Shown here piece by piece: positions 1 to 62,229 of a stretch of 62,229 nt of DNA (position 1 is its first letter; every line of letters starts with the position of its first letter). Below the pieces are notes generated by a model. The model was given only the letters and a program-made list of their open reading frames with translations, did not search any database and had not been told where the DNA came from. Source of the stretch: Flavobacteriales bacterium. Lineage in GTDB: Bacteria > Bacteroidota > Bacteroidia > Flavobacteriales > Schleiferiaceae. The stretch is from positions 1 through 62,229 of the forward strand of contig NSIH01000003.1 of assembly GCA_002737315.1 (NCBI GenBank), written 5' to 3'. Position numbers and translations under genes: made by a program.

Positions 1-1011
1 CAGGGAACTCGTATCTGCTGTGGTCGTGGTATCACCAAAGTCCCAGAAATAGGTCAAGGCACCCGAGGTCTGTGGAGTAAAGGTCAAGGTTCTCCCGTCG
101 CAGTAGAGCTGAGGATCTTCGAGCTGCGTAACCATGTCTGCCACCGTATTAATGATGCAGTTGGTCACGTTGAATTGGTAGTCGCGCCGAACCACCGAAA
201 GCCTTTGACCGTTGCGGTATTCACTTACGCAAATCCCAACAACGTACTGTCCTGCAGTAGTGGCTACCCCCGAAATAATGCCCGTTTGCGCATTAATGGT
301 AAGAGCCGGAGAGCCTGGAACCGGTTGGCTTGCCGTCGCTGGAGCTACAAAAGTGATCGTTGTGTAAGGGGGCGCCGTCGCAGTGCCTGGACTTGCACTG
401 CCAGGGCTTCCGCCTGTGAAGATTTCGCAAAACTCGTAGTAAAGAGAATCGCCGTTGGCGTCGTTGGCAGAAGCATCAACATTCAATTGATCTCCAAGGC
501 ATAGCACAATCGGTGGGACCGTTGCAAAGGCTGGGGTACTGTTGCAGGCATTATCCATGGACGGAATTTGCACCGTATAAGTATTACCCTTAGAGCCCGG
601 ATTGGATACATTGGAGATGCTAGAGTTTCGGCAGCAGCGCTGGTACGAAATCGTGTATCCTCCAATGAGAGGAGGCAGGGTCAAGGTCGCCACGTAGTCC
701 GCATATTCCGTGCAAATATTAGGGGGCGTAGTCAGGCAGGGGTTCCCAGTACCCGCTGGAACAGAAACCGTAGGACCTTTAGGCACTGAAGGGTTGGTGA
801 CCAAGGTTCCGCCTAGGTTAAATACGGAGAAATTTACGGAGTTATCAAACCCTGATCCTCCTGAGAAGCAATCACGATAGATTCGCAACCTGACCTCGTA
901 TTGGTTTGACCCAATGCAGGTGTAGGTTATCTCCCCTCCTACCAGGTGCGCTGCATGAAGCGGAGTGGCTAAGCTCAGCGCAACCACTAAAATCGCAAAG
1001 AGTCGGCGCAT
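1..1011 (-). CDS. T9SS-type PKD surface protein, N-terminal part (runs off the left edge)
   Basis: Only the first 337 codons are visible; the frame stays open to base 1. It starts at an ATG that shares one base with the TAA stop of the gene upstream (TAATG), suggesting translational coupling. Residues 1-21 form a signal peptide (MRRL, hydrophobic core, LHA before AHL). The mature start AHLVGGEITYTCIG and the next ~290 residues match block by block the N-terminal module of the protein at 24409-26601 (YRDC, PPNICTEY, YQRCCRN, DANGDSLYY/DPNGDSLHY, RRDYQFNVT). The last visible residues (TYFWDFGDT) open a PKD domain. Family knowledge: such proteins are exported by T9SS and usually end in a CHU_C (type B) domain, which would lie outside the window. 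No enzymatic motif is visible. Inferred role: surface adhesin or scaffold. Confidence 0.85.
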   Translation of the reverse strand, partial: MRRLFAILVVALSLATPLHAAHLVGGEITYTCIGSNQYEVRLRIYRDCFSGGSGFDNSVNFSVFNLGGTLVTNPSVPKGPTVSVPAGTGNPCLTTPPNICTEYADYVATLTLPPLIGGYTISYQRCCRNSSISNVSNPGSKGNTYTVQIPSMDNACNSTPAFATVPPIVLCLGDQLNVDASANDANGDSLYYEFCEIFTGGSPGSASPGTATAPPYTTITFVAPATASQPVPGSPALTINAQTGIISGVATTAGQYVVGICVSEYRNGQRLSVVRRDYQFNVTNCIINTVADMVTQLEDPQLYCDGRTLTFTPQTSGALTYFWDFGDTTTTADTSSL

Positions 1012-2465
1012 TACTGGATGACCTTTACCCACAGCTTGCCGCTGTATTGACCATTCAGGTTGCTTTCGCGTGCGGAAGAGGCCTCTTCGTAGCTGCCAAA
1101 CTTGAGCAGATAGACATAAACCATGTTGTTTTTGGTATCACGGAAAGTCCTAGACTGAACGCCCTGGGCCTTGAGTCGCTGAACCATCTTGTCGGCATTT
1201 TCTTGCTCACCATAAACACCTGCTGTAACATAGTAACCCACACTACCCGGCGCTACATTAGACGCATACGCTTCCTTGCCGTAGCCTTTGATGGTTGAAG
1301 GCCCAGAAGAACCTTCGCCGGACTCCGTGCGGGATCCTTGGCTGGCGGCCGAAGCGCGCACGCCACCCCCTTGAACACCAGCTTGTTGAAGCTTGAGCGC
1401 CGTAGCCTTGGCCAATTCTTCACTTTGAGCAGCTAGCTGCTTCTTGTTTGATGCTTCAAGCTCTTCCTTAAACTCTTCGAATTTATCGTTGATGAGCTTC
1501 TCACCGTTTTGATCGGCTTGTCGCTGCTTGTCTTTAAGGCGCTTAATCTCGGCCTCAATGCGGTCGTTGCTCTTGTTGTCGCCAAAGCGGTAGGTCAAGA
1601 TGAACTCATTGGACATGCCCAGTGAAGTTGCGTAGTCGTTGGTGCTGAAGTCGTGCGCGTAGCCGAGGGTCAGCAGAGGAGTTAGGTGAACACCAATCTG
1701 AGCCGAAGCCCCGAAATTGGAGCGGAAAAGGGCCCCAACATAGCCATACTCGGTAACATTAAACATCATGCCTGCGTCTACCTGAGGCGTTACAAAATTG
1801 GCCGCACGAACTACCACTAAAGGAGAGAGCGTCATGCGGTCTTTTTGAATAGGCAGATCGTATTGGGTTTGAATCACGTAGTGGCGAATCAAGTTAAAGG
1901 CCACCGGACCGGTGTAGTTGTTGGAGTACGTGATGGCAGGAGCCAATACCTGCGGAACAGATAGGCCCAGCTGGAAGTTCTCCACCTTCAAATTGAGTCC
2001 GAGGTTGATGTCAAGCGTGCCGTTGGAATTTGCTGGAAAAAGAAAAGGATCTCCCTCGTTCTTAACCCGAATGCTTGCCATGTCGAAGGTGTTGTTAACA
2101 TAGCCTGCACCAATTCCGAAACTCAAAATAGCGTTCTCAGCGAGTTGAGCATGGTAGGCGTAGTGGCCGTAAATACCTGAACGACGAACAATGTCTGTGG
2201 CGTCGGTAAACGCATAGACGGAATACCCGATGCGCTCTTTGTTATTGGCGCCGTTAAAAAGAAGTGCTGATGTTTCTGGAGCGCCCTCCATACCCTGCCA
2301 CTGCTGGCGGTGGATGGTGACTAGCTCGCTGAAGCCTCGGGCCCCACTGCGCGCAGGATTAACCATGGCCGGAGCAAAAAAGAGGTGGCTGTACAAAGGG
2401 ATTTGCTGGGCTTGAACACTCAAGGAGAGGCTTGCAAGGGCCACAAATAGCAATTTTGAATTCAT
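1011..2465 (-). CDS. PorP/SprF-family type IX secretion outer-membrane protein with C-terminal SPOR domain
   Basis: 484 residues. Residues 1-20 are a signal peptide (core to VQAQ). Residues ~20-297 match the PorP/SprF family: start PLYSHLFFAPAMVNPARSG, repeated beta-barrel strands, ending EFILTYRFGD. Family members are beta-barrels that help export or anchor T9SS substrates; SprF serves the type B substrate SprB. Unlike the usual ~300-residue members, this one continues with a charged probable coiled coil (~298-360), a Ser/Gly-rich linker (~360-400) and a SPOR-like domain (~405-484: VGYYVTAGVYGEQENADKM ... VYVYLLKFGSYEEA). SPOR domains bind denuded peptidoglycan. It follows the type B cargo gene at 2484-4550 with an 18-base gap, so it is probably that protein's cognate partner. 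The SPOR assignment rests on pattern and predicted fold. Confidence 0.88.
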   Translation of the reverse strand: MNSKLLFVALASLSLSVQAQQIPLYSHLFFAPAMVNPARSGARGFSELVTIHRQQWQGMEGAPETSALLFNGANNKERIGYSVYAFTDATDIVRRSGIYGHYAYHAQLAENAILSFGIGAGYVNNTFDMASIRVKNEGDPFLFPANSNGTLDINLGLNLKVENFQLGLSVPQVLAPAITYSNNYTGPVAFNLIRHYVIQTQYDLPIQKDRMTLSPLVVVRAANFVTPQVDAGMMFNVTEYGYVGALFRSNFGASAQIGVHLTPLLTLGYAHDFSTNDYATSLGMSNEFILTYRFGDNKSNDRIEAEIKRLKDKQRQADQNGEKLINDKFEEFKEELEASNKKQLAAQSEELAKATALKLQQAGVQGGGVRASAASQGSRTESGEGSSGPSTIKGYGKEAYASNVAPGSVGYYVTAGVYGEQENADKMVQRLKAQGVQSRTFRDTKNNMVYVYLLKFGSYEEASSARESNLNGQYSGKLWVKVIQ

Positions 2466-2483
2466 AATCTTCGCTAAAAAAGG

Positions 2484-4550
2484 TTAAAGGCGTACCACGG
2501 TAATGGCACCACGGAATCGAACAACGTCGCTGCAGGTTAAAATATAGTAGTAAGTTCCGTCGGGCAGCGGATCTCCTCCGTTGGAACGTCCGTCCCATCC
2601 CGAGATGTAGCGCTTCTGCTCATAAGTCTTAGCCCCCCAACGATCAAAAATCATAATGTCGCAGGAATCGGCACGAACCACTTCAGAGAGATCAAAGAAG
2701 TCGTTAAAACCGTCTCCGTTGGGAGTAATTACGTTCATGATGCCCGAGAGGTCAGGAATCAATGAGGCAGGATCAAACCAGTATACCAACATGGTATCGG
2801 TATCAAAACAACCGTAGCTGTTGAGAACCTCCACCACATACATGGTGGTATCTCGGGTAGGCACCGTCTGGGCATTGGGATTATAGGGGTCGCTAAAGTA
2901 GGAAGGCACACTCGCGTACCAGTAGTAGACTGAACCTCCAGAAGCCGCCAACTGCACCGTAGTTCCAGGCAAAATAGTCTGGTCGGGGCCAGCGTTGGCA
3001 TTTACCGCGAAGAAGTAAATTTTTAGGGAGTCGTAGGCCGTGCAGCCGTTGGAATTCGTGCCAGCCAAGGTATAGGTACCTGGGGTCTTGGCATAAAAAG
3101 AGGCTCCGCTAAAGCTGCCACCCGGGAAGGTCCAGAGGTAGCTTGTACTGTTGCCCGTTGCGCCGACTAAAACGGAGTCGCCGGCACAGAGCGCAAGAGA
3201 GTCCGCTGGGGCAACATTTACCAGGGGCAATGCCACTACGGTAACCAAGAGTTCGCTTGTAATGTGCCTGCAGTAGTCGTTATCAATGACGAGTCGGTAC
3301 TCTGCGTCGTCGGCTACAATAGCGGTAGACACTGTAAGCTTGGAACCCGTCTTGCCTGGAATGGCGGTCCAGTTGCCCGAGCCGGCCGGGAAGCGCACCT
3401 CCCATTGGTAGGTCCAATCGTTAGAAAATGCGATGGCTGCCAGCTGCGTCGAGTCGTCGGCACAGATGGTAAGGTTTACCTGAGGCTGGCCGGGCCAAGC
3501 GAGGGCCTGAATTTCGGTATCTGGAACAGAATCTACGAAGAGCCAAAAAGCCTCGCTCGTGTCGGGGCAGCCGCCGGGAAGCCAAGAGGTCTGCAGGTAG
3601 TATACTCCGTCTTTAAAGGTTGAAAAAGTCTGCTGGGTACTGCCCAAAACAGGAACCGTGATGGCTTGCCCGAATGCATCGGTAGAATCGCGCAACCACT
3701 GATAAAGAACCGAGGTGCCTGCTGCCGTTGTACTTGGACCTTGCAACTGAATCGTTTCTGTTTCACAGAAGCCCACAGAGTCAATAGTGGCGTCTGCATC
3801 AAGAACCCTGATGGTGGTCATGGATCCAGGAAGGTGAACTACCGCAGTGGACGGCGTGAACATGTTAATCACCGTATCCTCAGACATCTTTGAACAAAGA
3901 CCGTTGCTGGTCTGCACCGAATAGGTTCCAGAATTAAACACGTCTAAATTAATGGAAGTTGCTCCGGGCAACAGAACGCCGTCTTTAAACCACTGGTAGC
4001 CATTTTGACCGGGATTTGCCGCCATACGCACCGTATCTCCCTCGCAAAATCCCCAATCCTTGACGCTGGTGTGCAGGTTATTGAAGCCTCCCGCAATGGA
4101 GTTCACGATAGAAGTCGGTCTGGCATTAACGAATAATTGAATGGTATCAGACCATAAGGACGGCGACGAACTCTTCACGACAATGCTATAAAATCCGCTC
4201 GCCGTAATGCTAACGGGAACCAATACCCAGGCATACTTAGTGCCCACAGAGTTGCTGTCTGTGCCCACTGGGAGAGGGAGAATGGACTGCCACTTCACAA
4301 TTTGCGCGGTATCGGAGAGGGCCAGAGTGAAGGCACTTGGCGTTCCAGGGGCATAAAGCACCTTAAAGGAGTTGCTCGACCCCATCGAATTGCCTGCAAT
4401 TTGGAGCTCCAAGCGCAGGGAGTCGCCCGCGCACTTCGACAAGTTGGAGGTCTGAAGCAGCGAAATAGTTTGGGCTTCGGCAGAGAAACCAAGGACCAGA
4501 GTGGTAATTAAACCGCCGACAAGGGCTCGAATATTCATAGGCGTCTGCAT
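2484..4550 (-). CDS. Large secreted protein with Ig/PKD-like domains and gliding-motility CHU_C (T9SS type B) C-terminal domain
   Basis: 688 residues from ATG 4550; a second ATG at 4538 gives MNIRALVGG... with a cleaner signal peptide ending SAEAQ and is equally possible. The frame reaches 4619 but that extension would lie upstream of the promoter. The body contains several Ig-like modules, each with a Cys-Gly/Ala-Asp-Ser/Thr start (KCAGDSL, FCEGDTV, FCETETI, ICADDST, LCAGDSV), typical of flavobacterial surface proteins. The C-terminal ~90 residues carry the type B hallmark VITPNGDGFNDFF, then IFDRWGAKTYE and DGTYYYILTC, the CHU_C domain read by T9SS. The PorP/SprF gene lies directly downstream. 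Likely a cell-surface filament or adhesin; no catalytic site seen. Confidence 0.87.
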   Translation of the reverse strand: MQTPMNIRALVGGLITTLVLGFSAEAQTISLLQTSNLSKCAGDSLRLELQIAGNSMGSSNSFKVLYAPGTPSAFTLALSDTAQIVKWQSILPLPVGTDSNSVGTKYAWVLVPVSITASGFYSIVVKSSSPSLWSDTIQLFVNARPTSIVNSIAGGFNNLHTSVKDWGFCEGDTVRMAANPGQNGYQWFKDGVLLPGATSINLDVFNSGTYSVQTSNGLCSKMSEDTVINMFTPSTAVVHLPGSMTTIRVLDADATIDSVGFCETETIQLQGPSTTAAGTSVLYQWLRDSTDAFGQAITVPVLGSTQQTFSTFKDGVYYLQTSWLPGGCPDTSEAFWLFVDSVPDTEIQALAWPGQPQVNLTICADDSTQLAAIAFSNDWTYQWEVRFPAGSGNWTAIPGKTGSKLTVSTAIVADDAEYRLVIDNDYCRHITSELLVTVVALPLVNVAPADSLALCAGDSVLVGATGNSTSYLWTFPGGSFSGASFYAKTPGTYTLAGTNSNGCTAYDSLKIYFFAVNANAGPDQTILPGTTVQLAASGGSVYYWYASVPSYFSDPYNPNAQTVPTRDTTMYVVEVLNSYGCFDTDTMLVYWFDPASLIPDLSGIMNVITPNGDGFNDFFDLSEVVRADSCDIMIFDRWGAKTYEQKRYISGWDGRSNGGDPLPDGTYYYILTCSDVVRFRGAITVVRL

Positions 4551-4562
4551 AGGGTTAGGTTG

Positions 4563-4570
4563 CAAAAATA
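4563..4570 (-). promoter_or_regulatory. Bacteroidota -7 box for the 4550 T9SS cassette
   Basis: On the minus strand TATTTTTG matches TAnnTTTG. It ends 12 bases before ATG 4550 and 24 before ATG 4538. No convincing -33 TTG element was found at the usual spacing. Confidence 0.55.
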
Positions 4571-4661
4571 CGCCAACCCGAACGATTAATTGGCCTGACC
4601 CGAGAAAGGCAGATCTCAATCACTGCAAGAGGGCTTCGACTGAATGACCGACCGAAGGTGT

Positions 4662-4669
4662 TATTTTTG
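4662..4669 (+). promoter_or_regulatory. Bacteroidota -7 box for dgkA
   Basis: TATTTTTG matches TAnnTTTG; only 5 bases (GCTCC) separate it from the dgkA ATG, so the predicted transcript has little or no leader. Confidence 0.6.
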
Positions 4670-4674
4670 GCTCC

Positions 4675-5031
4675 ATGCTCAAAGCCATATATATCGCCCT
4701 GCGTGGAATCGCAGTTGCCTGGCTGCAAGAACGCCACATGAAACTGCACAGTTTGGCCGCCCTAGCCGTAGCCCTGCTTGCCTGGTTTGCCGGCGTTGAC
4801 GCCCTTAGTTGGGCAATTTTATTGCTTTGTGTCGGGCTCGTCGTCAGCCTCGAGCTCTTGAATTCTGCGTTAGAACGCCTTTCAAACAGGGTAACGATGG
4901 AGCGCGACCCCTTAATCCGCGACGCCAAAGACATGTCGGCAGCAGCCGTACTTGCTGCCTCTATGTTTGCCGCAATCGTGGGAATCATCGTACTCGGACC
5001 TCCTCTTTGGGCAAGAATCATGGAATTATGA
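4675..5031 (+). CDS. dgkA: Diacylglycerol/undecaprenol kinase family protein (DgkA)
   Basis: 118 residues, a typical length for this trimeric inner-membrane lipid kinase, which phosphorylates diacylglycerol or undecaprenol with ATP and so returns lipid carrier to envelope synthesis. Seen: amphipathic N terminus with ER(x)MKLH (E19, H25), three membrane helices (~26-46, 48-66, 92-112), the family signature NSALE (63-67) and AKDMSAAAVL (84-93) containing the conserved Asp-Met/Ala-Ala pattern. The promoter box sits immediately upstream, fixing the start at 4675. The stop overlaps the next gene's ATG by four bases (ATGA), so the two are co-transcribed. Substrate (diacylglycerol or undecaprenol) cannot be decided from sequence. 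Confidence 0.9.
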   Translation: MLKAIYIALRGIAVAWLQERHMKLHSLAALAVALLAWFAGVDALSWAILLLCVGLVVSLELLNSALERLSNRVTMERDPLIRDAKDMSAAAVLAASMFAAIVGIIVLGPPLWARIMEL

Positions 5032-5504
5032 ACAAGGACCGTCATTTTACCGAATTAAACGAAAACGCCCTAACCCTGCTTCAGGCAGAGGGCTGGGGCG
5101 GAATTACTCCTGTTTGCGAGCTGCTTCGCGCTGAAGTTCCTCACTATCATTGGGTTGGAATTTATTGGATGAATAACGCGGAGCAGGCTCTGCACCTCGG
5201 ACCCTTTGCCGGAGCGGCAACGGAACATACTCGAATCCCCTATGGCCGAGGCATCTGTGGCCAGGTTGCGCTTAGCGGGGAAGTATTTGAAGTTCCCGAC
5301 GTTTGGGCTCAAGACAACTACCTCGCCTGCTCGATGGAGACCAAGGCAGAACTCGTGGTTCCCCTATATGCCAAGGGCCGGCTAATTGGGCAAATTGACA
5401 TTGATAGCCACGATCAAAATCCCTTTGGCCCTGAGGATACCGCCCTACTGCACTCGATAGCCGAGGCCATCGGATCCATGCCCGAAGCGCAATTTATTGG
5501 TTGA
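5028..5504 (+). CDS. GAF-domain protein, free methionine-R-sulfoxide reductase-like
   Basis: 158 residues forming a single GAF domain. The start at 5028 overlaps the dgkA stop (ATGA); a longer upstream frame lies inside dgkA and was discarded. It follows the fRMsr (MsrC) pattern: WVGIYWM, LGPFAG, RIPYGRGICG (C77), DNYLACSMETKAELVVPL (C101), IGQIDIDS. fRMsr reduces free methionine-R-sulfoxide using a set of three cysteines; here the first, in the E. coli ACVRIP context, is His67 (EHTRIP), while C77 and C101 remain. It may therefore be an active two-Cys variant or a ligand-binding GAF protein. It converges on the ABC permease, and the two coding regions overlap by 11 bases at their 3' ends. Confidence 0.82.
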   Translation: MNKDRHFTELNENALTLLQAEGWGGITPVCELLRAEVPHYHWVGIYWMNNAEQALHLGPFAGAATEHTRIPYGRGICGQVALSGEVFEVPDVWAQDNYLACSMETKAELVVPLYAKGRLIGQIDIDSHDQNPFGPEDTALLHSIAEAIGSMPEAQFIG

Positions 5505-6744
5505 ATCGTATGGCCTCGACCGGATCAAGCCGGGCAGCCATCTCGGCGGGAGCATAGCCTGCTACCAAACCAATCACGGCAGAAAGCCCGATGCCGGTAA
5601 GTACGTTTTTGACCGAAAGTCCCAAGTCAAAGTCAGAAAGTTGGGCGCCAACCGCAATTAAAACTGCGGCAAGGCCAAGACCAATAAACCCACCAACCAG
5701 ACTGAGCATCACACTCTCAAGCAGAAACTGCGCTAAAATAAATCCGCGCTTTGCACCCAGAGCCTTCTGAATCCCAATTTGCCCGGTGCGTTCGCGCACG
5801 CTTACAAACATGATGTTTGCAATGCCAAAGCCCCCTACCAAAATACTGAAACCACCGATAACGGTACCGGCTATACCTATTATGCCAAACATTTGATCCA
5901 GGCCGGAACTCAAGGTAGAAGACTCGTTAAGGGCAAAAGAATCGTCGGAGGATGGGGCTTGGCGGCGAATTTTGCGCATCATAAAACCGAGTTGATCCTT
6001 GAGCTCCGCAGTGCTGACCCCCTCGGCAGCGCGCACCTGAATGGCGGATCCTTCAAGATTATCGCCAATGTGGGACACAATCCACTGTGCGGGCACGACC
6101 ATGCGGGTGTCGTGGGACCCGCCCACTAGCGAACTTCCCTCGCGTTGCAGAATTCCTATAATCTGAAAGTCACTGCCCAGCATGCGAACAGTGCTTCCTA
6201 CCGCATCGAGTCCGAGCGCAAGGCCGTCGGCAATGTCAGCCCCGATGAGGCAGCCGGGCAGTCCGCTCCGAAGCTCCCGGTCGGTGAAGTAGCGTCCGCC
6301 CGAAAACTTGAGGTTATTGAGTTGGGCGTAGTCGTAGGTAACGCCTCGGACTTCAACCTGTTCCACACTTGAATTAGCCCGCGTGACGGTCGCAGAGGTT
6401 CCGTTGGTCAGTACAATGGCGTCGGAGCCACGAACCCCATAGTCGGAGAGGCGCTGGTAGTCTTCGTAGCTGACGTCAGGGCGTTGAAAGTACTTCCACC
6501 AGGGGTACTCGCCCCCTCCCCCTCCCCAGGGCCATTTTTGTACGTATACTACGTTGGTGCCGAGGCCCTGAACACTTTGGCGAATGCTGCGCTCCAAGCT
6601 GTCGACCACGGCATAAACTGAAATGATAGAAAAAATTCCGACCGCGATTCCAAGAAGGGAGAGCGTAGTCCGCAAAAGGTTGGCAGTCATTGCATTCCAA
6701 GCCATAAGACCGGATTCCCAGAGGATAAAAAATAGCGCTCGCAC
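5494..6744 (-). CDS. ABC transporter permease, MacB/FtsX type
   Basis: 416 residues, starting at a GTG. Topology is that of type VII ABC permeases: a first membrane helix (~25-47), a large periplasmic MacB-like core (~50-270), then three helices (~285-310, ~340-362, ~375-395), ending PAEMAARLDPVEAIRF, a very common C terminus of this family. The FtsX-like segment IANIMFVSVRERTGQIGIQKALGA (in two parts around residues 305-330) is the usual coupling region. Such permeases work with a separate or fused ATPase to export lipoproteins, peptides or drugs or to transmit mechanical force; no ATPase gene is adjacent, so the substrate is unknown. It is divergent from purH across 74 bases. Confidence 0.88.
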   Translation of the reverse strand: MRALFFILWESGLMAWNAMTANLLRTTLSLLGIAVGIFSIISVYAVVDSLERSIRQSVQGLGTNVVYVQKWPWGGGGGEYPWWKYFQRPDVSYEDYQRLSDYGVRGSDAIVLTNGTSATVTRANSSVEQVEVRGVTYDYAQLNNLKFSGGRYFTDRELRSGLPGCLIGADIADGLALGLDAVGSTVRMLGSDFQIIGILQREGSSLVGGSHDTRMVVPAQWIVSHIGDNLEGSAIQVRAAEGVSTAELKDQLGFMMRKIRRQAPSSDDSFALNESSTLSSGLDQMFGIIGIAGTVIGGFSILVGGFGIANIMFVSVRERTGQIGIQKALGAKRGFILAQFLLESVMLSLVGGFIGLGLAAVLIAVGAQLSDFDLGLSVKNVLTGIGLSAVIGLVAGYAPAEMAARLDPVEAIRFNQ

Positions 6745-6781
6745 AGCCGCAATTTAGTCAAAGTTCATGCCATGTTGTCCG

Positions 6782-6789
6782 TACTTTTA
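6782..6789 (+). promoter_or_regulatory. Probable -7 box for the purH-mre operon
   Basis: TACTTTTA resembles TAnnTTTG with a final A; it lies 29 bases before the TTG start of purH in the 74-base divergent region. Confidence 0.4.
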
Positions 6790-6818
6790 CAGACCGTAAT
6801 TCTCTAATTGTTCACGCT

Positions 6819-8330
6819 TTGCAAAAAATAGGGTCGGCCCTTATCTCGGTATACCATAAAGACGGTCTTGAGCCCCTAGCTCGAGAACTTCATCGGCTTG
6901 GTGTCAAGCTATTTAGCACGGGCGGCACGCAATCATTCCTTGAGGGCCTGGGGCTCCCGGTGACCGCTGTGGAGACTGTTACGGGCTTCCCAAGCATTCT
7001 AGACGGTCGAGTCAAAACCCTGCACCCACTCGTTTTTGGTGGGATTCTATGGCGCCGCAACCACAAAGACGACCGCGACACGGTCGAGCGTTTTGGGATT
7101 CCGAGCTTTGATATGGTGGTCGTTGACCTCTATCCCTTTGAGGACACTGTTTCATCGGGGGCTGCAGAAGAAGACATCATAGAAAAAATTGATATTGGGG
7201 GCGTTTCGCTCCTTAGGGCTGCAGCAAAAAATTTTGAACACTGCTGGGTGGTGAGTTCCACTGCTCAATATGGCGAGGCGCTTGAACTGCTGCGCACTCA
7301 GGGCGGAACCCTTACGCTGGAGCAGCGCAAGGCTTTTGCCGGCGCATCCTTTAGGGCCAGCCAGCACTACGACGCGCAGATTGCGGCATGGATGACGGGC
7401 AGCAACGAACCCTTTGCAGCACTTCAGGGACCACGAATGGCCTTGCGCTACGGAGAAAATCCGCACCAAAAAGCCTGGTTCGTGGGCGATCTAAATGCGC
7501 GGCTTGAGCAACTTTGCGGCAAAGAATTGAGCTACAACAACCTTTTGGATGTTGAGGCCGCCATGGACTACTGCCTCGATGGGCCCGACGCCACGGTGGC
7601 AATTATTAAGCACAACAACGCATGCGGAATGGCCAGCCGTGCCACCTTGAGCGAAGCCTGGACTTCAGCCCTTTCGTCTGATCCCGTTTCTGCCTTTGGT
7701 GGGGTAATTGCCTGCAACCAAACGCTCGACCTGGCCACAGCAGAGAAAATGAACGAACTCTTTTTTGAGGTGCTCCTGGCTCCAGACTTTGCGCCCGAGG
7801 CCTTGGCTTTGCTCCAGAGCAAGAAGAACCGGATTATGGCCAAAATCCGCCCTCAAAAATCGGCGGACTACCGACTGCGTTCCGCCATGAACGGACTACT
7901 TATTCAAGAGTGCGACCGCCACAGGGACAGCTTGGACGATTTGAAAATCGCAACTAAAATAGCCCCCACTGAGGCAGAAAATGATGACCTTATTTATGCC
8001 TCAGCAATCAGCAAGCATACCAAGAGCAACACCATTGTCCTGGTTAAAAATCGCCGGCTTTTAGCCTCTGGTACGGGACAAACCTCGCGGGTAGACGCCC
8101 TGCATCAAGCCATACACAAGGCTAAATCATTTGGAATTTCACTAAAAGGTGCGGTATTGGCATCGGATGCATTTTTTCCGTTCCCGGATTGTGTCGAAAT
8201 TGCACATCAAGAAGGAATTACAGCGGTCATACAGCCAGGAGGTAGCGTTAAGGACGATTTAAGCGTTCAATACTGCGATCAAAACGGCATTGCTATGGTT
8301 ATGACTGGATTTCGTCACTTCAAACATTGA
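6819..8330 (+). CDS. purH: Bifunctional AICAR formyltransferase / IMP cyclohydrolase (PurH)
   Basis: 503 residues. Catalyses the last two steps of de novo IMP synthesis: formylation of AICAR with 10-formyl-THF, then ring closure. The N-terminal cyclohydrolase (MGS-like) domain (~1-190) shows ALISVYHKDGL, LFSTGGT and DGRVKTLHP. The C-terminal transformylase domain has RYGENPHQ, the catalytic Lys-His pair in AIIKHNNACG, and DAFFPFPD. There is no in-frame ATG near the start; the TTG at 6819 puts the protein start exactly where family members begin (xxKIGSALISVY), so TTG is taken as the initiation codon. mreB follows after 8 bases, an order typical of Bacteroidota. Confidence 0.95.
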   Translation: MQKIGSALISVYHKDGLEPLARELHRLGVKLFSTGGTQSFLEGLGLPVTAVETVTGFPSILDGRVKTLHPLVFGGILWRRNHKDDRDTVERFGIPSFDMVVVDLYPFEDTVSSGAAEEDIIEKIDIGGVSLLRAAAKNFEHCWVVSSTAQYGEALELLRTQGGTLTLEQRKAFAGASFRASQHYDAQIAAWMTGSNEPFAALQGPRMALRYGENPHQKAWFVGDLNARLEQLCGKELSYNNLLDVEAAMDYCLDGPDATVAIIKHNNACGMASRATLSEAWTSALSSDPVSAFGGVIACNQTLDLATAEKMNELFFEVLLAPDFAPEALALLQSKKNRIMAKIRPQKSADYRLRSAMNGLLIQECDRHRDSLDDLKIATKIAPTEAENDDLIYASAISKHTKSNTIVLVKNRRLLASGTGQTSRVDALHQAIHKAKSFGISLKGAVLASDAFFPFPDCVEIAHQEGITAVIQPGGSVKDDLSVQYCDQNGIAMVMTGFRHFKH

Positions 8331-8338
8331 ACTAGACT

Positions 8339-9367
8339 ATGGGATTATTTGACTTTCTTACCTACGACATCGCGATCGACCTTGGTACCGCGAACACCCT
8401 AATCATTCACAACGACAAGGTTGTCGTGGATGCTCCGTCGATTGTTGCCATGGATCGCTCGACCAATGCCATTCTTGCTATCGGCCACGAGGCAATGCAA
8501 ATGCACGGTAAAACACACGAAAACATTCGCACGGTTCGCCCCCTTAAAGACGGGGTTATTGCAGACTTCGTTGCCTCGGAGCACATGATTCGCGAAATGA
8601 TTAAAAGTATTCCGGCATTAAAGAATAAGTGGTTTGCTCCGTCTTTGAGGATGGTCATTTGTATTCCAAGCGGAATCACCGAAGTGGAGAAGCGCGCGGT
8701 GCGCGACTCGGCAGAGCACGCCAATGCCAAAGAGGTCTACCTCATTCACGAGCCAATGGCTGCTGCAATTGGCATTGGCGTTGATGTTCTTGAGCCCAAG
8801 GGGAACATGATTATTGACATCGGTGGCGGAACCACAGAAATTGCCGTTCTTGCCCTAGGCGGAATTGTCTGCGATAAGTCGATTAAAATTGCTGGCGACG
8901 TTTTTACTAACGACATAGCCTACTACATGCGCACCTGCCACAATCTTTATGTGGGCGACCGCACCGCAGAGCAGATTAAGATCAACGTAGGGTCCGCGCT
9001 AGAAAACCTAGCCTCGCCTCCCGACGACATGAGTGTTCAGGGTCGTGATTTGGTCTCGGGCAAGCCCAAGCAGGTCAATATTTCGCATAAAGAAATTGCG
9101 CGTGCACTTGACAAGTCGCTAATGCGTATTGAAGAGGCCGTAATGGAGGCTTTGTCGCTAACGCCTCCTGAGCTTTCTGCCGATATTTACAATTCAGGCA
9201 TCTACATGGCCGGTGGCGGCTCGCTGCTTCGCGGACTCGACCAGCGTATTTCAGCGAGGACTGACCTTCCCGTTTATGTGGCCGAAGATCCACTTCGTGC
9301 AGTGGTTCGTGGAACTGGTATTGCGCTCAAGAACCTGGATAAGTACCGCACTCTTTTGATGCGCTAA
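8339..9367 (+). CDS. mreB: Rod shape-determining protein MreB
   Basis: 342 residues, the normal length for this actin homologue, which polymerises on the inner membrane and directs the elongasome. Visible ATPase-fold signatures: DLGTANTLI (phosphate 1), IDIGGGTTEIAVLALGG (phosphate 2) and YMAGGGSLLRGL (adenosine motif). First gene of mreB-mreC-mreD-mrdA-rodA and probably co-transcribed with purH. The N terminus (MGLFDFLTYD) supplies a short amphipathic membrane-binding segment. Confidence 0.97.
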   Translation: MGLFDFLTYDIAIDLGTANTLIIHNDKVVVDAPSIVAMDRSTNAILAIGHEAMQMHGKTHENIRTVRPLKDGVIADFVASEHMIREMIKSIPALKNKWFAPSLRMVICIPSGITEVEKRAVRDSAEHANAKEVYLIHEPMAAAIGIGVDVLEPKGNMIIDIGGGTTEIAVLALGGIVCDKSIKIAGDVFTNDIAYYMRTCHNLYVGDRTAEQIKINVGSALENLASPPDDMSVQGRDLVSGKPKQVNISHKEIARALDKSLMRIEEAVMEALSLTPPELSADIYNSGIYMAGGGSLLRGLDQRISARTDLPVYVAEDPLRAVVRGTGIALKNLDKYRTLLMR

Positions 9368-9370
9368 GTC

Positions 9371-10168
9371 ATGCAAAACATTCTGCGGTTTTTCATTCGG
9401 TACCGCATGGTTATCTCTTTGTTGTTGCTTCAAACTTTGGGCTTGAGTTTGACCTACGCTCGGTCTCTCGCGCATCAAAATCTTTATTGGGCTCAGGTTT
9501 TAGAACGCCAAGCCCAATGGCGCGGATGGCTCAACGGATGGGAAACCTACCTAAACCTAAGGGAAGAAAATTTCGCACTCATTGCGGAGTTGTCTAGGAT
9601 TCGAAGTGCCGCAGAGCCAGACAGCAGCAAACCGCCCGTGCAGGCCTATGAAGAATTTGGATTTGATTTTGTTCCCGGTCGACTGATGTTTATCGCCCAC
9701 AATGGCGCCGAACCCTGGGGCCTGATCGATATAGGTCGTGATGCCGGACTCAAGCCTCCCTTTGCCGTTCTTGGAAGCAGCGGCATAATTGGCATCGCCT
9801 ATGAAACCACCGACGGATTCAGCCGCGTAACCCCGCTCAGCCACCCGTCGATGAGGATTTCGGCCTCCGCCGAGCGCAGCGGGCACTTTGGAACGCTCCA
9901 GTGGCACAGCGCCAATGCTCGCTTTGCTGAATTCGTAGACGTAGCCTACGAGGCAGACCTCAAAAAAGGAGACCGAGTGGTCACCGACGCGCGGTCCGAC
10001 CTTTTTCCGGCGGGATGGCTCATCGGTACCATTGATAGGGTTTCTATTGATTCCACACAGTTCACCAAAACAGCTTTGGTGCGCCTGGCAGCGGATCTTT
10101 ATCGCCAGCAGGTGGTCATGGCCGCTTTTAGCATTCGCAAAGTAGAACAAGACAGTATTGCACCATGA
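9371..10168 (+). CDS. mreC: Rod shape-determining protein MreC
   Basis: 265 residues. One N-terminal membrane helix (~10-30) followed by a short coiled-coil region (~60-80, REENFALIAELSRIRSAA) and a periplasmic double beta-barrel domain (~105-255) with the family pattern RLMFIAHNGAEPWGLIDIGRDAGL and GVLGSSGIIG-like residues. MreC scaffolds PBP2-RodA in the elongasome. Three bases separate it from mreB; its TGA overlaps the mreD ATG by four bases. Confidence 0.9.
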   Translation: MQNILRFFIRYRMVISLLLLQTLGLSLTYARSLAHQNLYWAQVLERQAQWRGWLNGWETYLNLREENFALIAELSRIRSAAEPDSSKPPVQAYEEFGFDFVPGRLMFIAHNGAEPWGLIDIGRDAGLKPPFAVLGSSGIIGIAYETTDGFSRVTPLSHPSMRISASAERSGHFGTLQWHSANARFAEFVDVAYEADLKKGDRVVTDARSDLFPAGWLIGTIDRVSIDSTQFTKTALVRLAADLYRQQVVMAAFSIRKVEQDSIAP

Positions 10169-10674
10169 CGAGAATTGGTTCCTGGCTTAGCCTTATTTTT
10201 TGGGTTCTGCTCCTGCAGTTTTTGGTCTTGAGCCAGATTGAGGTCAGCGGTTATTTAAGTCCCTACCTCTACCCCTTGCTGATTGTCTTGGCTCCCGCCA
10301 ATTTTAATCGTTACGGACTACTCATTATTGGCGCGCTAATGGGACTTGCTATGGACTTTCACGAAGGGAGCGGCGGACTTCATCTAATGGCGACAAGTTT
10401 GCTGGCCTACTTGCGACCCTGGATACTCAATGCGGTAATCCCGCGCGCCGCCGAGGAGCAGCTTCCCTTCGCCCCCCAGGATTTGGGCTTGGGCAAGTGG
10501 TTCACGCTGCTGCTGCTGTCCTTTGGCCTACACCACATTTGGCTCTTTATCTGGGCCAGCCACGACGGACATGTGTGGTCCTTGGTCATTATGCGAAGCC
10601 TTATCAATATTGTGGTCAGCGGTTCCTTGGCGACTGCCATCGGATGGTTCTATCCTAAGTCCTCTCAAGGATGA
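10165..10674 (+). CDS. mreD: Rod shape-determining protein MreD
   Basis: 169 residues, mostly hydrophobic with about five membrane helices. Recognised by size, by position between mreC and PBP2, and by the conserved MreD features PYLYPLLIVLAP and GLAMDFHEGSGGLH. Inner-membrane component of the elongasome, thought to interact with MreC. It overlaps mreC by four bases at its start and mrdA by four bases at its end, so all three are translationally linked. Confidence 0.88.
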   Translation: MTRIGSWLSLIFWVLLLQFLVLSQIEVSGYLSPYLYPLLIVLAPANFNRYGLLIIGALMGLAMDFHEGSGGLHLMATSLLAYLRPWILNAVIPRAAEEQLPFAPQDLGLGKWFTLLLLSFGLHHIWLFIWASHDGHVWSLVIMRSLINIVVSGSLATAIGWFYPKSSQG

Positions 10675-12506
10675 TTCGAAGTCGGATTCTTATCATCGGG
10701 GTGATCCTGGTCTTTGCCGTATTTGCCCTGCGCCTGATCAATATTCAGCTCATTGATAAGCGCTACACGCTCGATGCGGCCAACAACGCCCAGAGAATTG
10801 AAAAGATTTATGCTCCGAGGGGCATAATGCGCGACCGCAACGGAGTCGTTTTGGCTACCAACCAAATTGCGTACGACGTGGAGGTTATCTCGAGCAGACT
10901 CAGCAACCTCGACACCGCAAGGCTTGCAGAGGTGCTTCAGGAGCCTCTGAGCAGCGTGCGCAAGCAACTTATAAAGGCGCGCACTCAGGCTCCCTACAGG
11001 CCCTATGCCATCCTTAGGGGGCTGATGATTAAGGATTACGCTGCCCTCCAAGAGAAGGTCAGCATTTTTGAAGGGGTTTCTATGCGCAAGCGCACTTTCA
11101 GAAAGTACCCCCAGGCCTATGGCGGAAACGTTATGGGCTACGTTGGCGAGGTCAACGACTACATTATTAAGAGCCACCCCGAGTACGACCTTGGGGACTA
11201 TCTGGGGATTTCAGGCATTGAATCGTCCTACGAAAAGGAGCTACGGGGAGAAGACGGGCGTCGGTACATCGTGGTAGACAACCGCAACCGTGATGTGGGC
11301 TCCTTTGCCAACGGCGAATACGACATGCAGCCCGTTATGGGGGCAGAATTAAAGTTGACCATAGATGCCAAGCTTCAAGCCCTCGGGGAGGAGCTGATGC
11401 GGGGCAAGCGCGGCAGTATTGTAGCCATCGAACCCAGTACGGGCGAAATTCTAGCCCTAATCTCCGCACCGAGCTACGACCCCAATGCTCTTGTTGGCCG
11501 CTACCGTTCTCGAAACTATACGATTCTTTACCGCGATTCCATCAATAAACCCTTATACGATCGAGCCATTCTTGCCGAATACCCTCCGGGTTCTCCATTT
11601 AAAATTTTAAATGCTTTAATCGGCCTTCAGGAGGGAGTGGTGACCAACGAAACGCAGTACACCTGCATCGATGGGTTTCACTTTGGCTCTTTGCACGTCG
11701 GCTGCCACTGCAAGGCTGGGACGCTTGACCTAAGGGGGTCCATAAGCAAGAGCTGCAATAATTATCACTGCCAAATTCTTAAAAAAGTCCTAGAAAAATA
11801 CCCGAGCGCAAGCCAGGGAATTGATTCTTGGCATCGGCACATTAAGAGCTTCGGCATGGGCGACTACTTGGGGGTTGATCTGCCAACGGGCCGCAAGGGC
11901 TTTGTGCCCGACGGAAGCTACTTCAACAAGGTGTACCAAAGCGACCGATGGAGGGCTCCTACCGTAATTTCTTTGGCCATTGGGCAAGGAGAGCTCGCCG
12001 TGACCCCTATACAGCTCGCCAATATGGTGGCCGCCGTAGCCAATCGAGGCTGGTGGATTCGTCCTCATGTGGTGAGGGCCATCGACGGAAAAGCCATTAC
12101 TGACGAGCAGTACACCAAAGTCAATAAAACAACCATTGATCCCCAATACTTTGATGTAATCATTGGAGGTATGAGTGATGTTTTTGAGTCAGGCACCGCG
12201 AGAGCCTCCAGGCTGGAGGGCCTAATGATGGCTGGCAAAACCGGAACCGCGCAAAATCCGCACGGACAAGACCATTCCATTTTTACCTCTTTTGCACCCT
12301 TAAATAAGCCTAAAATAGCCATCGCCATCATAGTCGAAAACGGCTACTGGGGATCTCGTTGGGCCGCGCCCATTGCAAGCCTGATGATGGAGTCCTACCT
12401 GCATGATTCCATTTCAAGACCGGATCTTTACCGCAGAATGGTCGAAGGCAGCCTGACAGGCGAGTACCAAATAAATTCTGTGCAAACTGCACTGCCACCC
12501 TACTGA
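10671..12506 (+). CDS. mrdA: Penicillin-binding protein 2, peptidoglycan DD-transpeptidase
   Basis: 611 residues. A single N-terminal membrane helix (~5-25), a PBP dimerisation (pedestal) domain (~45-220) and a C-terminal transpeptidase domain. The three active-site motifs are present: S308-P-F-K311, S361-C-N363 and K523-T-G525. Crosslinks new glycan strands during lateral growth together with RodA, its polymerase partner, whose gene follows after 10 bases. Motif spacing is that of class B PBPs of the PBP2 subgroup, and the neighbourhood excludes FtsI. Cys362 replaces the more common Ser/Thr in SxN, which is allowed in that position. Confidence 0.95.
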   Translation: MIRSRILIIGVILVFAVFALRLINIQLIDKRYTLDAANNAQRIEKIYAPRGIMRDRNGVVLATNQIAYDVEVISSRLSNLDTARLAEVLQEPLSSVRKQLIKARTQAPYRPYAILRGLMIKDYAALQEKVSIFEGVSMRKRTFRKYPQAYGGNVMGYVGEVNDYIIKSHPEYDLGDYLGISGIESSYEKELRGEDGRRYIVVDNRNRDVGSFANGEYDMQPVMGAELKLTIDAKLQALGEELMRGKRGSIVAIEPSTGEILALISAPSYDPNALVGRYRSRNYTILYRDSINKPLYDRAILAEYPPGSPFKILNALIGLQEGVVTNETQYTCIDGFHFGSLHVGCHCKAGTLDLRGSISKSCNNYHCQILKKVLEKYPSASQGIDSWHRHIKSFGMGDYLGVDLPTGRKGFVPDGSYFNKVYQSDRWRAPTVISLAIGQGELAVTPIQLANMVAAVANRGWWIRPHVVRAIDGKAITDEQYTKVNKTTIDPQYFDVIIGGMSDVFESGTARASRLEGLMMAGKTGTAQNPHGQDHSIFTSFAPLNKPKIAIAIIVENGYWGSRWAAPIASLMMESYLHDSISRPDLYRRMVEGSLTGEYQINSVQTALPPY

Positions 12507-12516
12507 TTCTCCACTG

Positions 12517-13800
12517 ATGAACCGTACTAACGCAACTCCCCTGGTTGGCAAACTCGATCTTATTAGCGTTGGACTCGTGGTTTTCTTGGTCGTATTCGGT
12601 TGGCTCAATATTTTGGCCACGGTCACCCCCGTTGGTGATGAATTTCAGTGGAGTTGGGACCACGAAGCCGGCAAACAACTGCGGTTTATTGGTCTTGCAA
12701 GCTTTTTAATTCTTATCGTGCTTTTGGCAGACGCTCGCCTGTTTGAATTTTTGGCATGGGCCGTATATGGTTTTAGCCTTATACTTTTGGTCGCGGTGTT
12801 GTTTTTTGGTGTGGAACGCGGCGGAAACAAATCCTGGCTCAACCTTGGTTCTTTTGGTCTTCAGCCCTCGGAATTCGCCAAACTAGGCACCGCATTAATG
12901 GTTGCTCGAATCCTAGAACGAGGCGGTTCTCCAATGGAAACCTGGCGCGGACGGCTCCTACCCATGATTGTTGTGGCAGTGCCAATGATCCTCATCCTTT
13001 TGCAGCCAGACGCCGGGTCAGCACTGGTATTCAGCTCCTTCCTTCTAGTGTTCTACTTCGCCGGAATGCCCTCCTACTACCTTTTTGGAAGCATTGGAAT
13101 CGGCGTGGTTTCGCTTTTAGCTTTGGCTTTTAGTCCAGAAACCATGCGCCTGCTCATTGGCTCAATCTCGCTGCTCAGCCTTATTGTATCTCGCGCCCGA
13201 AAGCGCATGCCGCTCATTCGATTGCTTAAGCATCCAGCAATTTGGCTGGGGATTGCAGCCCTGGCATGGGCCAGTACCGTCAATCAAGTATTTGAAAACG
13301 TTTTGCAACCCCACCAGCAAATCAGGATCAAATTGCTTCTGGGTCAAGTGGACGACCCCAGTGCAGCAGGCTACCAAACGGCACAGTCACTCATTGCAAT
13401 TGGCTCTGGCGGACTTTTTGGCAAAGGCTATATGCAGGGAACCCAAACCCGCCTTCGATTTGTTCCAGAACAGACCACCGACTACATCTTTTGCACCGTT
13501 GGCGAAGAATGGGGCTTTATCGGTTCCTTCCTCGTGCTTCTAGCTTTTGCAGGATTGATCATACGATTGACATTGCTTGCACAGCGCCAAAAGCATTCCT
13601 TTGGACTTTACTTCGGATTGGCTATTGCCAGTATTCTTTTGGTGCACTTTGCCGTAAACGTCGGCATGACCCTTGGCCTCATGCCTGTAATCGGCATACC
13701 CCTGCCCTTCTTCAGCTACGGAGGATCCTCTCTATGGGCCTTTAGCCTAATGGTTTTTGTGTTTCTCCGATGGGACGCCTACCGTTGGGAAAGCCTCTAG
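12517..13800 (+). CDS. rodA: Peptidoglycan polymerase RodA (SEDS family)
   Basis: 427 residues with about ten membrane helices. SEDS glycosyltransferases polymerise lipid II into glycan strands. Seen: the conserved GGNKSWLNLGSFGLQPSEFAK region, LLQPDAGSALVF with the functionally important Asp, GSGGLFGKGYMQGTQ, VPEQTTDYIFCTVGEEWGF and PFFSYGGSSL near the C terminus (all classic RodA/FtsW blocks). An inserted loop around residues 205-260 (RARKRMPLIRLLKHPAIWLG) is somewhat longer than in E. coli. Last gene of the rod operon; it converges on ppiD with 19 bases between stops and no clear hairpin terminator. Confidence 0.95.
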   Translation: MNRTNATPLVGKLDLISVGLVVFLVVFGWLNILATVTPVGDEFQWSWDHEAGKQLRFIGLASFLILIVLLADARLFEFLAWAVYGFSLILLVAVLFFGVERGGNKSWLNLGSFGLQPSEFAKLGTALMVARILERGGSPMETWRGRLLPMIVVAVPMILILLQPDAGSALVFSSFLLVFYFAGMPSYYLFGSIGIGVVSLLALAFSPETMRLLIGSISLLSLIVSRARKRMPLIRLLKHPAIWLGIAALAWASTVNQVFENVLQPHQQIRIKLLLGQVDDPSAAGYQTAQSLIAIGSGGLFGKGYMQGTQTRLRFVPEQTTDYIFCTVGEEWGFIGSFLVLLAFAGLIIRLTLLAQRQKHSFGLYFGLAIASILLVHFAVNVGMTLGLMPVIGIPLPFFSYGGSSLWAFSLMVFVFLRWDAYRWESL

Positions 13801-13819
13801 GCCCCCAAAAGGTTCACAA

Positions 13820-15892
13820 TCAATAGAAGGCGCCGCGGTTGTCCACAACCTTCGCCGACTGCATAAGGGACTGCAGCAGCATGCGCTGCGCATTGCTGCC
13901 CAATCGATTGTTTTCTGCGGCTACGTCAGCAGCCGTCATGGAACTCGGAGCGTCAAATACGTTCACGAGCTTCACGCGATAGGCTCCGTTACTGCCCTCA
14001 ATAACACCCGACGTGAAGCCAATGGAATTACCAGAGGCAATGCCCACCACCTTGGGTTCGCGACCCGTTGCTAGGTATGGGGAGGCCAAAGTAGCAGACG
14101 CATCAACCCACTCGGGCTTGGTCCTTAGCTTAAGACGCTCTGCCAAAACCCGCACCTTAGCGCGGTTAAGTGCCAGGGTCTTGAGGTCTTCCTTGACCGC
14201 GTCAAGCGATTTGTAGCCTTCCTTATAAATCGCCGTAAGTTGGACTACGCTGTATGACTTATAGTTGTTGTTTACCACGCTTACTTCGCCAACCTCGCGC
14301 TCCTCGTTGAAGATCCAGCGCACCACCTCGCGGTTGTCGTTCATACCCGGAACCGAAGCATCAATGGCACGCACATTCCGCGCGGGCATCAGGGGTACAC
14401 CCACCTTTACAGCGGCTTCCTCAGGCTTCATTCCACCCTGCAAAAGCTTGGCCAATTCTCCAGCGCGAGCATAAACCTGCTGTTCAGACTCTGGACTTAC
14501 CGTCACTCTGCGAACCACCTCGGCAAGACGAAGAGCAGGACGGCTGCCTTTTTGGCCAACAACCTGCACCACGTGAAAGCCGAATTCGGTACTGACCACG
14601 TCAATGCTTCCGTTGGACTTCTCAAAACAGAAGGACTCAAAAGCGGGCGTCATTTGACCCGGCTGAAACCAACCCAAGTCTCCATCGTTGGATGCCGCCA
14701 CCACGTCGTTACTGAACTGCTTGCTCAAATCACTGAACGAACCGCCTGACTTAATAAGGCTTAGGATACTGTCGGCTAAACGCTCAGCTTCTTGGTAGCT
14801 GCGCGTGGCTTGAGAGCGCTCCGCTCCAGCAAAACCAATGAGTATGTGCTTAGCACGAGCGGAATCGGGCAAGGAGGCCCGGCCCATTACCTTGGCAATG
14901 CGGTAGAGGTCGCCTTCTTGCACGGGTTCTGAGACAAAACCAGAGGGCTTGCCCTGAACAAACGGAAGCAGCGTTGGGCTGATGGACGACTCGGGGCGCA
15001 GAGTAATTGGCATAAAGACGTCGGTATTCGCGGCAGCAAAGGCGCTGTCGTCAATGGACGCGGCAAAATCAACCGCAATTTTAAGCAGTTCTTCGCGCGT
15101 TTTTGCAAGGTCCTGGTCGGTAGGGACCAAGGCAAAATCAGCGACAAGAGCATCCCTGAGCGGGGTAGTTATTTTGAAGTTAGACTTGTATTCCTCATAA
15201 AGTGCCTTATAGTCTTCCTCGCTCGCTACCGCATCGCTATCCTTGACGTCAGAGACCGACATAAAGTCTACCTGCATCTGCAATTGACGGTTGTTTCGGG
15301 AATTTTGGGCAATCTGGATGCTCATTGGCATGCGCATTCCCGCAGCCACGGCATCGTTAATCTTACTGCTCATCGTTTGATTCTTGACATCCTTCTCGTA
15401 GGCAACCCAACTGTCCCACTGGGCAGCTGCCTCTGGAGAACTCTCTCGCTGGTCGCGAAGGTTTTGGAGGGCACTTCGGAGCAAATCAGGACGAAATTGG
15501 CCCGTATTGGGGTCTTGTAGTCCCTGCATTTCGCGAACGGATGGCGTCATCTCAATGACCCTACCCAATTCTTCGGTAGTGACAACAAAGCCCAGGTCTG
15601 CCATAGGCTCGATGAGAAGGCGCTCATTGAGAATATTGTTCCAGACCAACTCACTCAACTGAAGCGGCGATGCCTGACTGTACTGCGGATTTTGACGCAG
15701 CACCTCGACCTCTTTATTGAACTCGATGTAGGAAACCTTGGTTCCCTCGACGCGACCCACGAGGTCGCGGTCGCCTTGAAAAAGCATACTCCCGGAGGTC
15801 ATGAAGTCCGTAAGGACAAAGGCCACCAAAGAAAGTCCGATTACTCCAACTACAAGGCCAGAACGGCTGCGAATTGATTCAAAAAGTCCCAT
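13820..15892 (-). CDS. ppiD: Periplasmic peptidyl-prolyl isomerase / chaperone, PpiD-SurA type
   Basis: 690 residues. One N-terminal membrane anchor (~14-32, following SIRSRSG), a SurA-like N-terminal chaperone region (~35-230), a parvulin domain (~335-445: RAKHILIGFAG, GGSFSDLSKQFSND, GDLGWFQPGQMTPAFE, GFHVVQV) and a long C-terminal substrate-binding region with a second degenerate parvulin-like segment. PpiD is an inner-membrane anchored chaperone for outer-membrane and secreted proteins. Position fits: it ends the lptC-containing envelope cluster. A TATATTCG box on the minus strand about 30 bases upstream suggests it may also have its own promoter. Confidence 0.88.
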   Translation of the reverse strand: MGLFESIRSRSGLVVGVIGLSLVAFVLTDFMTSGSMLFQGDRDLVGRVEGTKVSYIEFNKEVEVLRQNPQYSQASPLQLSELVWNNILNERLLIEPMADLGFVVTTEELGRVIEMTPSVREMQGLQDPNTGQFRPDLLRSALQNLRDQRESSPEAAAQWDSWVAYEKDVKNQTMSSKINDAVAAGMRMPMSIQIAQNSRNNRQLQMQVDFMSVSDVKDSDAVASEEDYKALYEEYKSNFKITTPLRDALVADFALVPTDQDLAKTREELLKIAVDFAASIDDSAFAAANTDVFMPITLRPESSISPTLLPFVQGKPSGFVSEPVQEGDLYRIAKVMGRASLPDSARAKHILIGFAGAERSQATRSYQEAERLADSILSLIKSGGSFSDLSKQFSNDVVAASNDGDLGWFQPGQMTPAFESFCFEKSNGSIDVVSTEFGFHVVQVVGQKGSRPALRLAEVVRRVTVSPESEQQVYARAGELAKLLQGGMKPEEAAVKVGVPLMPARNVRAIDASVPGMNDNREVVRWIFNEEREVGEVSVVNNNYKSYSVVQLTAIYKEGYKSLDAVKEDLKTLALNRAKVRVLAERLKLRTKPEWVDASATLASPYLATGREPKVVGIASGNSIGFTSGVIEGSNGAYRVKLVNVFDAPSSMTAADVAAENNRLGSNAQRMLLQSLMQSAKVVDNRGAFY

Positions 15893-15953
15893 AACTAAAT
15901 ATAAATAAGGTCGCGAATATACAACCGTTAAAGGGCTCCACGAAGCCCCGAAG

Positions 15954-17195
15954 TTAGGCGTCCAAGCGCACCAGCACCTGCTTGACGCGCTGCACCTCCA
16001 TGCCCTCTACCTCGAGGCGCCAGGGGCCAACCACCACAGAATCACCAGGCTCCGGGAGCTTACCAGCCAAATCGGTAATCATACCTCCCAGGGTGGTAAA
16101 CCGCTCGGACTCGGGCAAATTAAGTTCGTAGCGGTCATTGAGGTAGTTCACCTCAAGCCGTCCGTCGAGGCGAAATTGATTGGGAGCTAGAACGAGCTCT
16201 ACGAGCGAATCCTGGTCGTGCTCGTCGTCGATTTCACCAAAAAGTTCTTCAATAATGTCCTCCAGGGTGACCATGCCCACAAGGTCTCCCAAGTCGTCTA
16301 CTACGAGGGCCATACTGCGCTTGACCTTGATAAGCTGCTGAAAGACATCCTGCGCATTCATAGCCTCCGGCACAAAAGACAGGGGTGTCAGCACTGATTT
16401 GAGGCTGGGCGGACTTTTAAATAACTCAAATTGATGCACGTAGGCAAAGGCGTCGTCTAAGCTTTCGCGGTAAACAAGGAGTCGGCTAAAACCCGTCTCC
16501 ACAAATTTTTGCTTTAAATCTTTTAAATCGATGCTCTCGGGTACGGCGACCAATTCAGGGCGCGGAACCATACAAGACCGCACCTTCACCTCGGCGAAAT
16601 CCAAGGCATTGCGAAAAAGTTCCACCTCGGGGTCCTGCTCCTCTTTTTGACTGGCCTCATCCACAAGATTGTTGAGGTCTGCAAGACCAAAAATCCGAGC
16701 CCTACCGCTTAAAACGGGTTCGGTGCCGAGCTTCTTTATTATGGCGCTATTCAGCTTTGAGATTACATAAGAAATCGGCCAAAAAAACACATAAAATACT
16801 AAGGCAGGCAGTGCTCCCCAGACCAGGGCACGATTGGCCTGCTCCCTAAACAGGGCCTTGGGAATGTACTCGGCGATAAACAAAACAAAGACGGTAGAAA
16901 TCAAGGTCTCGACAAAAAGTGCCGCCGGCAGGCTCATGTGGGGCGAAAAATAGGGATGCATCAGCTTGGCCGATTGCGCGCCAACAAGCACCAAGGCAAG
17001 CGTGTTTCCCACCAGCAAAGTCACCAAAAACTGCTGGGGATGCTCCACCCAACGAGCTACCCAAAAAGGAACAGCCTTGCGCTTAAGGTCTATCTCGAGC
17101 TGGAGTCGGTTGGCAGTCAGAAAGGCAATCTCGGTTCCCGATAAAAATGCCGACGCCGCCAGCGAAAAAACAAGAATTAGTGCAGACTCCATCAT
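15954..17195 (-). CDS. CNNM/CorC (hemolysin-like) membrane protein with CBS pair
   Basis: 413 residues from ATG 17195, chosen because that ATG overlaps the preceding stop by four bases (ATGA). Domains in order: CNNM/DUF21 membrane domain (~1-190, with four helices and SGTEIAFLTANR), a CBS pair (~200-330, including CMVPRPELVAV and LVGMVTLEDIIEELFGEIDDEHD), and a C-terminal CorC_HlyC domain (~335-413, TLGGMITDLAGKLPEPGD). Family members are linked to Mg2+/Co2+ homeostasis. It is a paralogue of gldE at 42122-43417 but is not next to gldD, so it is left as a general CNNM protein. Confidence 0.87.
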   Translation of the reverse strand: MMESALILVFSLAASAFLSGTEIAFLTANRLQLEIDLKRKAVPFWVARWVEHPQQFLVTLLVGNTLALVLVGAQSAKLMHPYFSPHMSLPAALFVETLISTVFVLFIAEYIPKALFREQANRALVWGALPALVFYVFFWPISYVISKLNSAIIKKLGTEPVLSGRARIFGLADLNNLVDEASQKEEQDPEVELFRNALDFAEVKVRSCMVPRPELVAVPESIDLKDLKQKFVETGFSRLLVYRESLDDAFAYVHQFELFKSPPSLKSVLTPLSFVPEAMNAQDVFQQLIKVKRSMALVVDDLGDLVGMVTLEDIIEELFGEIDDEHDQDSLVELVLAPNQFRLDGRLEVNYLNDRYELNLPESERFTTLGGMITDLAGKLPEPGDSVVVGPWRLEVEGMEVQRVKQVLVRLDA

Positions 17196-17392
17196 GGCTG
17201 GGATTCCTTTGATGATTTGATTCGTTGGTTCCGCCTCCAAAGGGCCATCGCAAGCGAAAGGACCACTAACCCAGCAAAAAGTAAGGACCGAGAAGAATCA
17301 GAACTCCGCAGGGACCAGGCAGCCTCTGCAGAGAGAACTGCGGTAAAATAATAAATCCATTCGAGTACTCTCCAGCGCACGGGTTTATTCAT
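17192..17392 (-). CDS. Small two-helix membrane protein between lptC and the CNNM gene
   Basis: 66 residues. Two hydrophobic segments (~12-27 and ~38-53) with a very basic cytoplasmic end (WRRNQRIKSS). Twelve bases after the lptC stop and four-base overlap (ATGA) with the CNNM gene place it firmly in the operon. Small membrane proteins occupy this slot in other flavobacteria, but I know of no assigned function. An unprocessed small partner of LptC or of the CNNM protein is possible but untested. Confidence 0.7.
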   Translation of the reverse strand: MNKPVRWRVLEWIYYFTAVLSAEAAWSLRSSDSSRSLLFAGLVVLSLAMALWRRNQRIKSSKESQP

Positions 17393-17404
17393 ATTTTTTT
17401 GTGA

Positions 17405-17947
17405 TCAATTGCCGTCAAACTGGCCCGACACCTCAAAGATGCTGTACGTTGAGAGATCTTCCATCGCTTCAAATCCGATTCCACTTAGGGTTTGACCTTC
17501 ATCATTGATTTCTACCCAGCCAGCGCCATGAATTTTACCGGTTCGACGGTCCCATTCCAGGGATTCTGTTTTTAGGTATTTATTGCTTCCCTTAGTAACA
17601 AGAACCGAACCCGAAAGGACCCAAACTTGGTCTTTAATATTGCGCACCACGCGGTCTGCACGAAGCTTGGTACCGGTGGGCTTGCTTCGCAGCAGCTGCA
17701 CCGCGGTCACGTCTCCGCTAAAAACTTCGCTTTGGGCAGTACCGTCGAGACGCTGCTCCTCAAGCTTCAAGGCCTTAAGCGACCAATGGAAGTCAGAGGT
17801 ATCAGAATAGACTACCGAGATTCCGTACTGAATCGAGCTCGGACCCTGAGGCGCCCGGTGAATTCTCTGTACGTCTTGGCTGTCGTTTCGGCAGGCAGCC
17901 AAAGCGAAGACCGAAGCCAACAATAGTGCGTGATTAAAAACGAACAA
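17405..17947 (-). CDS. lptC: LPS export periplasmic protein LptC
   Basis: 180 residues. LptC receives LPS from the LptB2FG transporter at the inner membrane and passes it to LptA. Seen: lipoprotein-type signal with LAAC (Cys19) and an LptC/OstA-like beta-jellyroll (YGISVVYSDTSD, LRADRVVRNIKDQVWVLSGSVLV, LKTESLEWDRRTGKIHG, GIGFEAMEDLSTYSIFEVSG). The only usable start is a TTG at 17947: the codon before it is an in-frame TAG. That start overlaps the 3' end of the upstream TPR gene by 14 bases. The lipobox suggests lipid anchoring instead of the membrane helix found in E. coli LptC. Confidence 0.85.
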   Translation of the reverse strand: MFVFNHALLLASVFALAACRNDSQDVQRIHRAPQGPSSIQYGISVVYSDTSDFHWSLKALKLEEQRLDGTAQSEVFSGDVTAVQLLRSKPTGTKLRADRVVRNIKDQVWVLSGSVLVTKGSNKYLKTESLEWDRRTGKIHGAGWVEINDEGQTLSGIGFEAMEDLSTYSIFEVSGQFDGN

Positions 17948-19343
17948 CTATGCGCTCGTTAATCCAGCATCCGACGGTGTAGGACTCCCCTTCTTTGTAG
18001 TTAAACTGAAAAGCAATGGACTTATCGGGAACATTCTTGCGAAAGGATGCGGCTAGTGACTCCGACCTCGCCAACAGGTCTGGCTGGACCGAAGCCGCAC
18101 GGTTAACCATGTTAATGGCCGCCCAATAAACTGCGTTCTTCTCAAAGGCATTGCTGCCGCAGCTGCCCGCTGCCTGGCCGTAGATAATGGCTAAAAAGAG
18201 GTAGGGCTCTCCCGACTCTGGATTAGCGCGAGCAGACTCGAGGCAGGCCCTCTTGCCTTCTGCGAGCTGGCCCTGCTTCTCGGCAATTTGAGCGAGCTTC
18301 ATCCAGTCCTTGGCCTTCTTTTTGGGGTCAACCTCTTGACGGATGGCGTCGTCAAAATACTTCTTAGAGTCGGCATAGAGGCCATTCTTAAGGCTCAATA
18401 GACCCATTGATCGGGCGGCTTGAGCACTTGGGTCTAATTTATAGAGCGCGGATGCAGCCTTGATGTACATCGGATTTTGGGTGCAGTCTGTGGGTCCGTC
18501 AACTCCAGGTCGATCCTTAGAAAGCATCTTGAGAGCGCGTACTAACCAATTCTTGTCGCTAGTGTGGATCGCAAAAGTCGAGTCGTTGTAGATGAGGGTG
18601 AGGCGTTCGCAGGTTAGAAGAGGGGCGATGCCTTTCTCAATGTTAGCAATCAACTTCTCAGACTGGTCAAGTAGCTTTCTGTTGACCTCTAAATTCCGCT
18701 TTTCACGCTCAGTAATGGTGCCAAGGGTATCCTTCTCTACCAGCTCAGCAATGAGTATGTTCCGCTCATTAGACTGCAGCTCAATGGCTTCAGAAACGTC
18801 GTTAAAGCCCTCTACCAAGCCAACGGAATTAAGTTTCTCGTCTTTGTAGAGCTTGATGACCACATTAAAGTAGTTATTGAGGTATGCCGGCTGCAAAGCC
18901 TTAGGATCCAAGGCAAATACTTCTTTGTACATAGCATAGGCTTCCGATGCCTTGTCGGGGTAGTAGGTCCAAAAGTTATCGGCCTTTTGAGCATTGACTT
19001 CAGCCTCTTTACCGGGGAAGTAGGTGTTGCGCTGGTCGTAGGTACTCAGCAGAAGGCGAATTAATGCTTCGCGCTGCATGGGGTCGGTAGTTTCTTTGAT
19101 TTTGGCATCGAGAATCTTAGGGGCAAAACGATAAATCACCTCGCTTGCCTTGGGGCATGTTTCGTACACCGCTCTCCATGGCTCATAGGCGTCTACATAG
19201 GATTTGCTGTTGTACAGGGACCCAAACGTATTGAATTTCTCAAAGCATACAATGGAATCGGTTGCGCTCTTGCCCCAATTGGATTGAGCCATGGAGGCAA
19301 GTGAAACACTTAAGGACAGAACAAATACTAGAATTCTCTTCAT
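17934..19343 (-). CDS. Periplasmic tetratricopeptide-type protein of the lptC cluster
   Basis: 469 residues. Signal peptide 1-19 (VSLASMAQ). The rest is helical and carries degenerate TPR-like repeats (DNFWTYYPDKASEAYAMYKE, QPAYLNNYFNVVIKLYKDEK, AKDWMKLAQIAEKQGQLAEGK, PYLFLAIIYGQAAGSC); a charged, coiled-coil-like segment lies at ~190-240. Cysteines are scattered. The C terminus (GESYTVGCWINERIVVRF) is a short beta-like tail. A homologous TPR gene occupies this position in many flavobacteria. Function is unknown; location between an outer-membrane protein and lptC suggests an envelope-assembly role. Confidence 0.75.
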   Translation of the reverse strand: MKRILVFVLSLSVSLASMAQSNWGKSATDSIVCFEKFNTFGSLYNSKSYVDAYEPWRAVYETCPKASEVIYRFAPKILDAKIKETTDPMQREALIRLLLSTYDQRNTYFPGKEAEVNAQKADNFWTYYPDKASEAYAMYKEVFALDPKALQPAYLNNYFNVVIKLYKDEKLNSVGLVEGFNDVSEAIELQSNERNILIAELVEKDTLGTITEREKRNLEVNRKLLDQSEKLIANIEKGIAPLLTCERLTLIYNDSTFAIHTSDKNWLVRALKMLSKDRPGVDGPTDCTQNPMYIKAASALYKLDPSAQAARSMGLLSLKNGLYADSKKYFDDAIRQEVDPKKKAKDWMKLAQIAEKQGQLAEGKRACLESARANPESGEPYLFLAIIYGQAAGSCGSNAFEKNAVYWAAINMVNRAASVQPDLLARSESLAASFRKNVPDKSIAFQFNYKEGESYTVGCWINERIVVRF

Positions 19344-19347
19344 AACA

Positions 19348-20670
19348 CTAACGAAATTTTGCTTTCATAAACCACTGATCATTCAAGGTGAGCCCAACGG
19401 TGCCGCGAAGGTATTGCTCCCTTACCAAACCGTTGGTTACCGAACCGTTAACTCCAAAATTGAGGCCCAAGTGAAGGGTAGATACTTTGACGTCTCCAGG
19501 TATGAAGCTCCGCCCCCCCACCGGCATGGCTAAACCAATATTGCCACTCCATCCTTTGAGCTCAGTCCCGTTGACGTAGAGGCCATAGCGGTCGCTGCGG
19601 AAGGAGCCTACATACTGAACCTGACTAAAGTAGGAAGACAGCTTGCGAGAGGTCTTAACTAGGGCCGGTACCAAACTTGCCTGCAGAATAAATGTCTTTG
19701 AAAGCCCCTGAAAGCTGCCTGAGGTGCTTTGATTAAAGTCGCGGTGATCACCCACCTTGGTTTGCTCAAAGTGTCCGCTCAATGACCAGGCAGGGAGCAA
19801 TGCATTTTTGCGATTCGACGCCCAGCGCAAACCAACCGCCTGTCGCGCGCCCATAGCCACAGAACCCAGAACTCCGTTGAGGGCTGTGATGGTATCCAGA
19901 GGCAGCTCGCCGCCCTCACTGTTGGTCTTAAAACTGTACCAATTGTAGTTTTGAATCGCCGACAACTCAACCTTGGGTTCGTACTGAATCCCGGCAATTA
20001 GCTCATTCATCCCTAGAGGAAGAATGAATTGACCACCTGCACTCCAGCGCCAGTCGCTAACCAAAACCCGCTCCACCTTGCCTGCGTAGTCAAAGCGAGA
20101 ATCCAAAAAGTAGACTTTAGTACTTCGGTCTGCCGAACCAAACAAGTAGCGCGCCGTTGCGCCAACCGATACATACTTAATCGGAGACCATGCCCAGGTA
20201 AATGCGGAGGCGTTGATGCCCCCACGGCCTGTGTATCGCTGAATCCAGTCTCCAAAAGCAGAGTCCTTGCCCGACTGCTGAAAATCGTAGCCAACTGCGC
20301 TGTAAGGCCTTAGTGAGGCGGCTAGCGCCATGCCTTTGCCAAATGGGACTGCAATGCCAAAAGAATTGAACCCACCGGTGCGGTTATCAACCTTATTGCT
20401 GCCGTCGTTTTGACGAACCATGGACCATTGTCCGCCAAAATCCAAGGTGGTGTACTTTATCCCAGACAGGGCTGCGGGTTGGTCGGGGTTGATGTACCAA
20501 GGGGAGCGATCAGCTGCACTGGCTCCACCCAAAAACTGCTGGTATGCATTGGCCTGGGGCAGGGCCCAACCCGCTCCAAACAGCGAATAGGGACTAACTG
20601 ACTGCTGCTGCGAGAGCATCGCCTGCGAGGCGATTAGGGCAATAGATGCAAGCGTAGTGCGAAGGCTCAT
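19348..20670 (-). CDS. Putative outer-membrane beta-barrel protein of the coaX-lptC cluster
   Basis: 440 residues. Signal peptide ~1-22 (ASQAMLSQQ). The mature protein begins SVSPYSLFGAGW and consists of alternating hydrophobic/polar strands rich in Tyr, Trp and Gly, with the terminal strand NDQWFMKAKFR ending in an aromatic-containing basic residue, consistent with a beta-barrel. The pattern near the N terminus (PYSLFGAG..., NPDQPAALSGIKYTTLDFGG) recalls FadL-like Bacteroidota outer-membrane proteins. It starts directly after the coaX stop (TGAATG) and ends four bases before the TPR gene. Substrate unknown. Confidence 0.75.
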   Translation of the reverse strand: MSLRTTLASIALIASQAMLSQQQSVSPYSLFGAGWALPQANAYQQFLGGASAADRSPWYINPDQPAALSGIKYTTLDFGGQWSMVRQNDGSNKVDNRTGGFNSFGIAVPFGKGMALAASLRPYSAVGYDFQQSGKDSAFGDWIQRYTGRGGINASAFTWAWSPIKYVSVGATARYLFGSADRSTKVYFLDSRFDYAGKVERVLVSDWRWSAGGQFILPLGMNELIAGIQYEPKVELSAIQNYNWYSFKTNSEGGELPLDTITALNGVLGSVAMGARQAVGLRWASNRKNALLPAWSLSGHFEQTKVGDHRDFNQSTSGSFQGLSKTFILQASLVPALVKTSRKLSSYFSQVQYVGSFRSDRYGLYVNGTELKGWSGNIGLAMPVGGRSFIPGDVKVSTLHLGLNFGVNGSVTNGLVREQYLRGTVGLTLNDQWFMKAKFR

Positions 20671-21372
20671 TCAATTTTGCGACATCGCCCAAAGTCCGAG
20701 GGCAGTCCAATTTTCGTTGGCAAAGATGCCCCTTTTCAGGTGATTGACAAAAGATGGAGCGTCTCCTCCGTGAATAATTACGATTAAATCGCTGTTAATC
20801 GCAGAAAACCGCTCTACTTCGGCGTCGATCTCGTCAATCATACCCTGAAATGCTCCGCGCATCATGCTCTGGGCGCTGCTCGAGGTGCGGGGGTCAGAAG
20901 GGGTCCAGTCTGCGGGCGGTGTCAGGTTGTCGATGGGCAGCGCCAGTAGGCTTTGAGTGTAGTGGTGCATTGCCTTGAGGCGGACCGCCCAACCCGGAGC
21001 AATGGCTCCTCCCTGAAACGTTCCGCTTTGGTTCAAGTAGCTGTACGTTAGGCAGGTTCCGAGAGAAACCATCAAAACTGCAGACTGTGGATGGCGGTGA
21101 ATGGCTCCCCGCATGGAAGCCAGGCGATCCAGGCCAATTTGCGCGGAATACTCGAGGTCAAAACCCCAGTTAGACGCCGTAGAAACCTGCTTACCAAGGG
21201 GCCAGACCCGGGCCGAAGAGTCCGCAATCCAAATGGAATCGGATTGTTCTTTGAGCCAGTTTAAGCACTCTTCATAGGCTGCTGCGGGCCAGGTTTTGAG
21301 GCCATCTACGGAGCCGGAGTCACGAAACACGACCACTTTTATCAGGGTATTACCCGCGTCTACTGCAATCAT
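20671..21372 (-). CDS. coaX: Type III pantothenate kinase
   Basis: 233 residues. Catalyses ATP-dependent phosphorylation of pantothenate, the first committed step of CoA synthesis; type III enzymes need a monovalent cation and resist feedback by CoA. ASKHA-fold marks are clear: DAGNTLIK (5-12), IGLDRLASMRGA (~93-104), SLGTCLTYSYL, GGAIAPGWAVRLKAMH and the C-terminal IHGGDA. First gene of the minus-strand envelope operon; its stop (TGA) abuts the ATG of the next gene. A TACCTTTG promoter box lies 10 bases upstream. Confidence 0.92.
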   Translation of the reverse strand: MIAVDAGNTLIKVVVFRDSGSVDGLKTWPAAAYEECLNWLKEQSDSIWIADSSARVWPLGKQVSTASNWGFDLEYSAQIGLDRLASMRGAIHRHPQSAVLMVSLGTCLTYSYLNQSGTFQGGAIAPGWAVRLKAMHHYTQSLLALPIDNLTPPADWTPSDPRTSSSAQSMMRGAFQGMIDEIDAEVERFSAINSDLIVIIHGGDAPSFVNHLKRGIFANENWTALGLWAMSQN

Positions 21373-21382
21373 TTTGGTATAT

Positions 21383-21390
21383 CAAAGGTA
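21383..21390 (-). promoter_or_regulatory. -7 box for the coaX operon
   Basis: Minus-strand TACCTTTG, a perfect TAnnTTTG, ends 10 bases before the coaX ATG at 21372. Confidence 0.6.
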
Positions 21391-21406
21391 GTTAGTCTTT
21401 TTGCCC

Positions 21407-21414
21407 TAAATTTG
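21407..21414 (+). promoter_or_regulatory. -7 box for tRNA-Phe
   Basis: TAAATTTG matches TAnnTTTG and ends 12 bases before the tRNA 5' end, the distance expected if transcription begins a few bases before the mature end. Divergent from the coaX box 16 bases away. Confidence 0.6.
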
Positions 21415-21426
21415 CACTCCGATTTT

Positions 21427-21499
21427 GGTTCGGTAGCTCAGTTGGTAGAGCAATGGACTGAAAATCCATGTGTCGACGGTTCGATTCCGCCCCGAACCA
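21427..21499 (+). tRNA. tRNA-Phe (GAA)
   Basis: 73 bases folding as a full cloverleaf: acceptor GGTTCGG pairs with CCGAACC; D arm GCTC/GAGC; anticodon stem ATGGA/TCCAT with loop CTGAAAA giving anticodon GAA at 21460-21462; T arm GACGG/CCGCC-type with TTCGATT loop; discriminator A at 21499. CCA is not encoded. A protein-like reading frame through this region is a known artefact of tRNA sequence. Confidence 0.97.
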
Positions 21500-21511
21500 C
21501 AAAATCGCAAG

Positions 21512-21540
21512 GCCCTGCAGTACTACTGCGGGGCTTTTTT
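21512..21540 (+). terminator. Rho-independent terminator after tRNA-Phe
   Basis: GCCCTGCAGT and ACTGCGGGGC form a 10-bp stem (one G-T pair) with a 3-base ACT loop, followed by six T. Confidence 0.9.
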
Positions 21541-21584
21541 GTTTTCAATAGGCGAAGAGGAAGCCCTGTCCTTGGCCCGATAAC

Positions 21585-21592
21585 TACCTTTG
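21585..21592 (+). promoter_or_regulatory. -7 box for the zinc-ribbon gene
   Basis: TACCTTTG, a perfect TAnnTTTG, ends only four bases before the GTG at 21597, implying a leaderless or nearly leaderless mRNA. Confidence 0.55.
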
Positions 21593-21596
21593 CCCC

Positions 21597-21875
21597 GTGA
21601 TTACTCATTTAAAATGCCTAAAATGCAAAGAATGGGGCGACGGCGCGCATCAATGCCAAGCTTGCGGAAGCCCGCTCGCAATACACAGCACTTTTGCCAA
21701 CCAGGGCAATCCCGAACGACTAAAAGCTTTTGAAATGCCTGTGATAGAATGGAACAAGGACCCTCAAATTTCTACATGGAAGCGGGGCCTGATTAATGCC
21801 GGTAAAATTGCGCATTGGGCCGTTCTTGCTTTTGGAGGAGCACTCGCATGGATGGCTTATTGGGTCGCCGTTTAA
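21597..21875 (+). CDS. Small zinc-ribbon protein with C-terminal membrane helix
   Basis: 92 residues, starting at GTG. Near the N terminus C7-x2-C10-x9-C20-x2-C23 makes two zinc knuckles, a compact zinc ribbon. A polar middle (residues ~24-65) leads to a hydrophobic segment (~70-90, HWAVLAFGGALAWMAYWVAV) that would anchor it in the inner membrane with the ribbon in the cytoplasm. No family recognised. It overlaps the next gene by 28 bases, so both are likely one transcript. The ribbon pattern and a plausible promoter support a real gene. Confidence 0.65.
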   Translation: MITHLKCLKCKEWGDGAHQCQACGSPLAIHSTFANQGNPERLKAFEMPVIEWNKDPQISTWKRGLINAGKIAHWAVLAFGGALAWMAYWVAV

Positions 21876-22204
21876 ACTGGCTAAGCCTGGCGGCCCTAGC
21901 CGCATTTAGCCTTCACCAGTTAGCCTTAGCCTTGGGCTTCTACTTTCTGTTGCTCGATTCTTTTTTGGATCCCCTCTGTACTGTTCCGGTTGTTTTGGGT
22001 CTTCCCAGCATGATAGCTCGACGAATTTGGCCCAGACTGGCGTTGAGCTGGGGGTCGGTAGCCCTCTTTACCCTAGCCTTGTCGCTGGCCTTTGAATGGT
22101 GGATTCCATCCTTTGACACGCGTTTTACGCGCGATCCCTGGGATGTGCTCGCCTACGCGCTTGGGGCGGCAATCTGGCGATTGGCTGAACCGCAGAGCCT
22201 TTAA
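21848..22204 (+). CDS. Small conserved membrane protein, function unknown
   Basis: 118 residues from ATG 21848 (an earlier in-frame start at 21815 is buried in the previous gene and less likely). Three to four membrane helices (~10-30, ~40-58, ~65-85, ~100-112). Recognisable blocks are LDSFLDPLCTVPVVLGLP and FEWWIPSFDTRFTRDPWDVLAYALGA; a DPWDV motif next to a helix occurs in small Bacteroidota membrane proteins sometimes labelled magnesium-citrate transporter, a name I would not rely on. Overlaps the zinc-ribbon gene upstream. Confidence 0.65.
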   Translation: MDGLLGRRLNWLSLAALAAFSLHQLALALGFYFLLLDSFLDPLCTVPVVLGLPSMIARRIWPRLALSWGSVALFTLALSLAFEWWIPSFDTRFTRDPWDVLAYALGAAIWRLAEPQSL

Positions 22205-22209
22205 GGGGT

Positions 22210-22217
22210 TACTTTTG
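22210..22217 (+). promoter_or_regulatory. -7 box for the HMG-CoA reductase operon
   Basis: TACTTTTG matches TAnnTTTG and ends 15 bases before the ATG at 22233. Confidence 0.55.
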
Positions 22218-22232
22218 CGGTATTCCTTTACA

Positions 22233-23585
22233 ATGAAGCGCAGCAACCTACAAATCCGAGGCTTTTCAAAGCTTAGCAAGTCCGCAAAAATAACCTGGCT
22301 AAGCCAGGAGCATCTCAAGGACCCCGCAAAGGGCCTGGCATTGATTGCTTCTTACAACCACAGCGACGATGCCGTGCAGCAGCGCCACGACGAGTTCATA
22401 GAAAACACGGTGGCAAACTACTTTTTGCCCCTGGGCCTGGCCCCAAACTTCCTCATTAATGGCCAAGTTTATACCCTGCCTATGGCCATCGAAGAAAGTT
22501 CGGTAGTGGCGGCGGCGGCTAAGTCCGCCCAATTTTGGATGGATCGCGGCGGATTTCATTCCACGGTGCATTCGACCACCAAGGTGGGCCACATTCACTT
22601 CACTTTTAACGGAGACGCGTCGGCCCTTGCAGCACTACTTGACCGTGTAACTCCAGAATTTCTTGCGTCAACTGAAGGCATTACCGCCAATATGCGGGCC
22701 CGCGGTGGCGGAATCCTCAGCCTTGAACTCAAGGACCGTCGCGAAGCGATGGAAGGCTACTTTCAGCTCGAGGTTCGCTTCGAAACCATGGACTCCATGG
22801 GCGCCAACTTCATCAACTCCTGCCTGGAGGAAATGGCCAAGGTGCTTCGCCTAGAGGCTGCGACCGATGCCGGCACTGCGAGCGGAGACCTCGAGGTGGT
22901 GATGTGCATTTTAAGCAACTACACTCCGGAGTGCCTAGTGCATTGCGAGGTGCGCTGTGCAATTGCAGACCTAGACGACGGTTCTGGCATGGACGTGCAG
23001 GAATTTGCACGTAAGTTCCAGCGGGCCGTGCGCATTGCAGAGGTGGAGCCCTACCGTGCCACGACCCACAACAAGGGCATCATGAATGGTATTGACGCCG
23101 TAGTCTTGGCGACGGGCAATGACTTTAGGGCCGTGGAGGCAGCCTGCCATACCTATGCGTCGCGCGACGGGCAGTATCGCTCGCTGACGCACTGCTCGAT
23201 TGAAGACGGCGAGTTCCGTTTTTGGATCGAAATTCCGCTCTCCCTGGGAACCGTTGGCGGACTCACCAAGCTTCACCCCATGGTTCAGCTGGCTCTTGAA
23301 GTACTGGGAAACCCTGGCGCCAAAGAACTTATGGGCATAATTGCAGCCTCGGGCCTAGCGCAAAATTTTGCCGCCCTGCGGGCGCTGACCACCACAGGAA
23401 TTCAAAAAGGCCACATGAAAATGCACCTGTTGAACATCCTCAACCAACTTGAGGCCAATGAGGCTGAAAAAGCGGAACTCACCTCATTTTTTGCCGACAA
23501 GGTTCCGCACCATGCCGAAGTAGTATCGGCATTTTGCCGACTGCGCGGAATCCCGATTCCGCAAGCCGAAGGGGTAGCGCGATGA
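22233..23585 (+). CDS. mvaA: Hydroxymethylglutaryl-CoA reductase, class II
   Basis: 450 residues from ATG 22233, the start that matches the family N terminus (IRGFSKLSKSAKITWLS); the frame extends further upstream into the preceding gene but without similarity. Reduces HMG-CoA to mevalonate (or the reverse) in isoprenoid metabolism. Class II marks: FIENTVANYFLPLGLAPNF (the ENxxG-type HMG site), PMAIEESSVVAAA, ETMDSMGANF, IPLSLGTVGG (dinucleotide site) and a C-terminal GHMKMH with the catalytic-type His. The GHMP kinase gene overlaps its stop by four bases, as expected for the mevalonate pathway. Confidence 0.93.
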   Translation: MKRSNLQIRGFSKLSKSAKITWLSQEHLKDPAKGLALIASYNHSDDAVQQRHDEFIENTVANYFLPLGLAPNFLINGQVYTLPMAIEESSVVAAAAKSAQFWMDRGGFHSTVHSTTKVGHIHFTFNGDASALAALLDRVTPEFLASTEGITANMRARGGGILSLELKDRREAMEGYFQLEVRFETMDSMGANFINSCLEEMAKVLRLEAATDAGTASGDLEVVMCILSNYTPECLVHCEVRCAIADLDDGSGMDVQEFARKFQRAVRIAEVEPYRATTHNKGIMNGIDAVVLATGNDFRAVEAACHTYASRDGQYRSLTHCSIEDGEFRFWIEIPLSLGTVGGLTKLHPMVQLALEVLGNPGAKELMGIIAASGLAQNFAALRALTTTGIQKGHMKMHLLNILNQLEANEAEKAELTSFFADKVPHHAEVVSAFCRLRGIPIPQAEGVAR

Positions 23586-24439
23586 GTCAATTTAGGAGCT
23601 CCGGAAAACTGCTCTTGAGTGGTGAATACTGGGTGCTCCACGGCGCGGAGGCCCTAGCCATGGCCACTATAAAAGGCCAAACGCTCCACTACGAATATGC
23701 GGACTGCGAACTTCACTGGGTCGCCAAAGACAGCGAGGGCTGCGTTTGGCTGGACTGCGTCGCAAACCAAGACCCGCACCTGGCCCGAATTCTGAATGCC
23801 GTCCAAAAACTCAAGGGAAACCTTCCCAGCCGGGGCCGCGTGAGCACCAAACTCGAGTTTAACCGCAGCTGGGGATGGGGTTCGTCGTCGTCGCTCGTCG
23901 ATTTGATTGCCCAGTGGACTGGCCTTGACCCTATAGAGCTTCACTTTGAAACCTCCGAGGGATCAGGATTTGATGTGGCCTGCGCGCGTGCGGGGGGAGC
24001 TATTGCCTACCAAAAGACAGGGCCCCGAAGCGCGGTTTGGAATAGCGTAGCCTCGGCCCATTGGCCCCACGAACACTTTGGCTTGGTCTACCTGGGCGGC
24101 AAGCAAGACAGCCAGCGCGAGGTTACCAAGATCCGCAGGGAGCCCCTAGCAAGTGAGCTTGACGCAATTAGCGCACTGTCCCGTCATCTTGCCTCAAGCA
24201 AGGACGCAGAAGCCTGGTCGGAGGCCATCGACGAACTCGAAGACCGCACCGCCTCATGGCTCCGGATGGAGCGCGTGCAGAATAGGTTTGCTGGCGTTCG
24301 TGCAACCATAAAGAGCCTTGGCGCGTGGGGGGGCGACTTTGCCCTCGCCGTAGCCCAAGACCCCGAAGACTTGAAGTACTTTCCCTTAAACGGGCATCTG
24401 CTCTTAAAATGGTCCGACTGCGTCTCCTTGCCCTCCTGA
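23582..24439 (+). CDS. GYDIA-family GHMP kinase (mevalonate pathway)
   Basis: 285 residues, starting at the ATG that overlaps the mvaA stop (ATGA). GHMP motifs: GKLLLSGEYWVLHGAEAL near the N terminus, the ATP-binding WGWGSSSSL (~115-123) and a C-terminal GAWGGDFALAV. The GSGYDIA signature that names the family reads GSGFDVACARAGGAIAY here. In Bacteroidota this family neighbours mevalonate genes and is presumed to phosphorylate mevalonate or phosphomevalonate; which one is not decided. Its last 31 bases overlap the start of the T9SS protein gene downstream. Confidence 0.87.
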   Translation: MSQFRSSGKLLLSGEYWVLHGAEALAMATIKGQTLHYEYADCELHWVAKDSEGCVWLDCVANQDPHLARILNAVQKLKGNLPSRGRVSTKLEFNRSWGWGSSSSLVDLIAQWTGLDPIELHFETSEGSGFDVACARAGGAIAYQKTGPRSAVWNSVASAHWPHEHFGLVYLGGKQDSQREVTKIRREPLASELDAISALSRHLASSKDAEAWSEAIDELEDRTASWLRMERVQNRFAGVRATIKSLGAWGGDFALAVAQDPEDLKYFPLNGHLLLKWSDCVSLPS

Positions 24440-26601
24440 GCCTGCTGCTGCTCGGCAGCCAGGCTTGGTCAGCCCACCTTGTCGGTGGAGAACTGACCTA
24501 CACCTGCATTGGCAACAACCAGTACACCATACGCCTTGTGGTTTACCGCGACTGCAATTCCACAGGGGCGCAACTGGATCCGCAATCCTCAATAGGCATT
24601 TACGACGGAATCCAACCCAATTTGCTGCACAACCTCTCGGTAAACAAGGGGCCGACCATTCCCGTACCCTCGAGCACCGGCAACCCCTGCCTTCAGGCAC
24701 CGCCCAATATTTGTACGGAGTACGCCGTGTACACGACCACCATCACTCTGCCCGCCAGGGCCAACGGATACGTAATTACCTACCAACGCTGCTGCAGAAA
24801 TGCGACCATTAGCAACATCCCAACGCCCGACGACTGGGGCTCTACCCTAGTTGCGCGGATTCCGCCCAACGACCAGTGCAACAGCAGCCCACAGTGGAAC
24901 AGCCTCCCTCCCATTGTGCTCTGCAACCAAGAACTTTTGAGCATTCCCACTTCGGCAACCGACCCAAACGGCGACTCCCTGCACTATGTTTTATGCAGTC
25001 CCTTGCACGGAGGAGGCAAAGACAACGGAACCGGATTCAACTCACCGATGCCCAGCCCTCCAGCGCCACCGCCCTATGCACCCATTGGCTTTTTAAACCC
25101 CGCTACGGCAAGTAATCCCATACCGGGAAATCCGTCCTTAAGTATTAATGGAGCAACGGGAACACTCAGTGGGCGGCTCACGGTTACCGGGCAGTTTGTG
25201 CTAACTATTTGCGTAGAAGAATGGCGAAACGGCTCACTTCTGAACACTATAAGGCGGGACTACCAGTTTAATGTAACGTCTTGCCAAGCCAATATCGTAG
25301 CCAAGATTATTTCTGAAATCGACGACCCAACCCAAATCTGTATTGGCGCTACCGTGCCCTTTAGGCATCAGAGCATCAATGCCTCGACCTTTTATTGGGA
25401 TTTTGGCGACCCCAGCCGCAGCGACGATACCTCGAGACTGGCTTTTCCGACCTTTACTTTTAGCGACACCGGTACCTTTTGGGTGATGCTCGTGGCCAAC
25501 CCGGGCTGGCCCTGCGCGGATACCGACCAAGTTAAGTTTCGGATATACCCGCCCATTAATCCGAGCTTTACCCACAACGGCGGACCCTGTTTTGACCAGC
25601 AGCCCGTTACGTTTACCGCGGCTGGAACATGGTACGACGGAGCCCTTTTTGACTGGATCTTTGGGAATCCCGGGGATGCCAATCCCGCAACCTGGAGCGG
25701 ACTACTGCCCCCTCCTGTACAGTTTCTGTCTCCCGGGACCTACAACGTAAGCCTTCGCATCCGATCCAAATCCTGCGACGAAAGTTATCTAGACTCGGTG
25801 GTAGTGGATCCGAGGCCAAGACTAGACAGCGCCATTGGCCCCTTGGTCGGCTGCGAGCCCTACCGAGTGGTCTTTGATGCGGGCGCTTTCTCTAGGCGGA
25901 CCCGTTATTTTGCCTGGGACTTTGGCGACGGGTTCAGCGACACGGTAGAAAACCCAGTGCACGTGTACCGTCAGGCCGGACTCTATGACCTTAGGCTTCG
26001 AATGTGGACCCAAACAGGCTGCAAAGACACCGTGGAACAATTCTTCCCAGGGGCAATTCGGGTTAATCCCCGGCCGCGGGTTGCTATGACCATCAATCCA
26101 AAGCGAGTAACCATCTACCAGCCCCTAGTGCAAGTCCGCGCCGATTCTGTGGATGCCGGCGAGCAGTTTTGGTTTGACATGGGCGACAGCAGCCTCTATG
26201 AGCAGCAGGCCTTTGTAGTGCACGTCTATCGAGACACGGGGTGGTACCTCGTTCAAAGACTGGCGGTTAATGAATTCGGATGCTGGGATACGATCGCTGA
26301 CTCGGTGCGTGTTGACCCGATCTATAACGTTTGGTCTCCAACCGCCTTTACTCCCAACGGAGACGGGGGCAACGAAGGCTTTAGGCCTGTCGCGACGGGA
26401 ATTAAGCAGTACCGCCTGCAAATTCTTGATCGATGGGGCAACGTGGTCTTTAAGAGCAGCGACGCCCTAGAGGAGTGGAACGGGCGGGTAGGCAATTCTG
26501 GTGCGGACTGCCCACAGGGTAGCTATGTTTGGTCGCTTTTCACCGTCGACTATGGGGATTCTCCGGTCGAGCAGCAGGGTGTCTTGCTACTTATTCGCTA
26601 G
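24409..26601 (+). CDS. Secreted PKD-domain protein with CHU_C (T9SS type B) C-terminal domain
   Basis: 730 residues from ATG 24409. Signal peptide 1-22 (LLLLGSQAWSA). N-terminal module ~22-320 begins AHLVGGELTYTCIG and is paralogous to the truncated gene at 1-1011. PKD-like domains follow (~335-400 FYWDFGDPS; ~420-500; ~505-570 RYFAWDFGDGFSD; ~585-640). The end has WSPTAFTPNGDGGNEGF, ILDRWGNVVF and PQGSYVWSLF, the CHU_C sorting domain. Exported through T9SS; no catalytic site, so an adhesin or surface-layer role is inferred. It begins inside the 3' end of the GHMP kinase gene, which makes it the third gene of the mevalonate operon by position, though not by function. Confidence 0.88.
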   Translation: MVRLRLLALLSLLLLGSQAWSAHLVGGELTYTCIGNNQYTIRLVVYRDCNSTGAQLDPQSSIGIYDGIQPNLLHNLSVNKGPTIPVPSSTGNPCLQAPPNICTEYAVYTTTITLPARANGYVITYQRCCRNATISNIPTPDDWGSTLVARIPPNDQCNSSPQWNSLPPIVLCNQELLSIPTSATDPNGDSLHYVLCSPLHGGGKDNGTGFNSPMPSPPAPPPYAPIGFLNPATASNPIPGNPSLSINGATGTLSGRLTVTGQFVLTICVEEWRNGSLLNTIRRDYQFNVTSCQANIVAKIISEIDDPTQICIGATVPFRHQSINASTFYWDFGDPSRSDDTSRLAFPTFTFSDTGTFWVMLVANPGWPCADTDQVKFRIYPPINPSFTHNGGPCFDQQPVTFTAAGTWYDGALFDWIFGNPGDANPATWSGLLPPPVQFLSPGTYNVSLRIRSKSCDESYLDSVVVDPRPRLDSAIGPLVGCEPYRVVFDAGAFSRRTRYFAWDFGDGFSDTVENPVHVYRQAGLYDLRLRMWTQTGCKDTVEQFFPGAIRVNPRPRVAMTINPKRVTIYQPLVQVRADSVDAGEQFWFDMGDSSLYEQQAFVVHVYRDTGWYLVQRLAVNEFGCWDTIADSVRVDPIYNVWSPTAFTPNGDGGNEGFRPVATGIKQYRLQILDRWGNVVFKSSDALEEWNGRVGNSGADCPQGSYVWSLFTVDYGDSPVEQQGVLLLIR

Positions 26602-26949
26602 CGCATAGGCCGCGGCAGCAGCGCCCAGGCTCAAAACCAGCGTTGCGGCGACGTAGGAAAAAGCAGCCAACCAGGATCCCGATTTGGCCCATTCCAAGGC
26701 CTCCCAACTGAAGGTGCTCATGGTGCTGAATCCGCCACAAAACCCGGTGACTAAGGCGAGCTGCAGTCGTGCGTCGGGGTTGGGCCTGGCCATGAGGTAG
26801 CCCAGGGTTGCCGCAGCAGCGATGTTTGCCAATAGGGTCGCCGCCGAGGCAGTGAACAGCGGCGCATCAACCCGCCGCAAAAGCAGGCTAAAGGACCAGC
26901 GCAACAGGCTGCCCAAGGCGCCCCCTAGCGCTACGGCAAGTGCATTCAT
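26587..26949 (-). CDS. crcB: Fluoride channel CrcB/Fluc
   Basis: 120 residues with four membrane helices. Family marks: GGALGSLLRW (~9-18), an Asn in helix 2 (LLANIAAAATLG) and VTGFCGGFSTMSTFSWE (~67-83) containing the pore Phe/Ser/Thr set. Fluc proteins act as antiparallel homodimers that export fluoride. Start ATG overlaps the PAP2 stop by four bases (ATGA); longer frames upstream lie within that gene. It converges on the T9SS gene at 24409-26601, overlapping it by 15 bases. No fluoride riboswitch is apparent; it is the last gene of the adk-obg-PAP2-crcB run. Confidence 0.9.
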   Translation of the reverse strand: MNALAVALGGALGSLLRWSFSLLLRRVDAPLFTASAATLLANIAAAATLGYLMARPNPDARLQLALVTGFCGGFSTMSTFSWEALEWAKSGSWLAAFSYVAATLVLSLGAAAAAYALANK

Positions 26950-27497
26950 AGCCTCGAAGGTAGGGGTCGAAGGAGCAGTATCACACGTGCTATCAGCAAG
27001 CCCACTAGGGCACCAGCCAGCACGTCTCCGGGGTAGTGTACCCCAACATAAACCCGCGAAAACGAGACCATCAAAGCCCATAGAATTGCGGCCCGGCCAA
27101 TCCATACTGCCGGTCGACTCGCCAAAAACACAGCAAGGATGGCCCAGGTAGTGGCAGAATGACCCGAAACAAAGCCAAACCTGCCTTTGCATTGCGCTAG
27201 GGCCCTAAACTGCCCCTCAAGGTTCCAGCAGGGCCTCGGGCGGCCTATGGAATTTTTAAGCAGCGTTGCAGTCCAGTCCGCGGCAGCAAAGGCAGCCACC
27301 ATGGTGACCAGCAGCCAAATCCAAGCTGAAGTAGGGTAGTCAGAGCGGCGTAGAAACCAAAGAAGCATCCAAAATGCAAGAGCAAGCCAGGCGCTGGAAG
27401 CAGCCGTAAAAATACCGTCGGCAAGGGGCCCGCCTTGGCCCGCCAGCTCGAGGAAGACCCTTTGGTCTAGTCGATTGAGCGATTCAAGGATTCCCAT
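26946..27497 (-). CDS. Membrane-bound PAP2-family phosphatase
   Basis: 183 residues, five to six membrane helices. The three PAP2 phosphatase motifs are intact: KNSIGRPRP (KxxxxxxRP), SGHS, and SRVYVGVHYPGD (SRxxxxxHxxxD). Family members dephosphorylate undecaprenyl pyrophosphate, phosphatidylglycerol phosphate or lipid A; size and topology cannot separate these. Its start lies 31 bases inside the obg 3' end and its stop overlaps crcB by four bases, so all are co-translated. Confidence 0.88.
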   Translation of the reverse strand: MGILESLNRLDQRVFLELAGQGGPLADGIFTAASSAWLALAFWMLLWFLRRSDYPTSAWIWLLVTMVAAFAAADWTATLLKNSIGRPRPCWNLEGQFRALAQCKGRFGFVSGHSATTWAILAVFLASRPAVWIGRAAILWALMVSFSRVYVGVHYPGDVLAGALVGLLIARVILLLRPLPSRL

Positions 27498-28480
27498 AGC
27501 AAGTCTTTGAGTCGATCAAGACCCTGGCCGGTAACGCTGCTGAATGCGGTTAAAATAAGGTCCTCAGGCAGGCGCGGACGCACGTCGGCGAGAAGCTGAG
27601 CGAGCAGTTCTTCGTCGAGCATGTCGGTTTTTGAAATGGCTAAAACGCGGCGCTTGGTAAGGAGTTCTGGATTAAATCGCCCCAACTCACCTAAGAGTAT
27701 TTCGTATTGCTCCACCACGTCTTTGGCGTCGCAGGGAACCAAAAACAAGAGCAGGGCATTGCGCTCGATGTGCTTCAAAAAACGGTGACCCAGACCTCTA
27801 CCTTCTGCAGCGCCCTCGATAAGGCCAGGAATATCGGCCATAACAAAGGAGGTGTAGTTGCGGTGCAGCACCACACCAAGATTGGGAACCAGGGTGGTAA
27901 ACGGATAGTCTGCGATTTCGGGTTTCGCCGCGCTGACGGTAGCTAGCAATGTTGACTTGCCCGCATTGGGAAAACCGACCAGTCCTACATCAGCCAAAAC
28001 CTTGAGCTCTAGCAAGAACCAGCCTTCCAGTTCGGGGCCGCCGGGCTGTGAAAACTCTGGAGCCTGGTTGACCGAATTTTTAAAGAATGCATTGCCGCGT
28101 CCGCCGCGTCCGCCCGCTAAAAAAACAACGCGCTGTCCTGCCTCCGTAACCTCGCAGAGCACCTCACCGGTTTCGGAGTCCTTTACCACCGTTCCAAGGG
28201 GAACCTGCAGCACAATGTCTTCTCCGCTCGGGCCGATACGAAGGTTGCGGCCGCCGTTCCCTCCAGCGTCTGCCTTGATGTGCTTGCGGTACTTTAGGTG
28301 AATAAGGGTCCACATTTGCGGATTTCCCTCGAGGATGATGTGTCCGCCACGACCCCCGTCGCCGCCGTCGGGCCCACCCTTGGGCAGTCCTTTGGCCCTA
28401 AAGAAGTGCCGGAACCCTGCCCCTCCGTGCCCTGACTGCAGAAAGACCTTAACGTAGTCAATAAAATTGGAATCAGCCAC
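27467..28480 (-). CDS. obgE: GTPase Obg
   Basis: 337 residues. Glycine-rich Obg fold (~1-160: VFLQSGHGGAGFRHF, GGPDGGDGGRGGH, GGNGGRNLRIGPSGED) followed by a G domain (~160-335: GFPNAGKST, TTLVPNLG, DIPGLIEGAAEGRGLGH, SKTDML). The variable C-terminal OCT domain is lacking. Acts in late 50S assembly and the stringent response. Twelve bases after adk. The G2 threonine in PFTTLVPNLG is conserved. Confidence 0.95.
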   Translation of the reverse strand: MADSNFIDYVKVFLQSGHGGAGFRHFFRAKGLPKGGPDGGDGGRGGHIILEGNPQMWTLIHLKYRKHIKADAGGNGGRNLRIGPSGEDIVLQVPLGTVVKDSETGEVLCEVTEAGQRVVFLAGGRGGRGNAFFKNSVNQAPEFSQPGGPELEGWFLLELKVLADVGLVGFPNAGKSTLLATVSAAKPEIADYPFTTLVPNLGVVLHRNYTSFVMADIPGLIEGAAEGRGLGHRFLKHIERNALLLFLVPCDAKDVVEQYEILLGELGRFNPELLTKRRVLAISKTDMLDEELLAQLLADVRPRLPEDLILTAFSSVTGQGLDRLKDLLWESLNRSID

Positions 28481-28492
28481 AGACTTAGTTAT

Positions 28493-29065
28493 TTATAGGG
28501 ATTGTATCAGGGCGCGAAGTTCGGCTGCAATTTCTTCGACCGTGCCCACACCATTGAGGCCATGGTACTTGGCCTGCGCCTCGAAGTAGGACTGTACCGG
28601 AGCCGTTTCGCGGCTGTAGACCGCGAGCCGTTGGCGAATAACGTCTTCGTTGGCGTCGTCAGAACGGCCTGAAGTGGCTCCGCGCTCGAGAAGGCGCTTG
28701 ACGAGTTCTTCGTCGTCAACCTCGAGGCCAATCATGGCAGAAACCGAAGTCCCGGCCTGGGCAAGAATCTCGTCCAGAGCCAATGCCTGGGCACTGGTGC
28801 GAGGGAATCCGTCAAAAATAAATCCTGCAGCTTCGGGGTACCTCGACCATTCGTCCTTAAGCATGGCGATGGTAACGTCGTCGGGAACTAGCTGCCCTTG
28901 ACTCATAAAAGACTTGGCCCAGCGACCCAACTCGGTTGCTTGATGTATGTTGCGGCGAAAAATATCGCCCGTCGAGAGGTGCACGAGTCCGAACTCCCCT
29001 ACGAGCAACGCACTTTGCGTTCCCTTCCCTGCCCCTGGGGGGCCAAAGAGTACAATATTTTTCAT
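28493..29065 (-). CDS. adk: Adenylate kinase
   Basis: 190 residues from ATG 29065 (MKNIVLFGPPGAGKG); longer in-frame extension upstream has no similarity and crosses the promoter. Interconverts ATP + AMP and 2 ADP. P-loop GPPGAGKGTQ, AMP site STGDIFRRNI and FDGFPRT, and a short LID region (ERGATSGRSDDANED) without zinc-binding cysteines: the short type. First gene of adk-obg-PAP2-crcB. Divergent from manC across 92 bases; the -7 box at 29105-29112 gives it a ~40-base leader holding an inverted repeat. Confidence 0.95.
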   Translation of the reverse strand: MKNIVLFGPPGAGKGTQSALLVGEFGLVHLSTGDIFRRNIHQATELGRWAKSFMSQGQLVPDDVTIAMLKDEWSRYPEAAGFIFDGFPRTSAQALALDEILAQAGTSVSAMIGLEVDDEELVKRLLERGATSGRSDDANEDVIRQRLAVYSRETAPVQSYFEAQAKYHGLNGVGTVEEIAAELRALIQSL

Positions 29066-29083
29066 GCAGACGGAGCGTTGAAT

Positions 29084-29097
29084 AACCTCAAGAGGTT
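29084..29097. repeat. Inverted repeat in the adk leader
   Basis: AACCTC and GAGGTT flank an AA spacer, 14 bases in all. It lies between the adk -7 box and the adk ATG. Could be an operator or a short hairpin; nothing else supports either. Confidence 0.35.
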
Positions 29098-29104
29098 GAG
29101 CCAG

Positions 29105-29112
29105 CAAAGGTA
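29105..29112 (-). promoter_or_regulatory. -7 box for the adk operon
   Basis: Minus-strand TACCTTTG matches TAnnTTTG exactly and lies 39 bases before the adk ATG. Confidence 0.55.
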
Positions 29113-29130
29113 CGACTTCGCGGACTTCCC

Positions 29131-29138
29131 TACCTTTA
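29131..29138 (+). promoter_or_regulatory. Probable -7 box for manC
   Basis: TACCTTTA (final A in place of G) ends 19 bases before the manC ATG. Confidence 0.4.
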
Positions 29139-29157
29139 CCGCTCAATTCAGAAGGGT

Positions 29158-30243
29158 ATGGAACATAACTATGCAGTAATTATGGCTGGCGGAGTTGGAT
29201 CGCGGTTTTGGCCCACGTCCACTTCGCGCAAACCCAAACAGTTCTTAGACATCCTAGGCTCGGGCGAAACCTTGCTTCAGCAAACCTTTCGCCGCATGAA
29301 GACGGTAGTGCCCGGGGACCATATTTATGTGGTCACCCACGCGGACTATGCCGAAATCTGCCTGGAGCAGCTGCCCGAACTCAATAGGGAGCGCATTTTG
29401 GCGGAGCCCACTCGCCGCAATACAGCGCCATGCGTTGCCTACGCAGGATTTGTGCTAAAAAAACGCGACCCCTTGGCAAATTTTGTGGTTACTCCTGCAG
29501 ACCATCTTGTTAGCAATGAGGCAGAGTTTAGCGCTCGCCTGAATTCAGCCCTAGCGACAACGGCCAAGCACAACGTGCTGATGACTTTGGGAATGACCCC
29601 AGTCCGCCCCGAAATAGGTTATGGATACATTCAGTTTCGATCGGAACAGTCCGAATTTGCCGAGGACGTACACCCAGTCAAGACCTTCACCGAAAAGCCC
29701 AATCTTGAAATGGCCGAGCAGTTCATTGCCACAGGCGAATTTTTGTGGAATGCGGGGATTTTTGTTTGGAACGCCAACGCCATTCTTAGTGCCTTCGAAA
29801 AGCACATGCCCGAAATGTATTCCGTGTTTAATGCGGGATGGGAGCATTTTGGTACCGAGAGCGAATCCGATTTTATCGAGTCCATTTATGGAGAGTGCCC
29901 CAACGAGTCCATTGACTACGGAATTCTTGAGAAGGCCAAGCAGGTGCTAGTAATGCCCGCAGAGTTTGGATGGTCCGACCTGGGAAGCTGGGGGGCCGTG
30001 CACGAGCAGCGAACCGCAGACTCCAAGGGCAACACCGGATCAGGCAAGACCGTGCTTTCCTACGACGCCACGGGCAATACCTACCTGATTCCTGACAGCA
30101 TGGTCGCTATAGTCGACGGTCTTGAGGACTACATCGTAATTTTAAGCGAGAACCGATTGCTGGTTTGCCCTCGGAGCAAGGAGCAGGAGATCAAGCAGTT
30201 TGTAAACGACATCAAAATGCTTCGGGGAGAGGACTTTGTCTAG
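29158..30243 (+). CDS. manC: Mannose-1-phosphate guanylyltransferase
   Basis: 361 residues: the short, single-domain form without the C-terminal mannose-6-phosphate isomerase part. Makes GDP-mannose for glycans. Seen: MAGGVGSRFWPTS, SRKPKQFLD (catalytic Arg/Lys region), VVTPADH (metal site), FTEKPNLEMAE and the C-terminal GWSDLGSWGAVHE. The gene is single, flanked upstream by divergent adk and downstream by a strong two-way terminator, hence an independent transcript. Confidence 0.93.
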   Translation: MEHNYAVIMAGGVGSRFWPTSTSRKPKQFLDILGSGETLLQQTFRRMKTVVPGDHIYVVTHADYAEICLEQLPELNRERILAEPTRRNTAPCVAYAGFVLKKRDPLANFVVTPADHLVSNEAEFSARLNSALATTAKHNVLMTLGMTPVRPEIGYGYIQFRSEQSEFAEDVHPVKTFTEKPNLEMAEQFIATGEFLWNAGIFVWNANAILSAFEKHMPEMYSVFNAGWEHFGTESESDFIESIYGECPNESIDYGILEKAKQVLVMPAEFGWSDLGSWGAVHEQRTADSKGNTGSGKTVLSYDATGNTYLIPDSMVAIVDGLEDYIVILSENRLLVCPRSKEQEIKQFVNDIKMLRGEDFV

Positions 30244-30271
30244 TCCTTTTTGAAACGAAATAGCTACAAAA

Positions 30272-30293
30272 AAGGCGCCCAATTGGGCGCCTT
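30272..30293. terminator. Bidirectional terminator between manC and the 53-residue gene
   Basis: AAGGCGCCC and GGGCGCCTT form a 9-bp stem around an AATT loop. On the minus strand the stem runs straight into six T; on the plus strand TTTTTT follows after CCG. It serves both convergent genes. Confidence 0.88.
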
Positions 30294-30315
30294 CCGTTTT
30301 TTAGGAATTGCTTAA

Positions 30316-30477
30316 CTAGCGTTTTGCGCCTTCAAGCCACTTATAAATGCGGTCGGGCATCACTCGTTCCAAACCAAGCAGCGTGAGCCAATAGCCCACA
30401 AATAGCGCAAGGAAAATCAGCATGCTGAACCCAGTGAGCAGGATGATTACAAAAAGTAGAAATCCGATAAATTTCAT
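30316..30477 (-). CDS. Very small single/double-helix membrane protein
   Basis: 53 residues from ATG 30477 (MKFIGFLLFVIILL). A long hydrophobic stretch (~2-38, probably one or two helices) is followed by a basic amphipathic tail ERVMPDRIYKWLEGAKR. No family recognised. Support for a real gene: own TATCTTTG promoter box at 30517-30524, a strong terminator directly downstream, and clean codons. Function unknown. Confidence 0.6.
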   Translation of the reverse strand: MKFIGFLLFVIILLTGFSMLIFLALFVGYWLTLLGLERVMPDRIYKWLEGAKR

Positions 30478-30516
30478 GGGTTGCAGGGTTAGAATGTTTG
30501 TCGTTTTAGAACCGTA

Positions 30517-30524
30517 CAAAGATA
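30517..30524 (-). promoter_or_regulatory. -7 box for the 53-residue membrane protein gene
   Basis: Minus-strand TATCTTTG matches TAnnTTTG; 39 bases before the ATG. Confidence 0.5.
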
Positions 30525-30562
30525 AGTGACTCGAGCCAATTCCTCGCTGATGCAATCGGGCG

Positions 30563-30570
30563 TAATTTTA
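30563..30570 (+). promoter_or_regulatory. Probable -7 box for fumC
   Basis: TAATTTTA (final A) ends four bases before the fumC ATG. Confidence 0.4.
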
Positions 30571-30574
30571 CAGC

Positions 30575-31966
30575 ATGAGTACAAATACCCGCATTGAACG
30601 CGACACGATGGGCGAAGTCCACGTACCAGCCGCAGCCTACTGGGGCGCACAAACCGAGCGATCGCGCAGCAACTTTAAAATTGGACCGGAGGGCAGCATG
30701 CCGATCGAAATAATTAAGGCCTTTGCCTTGCTTAAAAAGGCCGCGGCGCTGACCAACTGCGACCTCGGCGTACTGACAAAAGATAAGGCCGAGCTCATTG
30801 GACGGGTCTGCGACGAAATCCTCGAGGGCCTTCACGACGGGGAGTTTCCGCTTGTGGTCTGGCAAACTGGATCAGGCACCCAAAGCAACATGAACGTCAA
30901 TGAGGTAATTGCCAACCGCGGCCATGTGCTGAGCGGAGGTTCGCTTCTGGACCCGAAGAAGGTTTTACACCCCAACGACGACGTCAATAAGTCTCAATCG
31001 TCCAACGACACCTTCCCGACCGCAATGCATATTGCGGCCTACCGCCTCACGGCGCAGACGACGCTACCGGGACTGCAGCACCTAAGAGAGGTACTCGCAG
31101 CCAAATCCAAGGAATTCCAAAACGTAGTCAAGACGGGCCGCACGCATTTTATGGACGCAACGCCCTTGACTTTGGGCCAAGAATTCAGTGGCTATGTGCA
31201 GCAAATCGACAACGGAATTAGGGCCATACAGAACGCACTCGTAATGGTGGCAGAACTTGCCTTGGGCGGAACAGCTGTTGGTACTGGCCTTAATACCCCA
31301 AAGGGCTATGATGTGGCGGTTGCTGCCAAAATCGCTGCGCTTAGTGGCTTGCCTTTTGTGACGGCCCCCAACAAGTTTGAGGCACTCGCGGCCCACGACG
31401 CCATGGTTGAACTGAGCGGTGCCTTCAAGAGGGTCGCTGTTTCGCTTATGAAGATTGGCAACGACGTGCGCATGCTTTCGTCGGGGCCCCGCTCTGGGAT
31501 TGGCGAAATCATAATACCAGACAACGAGCCTGGTTCAAGCATTATGCCCGGCAAGGTCAACCCTACCCAACCAGAGGCACTGACCATGGTCGCAGCCCAA
31601 GTACTCGGCAACGACGTAGCCGTTTCTATTGGGGGAGCAACTGGCCACTTCGAGCTCAATGTCTTTAAGCCTCTGATTGCTGCAAACGTGCTGCAAAGTG
31701 CTCGTCTTTTGGGCGATGTGGCCGTCTCGTTTGCCACCAAATGCGCGGTTGGCATCGAGCCGAACTACCCCGTGATCAAGCGCCACCTCGAGAATTCACT
31801 GATGCTGGTGACCGCCCTCAACCCGCATATTGGCTACGACAAGGCAGCAAAAATTGCAAAAACAGCCCTATCTGAGGGCATTACCCTTAGGGAGTCCGCA
31901 ATAAAACTGGGTTATGTTAGCCCAGAGGAGTTCGACGCCTGGGTGCGCCCAGAGGACATGGTCTAG
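30575..31966 (+). CDS. fumC: Class II fumarate hydratase
   Basis: 463 residues, normal length. Reversibly hydrates fumarate to malate in the TCA cycle; class II enzymes are iron-independent homotetramers. Marks: [65 protein letters not shown] and the superfamily signature [17 protein letters not shown]. Single-gene transcript; the next gene converges after 61 bases. Confidence 0.95.
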
Positions 31967-32027
31967 GGCAGAAATCCCCCCAATATACCAAGGCTGGCTG
32001 GGCCCTGACCATAGCAGAGCAGCCTTG

Positions 32028-35000
32028 CTATCGATTCAGCGTTACCGCCCCCTGCTGGTCGCCACTGGTGCCGCATTTGCTCTGCCAGCTGAGGTGGTAG
32101 AGGTAGACCCCCGAGGATAGATCGCGGCCTTGAAAGCGCCCGTCCCAGAGAAACTGCGGGTCGGTGGTGGCAAAAACTTCTTGACCCCAGCGGCTAAAGA
32201 CCCTCAGGCTCAATTGCATTAGGGCTGAGGCCTCAGCCTGCTTGAGGCAAAAAACATCGTTGATGTTGTCGCCGTTGGGCGTGTACACGTTGGGCACCGA
32301 CAGGCTGTCGAATTCCGCACCAAAAATCTCATAGGTTAACTGAAGGGAATCCCGGCGACCGCAAACGCTGTCTTCGACGATAAGCCAGACCGATTGGAGT
32401 CCGACCGAAGAGGCGGACCACTGAACGTCGGAGCCCATAATGAGCCCCTGGCCTGGTACTCGCCAGCTGTATGAAGTGGCCCCAGAGGCGTATCCAGAGG
32501 CACGGATGGGCTCGCCATTAATGCAAAACGGAGCGCTAATGCTGCCCACGGGAGCAGAGAGAGGCGCCTGAAATTCGGCCGTGAGCAGCAGGCTGTCGCT
32601 GCGTCCGCACTGCAAATCATAGGCCACCAGCCAGGCTTGGTAGTTGAGGGTTAGGGCAGTACCCGACCATTGAAAAGGAGCGCTAAGGCTGTCTACGGAA
32701 CCGTTCGAAGAATAGAGCAGCATAAACTGCGCGCTGAGCGAAGGACCCGGAGCGATACTGAGGCTGCGCGAGACGTCGCAAGGGTCGTAGGTCCAAACTA
32801 CGTCGGCCTTCACGGCAGAACCGGGAAGCACATAAACTGTCAGGAATTGCTGCGCCTGGGTTAAGCAGAGGCTGTCGACTCCGATCAAGGTAATGACGTA
32901 GGTCCCCGGCTGGCTGTATAAATGACTGGGAAGGAGACTAGGCGATCCCGAGGAGGTCTGGCCGTCACCCCAGGCTATATTCAGTACGTCGGTGCGGATG
33001 GTGCTGCCCGTGAGAAAGAGGCTGTCGCCGGCGCATACGGTATCGGCACTCAGGCCCAAACTCAACTTTGCCTGCTGCATTTCAAAGGCAATTTGAACGC
33101 CTGCCATGTTGCAGTTGCTCGAATTATTGACCGCCGAATGAACATTGGCGGGGAAAACCGGCAAATTATCGCTGCCTCCGCAGCCCGCGCAAATAGCCTG
33201 GTGAATGACTCCGTTGGGGTCAAAGCGTGAGGTTCCACCGTCTACGTGCTCGTCCACGGGGCCCACCCCTCCAAAGTAGGAGGCATAGGCCGGATTACCT
33301 CGGCGGTCCAGAACCAAAAAATAAAAATCGCGTCCGTCCGTAGTGGATTGAAAGGCGTTAGGACTGGTATAAAGGCCGGTTATTGTGCCGCCATTGAGGC
33401 CACCGAACCAGCCTGAAAAATAGGCGGAGCCGCAGTCGTCCACCTGCAGGGCTGTAGGTGAAATACGTCTGTTGAGCTGGCCGTTGCCCACATACTGGCT
33501 GCGGTAAATGCTGTCTCCTTGGGCTGAAATCCAAACCAAAATTTGGGTAGAATTTAGGTTTTGCCAGAGTCCGGGGCTTGGGGCCAAGGGACCCGTGTAG
33601 GCGCTAATGCCCGTGCAGGTTGTGCCGAGCCCGAGCGAAAGAAGTACTGCACCGGAATCCCCCACGGCAGCATAGGCTCCCGTCGGATTTTGAGCAATTA
33701 AAAAACCATAGGATGTGCAGCCCTGCGGCTCTAGGTAGGTCTCTGACTCCTTTTGTCCGGTTTGAGGGTTAAAAAGTGCATAATAGGGCTGCGACTGGCC
33801 GTTGGGGATGGTCCAAACACCGTTGCCCGAGAGCGTTCCCATTCCTTGGGTCCAGCCGAGGACTGCAAGCCGCGGGCCCTGAGCGGTGGGCGTGGAAACT
33901 AGGGAAGTTAGGCCGTCTAAAAAGGGTCCACCGACGTAGGTGGCCCAGCGGAGGCTGTCTAAATTGGGGCTGAAATGAGCGAGAAGTCCGTCTATGGGAC
34001 CCTCTCGAGAGGTATCAAGGGGCCAGGTGGCCATGGCGCGAGACCGCGACGCAGTGGCAATCCAAATTCCGGTCTGGTCAGCCCAAATATCTCCCCGGGC
34101 CTCGTCGCCGTAGTGGGGCATGTCTATGTCGTGCAGGCCGTCGTAACCCAGTCGTCCGTAGTAGGTTGAGGCCTTCAACTGCGCACCCGTTGAATCGAGG
34201 CGGACCAGGACCAAGTCGGTGGCCGAGGTATAGACAACCCCTCCCCCGTTCATGGTGCCACTGCCTACAGCGAGGGCAAACGTAGTGTCGTATGCGCTGC
34301 CCGAGACGGGAAAGTCGATGGAATTGGTAATTCCCTTAATCAAGAGGTCTCCGTTGGGTGCAACGCGCAAGGAATGAGGCTGTTCCTGACCGGATCCACC
34401 CAAATAGGTCGAAGAAATAACTCCGGTTCCCGTGGAGTTAAACAGCATGAAGACCATGTCGACTCCCCCTCCCCCAAAGTTGGGCTGAACGCCGTTCTGC
34501 GTAGGGAACTGGTTGGCAAAAGCCACACCCCCGAGCCAGGTGCGGCCCTGCAGGTCATAGGTCGCGGTATAGCCAAAGTTGTCGCTCAGGGAGCCGCTGA
34601 AGCTGCTGAACACGTAGGTCGGATCAATTCGCTGGGCTCCCGGAGCCTTAAAGCCCCAGTTTTCGCCCGATTGCTGCCACTCTACCGGCACCGGGCTTCC
34701 GTCGCTGGCATAGGCCACTGGCGCCCAAAGTTCCGCAAGTCCAGCGGGGGTCTGCAGTTCAAGGACTTCCGGCTGCCGCCTTTGCCTGCGGCCGGTGCAT
34801 CCTTCAAAATGGAGCAGAATGGGCGACAGGTCCTCGCCCTGCCACCAGGTTTTCAGGCGTCCTCCTTCGACGCGGAGCTCAAGATCAACACCCGGGTAAA
34901 TGCCCCGAAGCCAGGCCTGCGAACTGCCCCTGACGGAGATTAAAGGCTTGCGCCCTAAGGCAAAGGCCGTAGGCGGACCGCTTCCTTGCAATTCAAGTTG

Positions 35001-35255
35001 CCCGCCCCGAGCATTCAAATAGCGCTCGGTCCAAACGACCACGCTGTCGCCCTCGCCAGGCAAGCGCGCCACAAAGCGAAGTCCGTCGGCAAGAATCCAG
35101 ACGCGAGCGGCGTCTACGTTGACCATGGCAAGCACCTCGCTGGGCCACTGACCCTCATTGGGTAGAATCAGGGCTTCGGGCCTCGAGAGTACCTGCGCCT
35201 GCATGCCGCCGATTCCAATCAAGGTCAGCAACCAAAGAGCGTAGAGTCGAGCCAT
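32028..35255 (-). CDS. Large secreted beta-propeller/PKD protein with CHU_C (T9SS type B) domain
   Basis: 1075 residues from ATG 35255 (MARLYALWLL, signal peptide to GGMQAQ). Domains: an N-terminal Bacteroidota module (~25-220, LPNEGQWPSEVLAMVNVDA ... GLRFVARL), a run of SBBP-like propeller repeats (~225-690: GNFGYTATYDLQGRTWLGG-like, ISSTYLGGSGQEQPHSLRV, ASTYYGRLGYDGLHDI, YASYFGGVGPVDEH), a PKD domain (~770-830), Ig-like repeats, and a CHU_C end (VYTPNGDNINDVF, VFSRWGQEVFA, SSGVYLYHLSW). Such proteins are exported by T9SS and anchored on the surface. No neighbouring PorP/SprF gene. Function unknown; binding or scaffolding inferred. Confidence 0.85.
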   Translation of the reverse strand: MARLYALWLLTLIGIGGMQAQVLSRPEALILPNEGQWPSEVLAMVNVDAARVWILADGLRFVARLPGEGDSVVVWTERYLNARGGQLELQGSGPPTAFALGRKPLISVRGSSQAWLRGIYPGVDLELRVEGGRLKTWWQGEDLSPILLHFEGCTGRRQRRQPEVLELQTPAGLAELWAPVAYASDGSPVPVEWQQSGENWGFKAPGAQRIDPTYVFSSFSGSLSDNFGYTATYDLQGRTWLGGVAFANQFPTQNGVQPNFGGGGVDMVFMLFNSTGTGVISSTYLGGSGQEQPHSLRVAPNGDLLIKGITNSIDFPVSGSAYDTTFALAVGSGTMNGGGVVYTSATDLVLVRLDSTGAQLKASTYYGRLGYDGLHDIDMPHYGDEARGDIWADQTGIWIATASRSRAMATWPLDTSREGPIDGLLAHFSPNLDSLRWATYVGGPFLDGLTSLVSTPTAQGPRLAVLGWTQGMGTLSGNGVWTIPNGQSQPYYALFNPQTGQKESETYLEPQGCTSYGFLIAQNPTGAYAAVGDSGAVLLSLGLGTTCTGISAYTGPLAPSPGLWQNLNSTQILVWISAQGDSIYRSQYVGNGQLNRRISPTALQVDDCGSAYFSGWFGGLNGGTITGLYTSPNAFQSTTDGRDFYFLVLDRRGNPAYASYFGGVGPVDEHVDGGTSRFDPNGVIHQAICAGCGGSDNLPVFPANVHSAVNNSSNCNMAGVQIAFEMQQAKLSLGLSADTVCAGDSLFLTGSTIRTDVLNIAWGDGQTSSGSPSLLPSHLYSQPGTYVITLIGVDSLCLTQAQQFLTVYVLPGSAVKADVVWTYDPCDVSRSLSIAPGPSLSAQFMLLYSSNGSVDSLSAPFQWSGTALTLNYQAWLVAYDLQCGRSDSLLLTAEFQAPLSAPVGSISAPFCINGEPIRASGYASGATSYSWRVPGQGLIMGSDVQWSASSVGLQSVWLIVEDSVCGRRDSLQLTYEIFGAEFDSLSVPNVYTPNGDNINDVFCLKQAEASALMQLSLRVFSRWGQEVFATTDPQFLWDGRFQGRDLSSGVYLYHLSWQSKCGTSGDQQGAVTLNR

Positions 35256-35315
35256 TGAGACTAAGGTACAAACGCTCCCGACCATGGCGGCGCACCTTGG
35301 CCCACCGATGTCTAT

Positions 35316-36431
35316 CTAAAGTCCGTCGTCGTTAAAGTCTGCCGACGCCTGCCCGTCTGACATGAGGTAGGCCTTGAGGAAGGCATCGATTTCGCCCTCC
35401 AGGACCGAATCAGGGTCGCTGGTCTCCACCCCAGTGCGCACGTCCTTAACCAATTTATAGGGATGCAGCACGTAGTTGCGTATTTGCGAACCCCACTCAA
35501 TCTTCTTTTTGCCCGCCTCAATAATAGTGCGTTTGGCATTGCGCTCCTCAATAACCTGCTCGTACAGGCGTGATTTGAGCAGCTGAATTGCCTTCTCTTT
35601 GTTTTGAAGCTGCGACCGCGTCTCGGTGTTTTCAATGACAATACCCGAGGGTTTGTGGCGGAGTCGCACTCCAGTCTCGACCTTATTGACGTTCTGGCCG
35701 CCCGCCCCACTGGAGCGAAACGTGTCCCAGTCAATGTCGGCTAGATTTACTTGAATGTCAATGGTATCGTCCACCAGGGGGTAGACATAAACGCTTACAA
35801 AGGACGTATGGCGGCGTGCGTTGGAATCAAAGGGACTGATGCGGACGAGCCGGTGGACTCCGTTCTCCCCCTTGAGGTAGCCAAACACAAACTCGCCTTC
35901 GATTTCGAGGGTAACTGTTTTTACTCCCGCGACCTCGCCTTCTTGAAAGTTCAACTCGCGAACCTTGTGGCCGTTGCGATCGGCCCAGCGCAGGTACATG
36001 CGCATGAGCATTCCAGCCCAATCGCAGGACTCGGTACCGCCTGCTCCCGCCGTTACCTGCAGCACGGCACTCATCTTGTCTTCTTCGCCGCTGAGCATGT
36101 TTCTGAACTCCAGGGTGCTCAACTGCGCCTCAAGTTCAGCAACTGCCGCGTCTACCTCAGACTCTTCAATCACGCCTTCGCGGTAAAACTCTACCGAGGT
36201 CTCGACTTCACCAAACTGCGCTTGAACGGCCTCGTAGCCCGAAATCCAGTACTTGATTTCGCGAATCTTGCGCATGGTCAGTTCGGCCTTCTTGGCATCA
36301 TCCCAAAAATTCGGATTTCCGGTTTTCTCCTCTTCGTTGGCGGCAGTAATCCGCTTTTCTTCGAGGCGCAGGTAGCCTTTTAGGTACTCGATGCGTTGAT
36401 GGTATTCCTTAATTTTTTCGGGCGAAATCAT
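35316..36431 (-). CDS. prfB: Peptide chain release factor 2
   Basis: 371 residues. Recognises UGA/UAA through SPF (VRISPFDS) and triggers peptidyl-tRNA hydrolysis through GGQ (GAGGQNVNK). Read in one uninterrupted frame from ATG 36431: the position where many bacteria have the autoregulatory UGA frameshift (GYL-UGA-D) reads GYLRLEE, CTG CGC CTC GAA, with no stop. It shares a 36-base divergent promoter region with ltaE, and its own TACTTTTG box ends five bases before the ATG. Confidence 0.95.
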
Positions 36432-36436
36432 TGCGG

Positions 36437-36444
36437 CAAAAGTA
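36437..36444 (-). promoter_or_regulatory. -7 box for prfB
   Basis: Minus-strand TACTTTTG matches TAnnTTTG; five bases to the ATG. Confidence 0.6.
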
Positions 36445-36454
36445 CGCTACCCCC

Positions 36455-36462
36455 TACCTTCG
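36455..36462 (+). promoter_or_regulatory. Probable -7 box for ltaE
   Basis: TACCTTCG (one mismatch to TAnnTTTG) ends five bases before the ltaE ATG, 11 bases from the prfB box on the other strand. Confidence 0.45.
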
Positions 36463-36467
36463 AACCT

Positions 36468-37502
36468 ATGAATGCAGCGACTGCGGATTTCCGCTCCGAT
36501 ACCGTAACCCGCCCCACCGAGGCCATGCTCCGAGCCATGGCCACAGCCCCTGTTGGCGACGACGTTTTGGGCGACGATCCCACCGTTTTGCGGCTCGAGG
36601 CCATCCTCGCCGAACGCTTTGCCATGGAATCCGGTCTTTTTTGCCCCTCGGGAACTATGACCAACCAAATCTCGGTCAAGGTCCATACCCAGCCGGGCGA
36701 TGAGGTAATCTGCAGTAAGTTGGCGCACGTCTACAACTACGAGGGCGGAGGCCTTGCATTCAACAGCGGGGTTCAGGTGCGCGTTGGCGGCGACGACTAC
36801 GGACGACTTTCTGCCGCGCAGGCCGAACTGCTGCTTCAGCCCATGGACAATGTGCACGCGGCCCCTACCCGACTGGTCGTTGCAGAGAACACCTCCAACA
36901 AAGGCGGCGGAACCACCATAGGGCTGGACGCACTGCGCGAGCTCGGCGGATTTGCCAGGCTCCACCAACTTGGCTACCATCTTGACGGAGCGCGCCTCTT
37001 CAATGCCCTTGTCGCCGATGGCGAGCATGCCAGCGACTACGGCCAGGTCTTTGACTCCATTTCTATCTGTCTGTCCAAGGGGCTTGGTGCGCCCGTAGGT
37101 TCGGTTCTCCTGGGTTCGCGCGACTTTATAAATCAGGCCCGACGCATTAGAAAACGACTGGGCGGAGGCATGCGCCAGGCAGGCTACCTCGCCGCCGCAG
37201 GAATTTATGCCCTAGAGCACCATGTGGAACGCTTGAGCGAAGACCACTTGCGCGCCGCGAGCCTGGCAAAGCACATTGCGAACCTTCCCTACGTCGAGGC
37301 CATCAAGCCCGCCGACACCAACATGGTCCTATTTAGGCTGCGAGCAGGTCTTGATCCTCAGGTGCTTTTAACCCATCTTGATATGCAGGGTATCCGCCTC
37401 ATGGCCATGGACCCCTTTTGGCTGAGGGCCGTGCTTCACTACGACGTGGGCGACAAGGAAGTTAGCCGTCTTAAAGAGGCCCTGAGCAACTGGAAGGCTT
37501 AG
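36468..37502 (+). CDS. ltaE: Low-specificity L-threonine aldolase
   Basis: 344 residues from ATG 36468. PLP enzyme that cleaves L-threonine/L-allo-threonine to glycine and acetaldehyde. Fold type I marks: DFRSDTVTRPTEAM at the start, FCPSGTMTNQIS, ENTSNKGGGTT, YHLDGARLFNA (Asp binding the pyridine N) and SICLSKGLGAPVGSVL with the Schiff-base Lys. Its TAG shares three bases with the recX stop on the opposite strand. Confidence 0.92.
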   Translation: MNAATADFRSDTVTRPTEAMLRAMATAPVGDDVLGDDPTVLRLEAILAERFAMESGLFCPSGTMTNQISVKVHTQPGDEVICSKLAHVYNYEGGGLAFNSGVQVRVGGDDYGRLSAAQAELLLQPMDNVHAAPTRLVVAENTSNKGGGTTIGLDALRELGGFARLHQLGYHLDGARLFNALVADGEHASDYGQVFDSISICLSKGLGAPVGSVLLGSRDFINQARRIRKRLGGGMRQAGYLAAAGIYALEHHVERLSEDHLRAASLAKHIANLPYVEAIKPADTNMVLFRLRAGLDPQVLLTHLDMQGIRLMAMDPFWLRAVLHYDVGDKEVSRLKEALSNWKA

Positions 37503-37945
37503 TCGGCACCCGCCATAGCAGCCTTGGCCGCGGCAAGATCGTAGCCCTTGCGCAGGCACCAGGCAATCCATTCCTGATCGTCGGAGTACTTGTTGCGCTG
37601 CCTGCTTAAGTAGTTCCGCACCTCTTCGTCGTTAAGCTCACTCATTCCCAGGGCGATGCAGGCAGAGGACACCCTCTTGGCCTGAAGGCCTTGGATAATT
37701 TTGCGAGGACCCCATCCTTTGATGCGGAATCTACCCCTCGCAAAGGCCCTGGCAAAGCGTTCCTCGCTTAAAAAGTCGCCAGAAATAAGTTCAGAGACCA
37801 ACTCCGCCTGCGCCTCTGGAACGATTCCCATGGTGCGCAAACGCTCCTGAACTTCGCTTTGGCATCGCTCCTGAAAGGCGCAGTATCGTTGAATCGCCTG
37901 GCGAGCAGCCTCGATGCTGTAGGTTTTGGTTCGTGCAAATGCCAT
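37499..37945 (-). CDS. recX: Regulatory protein RecX
   Basis: 148 residues from ATG 37945. RecX modulates RecA filaments. Three tandem three-helix repeats with the family blocks YCAFQERCQSEVQERL, ISGDFLSEERFARAFARGRFRIKGWGPRKI and YLSRQRNKYSDDQEWIAWCLRKGYD. It sits only ~13 bases after the T tract of the rng terminator, with no -7 box visible in between, so its promoter is not identified. Its stop overlaps the ltaE stop. Confidence 0.9.
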   Translation of the reverse strand: MAFARTKTYSIEAARQAIQRYCAFQERCQSEVQERLRTMGIVPEAQAELVSELISGDFLSEERFARAFARGRFRIKGWGPRKIIQGLQAKRVSSACIALGMSELNDEEVRNYLSRQRNKYSDDQEWIAWCLRKGYDLAAAKAAMAGAD

Positions 37946-37963
37946 GCTGCTAAGAAACAAAAA

Positions 37964-37985
37964 AGGCGGCCATCGCTGGCCGCCT
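37964..37985 (-). terminator. Rho-independent terminator of the HU-rng operon
   Basis: Minus strand: AGGCGGCCA / TGGCCGCCT stem (9 bp) with a 4-base loop, then a run of six T before the recX start. Confidence 0.88.
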
Positions 37986-38007
37986 ATTTATCATTACGGG
38001 ATAAAAA

Positions 38008-39558
38008 TCATCCTATCTTTTTGCCCTCGGCGTCTGCAAAACGGTACTCCAGCATTTTAAAGGCATCTCGAGAAACGACCTTAAGCTTTTGGCCGGCAAT
38101 TCGCGACCATTTGTGCTCAAGTGTTTGCCAAGACCATCCCTGCTTGAGGTAGGAGGCCAAAAATGGATGCACGTGCAGAAAGATGGTTGCCCCTTTGCCC
38201 TTTTGCTTGAGTGTCGCGCTAATTTGCTCGAACTTTTGCTGGAGGGCATCAATCAACGTGATGGGTGCATCGATCAAGGCATCGGGATTTTCTTCTTGAG
38301 TCTCAATGGCTTGTGCCGGACGCACGCGCTGGCGCGTGATTTCGACCAAACCAAACTTTGACGGCGGAAGAATTTTATGCCGTGCCCTATCGGTAGACAT
38401 CAAATCCTTAAGAAACTCATAGAGCTCCCGGCGGTTTTCGCTTTTGGCCATGTCGATGAAGTCCACGCAAATGATTCCGCCCATATCGCGCAAACGAAGC
38501 TGGCGAGCAATTTCTTCGGCCGCCATCATATTGACAGCGAGCGCGTTTTCTTCTTGGCTTTCGCCTTTGCCCGAACGGTTGCCCGAATTCACATCAATGA
38601 CGTGCATCGCCTCCGTGTGCTCGACCACCAAGTAGGTGCCCTTGCCCATGTTCACGGTGCGGCCGAATGCGCTCTTCACCTGCCGGTCCACACCGTAGTG
38701 CTGAAACACCGGAACGGCCGAAGTATGAAGCTTGACGATTCCGACCCGCTCGGGAGCGATGGCCTCGACGTAGCCCTTGATGTCTTCGAAGAGGGCCTGG
38801 TGGTCCACTACAATTTGATCAAAACTGTCGTTGAAAGAGTCGCGCAAGTAGGCCGAGGCTCGGTCCATTTCGCGAAGTATGCACTTCTTGGGTTTGGCAC
38901 CCCGGACGTTGCGATAAAGGGTCTTCCAGCGGCCTACTAAGTCATTGAGGTCAGCCTCAATGTCTTGTTGGTTCACTCCCTCCGCCACGGTGCGCACGAT
39001 AACGCCAAAACCCTTAGGGAGTACGTTTTGCACCTGCTTCCGCAGGCGATCGCGCTCCTTGCGATCCCGTATCTTTTGCGATACAGAAATCCTCCCATTA
39101 AAGGGAACGAGCACGATAAATCGCCCCGCTATAGAAATATCAGAGGTAACCCTAGGACCTTTGGTCGAAATGGGTTCCTTCGTAATCTGAACCAGCACCT
39201 CATCGCCGGGCTTAAGTAGAACCTCTAAATTTCCGTCCTTCTCGATTTCGGGAAGAATTTCTACCTCCGACAAATCGGAGGTGTACTTACTCTGGCGAAC
39301 TTTTTTAAGATAGTTCTGCCAGGTGGGAATCTGGGGGCCTAGATCATGGTAGTGCAAGAAGGAATCCTTCTCGTAACCCACGTCTACAAAAGCCGCATTG
39401 AGGTTGGGCGCTAACTTGCGCACTACCCCGAGGTATACATCGCCGACCGAAAACTGTTGTTGCTCGTTTTCGGAGACGAGTTCGGTCAAGCGACCGTCCT
39501 GAAGTAAGGCGATGATGGCGTCCGATTCACTGGCTTGTATAATCAGTTCGGTACGCAT
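38008..39558 (-). CDS. rng: Ribonuclease G/E family endoribonuclease
   Basis: 516 residues from ATG 39558 (MRTELIIQAS). Single-strand-specific endoribonuclease for rRNA maturation and mRNA decay. S1-type RNA-binding domain (~35-130, GDVYLGVVRKLAPNLNAAFVDVGYEKDSFLH), 5' sensor region, and DNase I-like catalytic domain with the metal-binding Asp residues in HVIDVNSGNRS and GGIICVDFIDM. The zinc-link CPxC of E. coli RNase E/G is absent after TRQRVRPA. Last gene of HU-TPR-COX24-like-rng; terminator at 37964-37985. Confidence 0.93.
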   Translation of the reverse strand: MRTELIIQASESDAIIALLQDGRLTELVSENEQQQFSVGDVYLGVVRKLAPNLNAAFVDVGYEKDSFLHYHDLGPQIPTWQNYLKKVRQSKYTSDLSEVEILPEIEKDGNLEVLLKPGDEVLVQITKEPISTKGPRVTSDISIAGRFIVLVPFNGRISVSQKIRDRKERDRLRKQVQNVLPKGFGVIVRTVAEGVNQQDIEADLNDLVGRWKTLYRNVRGAKPKKCILREMDRASAYLRDSFNDSFDQIVVDHQALFEDIKGYVEAIAPERVGIVKLHTSAVPVFQHYGVDRQVKSAFGRTVNMGKGTYLVVEHTEAMHVIDVNSGNRSGKGESQEENALAVNMMAAEEIARQLRLRDMGGIICVDFIDMAKSENRRELYEFLKDLMSTDRARHKILPPSKFGLVEITRQRVRPAQAIETQEENPDALIDAPITLIDALQQKFEQISATLKQKGKGATIFLHVHPFLASYLKQGWSWQTLEHKWSRIAGQKLKVVSRDAFKMLEYRFADAEGKKIG

Positions 39559-39567
39559 GGTCAATCC

Positions 39568-39657
39568 TTATTTCTTTTTGTGGCGATTCTTGCGAAGGCG
39601 CTTTTTGCGTTTGTGTGTGGCCATCTTATGGCGCTTGCGTTTTTTACCGCTTGGCAT
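39568..39657 (-). CDS. Very short basic ribosomal-type protein (AURKAIP1/COX24, mS38-like)
   Basis: 29 residues, 17 of them Lys or Arg: MPSGKKRKRHKMATHKRKK then RLRKNRHKKK. It is too short for usual gene-length cut-offs. The KRxRKxxxHKxxKRxKRxR-type pattern matches the COX24/AURKAIP1 C-terminal domain, whose mitochondrial form (mS38) and a mycobacterial relative (bS22) sit in the small ribosomal subunit. It is 11 bases after the TPR gene and 9 before rng, a placement conserved in Bacteroidota, which supports a real gene. Role inferred: ribosomal protein. Confidence 0.85.
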   Translation of the reverse strand: MPSGKKRKRHKMATHKRKKRLRKNRHKKK

Positions 39658-39668
39658 AACTAAGTAGT

Positions 39669-40190
39669 TTAATCGGTTAATACAGGTTCGGATCCGGCGG
39701 GTGCCGCAGCATCCCCCTCGGTCCAGCTATCGCGCAGCTGTGTTAATGAACTCAGATCGGAATCTGGATGGTCGGCTAAGTAGCGCCCAATAAAATCTTG
39801 GGCTTCGCTTTGTCGACTTAAATCGGCAAGAGTCTCGGCATACCGCAGGGCGGCCTCATGGTCGCTTGGGTACAACTGTAAAATACTTGCATATCGTTCT
39901 AAGGCCCGGTCCAATTGTCCAGACATACGCGAAAATTCACCAAGATGAAACAGGCCATCTCGGTGTTTGGGATCCTCTTCGACCACCTCGCGAAGCAAGG
40001 TGATGGCGTCCATAGGGTTTCCCGTTCCTTCTTGAATCAGGCGAACGGCTTCGCGGACCTTGGAATCCAAGGGACTAACGACGCGCTCTGTTGGCTCATT
40101 GGTTTCTGAGCCAGGATTGGTGGGCAACAGTAAAATGGCCAAAGCCCCAAGGACTATGGCTGATGCTGCGATCCAAACCAAACGATTCAT
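39669..40190 (-). CDS. Membrane-anchored TPR protein
   Basis: 173 residues. An N-terminal membrane helix (~4-23, VWIAASAIVLGALAILLL) with the rest in the periplasm: a Pro/Glu-rich linker, then two to three TPR units (~58-150: PMDAITLLREVVEEDPKHRDGL, SGQLDRALERYASILQLYPSD, AALRYAETLADLSRQSEAQD). Found at this spot, between HU and the COX24-like gene, across Bacteroidota. Partner and function unknown; a protein-interaction scaffold is likely. Confidence 0.78.
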   Translation of the reverse strand: MNRLVWIAASAIVLGALAILLLPTNPGSETNEPTERVVSPLDSKVREAVRLIQEGTGNPMDAITLLREVVEEDPKHRDGLFHLGEFSRMSGQLDRALERYASILQLYPSDHEAALRYAETLADLSRQSEAQDFIGRYLADHPDSDLSSLTQLRDSWTEGDAAAPAGSEPVLTD

Positions 40191-40212
40191 TTTAAGAAGG
40201 TTGGAAGGTTAA

Positions 40213-40503
40213 TTACTTCACCAGAACATTCTTCTTCACAGATTCTGCGAAGGTCTTTGCCGGTTTGAATGAAGGAATAAAATGTGCAGGAATCACCAGG
40301 GTGGTGTTCTTTGAAATGTTGCGACCAGTTTTCTGGGCACGGCTCTTGAGCACGAAGCTACCGAAGCCGCGCAGGTAAACGTTATCACCGGATTCCATTC
40401 CGTTTTTAACTTCGCGCATGAAGCCTTCTACGGCTGCTAGTACGTCTGCTTTTTCCATGCCAGTACGGTCGGCAATTTTTGATACGATGTCTGCTTTAGT
40501 CAT
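40213..40503 (-). CDS. HU-family DNA-binding protein
   Basis: 96 residues, typical HU/IHF size. Dimerising helices at the N terminus (MTKADIVSKIADRTG, KADVLAAVEGFM), the hallmark YLRGFGSFVLKSRAQKTGRN beta-arm region with Pro in VIPAHFIPSFKPAKTF. Compacts and bends DNA. First gene of the HU-rng operon; a TATCTTTG box lies 59 bases upstream within the short mutY divergent region. HU, IHF-alpha and IHF-beta cannot be separated reliably here. Confidence 0.92.
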   Translation of the reverse strand: MTKADIVSKIADRTGMEKADVLAAVEGFMREVKNGMESGDNVYLRGFGSFVLKSRAQKTGRNISKNTTLVIPAHFIPSFKPAKTFAESVKKNVLVK

Positions 40504-40562
40504 GTTTTAATGGTGTAAAACGTTTAATTTAAGTGGCCTGATTGAGCCTAATTTAGCGGGCG

Positions 40563-40570
40563 CAAAGATA
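40563..40570 (-). promoter_or_regulatory. -7 box for the HU operon
   Basis: Minus-strand TATCTTTG matches TAnnTTTG; 59 bases to the HU ATG. It lies seven bases upstream of the divergent mutY start. Confidence 0.55.
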
Positions 40571-40577
40571 GTCCGCA

Positions 40578-41561
40578 TTGAAGAAAGAACCAACTAAAAC
40601 TACAGCATTAGCCGAAAATTTACTGAAATGGTATGACTTCCACGGGCGTTCTCTGCCTTGGAGGGACTTGAGCAATCCCTATGCCATTTGGCTCAGCGAA
40701 ATAATACTTCAGCAAACAAGGGTCGAGCAGGGCCTCCCCTACTGGCGGCGATTCTTGAAAGAGCTCCCTAGCGTTCATGAATTAGCCATGGCAGATACCG
40801 AGGTCGTAAAGGGTCTCTGGAGCGGGCTCGGATACTACCGCAGGGCAGACTTGCTTCACCGTGCCGCCCGATTAATAGCCGAACAGGGCTGGCCCACGGG
40901 ATATGAATCTTGGCTCAAAATACCTGGGGTGGGCACCTACACTGCCGCTGCCCTGGCGTCCATCCTTGACAGCGAGGTGAGGCCGGCGCTTGATGGCAAT
41001 GCCTACCGCGTCTACGCCCGGCTCTCCAACTGGGGTCAGCCCATCGATTCGGCATTAAGTAAGCGGTTTATTCATCATTTTAGTCAAAACTTGCTGTCTT
41101 CAAGCCGCCCAGGCGACTTCAACCAGGCCATAATGGACTTAGCGCAGAGCCACTGCCTGCCCAAGAATCCTAAATGCGGCGACTGCCCTTTGATCGAATT
41201 CTGCGAGGCCGGGAGGGCTGGAACCGCGGCTTCCTTGCCCATTAAGGTTCGCAAGGTCAAGGTGCGCGAAGAACTTTGGCATTTTGGCCTGCTTCGCAAG
41301 GGGTCCTATTTTGGGCTCATCCAAAGGCCAATTGGCGGAATTTGGTCCGGACTTTACACCCCCGTTCCGCTCGAGAAGAGTCCGACCGAAGAAGGCGGAG
41401 AACGGATAGAGCATCGATTGAGCCATCGCAAACTCACCCTCTGCATGCACCCCATTGCCGAGAGTTCAGAACCCCTGATTTGGATGACGGCGAAGGAGTG
41501 GCGCGATAAGGGTATGCCTCAAGCATTTGAGCATTGGATGACCAAATTCCCGTACCTTTGA
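40578..41561 (+). CDS. mutY: A/G-specific adenine glycosylase MutY
   Basis: 327 residues. Removes adenine paired with 8-oxoguanine. HhH-GPD fold: catalytic E41 in WLSEIILQQTRV, helix-hairpin-helix LKIPGVGTYTA (~113-123), catalytic D139 in LDGNAYRV, and the iron-sulfur loop C193-x6-C200-x2-C203-x5-C209. A short NUDIX-like C-terminal domain (~225-327) reads the 8-oxoG strand. The start is a TTG at 40578, the only in-frame start near the expected N terminus. First gene of mutY-ssb-gldE-gldD. Confidence 0.93.
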   Translation: MKKEPTKTTALAENLLKWYDFHGRSLPWRDLSNPYAIWLSEIILQQTRVEQGLPYWRRFLKELPSVHELAMADTEVVKGLWSGLGYYRRADLLHRAARLIAEQGWPTGYESWLKIPGVGTYTAAALASILDSEVRPALDGNAYRVYARLSNWGQPIDSALSKRFIHHFSQNLLSSSRPGDFNQAIMDLAQSHCLPKNPKCGDCPLIEFCEAGRAGTAASLPIKVRKVKVREELWHFGLLRKGSYFGLIQRPIGGIWSGLYTPVPLEKSPTEEGGERIEHRLSHRKLTLCMHPIAESSEPLIWMTAKEWRDKGMPQAFEHWMTKFPYL

Positions 41562-41590
41562 GGCACTTATAACAACGCACTAATCAATAC

Positions 41591-42094
41591 ATGGCAGGCA
41601 CTTTAAATAAAGTTATGCTCATCGGCAACCTCGGGAAAGACCCTGAAATACGTCGATTCGAAAATGGCGGAATGCTAGTAAAATTCCCCCTCGCTACTAC
41701 CGAAAATTTTACAGACCGCGACGGGAACCGCAAGGAAAGCACCGAGTGGCACACCGTGGTGGTGCGTGCGCCTCGCTTAGCCGAAGTCTGCGAGCGTTTT
41801 TTACATAAAGGCGACAAGGTGTTTATTGAAGGTCGGATTCGCTCGCGTCAATGGACCGACGAGCACAACCAAACACGCTACAACATTGAAATTGCTGCGG
41901 ATGCCATGACTATGCTCGGGCCCAACCAGCAAGGCCACACCCGTGAAGAAGATCAGCAAGGCCGTCCGGGTCGAGTCCGCGACGAAGACCACCGCAAAGG
42001 GAGAGACCATGCAAACGGCAAGTTCCGCAGTGCTCCCGACAGTCCTTCGTTTGCTGCGGCCGAAGACGATTTCGAGGGCGAAGAGCAAATCTGA
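41591..42094 (+). CDS. ssb: Single-stranded DNA-binding protein
   Basis: 167 residues. OB fold at 1-~105 (LNKVMLIGNLGKDPEIR, FPLATTENFTDRDGNRKESTEWHTVV, FIEGRIRSRQW), followed by a polar, disordered linker. The C terminus reads EDDFEGEEQI: acidic, but lacking the usual final Pro-Phe used to recruit partner proteins. Start ATG agrees with the family. 30 bases after mutY and 27 before gldE. Binds ssDNA during replication and repair. Confidence 0.93.
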   Translation: MAGTLNKVMLIGNLGKDPEIRRFENGGMLVKFPLATTENFTDRDGNRKESTEWHTVVVRAPRLAEVCERFLHKGDKVFIEGRIRSRQWTDEHNQTRYNIEIAADAMTMLGPNQQGHTREEDQQGRPGRVRDEDHRKGRDHANGKFRSAPDSPSFAAAEDDFEGEEQI

Positions 42095-42121
42095 GCTCCA
42101 GGCAGACCCTAGCACCTTATT

Positions 42122-43417
42122 TTGGACCCTGACCCCCTCCCGCAACTCCTTTTTTTAGCCATTGATGCCAGTGGCACTGCAACCGCATGGTCTGTGTTGC
42201 TTTTGCTTCTCGCGGGCTCCTTTATGGCCTCGGCCTCGGAGGTTGCCTTTTTTGCCCTTAGTCCGAGTGAAAAAGACGAATTAGAGCGAAGAAACGGAGG
42301 CTCTAGGGTACTCGACCTTTGCCGCCAGCCAGAGTCCCTACTGGCCACCTTGCTGATTTGGAACAACTTTTTTAACCTCGCCTTTGTGCTTGTTTGGGGC
42401 ATATGGATTGGCCAAGCCATGGCAGACGGCAGCCTCGAGTGGCTGCGGGCAGTTCTTGAAACCGGACTAGCCACCCTGCTGCTGCTCATTTTTGGAGAGG
42501 TCTTGCCGAAGTCCTTCTCCAATCTGAAGCGGATTGAGGTCGGTATTTTTATGGCTCCCATCGTGCTCACCGCAATGAAACTGGTGCGACCCTTGGCTAA
42601 AAGCTTAACCTTCACGTCGCGTGCTCTGAGCAAGGGAGGTCCAAAATCGTCTACCGTTACCGTGGCGCAGCTCGAGCGGGCTCTGGAACTAACCGACAGC
42701 AGTGCCACCAGCACCCAGCAAAAATTGTGGCTCCGTGAGATCGTTCGCTTTGGGACCACGAGCATCAAGCAAATATGCACGCCCCGGCAGGATTTGATCG
42801 ACCTGAGTTCCGCATGGGACATCAAGGAGGTGCTCAAGGTTGTTACCGAGAGCGGATACTCGAGGTTGCCCGTCTACCAAGACCAGCGCGACCGAATTAT
42901 CGGAGTACTGCACAGCAAAGATCTTTTGCCTTTTTTAGGTTCGGAATCGAGTACCGACTGGCAGCACTTAATTAGGCCGGCGATGTTCGTTTCTGAAACC
43001 ATGAAAATTGATGATCTACTTGGCGATTTTAGGGCAAAAAAAATGCACCTTGCCGTAGTGGTTGATGAGTACGGCGGAGTTTCTGGTGTGGTAACCCTCG
43101 AGGACGTCATGGAAGAAATCGTTGGCGAAATCAACGATGAATTCGACACTGAAAAGCAAATGTTCACCCAATTGGACGAGCGGACCTTTGTTTTTGAGGC
43201 ACGAACGCCCCTGCACGACGTGCTCCGCGCCATGAACCTTGAGACCGACGTTTTGGAACGCGGAGAGGCTGATACTTTGGCCGGACTCATTCTCGAGCAG
43301 CTAGGCCGCATGCCCGTCAAAGGAGAACAGCAAGACATCGGCCCCTTAACCTGGACCGTTGAGGCCTGCGACCGCCGCCGAATTGATCGCGTAAAGGTTT
43401 CGCGCCGTGCAGACTAA
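42122..43417 (+). CDS. gldE: Gliding-motility-associated CNNM protein GldE
   Basis: 431 residues. Domains: CNNM/DUF21 membrane region (~15-200, four helices, SFMASASEVAFFAL), CBS pair (~205-335, FGTTSIKQICTPRQDLIDL, YGGVSGVVTLEDVMEEIVGEINDEFD) and CorC_HlyC domain (~345-430). No ATG fits; the TTG at 42122 gives a DPDPLP N terminus like GldE orthologues. GldE is identified by its position immediately before gldD, which it overlaps by 11 bases, and after ssb. It is thought to support GldD in gliding/T9SS function; its ion specificity is unknown. Confidence 0.88.
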   Translation: MDPDPLPQLLFLAIDASGTATAWSVLLLLLAGSFMASASEVAFFALSPSEKDELERRNGGSRVLDLCRQPESLLATLLIWNNFFNLAFVLVWGIWIGQAMADGSLEWLRAVLETGLATLLLLIFGEVLPKSFSNLKRIEVGIFMAPIVLTAMKLVRPLAKSLTFTSRALSKGGPKSSTVTVAQLERALELTDSSATSTQQKLWLREIVRFGTTSIKQICTPRQDLIDLSSAWDIKEVLKVVTESGYSRLPVYQDQRDRIIGVLHSKDLLPFLGSESSTDWQHLIRPAMFVSETMKIDDLLGDFRAKKMHLAVVVDEYGGVSGVVTLEDVMEEIVGEINDEFDTEKQMFTQLDERTFVFEARTPLHDVLRAMNLETDVLERGEADTLAGLILEQLGRMPVKGEQQDIGPLTWTVEACDRRRIDRVKVSRRAD

Positions 43418-44003
43418 GAGTATTCTGCTCGCGGCAGGACTGGTTGGAGTTTTAGGCCTGGCTGCGCTGCTTTTTTGGCCTGAAGCTAGTCCGATGCCCA
43501 AACCCAAGGGCTACCCGCGCATAGACCTTCCGGACGCAGAAGCTGTGAGCCTCAAGGCCTCGGTACCCTTTACCCTAGAGCACCACCCCAACGGCCAATG
43601 GGAAGCCAAAAAACAAGCGGGCTGGGGAGACTTGGTCTATCCCTTTTGCCAGAGCAGGGTACAGTTTACCTACCTGCCGGTGCGCGGCAACCTGTCTAGG
43701 CTCATTGACGACGCCCACGACCTAGCCCTCAAGCACAGCGTAGTCGCCGACGGAATGAGCCAAATGGTCTACCTCAATGATTCCCTCAAGGTTTATGGCG
43801 TGCTGTTTCGAATAGGAGGCAATGCCGCTAGCGGACTTCAGTTCTATGCCACCGACAGTTTAGCGCATTTTGTTCGAGGAGCCCTCTACGTCTACGCCCA
43901 TCCTAACGCCGACAGCTTGTCTCCCGTCCACGCTTTTTTTGAAGACGAATTCAAGCGCTATCTCGAGACGCTTGAATGGCGCGAAGCATCAAGCCGGCCT
44001 TAA
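43407..44003 (+). CDS. gldD: Gliding motility protein GldD
   Basis: 198 residues, starting at GTG inside the gldE 3' end. After a membrane helix (~4-24) it shows the family core: PKPKGYPRIDLPD, GDLVYPFCQSRVQFTYLPV, LIDDAHDLALKHSVVADG, YGVLFRIGGNAASGLQFYATDS, HFVRGALYVYA. GldD is a lipoprotein needed for gliding in Flavobacterium johnsoniae; here there is no Cys in the N-terminal hydrophobic segment (LAALLFWPEASP), so it is probably held by an uncleaved helix or signal anchor. Its last 53 bases overlap the 3' end of ctaA on the other strand. Confidence 0.87.
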   Translation: MQTKSILLAAGLVGVLGLAALLFWPEASPMPKPKGYPRIDLPDAEAVSLKASVPFTLEHHPNGQWEAKKQAGWGDLVYPFCQSRVQFTYLPVRGNLSRLIDDAHDLALKHSVVADGMSQMVYLNDSLKVYGVLFRIGGNAASGLQFYATDSLAHFVRGALYVYAHPNADSLSPVHAFFEDEFKRYLETLEWREASSRP

Positions 44004-45045
44004 CCACTGCATCCACAAGAATCATCCATGCGCCGACGCCGAGCATGAGGTGAATGGGTTGTAGTCCGCGCGGCAGCTCGAGGTAGTAGAGCAGGGCACC
44101 CACGGTGGCCTGAAGGCAAAAAACCAACAAAACCAAACCAGCTCTGGCACGAAGGCCTGCCATTCCCTCGCTGCGTCGATAGATCCAGTAGGCAAAGCCC
44201 AGCAGAAGGAGGCTGAAGCTGCGATGAATCAGCACGCCGGGCTCGAGCTTCGCCACCCAGCCGAGCCTCGATGCGCCAAAACCCAAGTCGTGAACGAGGG
44301 CATCAACGCCTTCTCGCACGGAGGTTCCCAAGACGGTTTGTGCCAACAATAGAATGGCTAGGGCCGTAAACATGACGATTATATTCTTTAGGTTTTTGGC
44401 TGCCGGAGGCTCCGCCCTCCATAGATTTTGCTCGGCCAAGCTGTGAACGTTGCGAAAGAGTGCCGTGAGCAAAGCAAGAAGGAAGTAAGCGCCCAAAAGA
44501 TGGTAGGTTATGTGGTGCGGAATGAGATTGCCGTCTACCACAACCTTGCCGAGCCAGGCTTCAAATCCCAGGGTAAGCAGGGCCGTGAACATGGTTATGA
44601 ACCAAAGCGGATGGCTCCGTAGAAACTTCAGACTCGCGAAAGTGGCGAGCAGCACGGGAATCCCCAAAAACACTCCAAGCAGGCGGTTGATGAACTCAAT
44701 CCAGGTATGCAGGGGGTTAAAAGCGCTGTAGTCGTGGCGGGTGTACTCCTGCCATAGCGCGTTGGCGAAGACTGATTGAGGGGCATGATCGGCTTGAGCA
44801 ACCCAGAAGGCCTCGCGGTGCAGCACCATCTGGCCTTGACGGTAGGACGCGCTCGACGACCAGGTTACCTGATCGAGGCGAGTAGGTGGCACCGATAGCC
44901 CGAAACACTTGGGCCAGTCCGGGCAACCCATTCCAGACCCCGTCATGCGAACCACTGAGCCCGCAAGCATGACCAGAAGGTTCAATACTATGGCCCAGCG
45001 CAAAAATCGCAGAAGCCATGGTGCGTTAATTAAGGGCGCATTCAT
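43951..45045 (-). CDS. ctaA: Heme A synthase (CtaA/COX15)
   Basis: 364 residues from ATG 45045; the in-frame extension upstream crosses the promoter and was discarded. Converts heme O to heme A for cytochrome aa3-type oxidases. About eight membrane helices and COX15 blocks: VRMTGSGMGCPDWPKCFG, HTWIEFINRLLGV (His), HHITYHLLGAYFL (His), LIHRSFSLLLLG (His), QPIHLMLGVGAWM (His). The four membrane His residues fit the two-heme model. Shares a 31-base divergent region with the EamA gene. It implies heme-A-dependent aerobic respiration. Confidence 0.9.
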   Translation of the reverse strand: MNAPLINAPWLLRFLRWAIVLNLLVMLAGSVVRMTGSGMGCPDWPKCFGLSVPPTRLDQVTWSSSASYRQGQMVLHREAFWVAQADHAPQSVFANALWQEYTRHDYSAFNPLHTWIEFINRLLGVFLGIPVLLATFASLKFLRSHPLWFITMFTALLTLGFEAWLGKVVVDGNLIPHHITYHLLGAYFLLALLTALFRNVHSLAEQNLWRAEPPAAKNLKNIIVMFTALAILLLAQTVLGTSVREGVDALVHDLGFGASRLGWVAKLEPGVLIHRSFSLLLLGFAYWIYRRSEGMAGLRARAGLVLLVFCLQATVGALLYYLELPRGLQPIHLMLGVGAWMILVDAVVKAGLMLRAIQASRDSA

Positions 45046-45050
45046 GGCTG

Positions 45051-45058
45051 TAAAGGTA
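45051..45058 (-). promoter_or_regulatory. Probable -7 box for ctaA
   Basis: Minus-strand TACCTTTA, ending five bases before the ctaA ATG. It is the left half of a 7-3-7 inverted repeat with the EamA box. Confidence 0.5.
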
Positions 45059-45061
45059 GCG

Positions 45062-45069
45062 TACCTTTG
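45062..45069 (+). promoter_or_regulatory. -7 box for the EamA transporter gene
   Basis: TACCTTTG, a perfect TAnnTTTG, ending seven bases before the ATG at 45077; right half of the inverted repeat AAAGGTA-GCG-TACCTTT. Confidence 0.6.
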
Positions 45070-45076
45070 CCGCCTC

Positions 45077-45961
45077 ATGAATCGTTCTGGGGTTGTTTGG
45101 GCCCTTTTTATAGCTCTCGTACTGGTCTGGGGATCGTCTTTTGTGCTGATGAAAATCGCAATCAAAAGCTTTGAACCCCTTCAAATTGGTGCCCTTCGAT
45201 TGCTCTTCGCCGCAGCAACTGTGCTGGTTATTTCGCGCAAGCATTTTAGCGAATTTCGTCGCGCTGACTTCTGGCCGCTGACGGTGGTAGCCTTGATGGG
45301 CAACTCCCTACCCTACCTGCTCTTTCCCTTGGCGGTAGCCAAGGTGCCCTCGGCTCTTGTGGGTGTAGCCAACTCCACAACACCAGTCTTCGCCCTTCTG
45401 TTTGGAGTGCTTGCCTTTGGGCGCAAGCTGCATAAAATCCAAGTTTGGGGCGTACTCGCCGGACTCCTCGGCGCAGTGCTCCTGATAAGTCCCTGGCGCA
45501 CCGTGGTTCCGGGCCAAGAGATTAAATCCTCCTACCTCTTACTGGCCATCCTGGCTTCGGGCTTTTATGGCATCAGCATCAATACGATAGGTTCCAAGCT
45601 GAGTCACCTTAGCCCGCGGGGAATCACCCTCTTTGTAATGCTGATAACCCTGCCAGTGTCGCTAGGAATACTCGGGGCAACGAGGGTATGGACGAACCTT
45701 GGCGCGGACCATTTGCTCCCGGCCCTGGCCTCTCTAGCCTTTTTGGGTATTGTAAGTACGGGAATTGCCACGGTGCTCTTTAACAAGCTAATCGCCCTGA
45801 CCAGTCCATTAACCGCCGCATCAACCACCTACTTTATTCCGGTGGTCGCCTTGGCCTGGGGTCTTGGCATGGGTGAAACCATTTTACCCCACCATATTGG
45901 CGGAATGGCCGCCATAATTTTGGGCGTTTATCTCGTCAACAAGAAGCCAAAAGCCCAATAG
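45077..45961 (+). CDS. EamA-family (DMT) transporter
   Basis: 294 residues from ATG 45077, which directly follows its promoter box; a longer in-frame reading extends back into ctaA and is not used. Ten membrane helices in two EamA repeats (~5-140 and ~150-290), with LVWGSSFVLMKIAIKSF at the start, PSALVGVANSTTPVFALLFG, the repeat LLAILASGFYGISIN and PLTAASTTYFIPVVALAWG. Exports or imports small metabolites (amino acids, nucleotides, sugars vary by member). Substrate unknown. Confidence 0.88.
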   Translation: MNRSGVVWALFIALVLVWGSSFVLMKIAIKSFEPLQIGALRLLFAAATVLVISRKHFSEFRRADFWPLTVVALMGNSLPYLLFPLAVAKVPSALVGVANSTTPVFALLFGVLAFGRKLHKIQVWGVLAGLLGAVLLISPWRTVVPGQEIKSSYLLLAILASGFYGISINTIGSKLSHLSPRGITLFVMLITLPVSLGILGATRVWTNLGADHLLPALASLAFLGIVSTGIATVLFNKLIALTSPLTAASTTYFIPVVALAWGLGMGETILPHHIGGMAAIILGVYLVNKKPKAQ

Positions 45962-45971
45962 GGCCGCTCGC

Positions 45972-48008
45972 CTATTCTACCTCGAGCAGGGTGGTCTTGA
46001 ACATTAAGTCCATGCCGGGCTGCAAAGGGAGCTTCGATGCGTGCGGGAACTTGATTCCGCCCACCTCGCGATAGTCTGAAAAATCTACGTTCACCACTTT
46101 TTTGCCTTCGGGGCCCTCTTGACTGCGGGATTCGCGAATGCGAAGGCCTGAGGCTATGCTGTAGAACTTCACCACCGGATCTCCTTCGGCCTGAGGCACC
46201 TCCAGGGCGTAGCAGGCTTCTCCGTCGACGTCGGCCTTAGTGGTCTGCAGCTTAAGGTCGCTTCGCTCGAGCAGGCCCATCTCGTCCATGAGAAAGCGGT
46301 CCGCCATCATCGCCGCCTGTTCCTGAGGGCTAAGATCCTTGGGCTGACCGTTTTGGGTAACCGATACCTTATTGCCCTCAAAGCGGGTTTCGCTCGCTCC
46401 CATGGGCGAGGTCTGCCTTTGAATCATCGTCGATGGAGCCGTAAACAGTACTTCGGTCTTAATGGTGATTCCCATAATGCTCGCCTCTTGAACCCAATTG
46501 ACCTTTTTCAAAGCATTCAGACGATCCAAACCGCCCATTGCCTTCAGTGCGGACGATACTACGTCCTTTGCGCTGAGTTCGGGCGAAACCTCGTCAAACT
46601 TAGGCGCCTCCGTCGGATTGCCCTCAAAGTCCACGTAGCTCACGGGGTAACCCAGGCGCTGAAGCGGTTTGGCAATGTCGGCGGCCTTACCCACCACGCT
46701 GATAAGAAGGCGATCAGCCTTCCAGTACTTCTGGGCGACGCGCTGCACGTCTTGAATGCTAACTGCCTCAAGTCTCTTGAGGTAGCCGTTGAAGTAGTCC
46801 GAAGGAAGGCCGTAGAGCAGGGTGTTCCCGGCCATGTTGGCGACGGTTTCGGGGCGCTCAAGCGAGCGACCAAAACCACCAGCTAAATTATTCTTGGCAT
46901 CTTGCAGCTCAACCTCGGTCACCGCTTCGGTACGGATTCGGTTAATTTCATAGATGAACTGCTCTACTGCGCTGTCAGTGACTGCGTTGCGGACTTCAGC
47001 AGATGCCTCCATTACTGTGGTGTAACGATCAGTGCCAAAAGAAGAGTAGGCACCGTAGGTGAAGGCCTTGTCTTCGCGAAGGTTGCGAAACAAGCGACCG
47101 GCTGAACCGGCGCCTAGAACTTCATTCATTACGTCCAGGGCATCGAGGTCGGGATGCCCAATGGGCAGCTCAATGGTGTTGCCAATCTTAATGTTGGACT
47201 GCACGCTCGAGGGGCGGTTGGCCACTTGAACTTGAATTCCGCTTAGGTCTGAGGGAGTAGCGAAGCTCGCCTTCTTGGTGAACGTACCCTTCCAGCCCCC
47301 GTAGTGCGCCTCGGCAAGCGCCTTCGCGCGGTTGAGGTCGATGTCGCCGACGATGGTCAGCACGGCAATGTTGGGCTTCCAATAGAGCGCATAGGCCTTT
47401 TTGCAGTCCTTGAGCACCACGTTGGCTACTGTTGCCTCGGTGATGAGCTCCCCGCTTGGGTGGTTTTTGCCAAAGGTTCGCGCATTAAAAATCCCGGCCT
47501 GAATGGCTGCAGCATCGTCTTTTTTACTCTTTAAGCCCGAGAGCGTGCGCTCCTTGATCTTGTCAAACCCAGCTTGCGGAAGGGTCGGGCGCTGAGCCAC
47601 TTCTGCACTGAGGGCAAAAAGGTCTTCGGCGTACTTGCTCAAACCGCCTGCATTTAATCCGTATCCTAACGTACTCAAACGAGCTCCAATAAAATCAACC
47701 TTCTCATCGAGCATTTCCTTAGGGTAGTTCTTAGTTCCTTCAGAGATAAGATCGCCAAGAATTACTAGGGTACCTGATTTTTCACCCTCCAAAACTTGGG
47801 CCACGTCCAGGTAAAGGCTCATGCTCAGCCGCGGAAGTTTGTGGTCTTCAACCAAGAGCACGGTCAGGCCATTTTGGAGCTGAAACTTCTGGTATTGGGC
47901 GATAGTCGGCGTGCGAGCCGGGGCTGCAGTAGGGCGAATGCTGCGGTCCAACTGAGCATGCGCGGCGGCAGAGGCGACCAAAGAAAGGGCAAGTAAAATC
48001 TTATTCAT
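45972..48008 (-). CDS. M16 peptidase-like protein without active-site HxxEH, with C-terminal LolA-like domain
   Basis: 678 residues. Signal peptide 1-18. Residues ~40-460 are M16-fold (LQNGLTVLLVEDHKLP, VLGAGSAGRLFRNLREDKAFTYGAYS), but the HxxEH zinc site is missing: the corresponding segment reads LVILGDLISEGTKN. Residues ~475-678 form an extra beta-rich, LolA/outer-membrane-lipoprotein-like region (VSSALKAMGGLDRL, YSIASGLRIRESR, GIKFPHASKL). The active partner lies just upstream (3 bases). Such active/inactive M16 pairs form a heterodimeric protease; periplasmic placement inferred from signal peptides. Confidence 0.85.
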   Translation of the reverse strand: MNKILLALSLVASAAAHAQLDRSIRPTAAPARTPTIAQYQKFQLQNGLTVLLVEDHKLPRLSMSLYLDVAQVLEGEKSGTLVILGDLISEGTKNYPKEMLDEKVDFIGARLSTLGYGLNAGGLSKYAEDLFALSAEVAQRPTLPQAGFDKIKERTLSGLKSKKDDAAAIQAGIFNARTFGKNHPSGELITEATVANVVLKDCKKAYALYWKPNIAVLTIVGDIDLNRAKALAEAHYGGWKGTFTKKASFATPSDLSGIQVQVANRPSSVQSNIKIGNTIELPIGHPDLDALDVMNEVLGAGSAGRLFRNLREDKAFTYGAYSSFGTDRYTTVMEASAEVRNAVTDSAVEQFIYEINRIRTEAVTEVELQDAKNNLAGGFGRSLERPETVANMAGNTLLYGLPSDYFNGYLKRLEAVSIQDVQRVAQKYWKADRLLISVVGKAADIAKPLQRLGYPVSYVDFEGNPTEAPKFDEVSPELSAKDVVSSALKAMGGLDRLNALKKVNWVQEASIMGITIKTEVLFTAPSTMIQRQTSPMGASETRFEGNKVSVTQNGQPKDLSPQEQAAMMADRFLMDEMGLLERSDLKLQTTKADVDGEACYALEVPQAEGDPVVKFYSIASGLRIRESRSQEGPEGKKVVNVDFSDYREVGGIKFPHASKLPLQPGMDLMFKTTLLEVE

Positions 48009-48011
48009 GGC

Positions 48012-49325
48012 TTATTGGGCGGATTTAGGCAAATAGTGAAGAACTACGCGGTTCTCGGGCTTGAGGTAGGTCTGCGCAACGCGCTGAATGTCGGCAGGCT
48101 TAACCTTGCGGTATCGCTCAATCTCTGAGTTCACAAGGTTGGCATCGCCATAGTACACGTGGTAGTTGGCCATATTCTCTGCGATTCCGGCCACGCTTGA
48201 ATTGCGCGAAACAAATTCCGTTTCAACCTTATTAAGCAGCTTGGTGAACTCCTTGTCGCTCAAGGGCTCGTTTTGCATTTTGGCTATTTCTTCTTCCATC
48301 GTAGCCAATAGGGTGCCGGTAGAAGTGGCGCCATTGGCAAGGGCCAGGGCGATAAATACTCCGTGATGCTCCATGGCAAAGGGGAAGGCCGCGACCTGCA
48401 GGGCACTTTGGTCTTGGTCTACCATGCGCTTGGAGAAGCGTGAACTCGGTCCGTCGCTAAGGGCGGTGTTGAGCATTTGAAGGGCATAGGCGTCCGGGTG
48501 GGTCTCGCTTACCATGCGGTATCCGGCAAAAACCGCGGGAATTTGAATGTTGTCATAAATAGTATCGCGGACTTCGCCACCAAGAGGGGGTTCGAAGGCA
48601 CTGGGACGCTCGACCTTAGGGCCAGCGGGTATAGCCGAAAAATACTTATTAATCAGTTCTTTGGTCTGTGCAATGTCAAGGTCGCCCGCAATAGAAAGGG
48701 TTGCGTTGTTGGGAATGTAGAACTTCTTATAAAAGGCCATGAACTCCTCGAGGGTGGCTGCATTGAGGTCGTCCATGGAGCCGATGGGAACCCAACGGTA
48801 GTTATGCTGGGTGAAGGCGCGCTTGAACATCTCGGTCAAAAAACTAGCGTAGGGTTGGTTGTCTACGCGCTGGCGCTTTTCTTCTTTAACCACCTCGCGC
48901 TGGGTATCTACGCCCACCTGGTCAATTTTTGCATGCAGCATGCGCTCTGACTCCATCCACAGGCCGAGCTCAAGCTGGTTCGAAGGCAGGATTTCGTAGT
49001 AGAAAGTTCGGTCGTTGCTGGTGTTGGCGTTCAAAGCTCCGCCATTGGACTGAATCAGCTGCATGTACTCACCCCGACCAATGTTCTCGGAACCCTCAAA
49101 AAGAAGGTGCTCAAAAAAGTGAGCAAAACCAGTGCGGGTGGGTATTTCGTTCTTGGAACCCACGTGGTAAAGCACCGATACGGCGACCAGGGGGTTGCTG
49201 TTGTCTTGGTGCAGGATTACGTGGAGTCCGTTCGGAAGGTCAAAGGACTCAAACTTGACCTGTGCGCTTAAGGGTAGGGCCGCAGCTGCCAAAAGGAGGC
49301 TAACTCCGAGAAAAGGGTTCTTCAT
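48012..49325 (-). CDS. M16-family zinc metallopeptidase (active subunit)
   Basis: 437 residues. Signal peptide 1-21 (AALPLSAQ). Zinc site H69-F-F-E72-H73 (AHFFEHLLFEGS) plus the downstream Glu in EVVKEEKRQ, so catalysis is expected. Second M16 half ~190-420 (YDNIQIPAVFAGYRMV, ALQMLNTALSDGPSSRFSKR). Cleaves periplasmic peptides or misfolded proteins. It heads a two-gene operon with the inactive M16 protein. A TACCTTTA box lies upstream at 49348-49355. Confidence 0.9.
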   Translation of the reverse strand: MKNPFLGVSLLLAAAALPLSAQVKFESFDLPNGLHVILHQDNSNPLVAVSVLYHVGSKNEIPTRTGFAHFFEHLLFEGSENIGRGEYMQLIQSNGGALNANTSNDRTFYYEILPSNQLELGLWMESERMLHAKIDQVGVDTQREVVKEEKRQRVDNQPYASFLTEMFKRAFTQHNYRWVPIGSMDDLNAATLEEFMAFYKKFYIPNNATLSIAGDLDIAQTKELINKYFSAIPAGPKVERPSAFEPPLGGEVRDTIYDNIQIPAVFAGYRMVSETHPDAYALQMLNTALSDGPSSRFSKRMVDQDQSALQVAAFPFAMEHHGVFIALALANGATSTGTLLATMEEEIAKMQNEPLSDKEFTKLLNKVETEFVSRNSSVAGIAENMANYHVYYGDANLVNSEIERYRKVKPADIQRVAQTYLKPENRVVLHYLPKSAQ

Positions 49326-49347
49326 AATGGGTAATTTTGGAGAGGCT

Positions 49348-49355
49348 TAAAGGTA
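49348..49355 (-). promoter_or_regulatory. Probable -7 box for the M16 operon
   Basis: Minus-strand TACCTTTA, 22 bases before the ATG at 49325. Confidence 0.4.
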
Positions 49356-49378
49356 TAAAAACTAATGAGTTCTAAACC

Positions 49379-49399
49379 GATGCCTGATGCCTGATGCGC
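49379..49399. repeat. Short tandem heptamer
   Basis: GATGCCT-GATGCCT-GATGCGC, in the 153-base divergent region between the M16 operon and rplU. No function evident. Confidence 0.3.
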
Positions 49400-49448
49400 T
49401 GGCAGGGATTTTATGAATGCGGATCACGTTTCTCATGGATATTAATCC

Positions 49449-49456
49449 TATATTTG
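49449..49456 (+). promoter_or_regulatory. -7 box for rplU-rpmA
   Basis: TATATTTG matches TAnnTTTG; 22 bases to the rplU ATG. Confidence 0.55.
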
Positions 49457-49478
49457 CAACCCCTAAGAAAAATTCGTT

Positions 49479-49898
49479 ATGTACGCAATAGTAGAAATAG
49501 CAGGGCTGCAGTACAAAGTGCAAAAAGAGCAGCGCGTGTACGTCAACCGTTTACCTGGCCTAGAGGGCGAGTCGATTTCTTTCGACCGTGTTCTATTGAC
49601 TGAAGAAAATGGTTCCGTGAGCGTTGGCGCCCCCGTTATCGAAGGAGCTGCCGTTTCGGCCACTCTTTTAAGGCACCTCCAAGGTGATAAAGTAATTGTT
49701 TTTAAGAAGAAGCGCCGCAAGGGCTACCAGAAGAAAAACGGTCACCGACAAGCCCTTAGTCAGATTTTGATCACCGACATTAGGTCGTCTGCGCCCGTTA
49801 AGAAGGCCGCAGCCAAAAAAGTTGAAGCCAACGACGACGCAGCCGTTGAGCCCAAGAAGAAAACCACGAAGGCAGCCAAAACGGAGGCCGCTTCATAA
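49479..49898 (+). CDS. rplU: 50S ribosomal protein L21 with basic C-terminal tail
   Basis: 139 residues; the core ~1-103 is standard L21 (YAIVEIAGLQYKVQKEQRVYVNRL ends within, RKGYQKKNGHRQ). The last ~35 residues form a Lys/Ala/Glu-rich tail (KKAAAKKVEANDDAAVEPKK), an extension common in Bacteroidota L21. Binds 23S rRNA. Co-transcribed with rpmA after 16 bases. Confidence 0.95.
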   Translation: MYAIVEIAGLQYKVQKEQRVYVNRLPGLEGESISFDRVLLTEENGSVSVGAPVIEGAAVSATLLRHLQGDKVIVFKKKRRKGYQKKNGHRQALSQILITDIRSSAPVKKAAAKKVEANDDAAVEPKKKTTKAAKTEAAS

Positions 49899-49914
49899 TC
49901 ACTCCTAATTAATC

Positions 49915-50184
49915 ATGGCACACAAGAAAGGCGTAGGTAGTTCCAAAAACGGTCGCGAATCCGCATCCAAGCGACTAGGCGTGAAAATCTTTGGTGGTCA
50001 GCCTGCTTTGGCTGGCTCCATCATCGTTCGCCAGCGCGGCACCCACCACAACCCCGGCAACAATGTTGGCGTGGGCAAGGACCACACGTTGTTTGCGCTG
50101 AGCGAAGGCATCGTAGAATTCCGCAAAAAAGCCGAAGGCAAGAGCTTTGTTTCGGTGGTACCCTTTGCTCAGGGCGAGGCGTAA
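49915..50184 (+). CDS. rpmA: 50S ribosomal protein L27
   Basis: 89 residues. [24 protein letters not shown], split here by its Gly/Lys-rich tail near the peptidyl-transferase centre, then [21 protein letters not shown]. The N terminus starts directly at MAHKKG with no cleavable prefix of the Firmicutes type. Stop is followed by the terminator at 50207-50234. Confidence 0.95.
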
Positions 50185-50206
50185 TTTAATTTTTACAATT
50201 TTAAGG

Positions 50207-50245
50207 ACCCCCTGAAGCTTCGGCGCCAGGGGGTTTGTAGTTTTA
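50207..50245 (+). terminator. Hairpin terminator after rpmA
   Basis: ACCCCCTG and CAGGGGGT make an 8-bp stem around a 12-base loop, followed by TTTGTAGTTTTA. The T tract is broken, so strength is uncertain; the TAGTTTTA in it may double as the serS -7 box. Confidence 0.6.
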
Positions 50246-50255
50246 CATCCTCAGA

Positions 50256-51530
50256 ATGCTAACTCTTTCGACCATACGAACCAATCCCGAGGGCGTGATT
50301 GCGGCTTTAGCCAAGCGCAACCTCGACGTGCGCCCTGCTATGGAGCTGCTGCTCGCGCTCAATGAACAGCGCAGGCGCATCCAAACCGAGTCGGAGGCGC
50401 TGCAGGCCGAGGCCAACCGCCTTGCCAAAGAAATTGGCGGACTAATGCGCGAAGGCCGCAAGGACCAAGCCGAGGCATTGAAGTCCCAAACTTCAGATAT
50501 TAAGGCAAAAATTCAGGGTTTTGCAGGCGAGTTAGAGTCTTTAGAAGGTCAAGAACGCGACCAGCTGCTGCGGCTGCCCAACATGCCGCACGAATCGGTA
50601 CCCAGCGGAAGGTCCGCAGAAGACAACGAGGTTGTAGCGCAGTGGAGCCCCGACTGGACCCTAGCAGAGAATGCGGTTCCGCATTGGGACCTTGCCGAGC
50701 GCTATAAACTTATTGATTTTGAGCGGGGTGTTAAGGTTAGCGGCGCTGGCTTCCCCTTCTACACCGGTCAGGGAGCGAGGCTTCAACGCGGACTTATTCA
50801 GTTCTTCTTGGACCGCAATACTGCGGCTGGGTACCTCGAAATTCAGCCGCCGCACTTGGTCAATGCCGCCTCAGGCTATGGCACGGGCCAATTGCCCGAC
50901 AAGGATGGCCAGATGTACTACATGGGCGAGGACCAGCTTTATGCTATTCCTACGGCCGAGGTGCCCGTTACCAATATGCTGCGCGACGAGATTCTGCCCG
51001 AGGCAGACCTGCCTGTAAGGCTGACGGCCTACAGTCCCTGCTTTCGCCGTGAGGCTGGATCCTATGGCAAAGACGTACGCGGACTAAACCGCCTCCACCA
51101 GTTTGATAAGGTAGAGATTGTCTGCGTAGAGCACCCAGAGCGGTCTTATGCACGATTGGACGAAATGGTCGAGCACGTCGCGTCTTTGCTCCGAGACTTA
51201 GAGCTGCCCTACCGCGTGCTGCGGCTTTGCGGAGGCGACATGGGCTTCACCTCGGCCCTAACCTATGACTTTGAAGTATGGTCCGCAGCCCAAGAACGCT
51301 GGCTCGAGGTAAGTTCGGTGAGTAATTTTGAAACCTATCAATGCAACCGTCTGATGCTGCGCTACCGCAGCGAAACCGACGGAAAGCCGCACCTGGCCCA
51401 TACCCTAAACGGCTCTGCATTAGCGCTCCCGCGCGTGGTGGCGGCATTGCTCGAGAATAATCAATCGCAGGAGGGCATTCGGATTCCCAAAGCCCTTTTG
51501 CCCTATACCGGATTTGAATGGATACGTTAA
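50256..51530 (+). CDS. serS: Seryl-tRNA synthetase
   Basis: 424 residues. N-terminal coiled-coil arm (~1-110) that binds tRNA-Ser, then the class II catalytic core: motif 2 in CFRREAGSYGKDVRGL and motif 3 in LNGSALALPRVVAALLENNQ, with TAEVPVTN for substrate binding. Charges tRNA-Ser with serine. Its TAA lies inside the next gene (13-base overlap). Confidence 0.96.
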   Translation: MLTLSTIRTNPEGVIAALAKRNLDVRPAMELLLALNEQRRRIQTESEALQAEANRLAKEIGGLMREGRKDQAEALKSQTSDIKAKIQGFAGELESLEGQERDQLLRLPNMPHESVPSGRSAEDNEVVAQWSPDWTLAENAVPHWDLAERYKLIDFERGVKVSGAGFPFYTGQGARLQRGLIQFFLDRNTAAGYLEIQPPHLVNAASGYGTGQLPDKDGQMYYMGEDQLYAIPTAEVPVTNMLRDEILPEADLPVRLTAYSPCFRREAGSYGKDVRGLNRLHQFDKVEIVCVEHPERSYARLDEMVEHVASLLRDLELPYRVLRLCGGDMGFTSALTYDFEVWSAAQERWLEVSSVSNFETYQCNRLMLRYRSETDGKPHLAHTLNGSALALPRVVAALLENNQSQEGIRIPKALLPYTGFEWIR

Positions 51531-52069
51531 AATGCTGCTTTGCTGGAGCTGGCCTGCTTGCGCTTTTATCCTGCGGGCGCAGCGGACCCATCGGCAGCGA
51601 AATCGAGGAACTGCGCGAAACAGTCGACTCATCGAATGCGGTGCTTCAGGAGCTGGACAGCGCACAATTCATGGAGGCATTTAACCGATTGGAGCGCCAC
51701 ATAGAGATTGCCAAAACCAAGGACTACGACGCAAAGCTTGAGGCTATTTTCTTCAACGATTTTGAGTGGTTGCGCTCTAGCCACCGCGCACTTTTTAAGT
51801 TTGAGACCCTGAGGCGCGGAGAACAGTGGGACGGGCAGCTTCTGCTTTCGCAAAAACAGCTTGACGCCCTGCACCACGACTGGAACAGCCGCGTTATGCC
51901 CGATGATTCGGTGCGAATTGCACTTGAAGAAGAAAAGAATTCCGTATTGCCCCTCTTGGCAACATTGCACACGCGACTCGATGAAGTTCGCTACGTGATG
52001 AAGCAAAACGATAGCCTTGACCTGCACTTTCAAAAACTTTGGGACAGCTGGGATTCTGGAATCAAATAG
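51518..52069 (+). CDS. Hypothetical lipoprotein, helical
   Basis: 183 residues. Lipoprotein signal: hydrophobic core and LLSC at residues 16-19, then GRSG. The mature part is charged and helical (IEELRETVDSSNAVLQELDS, MEAFNRLERHIEIAKTKD) with no recognisable domain. Start overlaps the serS 3' end by 13 bases, and the next gene follows after two bases. Unrecognised; the lipobox and spacing support a real gene. Confidence 0.72.
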   Translation: MDTLKCCFAGAGLLALLSCGRSGPIGSEIEELRETVDSSNAVLQELDSAQFMEAFNRLERHIEIAKTKDYDAKLEAIFFNDFEWLRSSHRALFKFETLRRGEQWDGQLLLSQKQLDALHHDWNSRVMPDDSVRIALEEEKNSVLPLLATLHTRLDEVRYVMKQNDSLDLHFQKLWDSWDSGIK

Positions 52070-52071
52070 GC

Positions 52072-52407
52072 ATGTACACCTACAACGTAACGGTCAATGT
52101 CGACGACAGCATCCACGCGGAATGGCTGCACTGGATGCGCAGCATCCACATTCCCGAGGTGCTGGCCACCGGCATGTTTTTGGACGCCGTGCTGCATGAA
52201 GTGATGATTGACGGAGACAGCGGGCGAACCTATGCCGCGCAGTACCGCTATGCTTCGCCCGAGGATTTACAGCTCTACCAGCAGGTACACGCCCCAGGGC
52301 TCCAAGAAAAGTCCGCGGCCAAGTTTGGATCTAAGGCCCTGGCCTTTCGGACTATTCTCAGAAGGGTCGACCAATTGGACGGGCCAGTGATTCCGCCTTC
52401 GCTGTAG
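52072..52407 (+). CDS. DUF4286-family protein
   Basis: 111 residues from ATG 52072; earlier in-frame starts lie in the preceding gene. Small alpha/beta protein with YTYNVTVNVDDSIHAEWLHWM, HIPEVLATGMFLDAVLHEV and DGDSGRTYAAQYRYASPEDL, matching the DUF4286 pattern found widely in Bacteroidota. No catalytic residues obvious; function unknown. One base separates it from the M16 gene, so both are likely co-translated. Confidence 0.82.
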   Translation: MYTYNVTVNVDDSIHAEWLHWMRSIHIPEVLATGMFLDAVLHEVMIDGDSGRTYAAQYRYASPEDLQLYQQVHAPGLQEKSAAKFGSKALAFRTILRRVDQLDGPVIPPSL

Positions 52408-52408
52408 G

Positions 52409-53659
52409 ATGGGAGCTCCGATTCGGGCCGAATTTGTCGTCGCCACGTTACCCAATGGGCTGCGTTGGGTACACCAGCCTACGGCATCGCCCACCGGCCA
52501 CGTTGGTCTGCACCTGAAGGCGGGTTCGCGCGACGAATCCCGCGAAGACGAGGGCCTCGCCCACTTTACCGAACACTTAATTTTTAAAGGCACCGCACGC
52601 CGCAAGGCCTTTCACGTACTGAGCCGTTTGGAAGGCGTTGGCGGCGAATTGAACGCCTACACGGGCAAGGAAGACACGCTGCTCTACGCCAGCTTCATGG
52701 TCGAGCACTACCGCCGGGCCATGGACCTGCTGTTTGACATCGTCAAGCACGCGTCGATCCCGGAACGCGAGGTACCCAAAGAGCGCGAAGTGATTCTGGA
52801 CGAAATGGACGGCTACAAAGACAATCCGTCGGAGGCGCTCTTTGACGAGTTTGACGCCCTACTCTACCCCGATCACCCCTTGGGAATGAATATTTTGGGC
52901 CGCCGCGAAACCGTTTCAAGGTTTGAACGCAGCGACGTGCTGCGCTTCATTGGGGCGCTGTACCGGCCCGAGCAGGCCGTACTGAGTTCGGTGGGCGGAA
53001 TCTCTGTGGCCCGATTTGCGCGGCTCGCAGAAGAATTTGGCGGAACATGGACCACCGAAGGTTCCGCGCCCCAGCGCGTGCTCGCGCACAAGCCGGCTCA
53101 CTTTGACGTCAGCGTCAAAAAAGAAATCAACCAAAGCCATTTGGTGCTGGGTGGAGAGGCTCCGTCGGTGCACGAGGACGACTACACCGCGGCCGTGCTG
53201 CTCAACAACGTGCTGGGCGGCCCGGCGATGAACAGCCGACTCAACATGAACATTCGCGAGCGCCATGGAATTGCCTACCAAATTGAGAGCTTCATCAACG
53301 CCTACGTGGATGGCGGCCATTGGGGCGTATATGCCGGCACGGACCTCGAAACCGTAGACCGCGCCGAACGCCTAATTCGCAAGGAGCTGGATGCTCTGCG
53401 GCAGGGACTAACTCCGCGCGCCCTAGATCAAGGCAAGCTTCAGCTGCTGGGCCAAATGGCCCTCGCCCAAGAGAGCGGCCAAGGTTTGATGACGGGGCTC
53501 GGGAAGTCCCTATTGGTCTACGACCGCATCGATCGCTTTGACGAGCTGGTCGTGAAGGTTAACGCCCTGACTGTGGCTCAGCTGCGGGACGTCGCAGAGC
53601 GAATGTTTGCACCCTCGCATATTAGCCGTTTGCGCTATCTTGGGACGCTCACCGAGTAA
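52409..53659 (+). CDS. M16-family zinc metallopeptidase (single-chain, cytoplasmic by lack of signal)
   Basis: 416 residues with no signal peptide. Zinc site H52-F-T-E55-H56 (LAHFTEHLIFKGT) and a downstream Glu in EVPKEREVILDEMDGY. This is the mitochondrial-processing-peptidase/PqqF-like type: SHLVLGGEAPSVHEDDYTAAVLLN, GGPAMNSRLNMNIRERHG. It follows the DUF4286 gene and precedes an O-methyltransferase, a placement common in Bacteroidota. Substrate not known. Distinct from the periplasmic M16 pair at 45972-49325. Confidence 0.9.
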   Translation: MGAPIRAEFVVATLPNGLRWVHQPTASPTGHVGLHLKAGSRDESREDEGLAHFTEHLIFKGTARRKAFHVLSRLEGVGGELNAYTGKEDTLLYASFMVEHYRRAMDLLFDIVKHASIPEREVPKEREVILDEMDGYKDNPSEALFDEFDALLYPDHPLGMNILGRRETVSRFERSDVLRFIGALYRPEQAVLSSVGGISVARFARLAEEFGGTWTTEGSAPQRVLAHKPAHFDVSVKKEINQSHLVLGGEAPSVHEDDYTAAVLLNNVLGGPAMNSRLNMNIRERHGIAYQIESFINAYVDGGHWGVYAGTDLETVDRAERLIRKELDALRQGLTPRALDQGKLQLLGQMALAQESGQGLMTGLGKSLLVYDRIDRFDELVVKVNALTVAQLRDVAERMFAPSHISRLRYLGTLTE

Positions 53660-53671
53660 TTCTCGAGCTTC

Positions 53672-54310
53672 ATGGAATTTTTACCTCCCGAAATCGACGA
53701 CTACGCCGGCCAGTTTACGGCGGCGCCCTCTGCCCTGCTCGAGCGCATTGAGCGCGAAACCTGGCAGCAGGTACTCATGCCGCGCATGTGCAGCGGGCAC
53801 CAACAGGGTCGCTTCTTGAGCCTGATCAGCAAGTTGGTAGGTCCACGCCGCATTCTTGAGGTCGGAACCTACACCGGCTATTCCGCCCTGTGTATGGCCG
53901 AAGGCCTGACCGCCGACGGCCGTTTGGTGACCATGGACGTCAATGCCGAGCTCGAAACGCGGGTGCGCGGGTACTTTGCGGACTCAGAATTCGCTGCTCA
54001 ACTCGACTTTAGGGTGGGCGACGCGCGCGAACTGATTCCGCAACTCGACGAAACCTGGGACCTCGTCTTTTTGGACGCTGACAAGGAGAACTACCTCACC
54101 TACTACGAAATGGTAGTGGATCGCGTGCGTCCCGGCGGACTCATTCTCGCCGACAACGTGCTGTGGAGCGGCAAAGTGGCCGACCCCAGCATCATCGACC
54201 CCGAGACCGACGCCCTGCGCGCCTACGTGCAGCATGTGGCTGCCGACCCGCGGGTGGAGCAACAACTTTTGCCTTTTAGGGACGGGGTGATGGTCGCGAG
54301 GAAACGGTAA
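53672..54310 (+). CDS. SAM-dependent O-methyltransferase, class I (caffeoyl-CoA type)
   Basis: 212 residues. Rossmann methyltransferase with motif I ILEVGTYTGYSALCMAEGL (~63-81), acidic VTMDVN, metal/substrate region VFLDADKENYLTYYEM and GGLILADNVLWSGKV. Belongs to the metal-dependent O-methyltransferase family of uncertain bacterial substrates. Thirteen bases after the M16 stop; ends 36 bases before the TonB-dependent receptor, where base composition changes sharply. Confidence 0.88.
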   Translation: MEFLPPEIDDYAGQFTAAPSALLERIERETWQQVLMPRMCSGHQQGRFLSLISKLVGPRRILEVGTYTGYSALCMAEGLTADGRLVTMDVNAELETRVRGYFADSEFAAQLDFRVGDARELIPQLDETWDLVFLDADKENYLTYYEMVVDRVRPGGLILADNVLWSGKVADPSIIDPETDALRAYVQHVAADPRVEQQLLPFRDGVMVARKR

Positions 54311-54346
54311 CTGCAGCTTTGTATTAATTTTTTACAAGTAAACTTT

Positions 54347-56530
54347 ATGACGAGATTCATTCTACTTTTTACACTGCTTTTATCTGTAGAACAAGCATAC
54401 AGCCAAAATATATTTAACACCATCGTAAAAGATAGCCAGAGTAAAGAACCATTAATCGGAGCAATCGCAGGTTTAAAAGGAACGGGTAATGCGGCAGTTT
54501 CTGACGAAGGAGGCGAAATAATTCTCCCTAATATTCCTTCTGGAAGACAAATTATCCAATTTTCTAATATGGGTTATAAAATGCTTGAACTAGAAATTGA
54601 CTTTCCTTTAACCCAGCCAATAGAAGTTGTCTTCTTATCTCCAAATAGGGAAAATGAACTGGGCGAAGTCATCGTTCAAGGTACCCGAAGCAACAGAAGT
54701 ATAGCTCAAACTCCTACTCGTGTGGAAGTTTTGACCGAAGAAATTGACGAAGCAGCAACAATGGACCCTAGTAAAATTGCCCATTTACTAAGCCATAGCA
54801 CCGGTATTCAAGTACAACAAACGTCGGCAACAAGCAATACGGCAAATGTCCGTATTCAAGGACTTGATGGACGTTATACCCAAATACTAAAAGATGGATT
54901 TCCTCTCTACGGTGGTTTTTCAGGTAGTTTGTGTATAATGCAAATTCCGCCGTTGGATTTACGCCAAATTGAATATATAAAAGGCGGTGCTTCTACGCTT
55001 TATGGCGGCGGCGCCATCGCGGGAATCATCAATGTTATTTCCAAAGAACCGACCAGCGAAGAGACCATTCTACATTTAAATGGGTCGCAGATTGGAGCGT
55101 TTGACGTAAATATGTTCACCAGTAAAAAGTACGAAAAGATAGGATTTACCCTTTTGGCTCAACGCAATGCCCACAAAGCTTTCGATGCTGATAAAGATGG
55201 TTTCACGGATATGCCCGAATTAGAGAAATTTAATTTCAATCCAAAATTGGTATTTTATTTAAGTGATAGGACCAATTTGAGCATTGCAGGAACTTTTACT
55301 ACCGAAAAAAGGCAGGGAGGAGACACTAAATTGCTAGAAAATGAAGCCATTTCTAGTTCCCATTTTTATAAAGAAAAAAACGAAGTAAGCAGAATTACTA
55401 CTCAAACGAAGTATAGTCATAAACTTACTGAAAATCAAACATTTGAGTTTAAAAATTCATTCAATATATTTGATAGAAGTTTGCTCAACGTTCCTACATT
55501 TAATGAGGGCGAATATATATTTCAAGGCAACCAATTATCTTCTTTTTCGGAACTATCTTATTCTATTCAAAAGAATAAAGATGTATTGATTACAGGATTA
55601 AACTTTTATACGGATGAGTTCAAAGAAACGCCGTTACAAAGCATCCTTCTCAGAAATGAAGACCGAAAAACCATGGGGGCCTTTACCAATTTCACTTTTG
55701 ATTTGGGTGAAAAGGTGTCCGTTGAAAGTGGTTTGAGAGGCGATTATGTTTTCGACGACAAACTCTATTTATTGCCCCGAGTTTCCGCATTATTCAAATG
55801 GACCAATCGTTTGACAACGCGAATTGGAGGAGGAATGGGTTATCGGAATGCCAGTATTTTTAACCAAGAAGCCGAAATACTAGGTTATAAGGGAGTGTTA
55901 GCAATCAATAGAAATGACACCAAAGCCGAAAAATCGTCTGGCGGTAATGCAGATATTAGCTATAAAATGCGTTTGGGCGAAAAAATATTGATCAATTTCA
56001 ATCAAATGTTTTTTTATACCCATTTGAATAATCCTTTGGTTTTGCAACGTAGTGGTTCAAATTATGAATTTGCCAATGCTGATGGTTACACTGAAAGCAT
56101 GGGGGCAGAAACATTTTTTAAGTTTGGATTTTCTGATTTTGTACTGTTCGTAGGATATACCTACACCGATGCTACGAATCATTTCAGCGGAACCATCTCC
56201 AACGTTTCTTTAACACCAAAACATAGTTTAAAAGGGGATTTATTGTATGCCTTGCCTGGAAAATGGAGGATTGGTTTGGACTATGAATTGAAAAGTGGTC
56301 AAACGTTAAGCACTGGTACTCAAACGCCGTCATTTTGGACCTATGGTGCAGTGGTAGAAAGGTATTACAAGAACTTCACGTTTTTTGGAAACGTAGAAAA
56401 CATATTTGATTATCGCCAAACCAACTATGAAAGTTTGCTTTTAGCACCGAACAACACCCCTCAATTTGCTGAAGTATGGGCACCATTGGACGGATTCGTT
56501 TTTAACTATGGATTGAAAATAAAGTTGTAG
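54347..56530 (+). CDS. TonB-dependent receptor, AT-rich
   Basis: 727 residues. Signal peptide 1-20 (LLSVEQAYSQ). Carboxypeptidase-regulatory-like domain (~22-105), TonB-box-like segment (NELGEVIVQGTRS), plug (~110-230, IAHLLSHSTGIQVQQ, VRIQGLDGRYTQILKDGFPLYGG, YIKGGASTLYGGGAIAGIINV) and a 22-strand-type barrel ending VFNYGLKIKL. Imports a siderophore, metal chelate or cofactor at cost of proton motive force. Base composition is clearly lower in GC than the genes either side, with A/T-ending codons dominant, so acquisition by transfer is likely. Confidence 0.9.
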   Translation: MTRFILLFTLLLSVEQAYSQNIFNTIVKDSQSKEPLIGAIAGLKGTGNAAVSDEGGEIILPNIPSGRQIIQFSNMGYKMLELEIDFPLTQPIEVVFLSPNRENELGEVIVQGTRSNRSIAQTPTRVEVLTEEIDEAATMDPSKIAHLLSHSTGIQVQQTSATSNTANVRIQGLDGRYTQILKDGFPLYGGFSGSLCIMQIPPLDLRQIEYIKGGASTLYGGGAIAGIINVISKEPTSEETILHLNGSQIGAFDVNMFTSKKYEKIGFTLLAQRNAHKAFDADKDGFTDMPELEKFNFNPKLVFYLSDRTNLSIAGTFTTEKRQGGDTKLLENEAISSSHFYKEKNEVSRITTQTKYSHKLTENQTFEFKNSFNIFDRSLLNVPTFNEGEYIFQGNQLSSFSELSYSIQKNKDVLITGLNFYTDEFKETPLQSILLRNEDRKTMGAFTNFTFDLGEKVSVESGLRGDYVFDDKLYLLPRVSALFKWTNRLTTRIGGGMGYRNASIFNQEAEILGYKGVLAINRNDTKAEKSSGGNADISYKMRLGEKILINFNQMFFYTHLNNPLVLQRSGSNYEFANADGYTESMGAETFFKFGFSDFVLFVGYTYTDATNHFSGTISNVSLTPKHSLKGDLLYALPGKWRIGLDYELKSGQTLSTGTQTPSFWTYGAVVERYYKNFTFFGNVENIFDYRQTNYESLLLAPNNTPQFAEVWAPLDGFVFNYGLKIKL

Positions 56531-56640
56531 ATCGGAAACGGAAATAACTTTGGATTAATGCAAGTGCGTTCGGTACTTTTGATACAACGACTGACCGCAT
56601 GCAATTCCTCAAATAATCGGACTCAGCGGCATAATACAAC

Positions 56641-59600
56641 ATGAAGCTCATCATAGTTAATAACAAAGCCTTCTTGAGGCTGTGGATGATCGTTCCACTT
56701 CTTTTCACTGCACCCCAGCAGGCAATTGCGCAAATAGCAATAAACGAGGGAAGCAACAGAAATTACCCAACCCTTACGGACGAAGACGGTGATTACGAAG
56801 ATTGGATCGAAATCCATAATGCTGGGAACACCCCAGTTGACTTATACAACTACAGCCTGAGCGACAATGCGAGTCCTGGGGATTGGGTGTTTCCGCATCG
56901 GGTGCTTAATCCCGGGGGATTCCTCGTTGTTTTTTGCAGTGGCAAAAAACGCGTTGAAACAACTCCATTTACCAAAGTAGTTTCCGATTCAGCTTTTCAG
57001 CCGGGGTCTGGCTGGAATGCACACCAATTCGAAACTCCATTCTTGTGGGACGGGCAATCAAACCTTGTTATTGACGTTTGTTCCTTTAACGATTTTTACA
57101 CCGAAAACTCGATACACCTTCAAAGCGCTACTTCATATAACTCTTCAATTAGCGCTTTTATTGATGGAAGCTCTGCGAGCGCACTCAGCATTGGAAGTAC
57201 CGCTCAAATGCGTCCCAACATGCGACTTAACAATGCGGTAATTGGCTCGGGAAACTATACCAATGGTGCCTACGACTACCCCGCACCCTATGGCAACTGG
57301 TATTGGTCTGCACGGCATCAGTTTCTGGTTCCCGCAGGTGAATTAATTGCCGCTGGATTAGTGGCGGGCAGCATTGACTCACTTTCATTCAGCGTATCGA
57401 CTCCTAATTCAGTGAGCTATTCTTGGATCGATTTAAGCATTTCCCACACGCAATTAAGCTCGTTAGAGAATTCATTTTTAAAGGTATCGGGCAACTACAA
57501 CCACACGAACTTTAAAATTAGTAGAGATGGCGAAGTGATAACGCTCTTCAACCCATCAGGAAGCCCCATTAGCGCCTTAAATGTTCAATGTGGTCCCGCA
57601 ATTGGGGTTAGTGTAGGTTGTCTTCCTGATGCTGCTTTAACAACTCATAAGCTTTTTGGCCTACCGACGCCCGGCACAAGCAACAACCTATCGATTCCTT
57701 CAGACGGCATGGCGATGGAGCCCATTTTTTCACGCGGCAGCGGGATTTACCAAACCCCCATTTCAGTGAGCATTGCGGACTTGAATTCGCCGAATGCGAG
57801 AATCTTTTACACGACAGACGGCAGCGACCCCGATACCAACTCGCTGCTTTGGGGCGGTACTCCTATTTTTATTTTTCAATCGGGTGCACTAAAAGCTCGG
57901 GCCTTTGCCGACGGGCGCCTTCCAAGCATCATCAAAACTGCGAGCTACCTGCTGAATGTAAGCCACATCACTCCCATTATTTCTGTGGTTACAGACAATG
58001 AAAATCTTTTTGGGCCAACGGGTATGTTTGACAATCCCACTCTAGACCTACTCAAGCCTGCCTCAGTGGACTACTTTGACTCTACATCTCAGCATAAACT
58101 GCAGTTCAGCGGCCGAACTGGAATAATGATGGACGGCGGGTGGGGCGGTTCTCGAAACGCTCCCCAAAAGTCGTTCAGAATCAAATTTGACCACAGTGTG
58201 CTTGGAGAAGGACCAATTACTGGACCCATTATTCCAGGCCGGCCAAACAGAACAACTTATAGTGATTTTTACCTGAGAAATGGAAGCAATCAGTATTTGC
58301 GACTTCCCTATAAAGATGCCGCCCAGGTTAAAATTGCGGGAGAAGGCAACAATAACTACTACTCTGCTTGGAGACCCGTAACTGTTTATCTAAATGGTGC
58401 CTACTGGGGTCTTTATGAGCTGAGGGAGAAATTAAACATTGAAATGTTTGAACTCTTAGAGGGCGCAGACCCAGATTCGGTTGAAATTCTGGGTTCCACG
58501 TCACAGTACGGTTTCGTGCTCCGAGCCATCGAGGGTTCTACCCAGTCATTTTATGATTCCTACGACAGCTTGCTGCAGATTGACCCATCTGATACCACTT
58601 TTTGGGCTGAAGCTGACCGGCACTTTGACATGAAGTACTACACCGACTATATCATCGCCGAAAGCTGGATGGACAATGGTGACTGGGCTTTCGGCTACAA
58701 CAACCTTAAGCTTTATCGATCAGACGCGACAAACTTCCGATGGAGATACTGCCTAATGGATCTCGAAATGGGATTGCTGCCCAGCGATGACCCCAACTCC
58801 AACTGCAGTAGAAATTTTTTGGCCTCCCTTACTGCCGCCGACACCAATAATCCCCATTTGAATATTTGGCTTCGAGGCATGCAAAATGATCGATTTAGGC
58901 ACTACTTCATCAACCGATTTGCCGATCAAATGAATACCCAGTTTTTACCTTCTCGCGTGCTGGCTGTTGAGAATTCCATGTTTAATCAGACGATTTTGGA
59001 GATGCCTAAGCACTACCAGCGTTGGGGTGATGCAAATAATGTTCCCGTGCAGCTCAGTGAATTGTACCAGACCCACTTGCTTTTTCAGAGTGAGTTGTCG
59101 TGCCGCTCCGAGCAGGTGCGCAACCACATTCAAAATGAATTACAATTGCCCCAGCAAGTTGACCTGACCCTTGATGTGTACCCGTTGTTTTCGGGAAGCA
59201 TAACCGTCAGCACCGTAACGCCTGAGGCCTACCCTTGGACCGGTACGTACTTTGATGGCATCCCAATAAAGATCGAGGCTCGGGCAAAGAATGACTATAC
59301 GTTTTCTCACTGGGAATCAAACGATCTGATTACGGATACCCTAAACCCGGTTTTTATCGATACATTGAAGACAAACGCTACCGTTTTTCGAGCTCACTAC
59401 AATTCCACATCATCGAATCCTGAAGTTTTTGCTATTTATCCCAATCCATCTTCGGCTGGCATAACTATTAAGCCGATTCTCCCCATCGGTAGTTTAGAAA
59501 CCCTAACCTTTATTGATCTGCTTGGTCGAGTATTTTTTGTTCCATTTGAAGTCGTCGGATTCAACGAATACACCCTTGACGTGTCTGCACTATCTAAGGG

Positions 59601-59667
59601 TCACTACATTATTCGCTACCTGTCGCAAACCGGCACTTCATTTCACTCCAAGTTTATTAAGCTTTAG
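56641..59667 (+). CDS. Secreted CotH-type protein with lamin-tail and CHB_HEX domains and T9SS type A sorting domain
   Basis: 1008 residues. Signal peptide ~1-31. Domains in order: lamin-tail domain (~32-130, DWIEIHNAGNTPVDLYNY), a variable region, chitobiase/hexosaminidase C-terminal-like domain (~358-435, IFYTTDGSDPDTN), CotH kinase-like domain (~440-790: YWGLYELREKLN, GDWAFGYNNLKLYR, CLMDLEMGL) and T9SS type A CTD (~920-1008, VFAIYPNPSSAGITI). In CotH kinases a DxD-type acidic pair binds metal; here the corresponding stretch reads D-L-E. Likely an exported protein kinase-like or carbohydrate-binding surface protein. Confidence 0.85.
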   Translation: MKLIIVNNKAFLRLWMIVPLLFTAPQQAIAQIAINEGSNRNYPTLTDEDGDYEDWIEIHNAGNTPVDLYNYSLSDNASPGDWVFPHRVLNPGGFLVVFCSGKKRVETTPFTKVVSDSAFQPGSGWNAHQFETPFLWDGQSNLVIDVCSFNDFYTENSIHLQSATSYNSSISAFIDGSSASALSIGSTAQMRPNMRLNNAVIGSGNYTNGAYDYPAPYGNWYWSARHQFLVPAGELIAAGLVAGSIDSLSFSVSTPNSVSYSWIDLSISHTQLSSLENSFLKVSGNYNHTNFKISRDGEVITLFNPSGSPISALNVQCGPAIGVSVGCLPDAALTTHKLFGLPTPGTSNNLSIPSDGMAMEPIFSRGSGIYQTPISVSIADLNSPNARIFYTTDGSDPDTNSLLWGGTPIFIFQSGALKARAFADGRLPSIIKTASYLLNVSHITPIISVVTDNENLFGPTGMFDNPTLDLLKPASVDYFDSTSQHKLQFSGRTGIMMDGGWGGSRNAPQKSFRIKFDHSVLGEGPITGPIIPGRPNRTTYSDFYLRNGSNQYLRLPYKDAAQVKIAGEGNNNYYSAWRPVTVYLNGAYWGLYELREKLNIEMFELLEGADPDSVEILGSTSQYGFVLRAIEGSTQSFYDSYDSLLQIDPSDTTFWAEADRHFDMKYYTDYIIAESWMDNGDWAFGYNNLKLYRSDATNFRWRYCLMDLEMGLLPSDDPNSNCSRNFLASLTAADTNNPHLNIWLRGMQNDRFRHYFINRFADQMNTQFLPSRVLAVENSMFNQTILEMPKHYQRWGDANNVPVQLSELYQTHLLFQSELSCRSEQVRNHIQNELQLPQQVDLTLDVYPLFSGSITVSTVTPEAYPWTGTYFDGIPIKIEARAKNDYTFSHWESNDLITDTLNPVFIDTLKTNATVFRAHYNSTSSNPEVFAIYPNPSSAGITIKPILPIGSLETLTFIDLLGRVFFVPFEVVGFNEYTLDVSALSKGHYIIRYLSQTGTSFHSKFIKL

Positions 59668-59674
59668 GCGGAAC

Positions 59675-60388
59675 TCATCCACCAAAAATTCCGCGCACGT
59701 TGTCTAAATCCTTAGGACTGTCCACGCCGATGCCGGCAGCGGCGACTTCGGCGCTGTAGATCGGGAATCCTGATTCATGCCAACGAAGCTGCTCGAGCCG
59801 CTCGCGGAGTTCGCCCGGGGTGGGCTCTAGGGCCACGAGCTGGGGAAGTACCTCAGCTCGGAATCCGTACATGCCCACCTGGCGCCAAGCCTGAATACTG
59901 CAGCACTCGGGGTCGCGGCTGAAGCTGGTGCAAAGGCCGTCGGGAAGGCGCTGCACAAAGCAGTTGTTCGGTGACGTTAGGTCGGCGGCGCGGGCGGGCG
60001 TAACGAGGGTTCCGATGCGCACCTCGGGGCGGCGCATTAGGCGCACCAGGGTTTCAAGGTCGTGGGCCTGGACCAAGGGCTCGTCGCCCTGCACGTTGAG
60101 CACGATTTCAGGGTGCGGCCCTCCCCAGTTCGCAAGAACCTCAGCGACTCGGGCGGTTCCGTTCGGGCAGTCGACGGAGGTCATGCGAACCCGACCCCCA
60201 AAAGAATAAACTACCTCGGCAATGCGGGCGTCGTCGGTGGCCACCACGGCGGGAAGGACCGCAGAAACCCGTTCCCACACGTGCTGTATCATGGGCTTGC
60301 CGGCAATCAGGGCCAAGGGCTTGCCTGGCAGGCGCGTGCTGGCGTAGCGTGCGGGAATGACGGCCAGGACCTCGGAGCCTTCTAGCAT
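59675..60388 (-). CDS. kdsB: 3-deoxy-manno-octulosonate cytidylyltransferase (CMP-Kdo synthetase)
   Basis: 237 residues. Activates Kdo as CMP-Kdo for LPS inner-core synthesis. Marks: VIPARYASTRLPGKPL (nucleotide-binding Arg/Lys), ATDDARIAEV, VQGDEPLV. It follows rfbB after three bases and ends seven bases from the stop of the convergent CotH gene. Confidence 0.92.
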   Translation of the reverse strand: MLEGSEVLAVIPARYASTRLPGKPLALIAGKPMIQHVWERVSAVLPAVVATDDARIAEVVYSFGGRVRMTSVDCPNGTARVAEVLANWGGPHPEIVLNVQGDEPLVQAHDLETLVRLMRRPEVRIGTLVTPARAADLTSPNNCFVQRLPDGLCTSFSRDPECCSIQAWRQVGMYGFRAEVLPQLVALEPTPGELRERLEQLRWHESGFPIYSAEVAAAGIGVDSPKDLDNVRGIFGG

Positions 60389-60391
60389 GCC

Positions 60392-61441
60392 TCAGGCGCC
60401 GTATTGGGCGCTGTAGTAGTCGAGGTAGGCTCCGCTGGTGACGTTGCGCAGCCAGGTTTCGTTGCTGAGGTACCAGTCAATGGTCTCGCTCAGGCCCTGT
60501 TCAAAGGTTACGGAAGGCTTCCAGCCGAGCTCGCGGTGAATCTTAGTGGCGTCGATGGCATAACGCTTGTCATGGCCCGGTCGGTCCTTGACAAAGGTGA
60601 TAAGCTTGGCGCTGTCGCCTTCGGGGCGCCCCAGCTTTTGGTCCATGGTGCGGCATAGCAGCTGCACCAAGTCGATGTTTTGCCACTCGTTCCAACCTCC
60701 GATGCAGTAGGTTTCGCCGTTCCGACCGTCGTGGTACACCCGGTCAATGGCCGAGGCGTGGTCCTTGACGTAAAGCCAGTCGCGCGTGTACTTGCCGTCG
60801 CCATAAACCGGCAAAGGCTTGCCCTCTATGATGTTGTGAATCATCAGCGGAATCAGCTTCTCAGGAAAGTGGTTTGGCCCATAGTTGTTGGAGCAGTTCG
60901 ACAAAACCACCGGAAGCCCGTAGGTCTCGTGGTAGGCGCGCACAAAGTGGTCGCTGCTGGCCTTAGACGCACTGTAGGGACTGTTGGGACTGTAGGGAGT
61001 TTCTTCGGTAAAAAGCCCCTCGGCACCCAGTGCACCAAAAACCTCGTCCGTAGAAATGTGGTAGAAGCGCTTGCCCTCCATGGCTCCGGCCCAGGCAGTG
61101 CGGGCAGCGTTGAGGAGGTTTACCGTTCCGATTACGTTGGTTTCTACAAAGGCCATTGGGTCGGCAATGGAACGATCTACATGGCTTTCTGCGGCCAGAT
61201 GCACCACCCCATTGGGCTGGTAGCGGTCAAAGAGGTCCTTCACGGCGGCGGCATCACGAATGTCAACGCGCTCAAAAAAATAGTTTTCGGAATCCGCCAG
61301 GTCGGCGAGGTTCTCGAGGTTGCCCGCATAGGTTAGCGAATCCGCATTAACCACTCGGTAGTGGGGGTAGCGCTGCACGAAGCGACGCAGCACGTGCGAG
61401 CCGATGAATCCGGCTCCGCCGGTAATGATTACGGTATGCAT
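60392..61441 (-). CDS. rfbB: dTDP-glucose 4,6-dehydratase
   Basis: 349 residues. Second step of dTDP-L-rhamnose and related deoxysugar synthesis. Short-chain dehydrogenase fold: NAD site GGAGFIGSHV, HISTDEVFGALG with catalytic Thr-Asp-Glu, and YSASKASSD with the Tyr-xxx-Lys pair. Start ATG shares one base with the TAA of the upstream secreted protein (TAATG). Expected partners rfbA, rfbC and rfbD are not in the window. Confidence 0.93.
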   Translation of the reverse strand: MHTVIITGGAGFIGSHVLRRFVQRYPHYRVVNADSLTYAGNLENLADLADSENYFFERVDIRDAAAVKDLFDRYQPNGVVHLAAESHVDRSIADPMAFVETNVIGTVNLLNAARTAWAGAMEGKRFYHISTDEVFGALGAEGLFTEETPYSPNSPYSASKASSDHFVRAYHETYGLPVVLSNCSNNYGPNHFPEKLIPLMIHNIIEGKPLPVYGDGKYTRDWLYVKDHASAIDRVYHDGRNGETYCIGGWNEWQNIDLVQLLCRTMDQKLGRPEGDSAKLITFVKDRPGHDKRYAIDATKIHRELGWKPSVTFEQGLSETIDWYLSNETWLRNVTSGAYLDYYSAQYGA

Positions 61442-62229
61442 TAGGGGGCTATTATGAGGGTTTGGCGGTGCAAAATTAAGGACTCCGCTTGGTCCGCCCG
61501 CTCATCCCAAAAGCCAATTCGCACTGCATAGGTGCCGCTAGGAAGGTGACCGAGCCAGGCATAAATCTCGTTTCGTCCGGCGCGGACTTGGGCCTGGGCC
61601 ACTTCAACACGGGCCCCACTGGCATCAAAGACCTCAAAATCAACATGCCCCTTGCTAGGCACGTCAATAAGCGCAAAAACTTCGCTGGAACTAGGGTTGG
61701 GGAAAAGCAGCGGAGCCTCCGCATTGGTCATGGGAAGCACCTGCATGGCATCGTAGCTGCATCCGCGAACGTCGGTAACGCGAACGTAGAGGGTGTCGCC
61801 CCCACAGCCCTCAAAACTGCGCGCCGTCGTGCTTCCGTCGGACCAGCTAAACTGAAAGGGCCCACTGCCCTGAGGGACTGCTTCTGCATACCTCGAGCAA
61901 CCCTGCCCGCCCGAACTAAGGGCAACCGAGAGCTGCGTAGAATCCGGCGACTGAAGAAGGTGCATGAAGGTTCCGTTGCCGCCGTTGCCCAAGGCATAGA
62001 AGCCGGCAAGCCAGGCGAATCCAGGGCGGGCGTAGTCCTGCTGAATGCCAAAGTAGTCGCCCCAGCGCTCCGCTCCGCCCAGCTTGCTAATGTTGCCCAA
62101 ACCCGACTTGAGGTGACGCACTGGGCTGTAGCTGCCGTCGTTGCCGTAGTACACCGCCGAAAAGCCGGCAAAGTCCTGGGGAGAACAGTGGTTGAAGCCA
62201 ATGAGCACCTCGGCGTCGCAGCCTTCGTT
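61441..62229 (-). CDS. T9SS type A secreted protein, C-terminal part (runs off the right edge)
   Basis: Open at the window end; 262 codons visible, none a convincing start. A central Ig/PKD-like region has Cys-rich GCSRYAEAVPQGSGPFQFSWSD and VRVTDVRGCSYDAM. The last ~85 residues are a type A Por-secretion domain: LLFPNPSSSEVFALIDVP, VFDASGARV, LPSGTYAVRIGF. The substrate-specific part lies outside the window, so function is unknown. The gene precedes rfbB and overlaps its start by one base, so the LPS-sugar genes appear to be expressed with it. Confidence 0.8.
   Translation of the reverse strand, partial: NEGCDAEVLIGFNHCSPQDFAGFSAVYYGNDGSYSPVRHLKSGLGNISKLGGAERWGDYFGIQQDYARPGFAWLAGFYALGNGGNGTFMHLLQSPDSTQLSVALSSGGQGCSRYAEAVPQGSGPFQFSWSDGSTTARSFEGCGGDTLYVRVTDVRGCSYDAMQVLPMTNAEAPLLFPNPSSSEVFALIDVPSKGHVDFEVFDASGARVEVAQAQVRAGRNEIYAWLGHLPSGTYAVRIGFWDERADQAESLILHRQTLIIAP

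Follow-up and report, generated by a model that had tools for sequence, protein, structure and literature searches.

The original report on symmetrical promoters is said to have described widespread divergent transcription from them. The bidirectional promoters of E. coli and Salmonella studied by Warman, Grainger and colleagues have, according to the passages available from that work, start pairs 7–25 bp apart, with 18 bp as the commonest distance (PMC10268837). Excerpts of a further study of E. coli indicate that at basal level none of the five bidirectional promoters tested is strong enough for either direction to influence its opposite, and that competition between sterically exclusive promoters can arise once one direction is strongly activated (PMC12825309). 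For Bacteroidota, the consulted parts of three papers describe primary-sigma promoters with a -7 box of the form TAnnTTTG. In F. johnsoniae the -33 motif is weak, transcription begins 4–5 nt downstream of the -7 box, and leaders are longer than 10 nt in 87% of cases and 10 nt or shorter in 13% (PMC6847099); 5.5% leaderless transcripts are given for F. psychrophilum (PMC9723704) and about 3.7% of leaders under 10 nt for B. thetaiotaomicron (PMC7366714). The last two papers do not use the term 'bidirectional', and no description of facing -7 boxes in Bacteroidota was found in the titles, abstract openings and passages retrieved, which came mostly from literature accessible without subscription.

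The element considered here lies between two divergent genes, ctaA and an EamA-family transporter gene, in a window of 62,229 nucleotides (the whole stretch of DNA that was analysed) belonging to a 1.36-Mb draft genome (G000) that is 84% complete; among named CtaA relatives, the nearest are MAGs with the labels Schleiferiaceae and Cryomorphaceae. The two gene starts are separated by 31 bases, and the plus strand at 45051–45069 reads T AAAGGTA GCG TACCTTT G. A sequence-only reading had described the perfect 7-3-7 repeat, the 31-base spacing of the start codons and box-to-ATG distances of 5–7 nt; on re-reading the sequence all of these were recovered, with the boxes ending 5 nt (ctaA) and 7 nt (EamA gene) before the respective ATGs. 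The preferred interpretation, to which a probability of about two in three is given, is that the palindrome consists of two facing, near-leaderless primary-sigma promoters of the Bacteroidota type, and is probably a compact two-way promoter. Each arm would represent the larger part of a -7 box of the type seen most often in this genome, TACCTTTG; when two such boxes face each other, a perfect inverted repeat arises automatically. The polymerase would melt either box and start within 0–3 nt of the ATG, yielding near-leaderless mRNAs. The positions of the genes, boxes and predicted starts are collected in Table 1.

Table 1. Genes, repeat, predicted promoter parts and further 17-mer sites at the loci discussed (window coordinates unless a genome and contig are given)
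Feature	Position	Strand	Description
ctaA	43954..45045	minus	COX15/CtaA, heme A synthase family; 364 aa; Pfam PF02628, E 2.2e-31; ATG 45045
EamA-family transporter gene	45077..45961	plus	294 aa; Pfam PF00892, E 3.8e-34; ATG 45077
Perfect 7-3-7 inverted repeat AAAGGTA-GCG-TACCTTT	45052..45068	no strand	
ctaA -7 box, predicted	45051..45058	minus	TACCTTTA; matches 5/6 fixed consensus bases
EamA gene -7 box, predicted	45062..45069	plus	TACCTTTG; full TAnnTTTG consensus
Gap separating the facing boxes	45059..45061	no strand	3 nt; sequence variable in relatives
ctaA transcription start, predicted	45045..45046	minus	leader 0–1 nt; placed by F. johnsoniae spacing (passages of PMC6847099)
EamA gene transcription start, predicted	45074..45075	plus	leader 2–3 nt; placed by F. 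johnsoniae spacing (passages of PMC6847099)
17-mer at sucC-like/ABC transporter pair	G006:C14:41501, G007:C7:34309, G008:C53:5731		G008 read from flanking letters only

Symmetry by itself is not significant and carries little weight, because the 62-kb window holds four perfect 7-3-7 repeats and 3.8 are expected in equal-base random sequence. The specific repeat sequence, with at most one mismatch, occurs once in the window and 0 times in 100 dinucleotide shuffles. The case for the ctaA/EamA palindrome rests on its position and its conservation, not on its symmetry.

Relatives were found through a CtaA search, in order to avoid selection by the repeat, and 82 of the 88 genomes of the family matched. 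Within the window's own genus (g1) a ctaA match was obtained in 20 of 22 genomes, the contig starting within the gene in G041 and G050; the 21 readable ctaA upstream loci comprise 18 of this genus, the window's own included, and three of a second genus (g5). Both 7-base arms are unchanged in all 21 loci, and the gap, whose sequence is variable, measures 3 nt in 20 of them and 4 nt in G042. On a CtaA tree with a total length of 5.5 substitutions per site, no change is inferred in any of the 14 arm columns, while each gap column has three (G042, with its 4-nt gap, being left out) and 59 of 60 flank columns have between one and eight; the sole unchanged flank column is the base completing the EamA box, which reads TACCTTTG in 21/21 ctaA-anchored loci. 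The ctaA box ends in TTTG in 15 loci and in TTTA in six, namely the window and five relatives. Whether orthologous ctaA/EamA pairs retain the palindrome was the test proposed by the sequence-only reading itself, and the unbroken series of kept arms bears its expectation out. Searched directly, the pattern AAAGGTANNNTACCTTT is found in 20 of the 88 family genomes, with one place each in 17/22 genomes of the window's genus and two each in 3/3 of g5; it is absent from the other 68 family genomes, so that the other 17 genera are without the exact pattern, and its reversed control matched 4/88. Of the 395 genomes of the order, 13 have the 19-base form CAAAGGTANNNTACCTTTG, and every one of them belongs to g1 or g5. 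Among 80 named CtaA loci, the upstream region was examined for 14, and four (L001–L004) have the repeat; these were not added to the counts because their stretch is identical to loci of G055, G051, G058 and G008.

Such conservation could in principle reflect coding, with both genes starting upstream and reading through the palindrome. An upstream in-frame ATG is available to both genes in the window and, with start codons picked mechanically, the EamA frame is open across the repeat in 19/21 loci and the ctaA frame in 9/21. However, G040 and G044 have stops in the repeat in both frames and G042 shifts the reading register, all with unchanged arms, and the third codon positions of the arms are invariant while the middle EamA-frame codon varies freely (Ala, Ile, Glu, Cys). 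On the strength of the stops, the register shift and the invariant third positions, coding constraint was rejected and is regarded as highly improbable. An RNA hairpin or terminator was likewise dismissed on theoretical grounds: neither predicted transcript would include the repeat, as each starts beyond it, and there is no T-run after it. A chance palindrome without joint role, formed by two independent promoters that a short intergenic space brings close together, would agree with the four perfect repeats of the window and with CC being the commonest middle pair of boxes, which makes facing boxes often palindromic; it is nonetheless considered unlikely, as it is at odds with arms kept in 21/21 loci and spacing kept in 20/21 while the flanks and the gap sequence vary.

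The earlier claim that each arm resembles a promoter -7 box was supported by the placement of this box type in the sampled part of the genome. Within 436 kb of the window's own genome, 40 of 185 TAnnTTTG words have an ATG 4–8 nt downstream that opens an ORF of at least 100 aa, as compared with 1/172 for the control word GTTTnnAT, 2/303 for ATnnTTTG, 3/124 for TTnnTATG, 2/137 for TAnnGTTT and 1/66 for TAnnTTGT. The reverse complement of the box gives 7/185, a value compatible with boxes facing each other. The variant TAnnTTTA, which is that of the window's ctaA box, has an ATG-started ORF of at least 100 aa 4–8 nt downstream in 13 of 126 cases of the own-genome sample. The middle pair CC is the commonest among the genome's boxes, both in those 3–9 nt from an ATG (13/41) and in those 10–40 nt away (14/49). 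Near-leaderless starts look frequent in this genome, since the commonest distance from TAnnTTTG to ATG is 4 nt (18 cases for the 185 words of the 436-kb sample); set beside published leader lengths, which derive from mapped starts and are a different measure, this distance is a hint only. A general upstream promoter extension creating the second arm was considered and discarded, as the genome's own near-ATG boxes have neither an AAAGG nor a TA signal at the matching positions; the relatives' table was left out of this check because many of its entries are orthologs of the ctaA/EamA locus itself.

Some features of the site itself speak against facing promoters. While the EamA box matches TAnnTTTG fully, the window's ctaA box has A for the last G, and no -33 motif is seen in either direction. 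The sequence-only reading had placed each -33 element inside the opposite gene; the expected stretches do fall there, but neither contains TTTG, or even TTG. The lack of a -33 element is not decisive, because in F. johnsoniae, too, this motif is much less evident.

Facing boxes are common in this genome. The arrangement CAAANNTA-N(0-30)-TANNTTTG is found 25 times in the window's own genome as against once for the reversed control, and 41 versus 3 times in G006; the final A of its ctaA box keeps the window's ctaA/EamA site from being counted among the 25. These two sets could serve as a ready test set for mutually occluding promoters in the phylum. In a 448-kb sample of the own genome, seven of ten facing pairs (gaps 0–40) have an ATG-started ORF of at least 80 aa within 60 nt on both sides, and the corresponding fractions in the samples of three other genomes are 3/5 for G053, 8/14 for G057 and 5/13 for G006, with reversed controls (gaps 0–40) at 0 in the own sample, 5 in G053, 6 in G057 and 1 in G006. 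For whole genomes and gaps of 0–24, facing pairs versus controls number 20 vs 5 in G053, 24 vs 20 in G057, 27 vs 19 in G059 and 22 vs 15 in G040, and some larger genomes of the family fall below the control (e.g. G014, 12 vs 21). The excess, though clear in the own genome and in G006, is weak or lacking in the G053 sample and in some members of the window's genus (G057, G059, G040), which counts against the preferred interpretation. At short gaps (2–6 nt), counts versus control reach 23 vs 4, 33 vs 10 and 21 vs 5 in family f32, and 17 vs 4 and 13 vs 3 in family f2. Across the phylum, about 60 of 198 genomes (counted by eye) exceed their control, many only slightly, so that the excess is lineage-bound and limited to some families. 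Inspection by eye of the gaps in the own genome and G006, which span 2–30 nt with none at 0–1, revealed no clear optimum.

Each of the three g5 genomes has the exact 17-mer a second time, between a sucC-like gene (with ATP-grasp_2 and Ligase_CoA Pfam domains in G006 and G007) and a divergent gene for an ABC transporter ATPase. The facing boxes of this gene pair are 3 nt apart in G006 and 25 nt apart in the own genome; close spacing therefore need not matter generally, a point in favour of the chance explanation considered above. Two further divergent pairs were observed. At 36431 (minus) and 36468 (plus) of the window, a gene for a peptide chain release factor (PCRF and RF-1 domains) diverges from a beta-eliminating lyase gene, with facing boxes TACTTTTG and TACCTTCG 10 nt apart; judged by eye, relatives have a gap of 8–12 nt, and they retain the release factor's box in a somewhat altered form. 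A near copy, AAAGGTAGCGTACATTT, with a 3-nt gap is located at G000:C3:25018-25034 (L131:5019-5035) between two other divergent genes of the own genome, a 467-aa ORF with no Pfam match and a 257-aa ORF of the metallo-beta-lactamase fold.

The ctaA/EamA arms are more constrained than the other promoter boxes sampled. The middle bases of both boxes are CC in 21/21 genomes and are not fixed in the -7 consensus. Among other genes sampled in G000, G053, G057 and G006, 107 of 213 ortholog comparisons retain a TAnnTTT[GA] box at about the same position, and 46 of the 107 have the same middle two bases; restricted to CC boxes, 28/60 are kept, and CC itself in 17 of these 28. In these four samples a facing partner brings no advantage: 19/38 such boxes are kept, then 7/19 with the same middle, as against 88/175, then 39/88, for the rest. 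Since each direction was counted, these comparisons are not independent; sequence motifs served to exclude ctaA and EamA, and matches below 45% identity or starting beyond residue 12 were dropped. In these samples other -7 boxes, whether or not they have a facing partner, are less well kept than the ctaA/EamA arms, so that so strong a conservation is not explained by facing promoters alone. This surplus asks for a cause, which the sequence-only model leaves unexplained.

Because neither an ordinary promoter nor an ordinary facing pair predicts so strong a constraint, an added regulator site was considered, in which a dimeric regulator would also use the 17-mer as its operator, lying over both -7 boxes and jointly repressing or switching the two genes. 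An operator would account for the never-changing middle bases and for arm columns without any change, and would suit the recurrence of the 17-mer at the sucC-like/ABC transporter pair. Like ctaA, sucC belongs to respiratory metabolism. The sites are however very few (one or two exact places per genome in the 20 genomes having any), the scan of three neighbourhood proteins identified no regulator beside the palindrome, and the spacing of the half-sites is not fixed, G042 having a 4-nt gap between intact arms as the one exception in 21. A change of gap between intact half-sites is unusual for a dimer site, and the G042 locus is therefore better accommodated by two separate boxes than by one rigid dimer site. 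On balance an operator role is doubtful, though the least improbable of the alternatives weighed here. More speculative still is a 7-3-7 core read by RNA polymerase both ways and by a dedicated factor, through which the 17-bp element might balance heme A synthesis against the transporter; were this so, the core in g5 would also balance the sucC-like gene against the ABC transporter.

Returning to two facing promoters as the preferred interpretation, with a distance of only 4 bp between the first bases of the two boxes, a polymerase on one promoter would cover the other and only one polymerase could be accommodated at a time, as we infer from the geometry. The earlier proposal that RNA polymerase could not occupy both promoters at once thus stands as a geometrical argument, while its extension to mutually exclusive expression finds no support in the available parts of the E. 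coli work (PMC12825309). With promoters of modest strength, both genes would be expressed with little mutual effect, and competition would be expected only if one direction were strongly activated. Mutual exclusion would then apply to occupancy and, unless an activator intervenes, would not be expected for expression.

Compared with known systems, the locus shares with primary-sigma promoters of Bacteroidota, as presented in passages of three papers (PMC6847099, PMC9723704, PMC7366714), the same -7 box, middle bases without G, and a -33 element that is weak or unseen, whereas leaders in those organisms are mostly longer than the ones predicted here. With the bidirectional promoters of E. coli and Salmonella, as portrayed in the accessible parts of PMC12825309 and PMC10268837, it has in common a short symmetrical element for divergent transcription, often situated between divergent genes, a poorly conserved upstream -35/-33 element and steric exclusion of polymerases, which at ctaA/EamA is a prediction. 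It differs from them in that its boxes are separate and 3 bp apart instead of overlapping -10 elements that share bases, in that its predicted starts are 28–30 bp apart against 7–25 bp in the definition, and in its TAnnTTTG box and the predicted near-leaderless state of both mRNAs. The locus falls outside the published definition of a bidirectional promoter, because its boxes do not overlap and its start sites are predictions. The asymmetric -7 box of Bacteroidota appears ill-suited to the overlap seen with TATAAT, and the arrangement described here suggests that Bacteroidota can reach two-way promoters by placing two boxes face to face. The ctaA/EamA element would accordingly resemble the E. 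coli bidirectional promoter in the way it works, as a variant without shared bases between the boxes.
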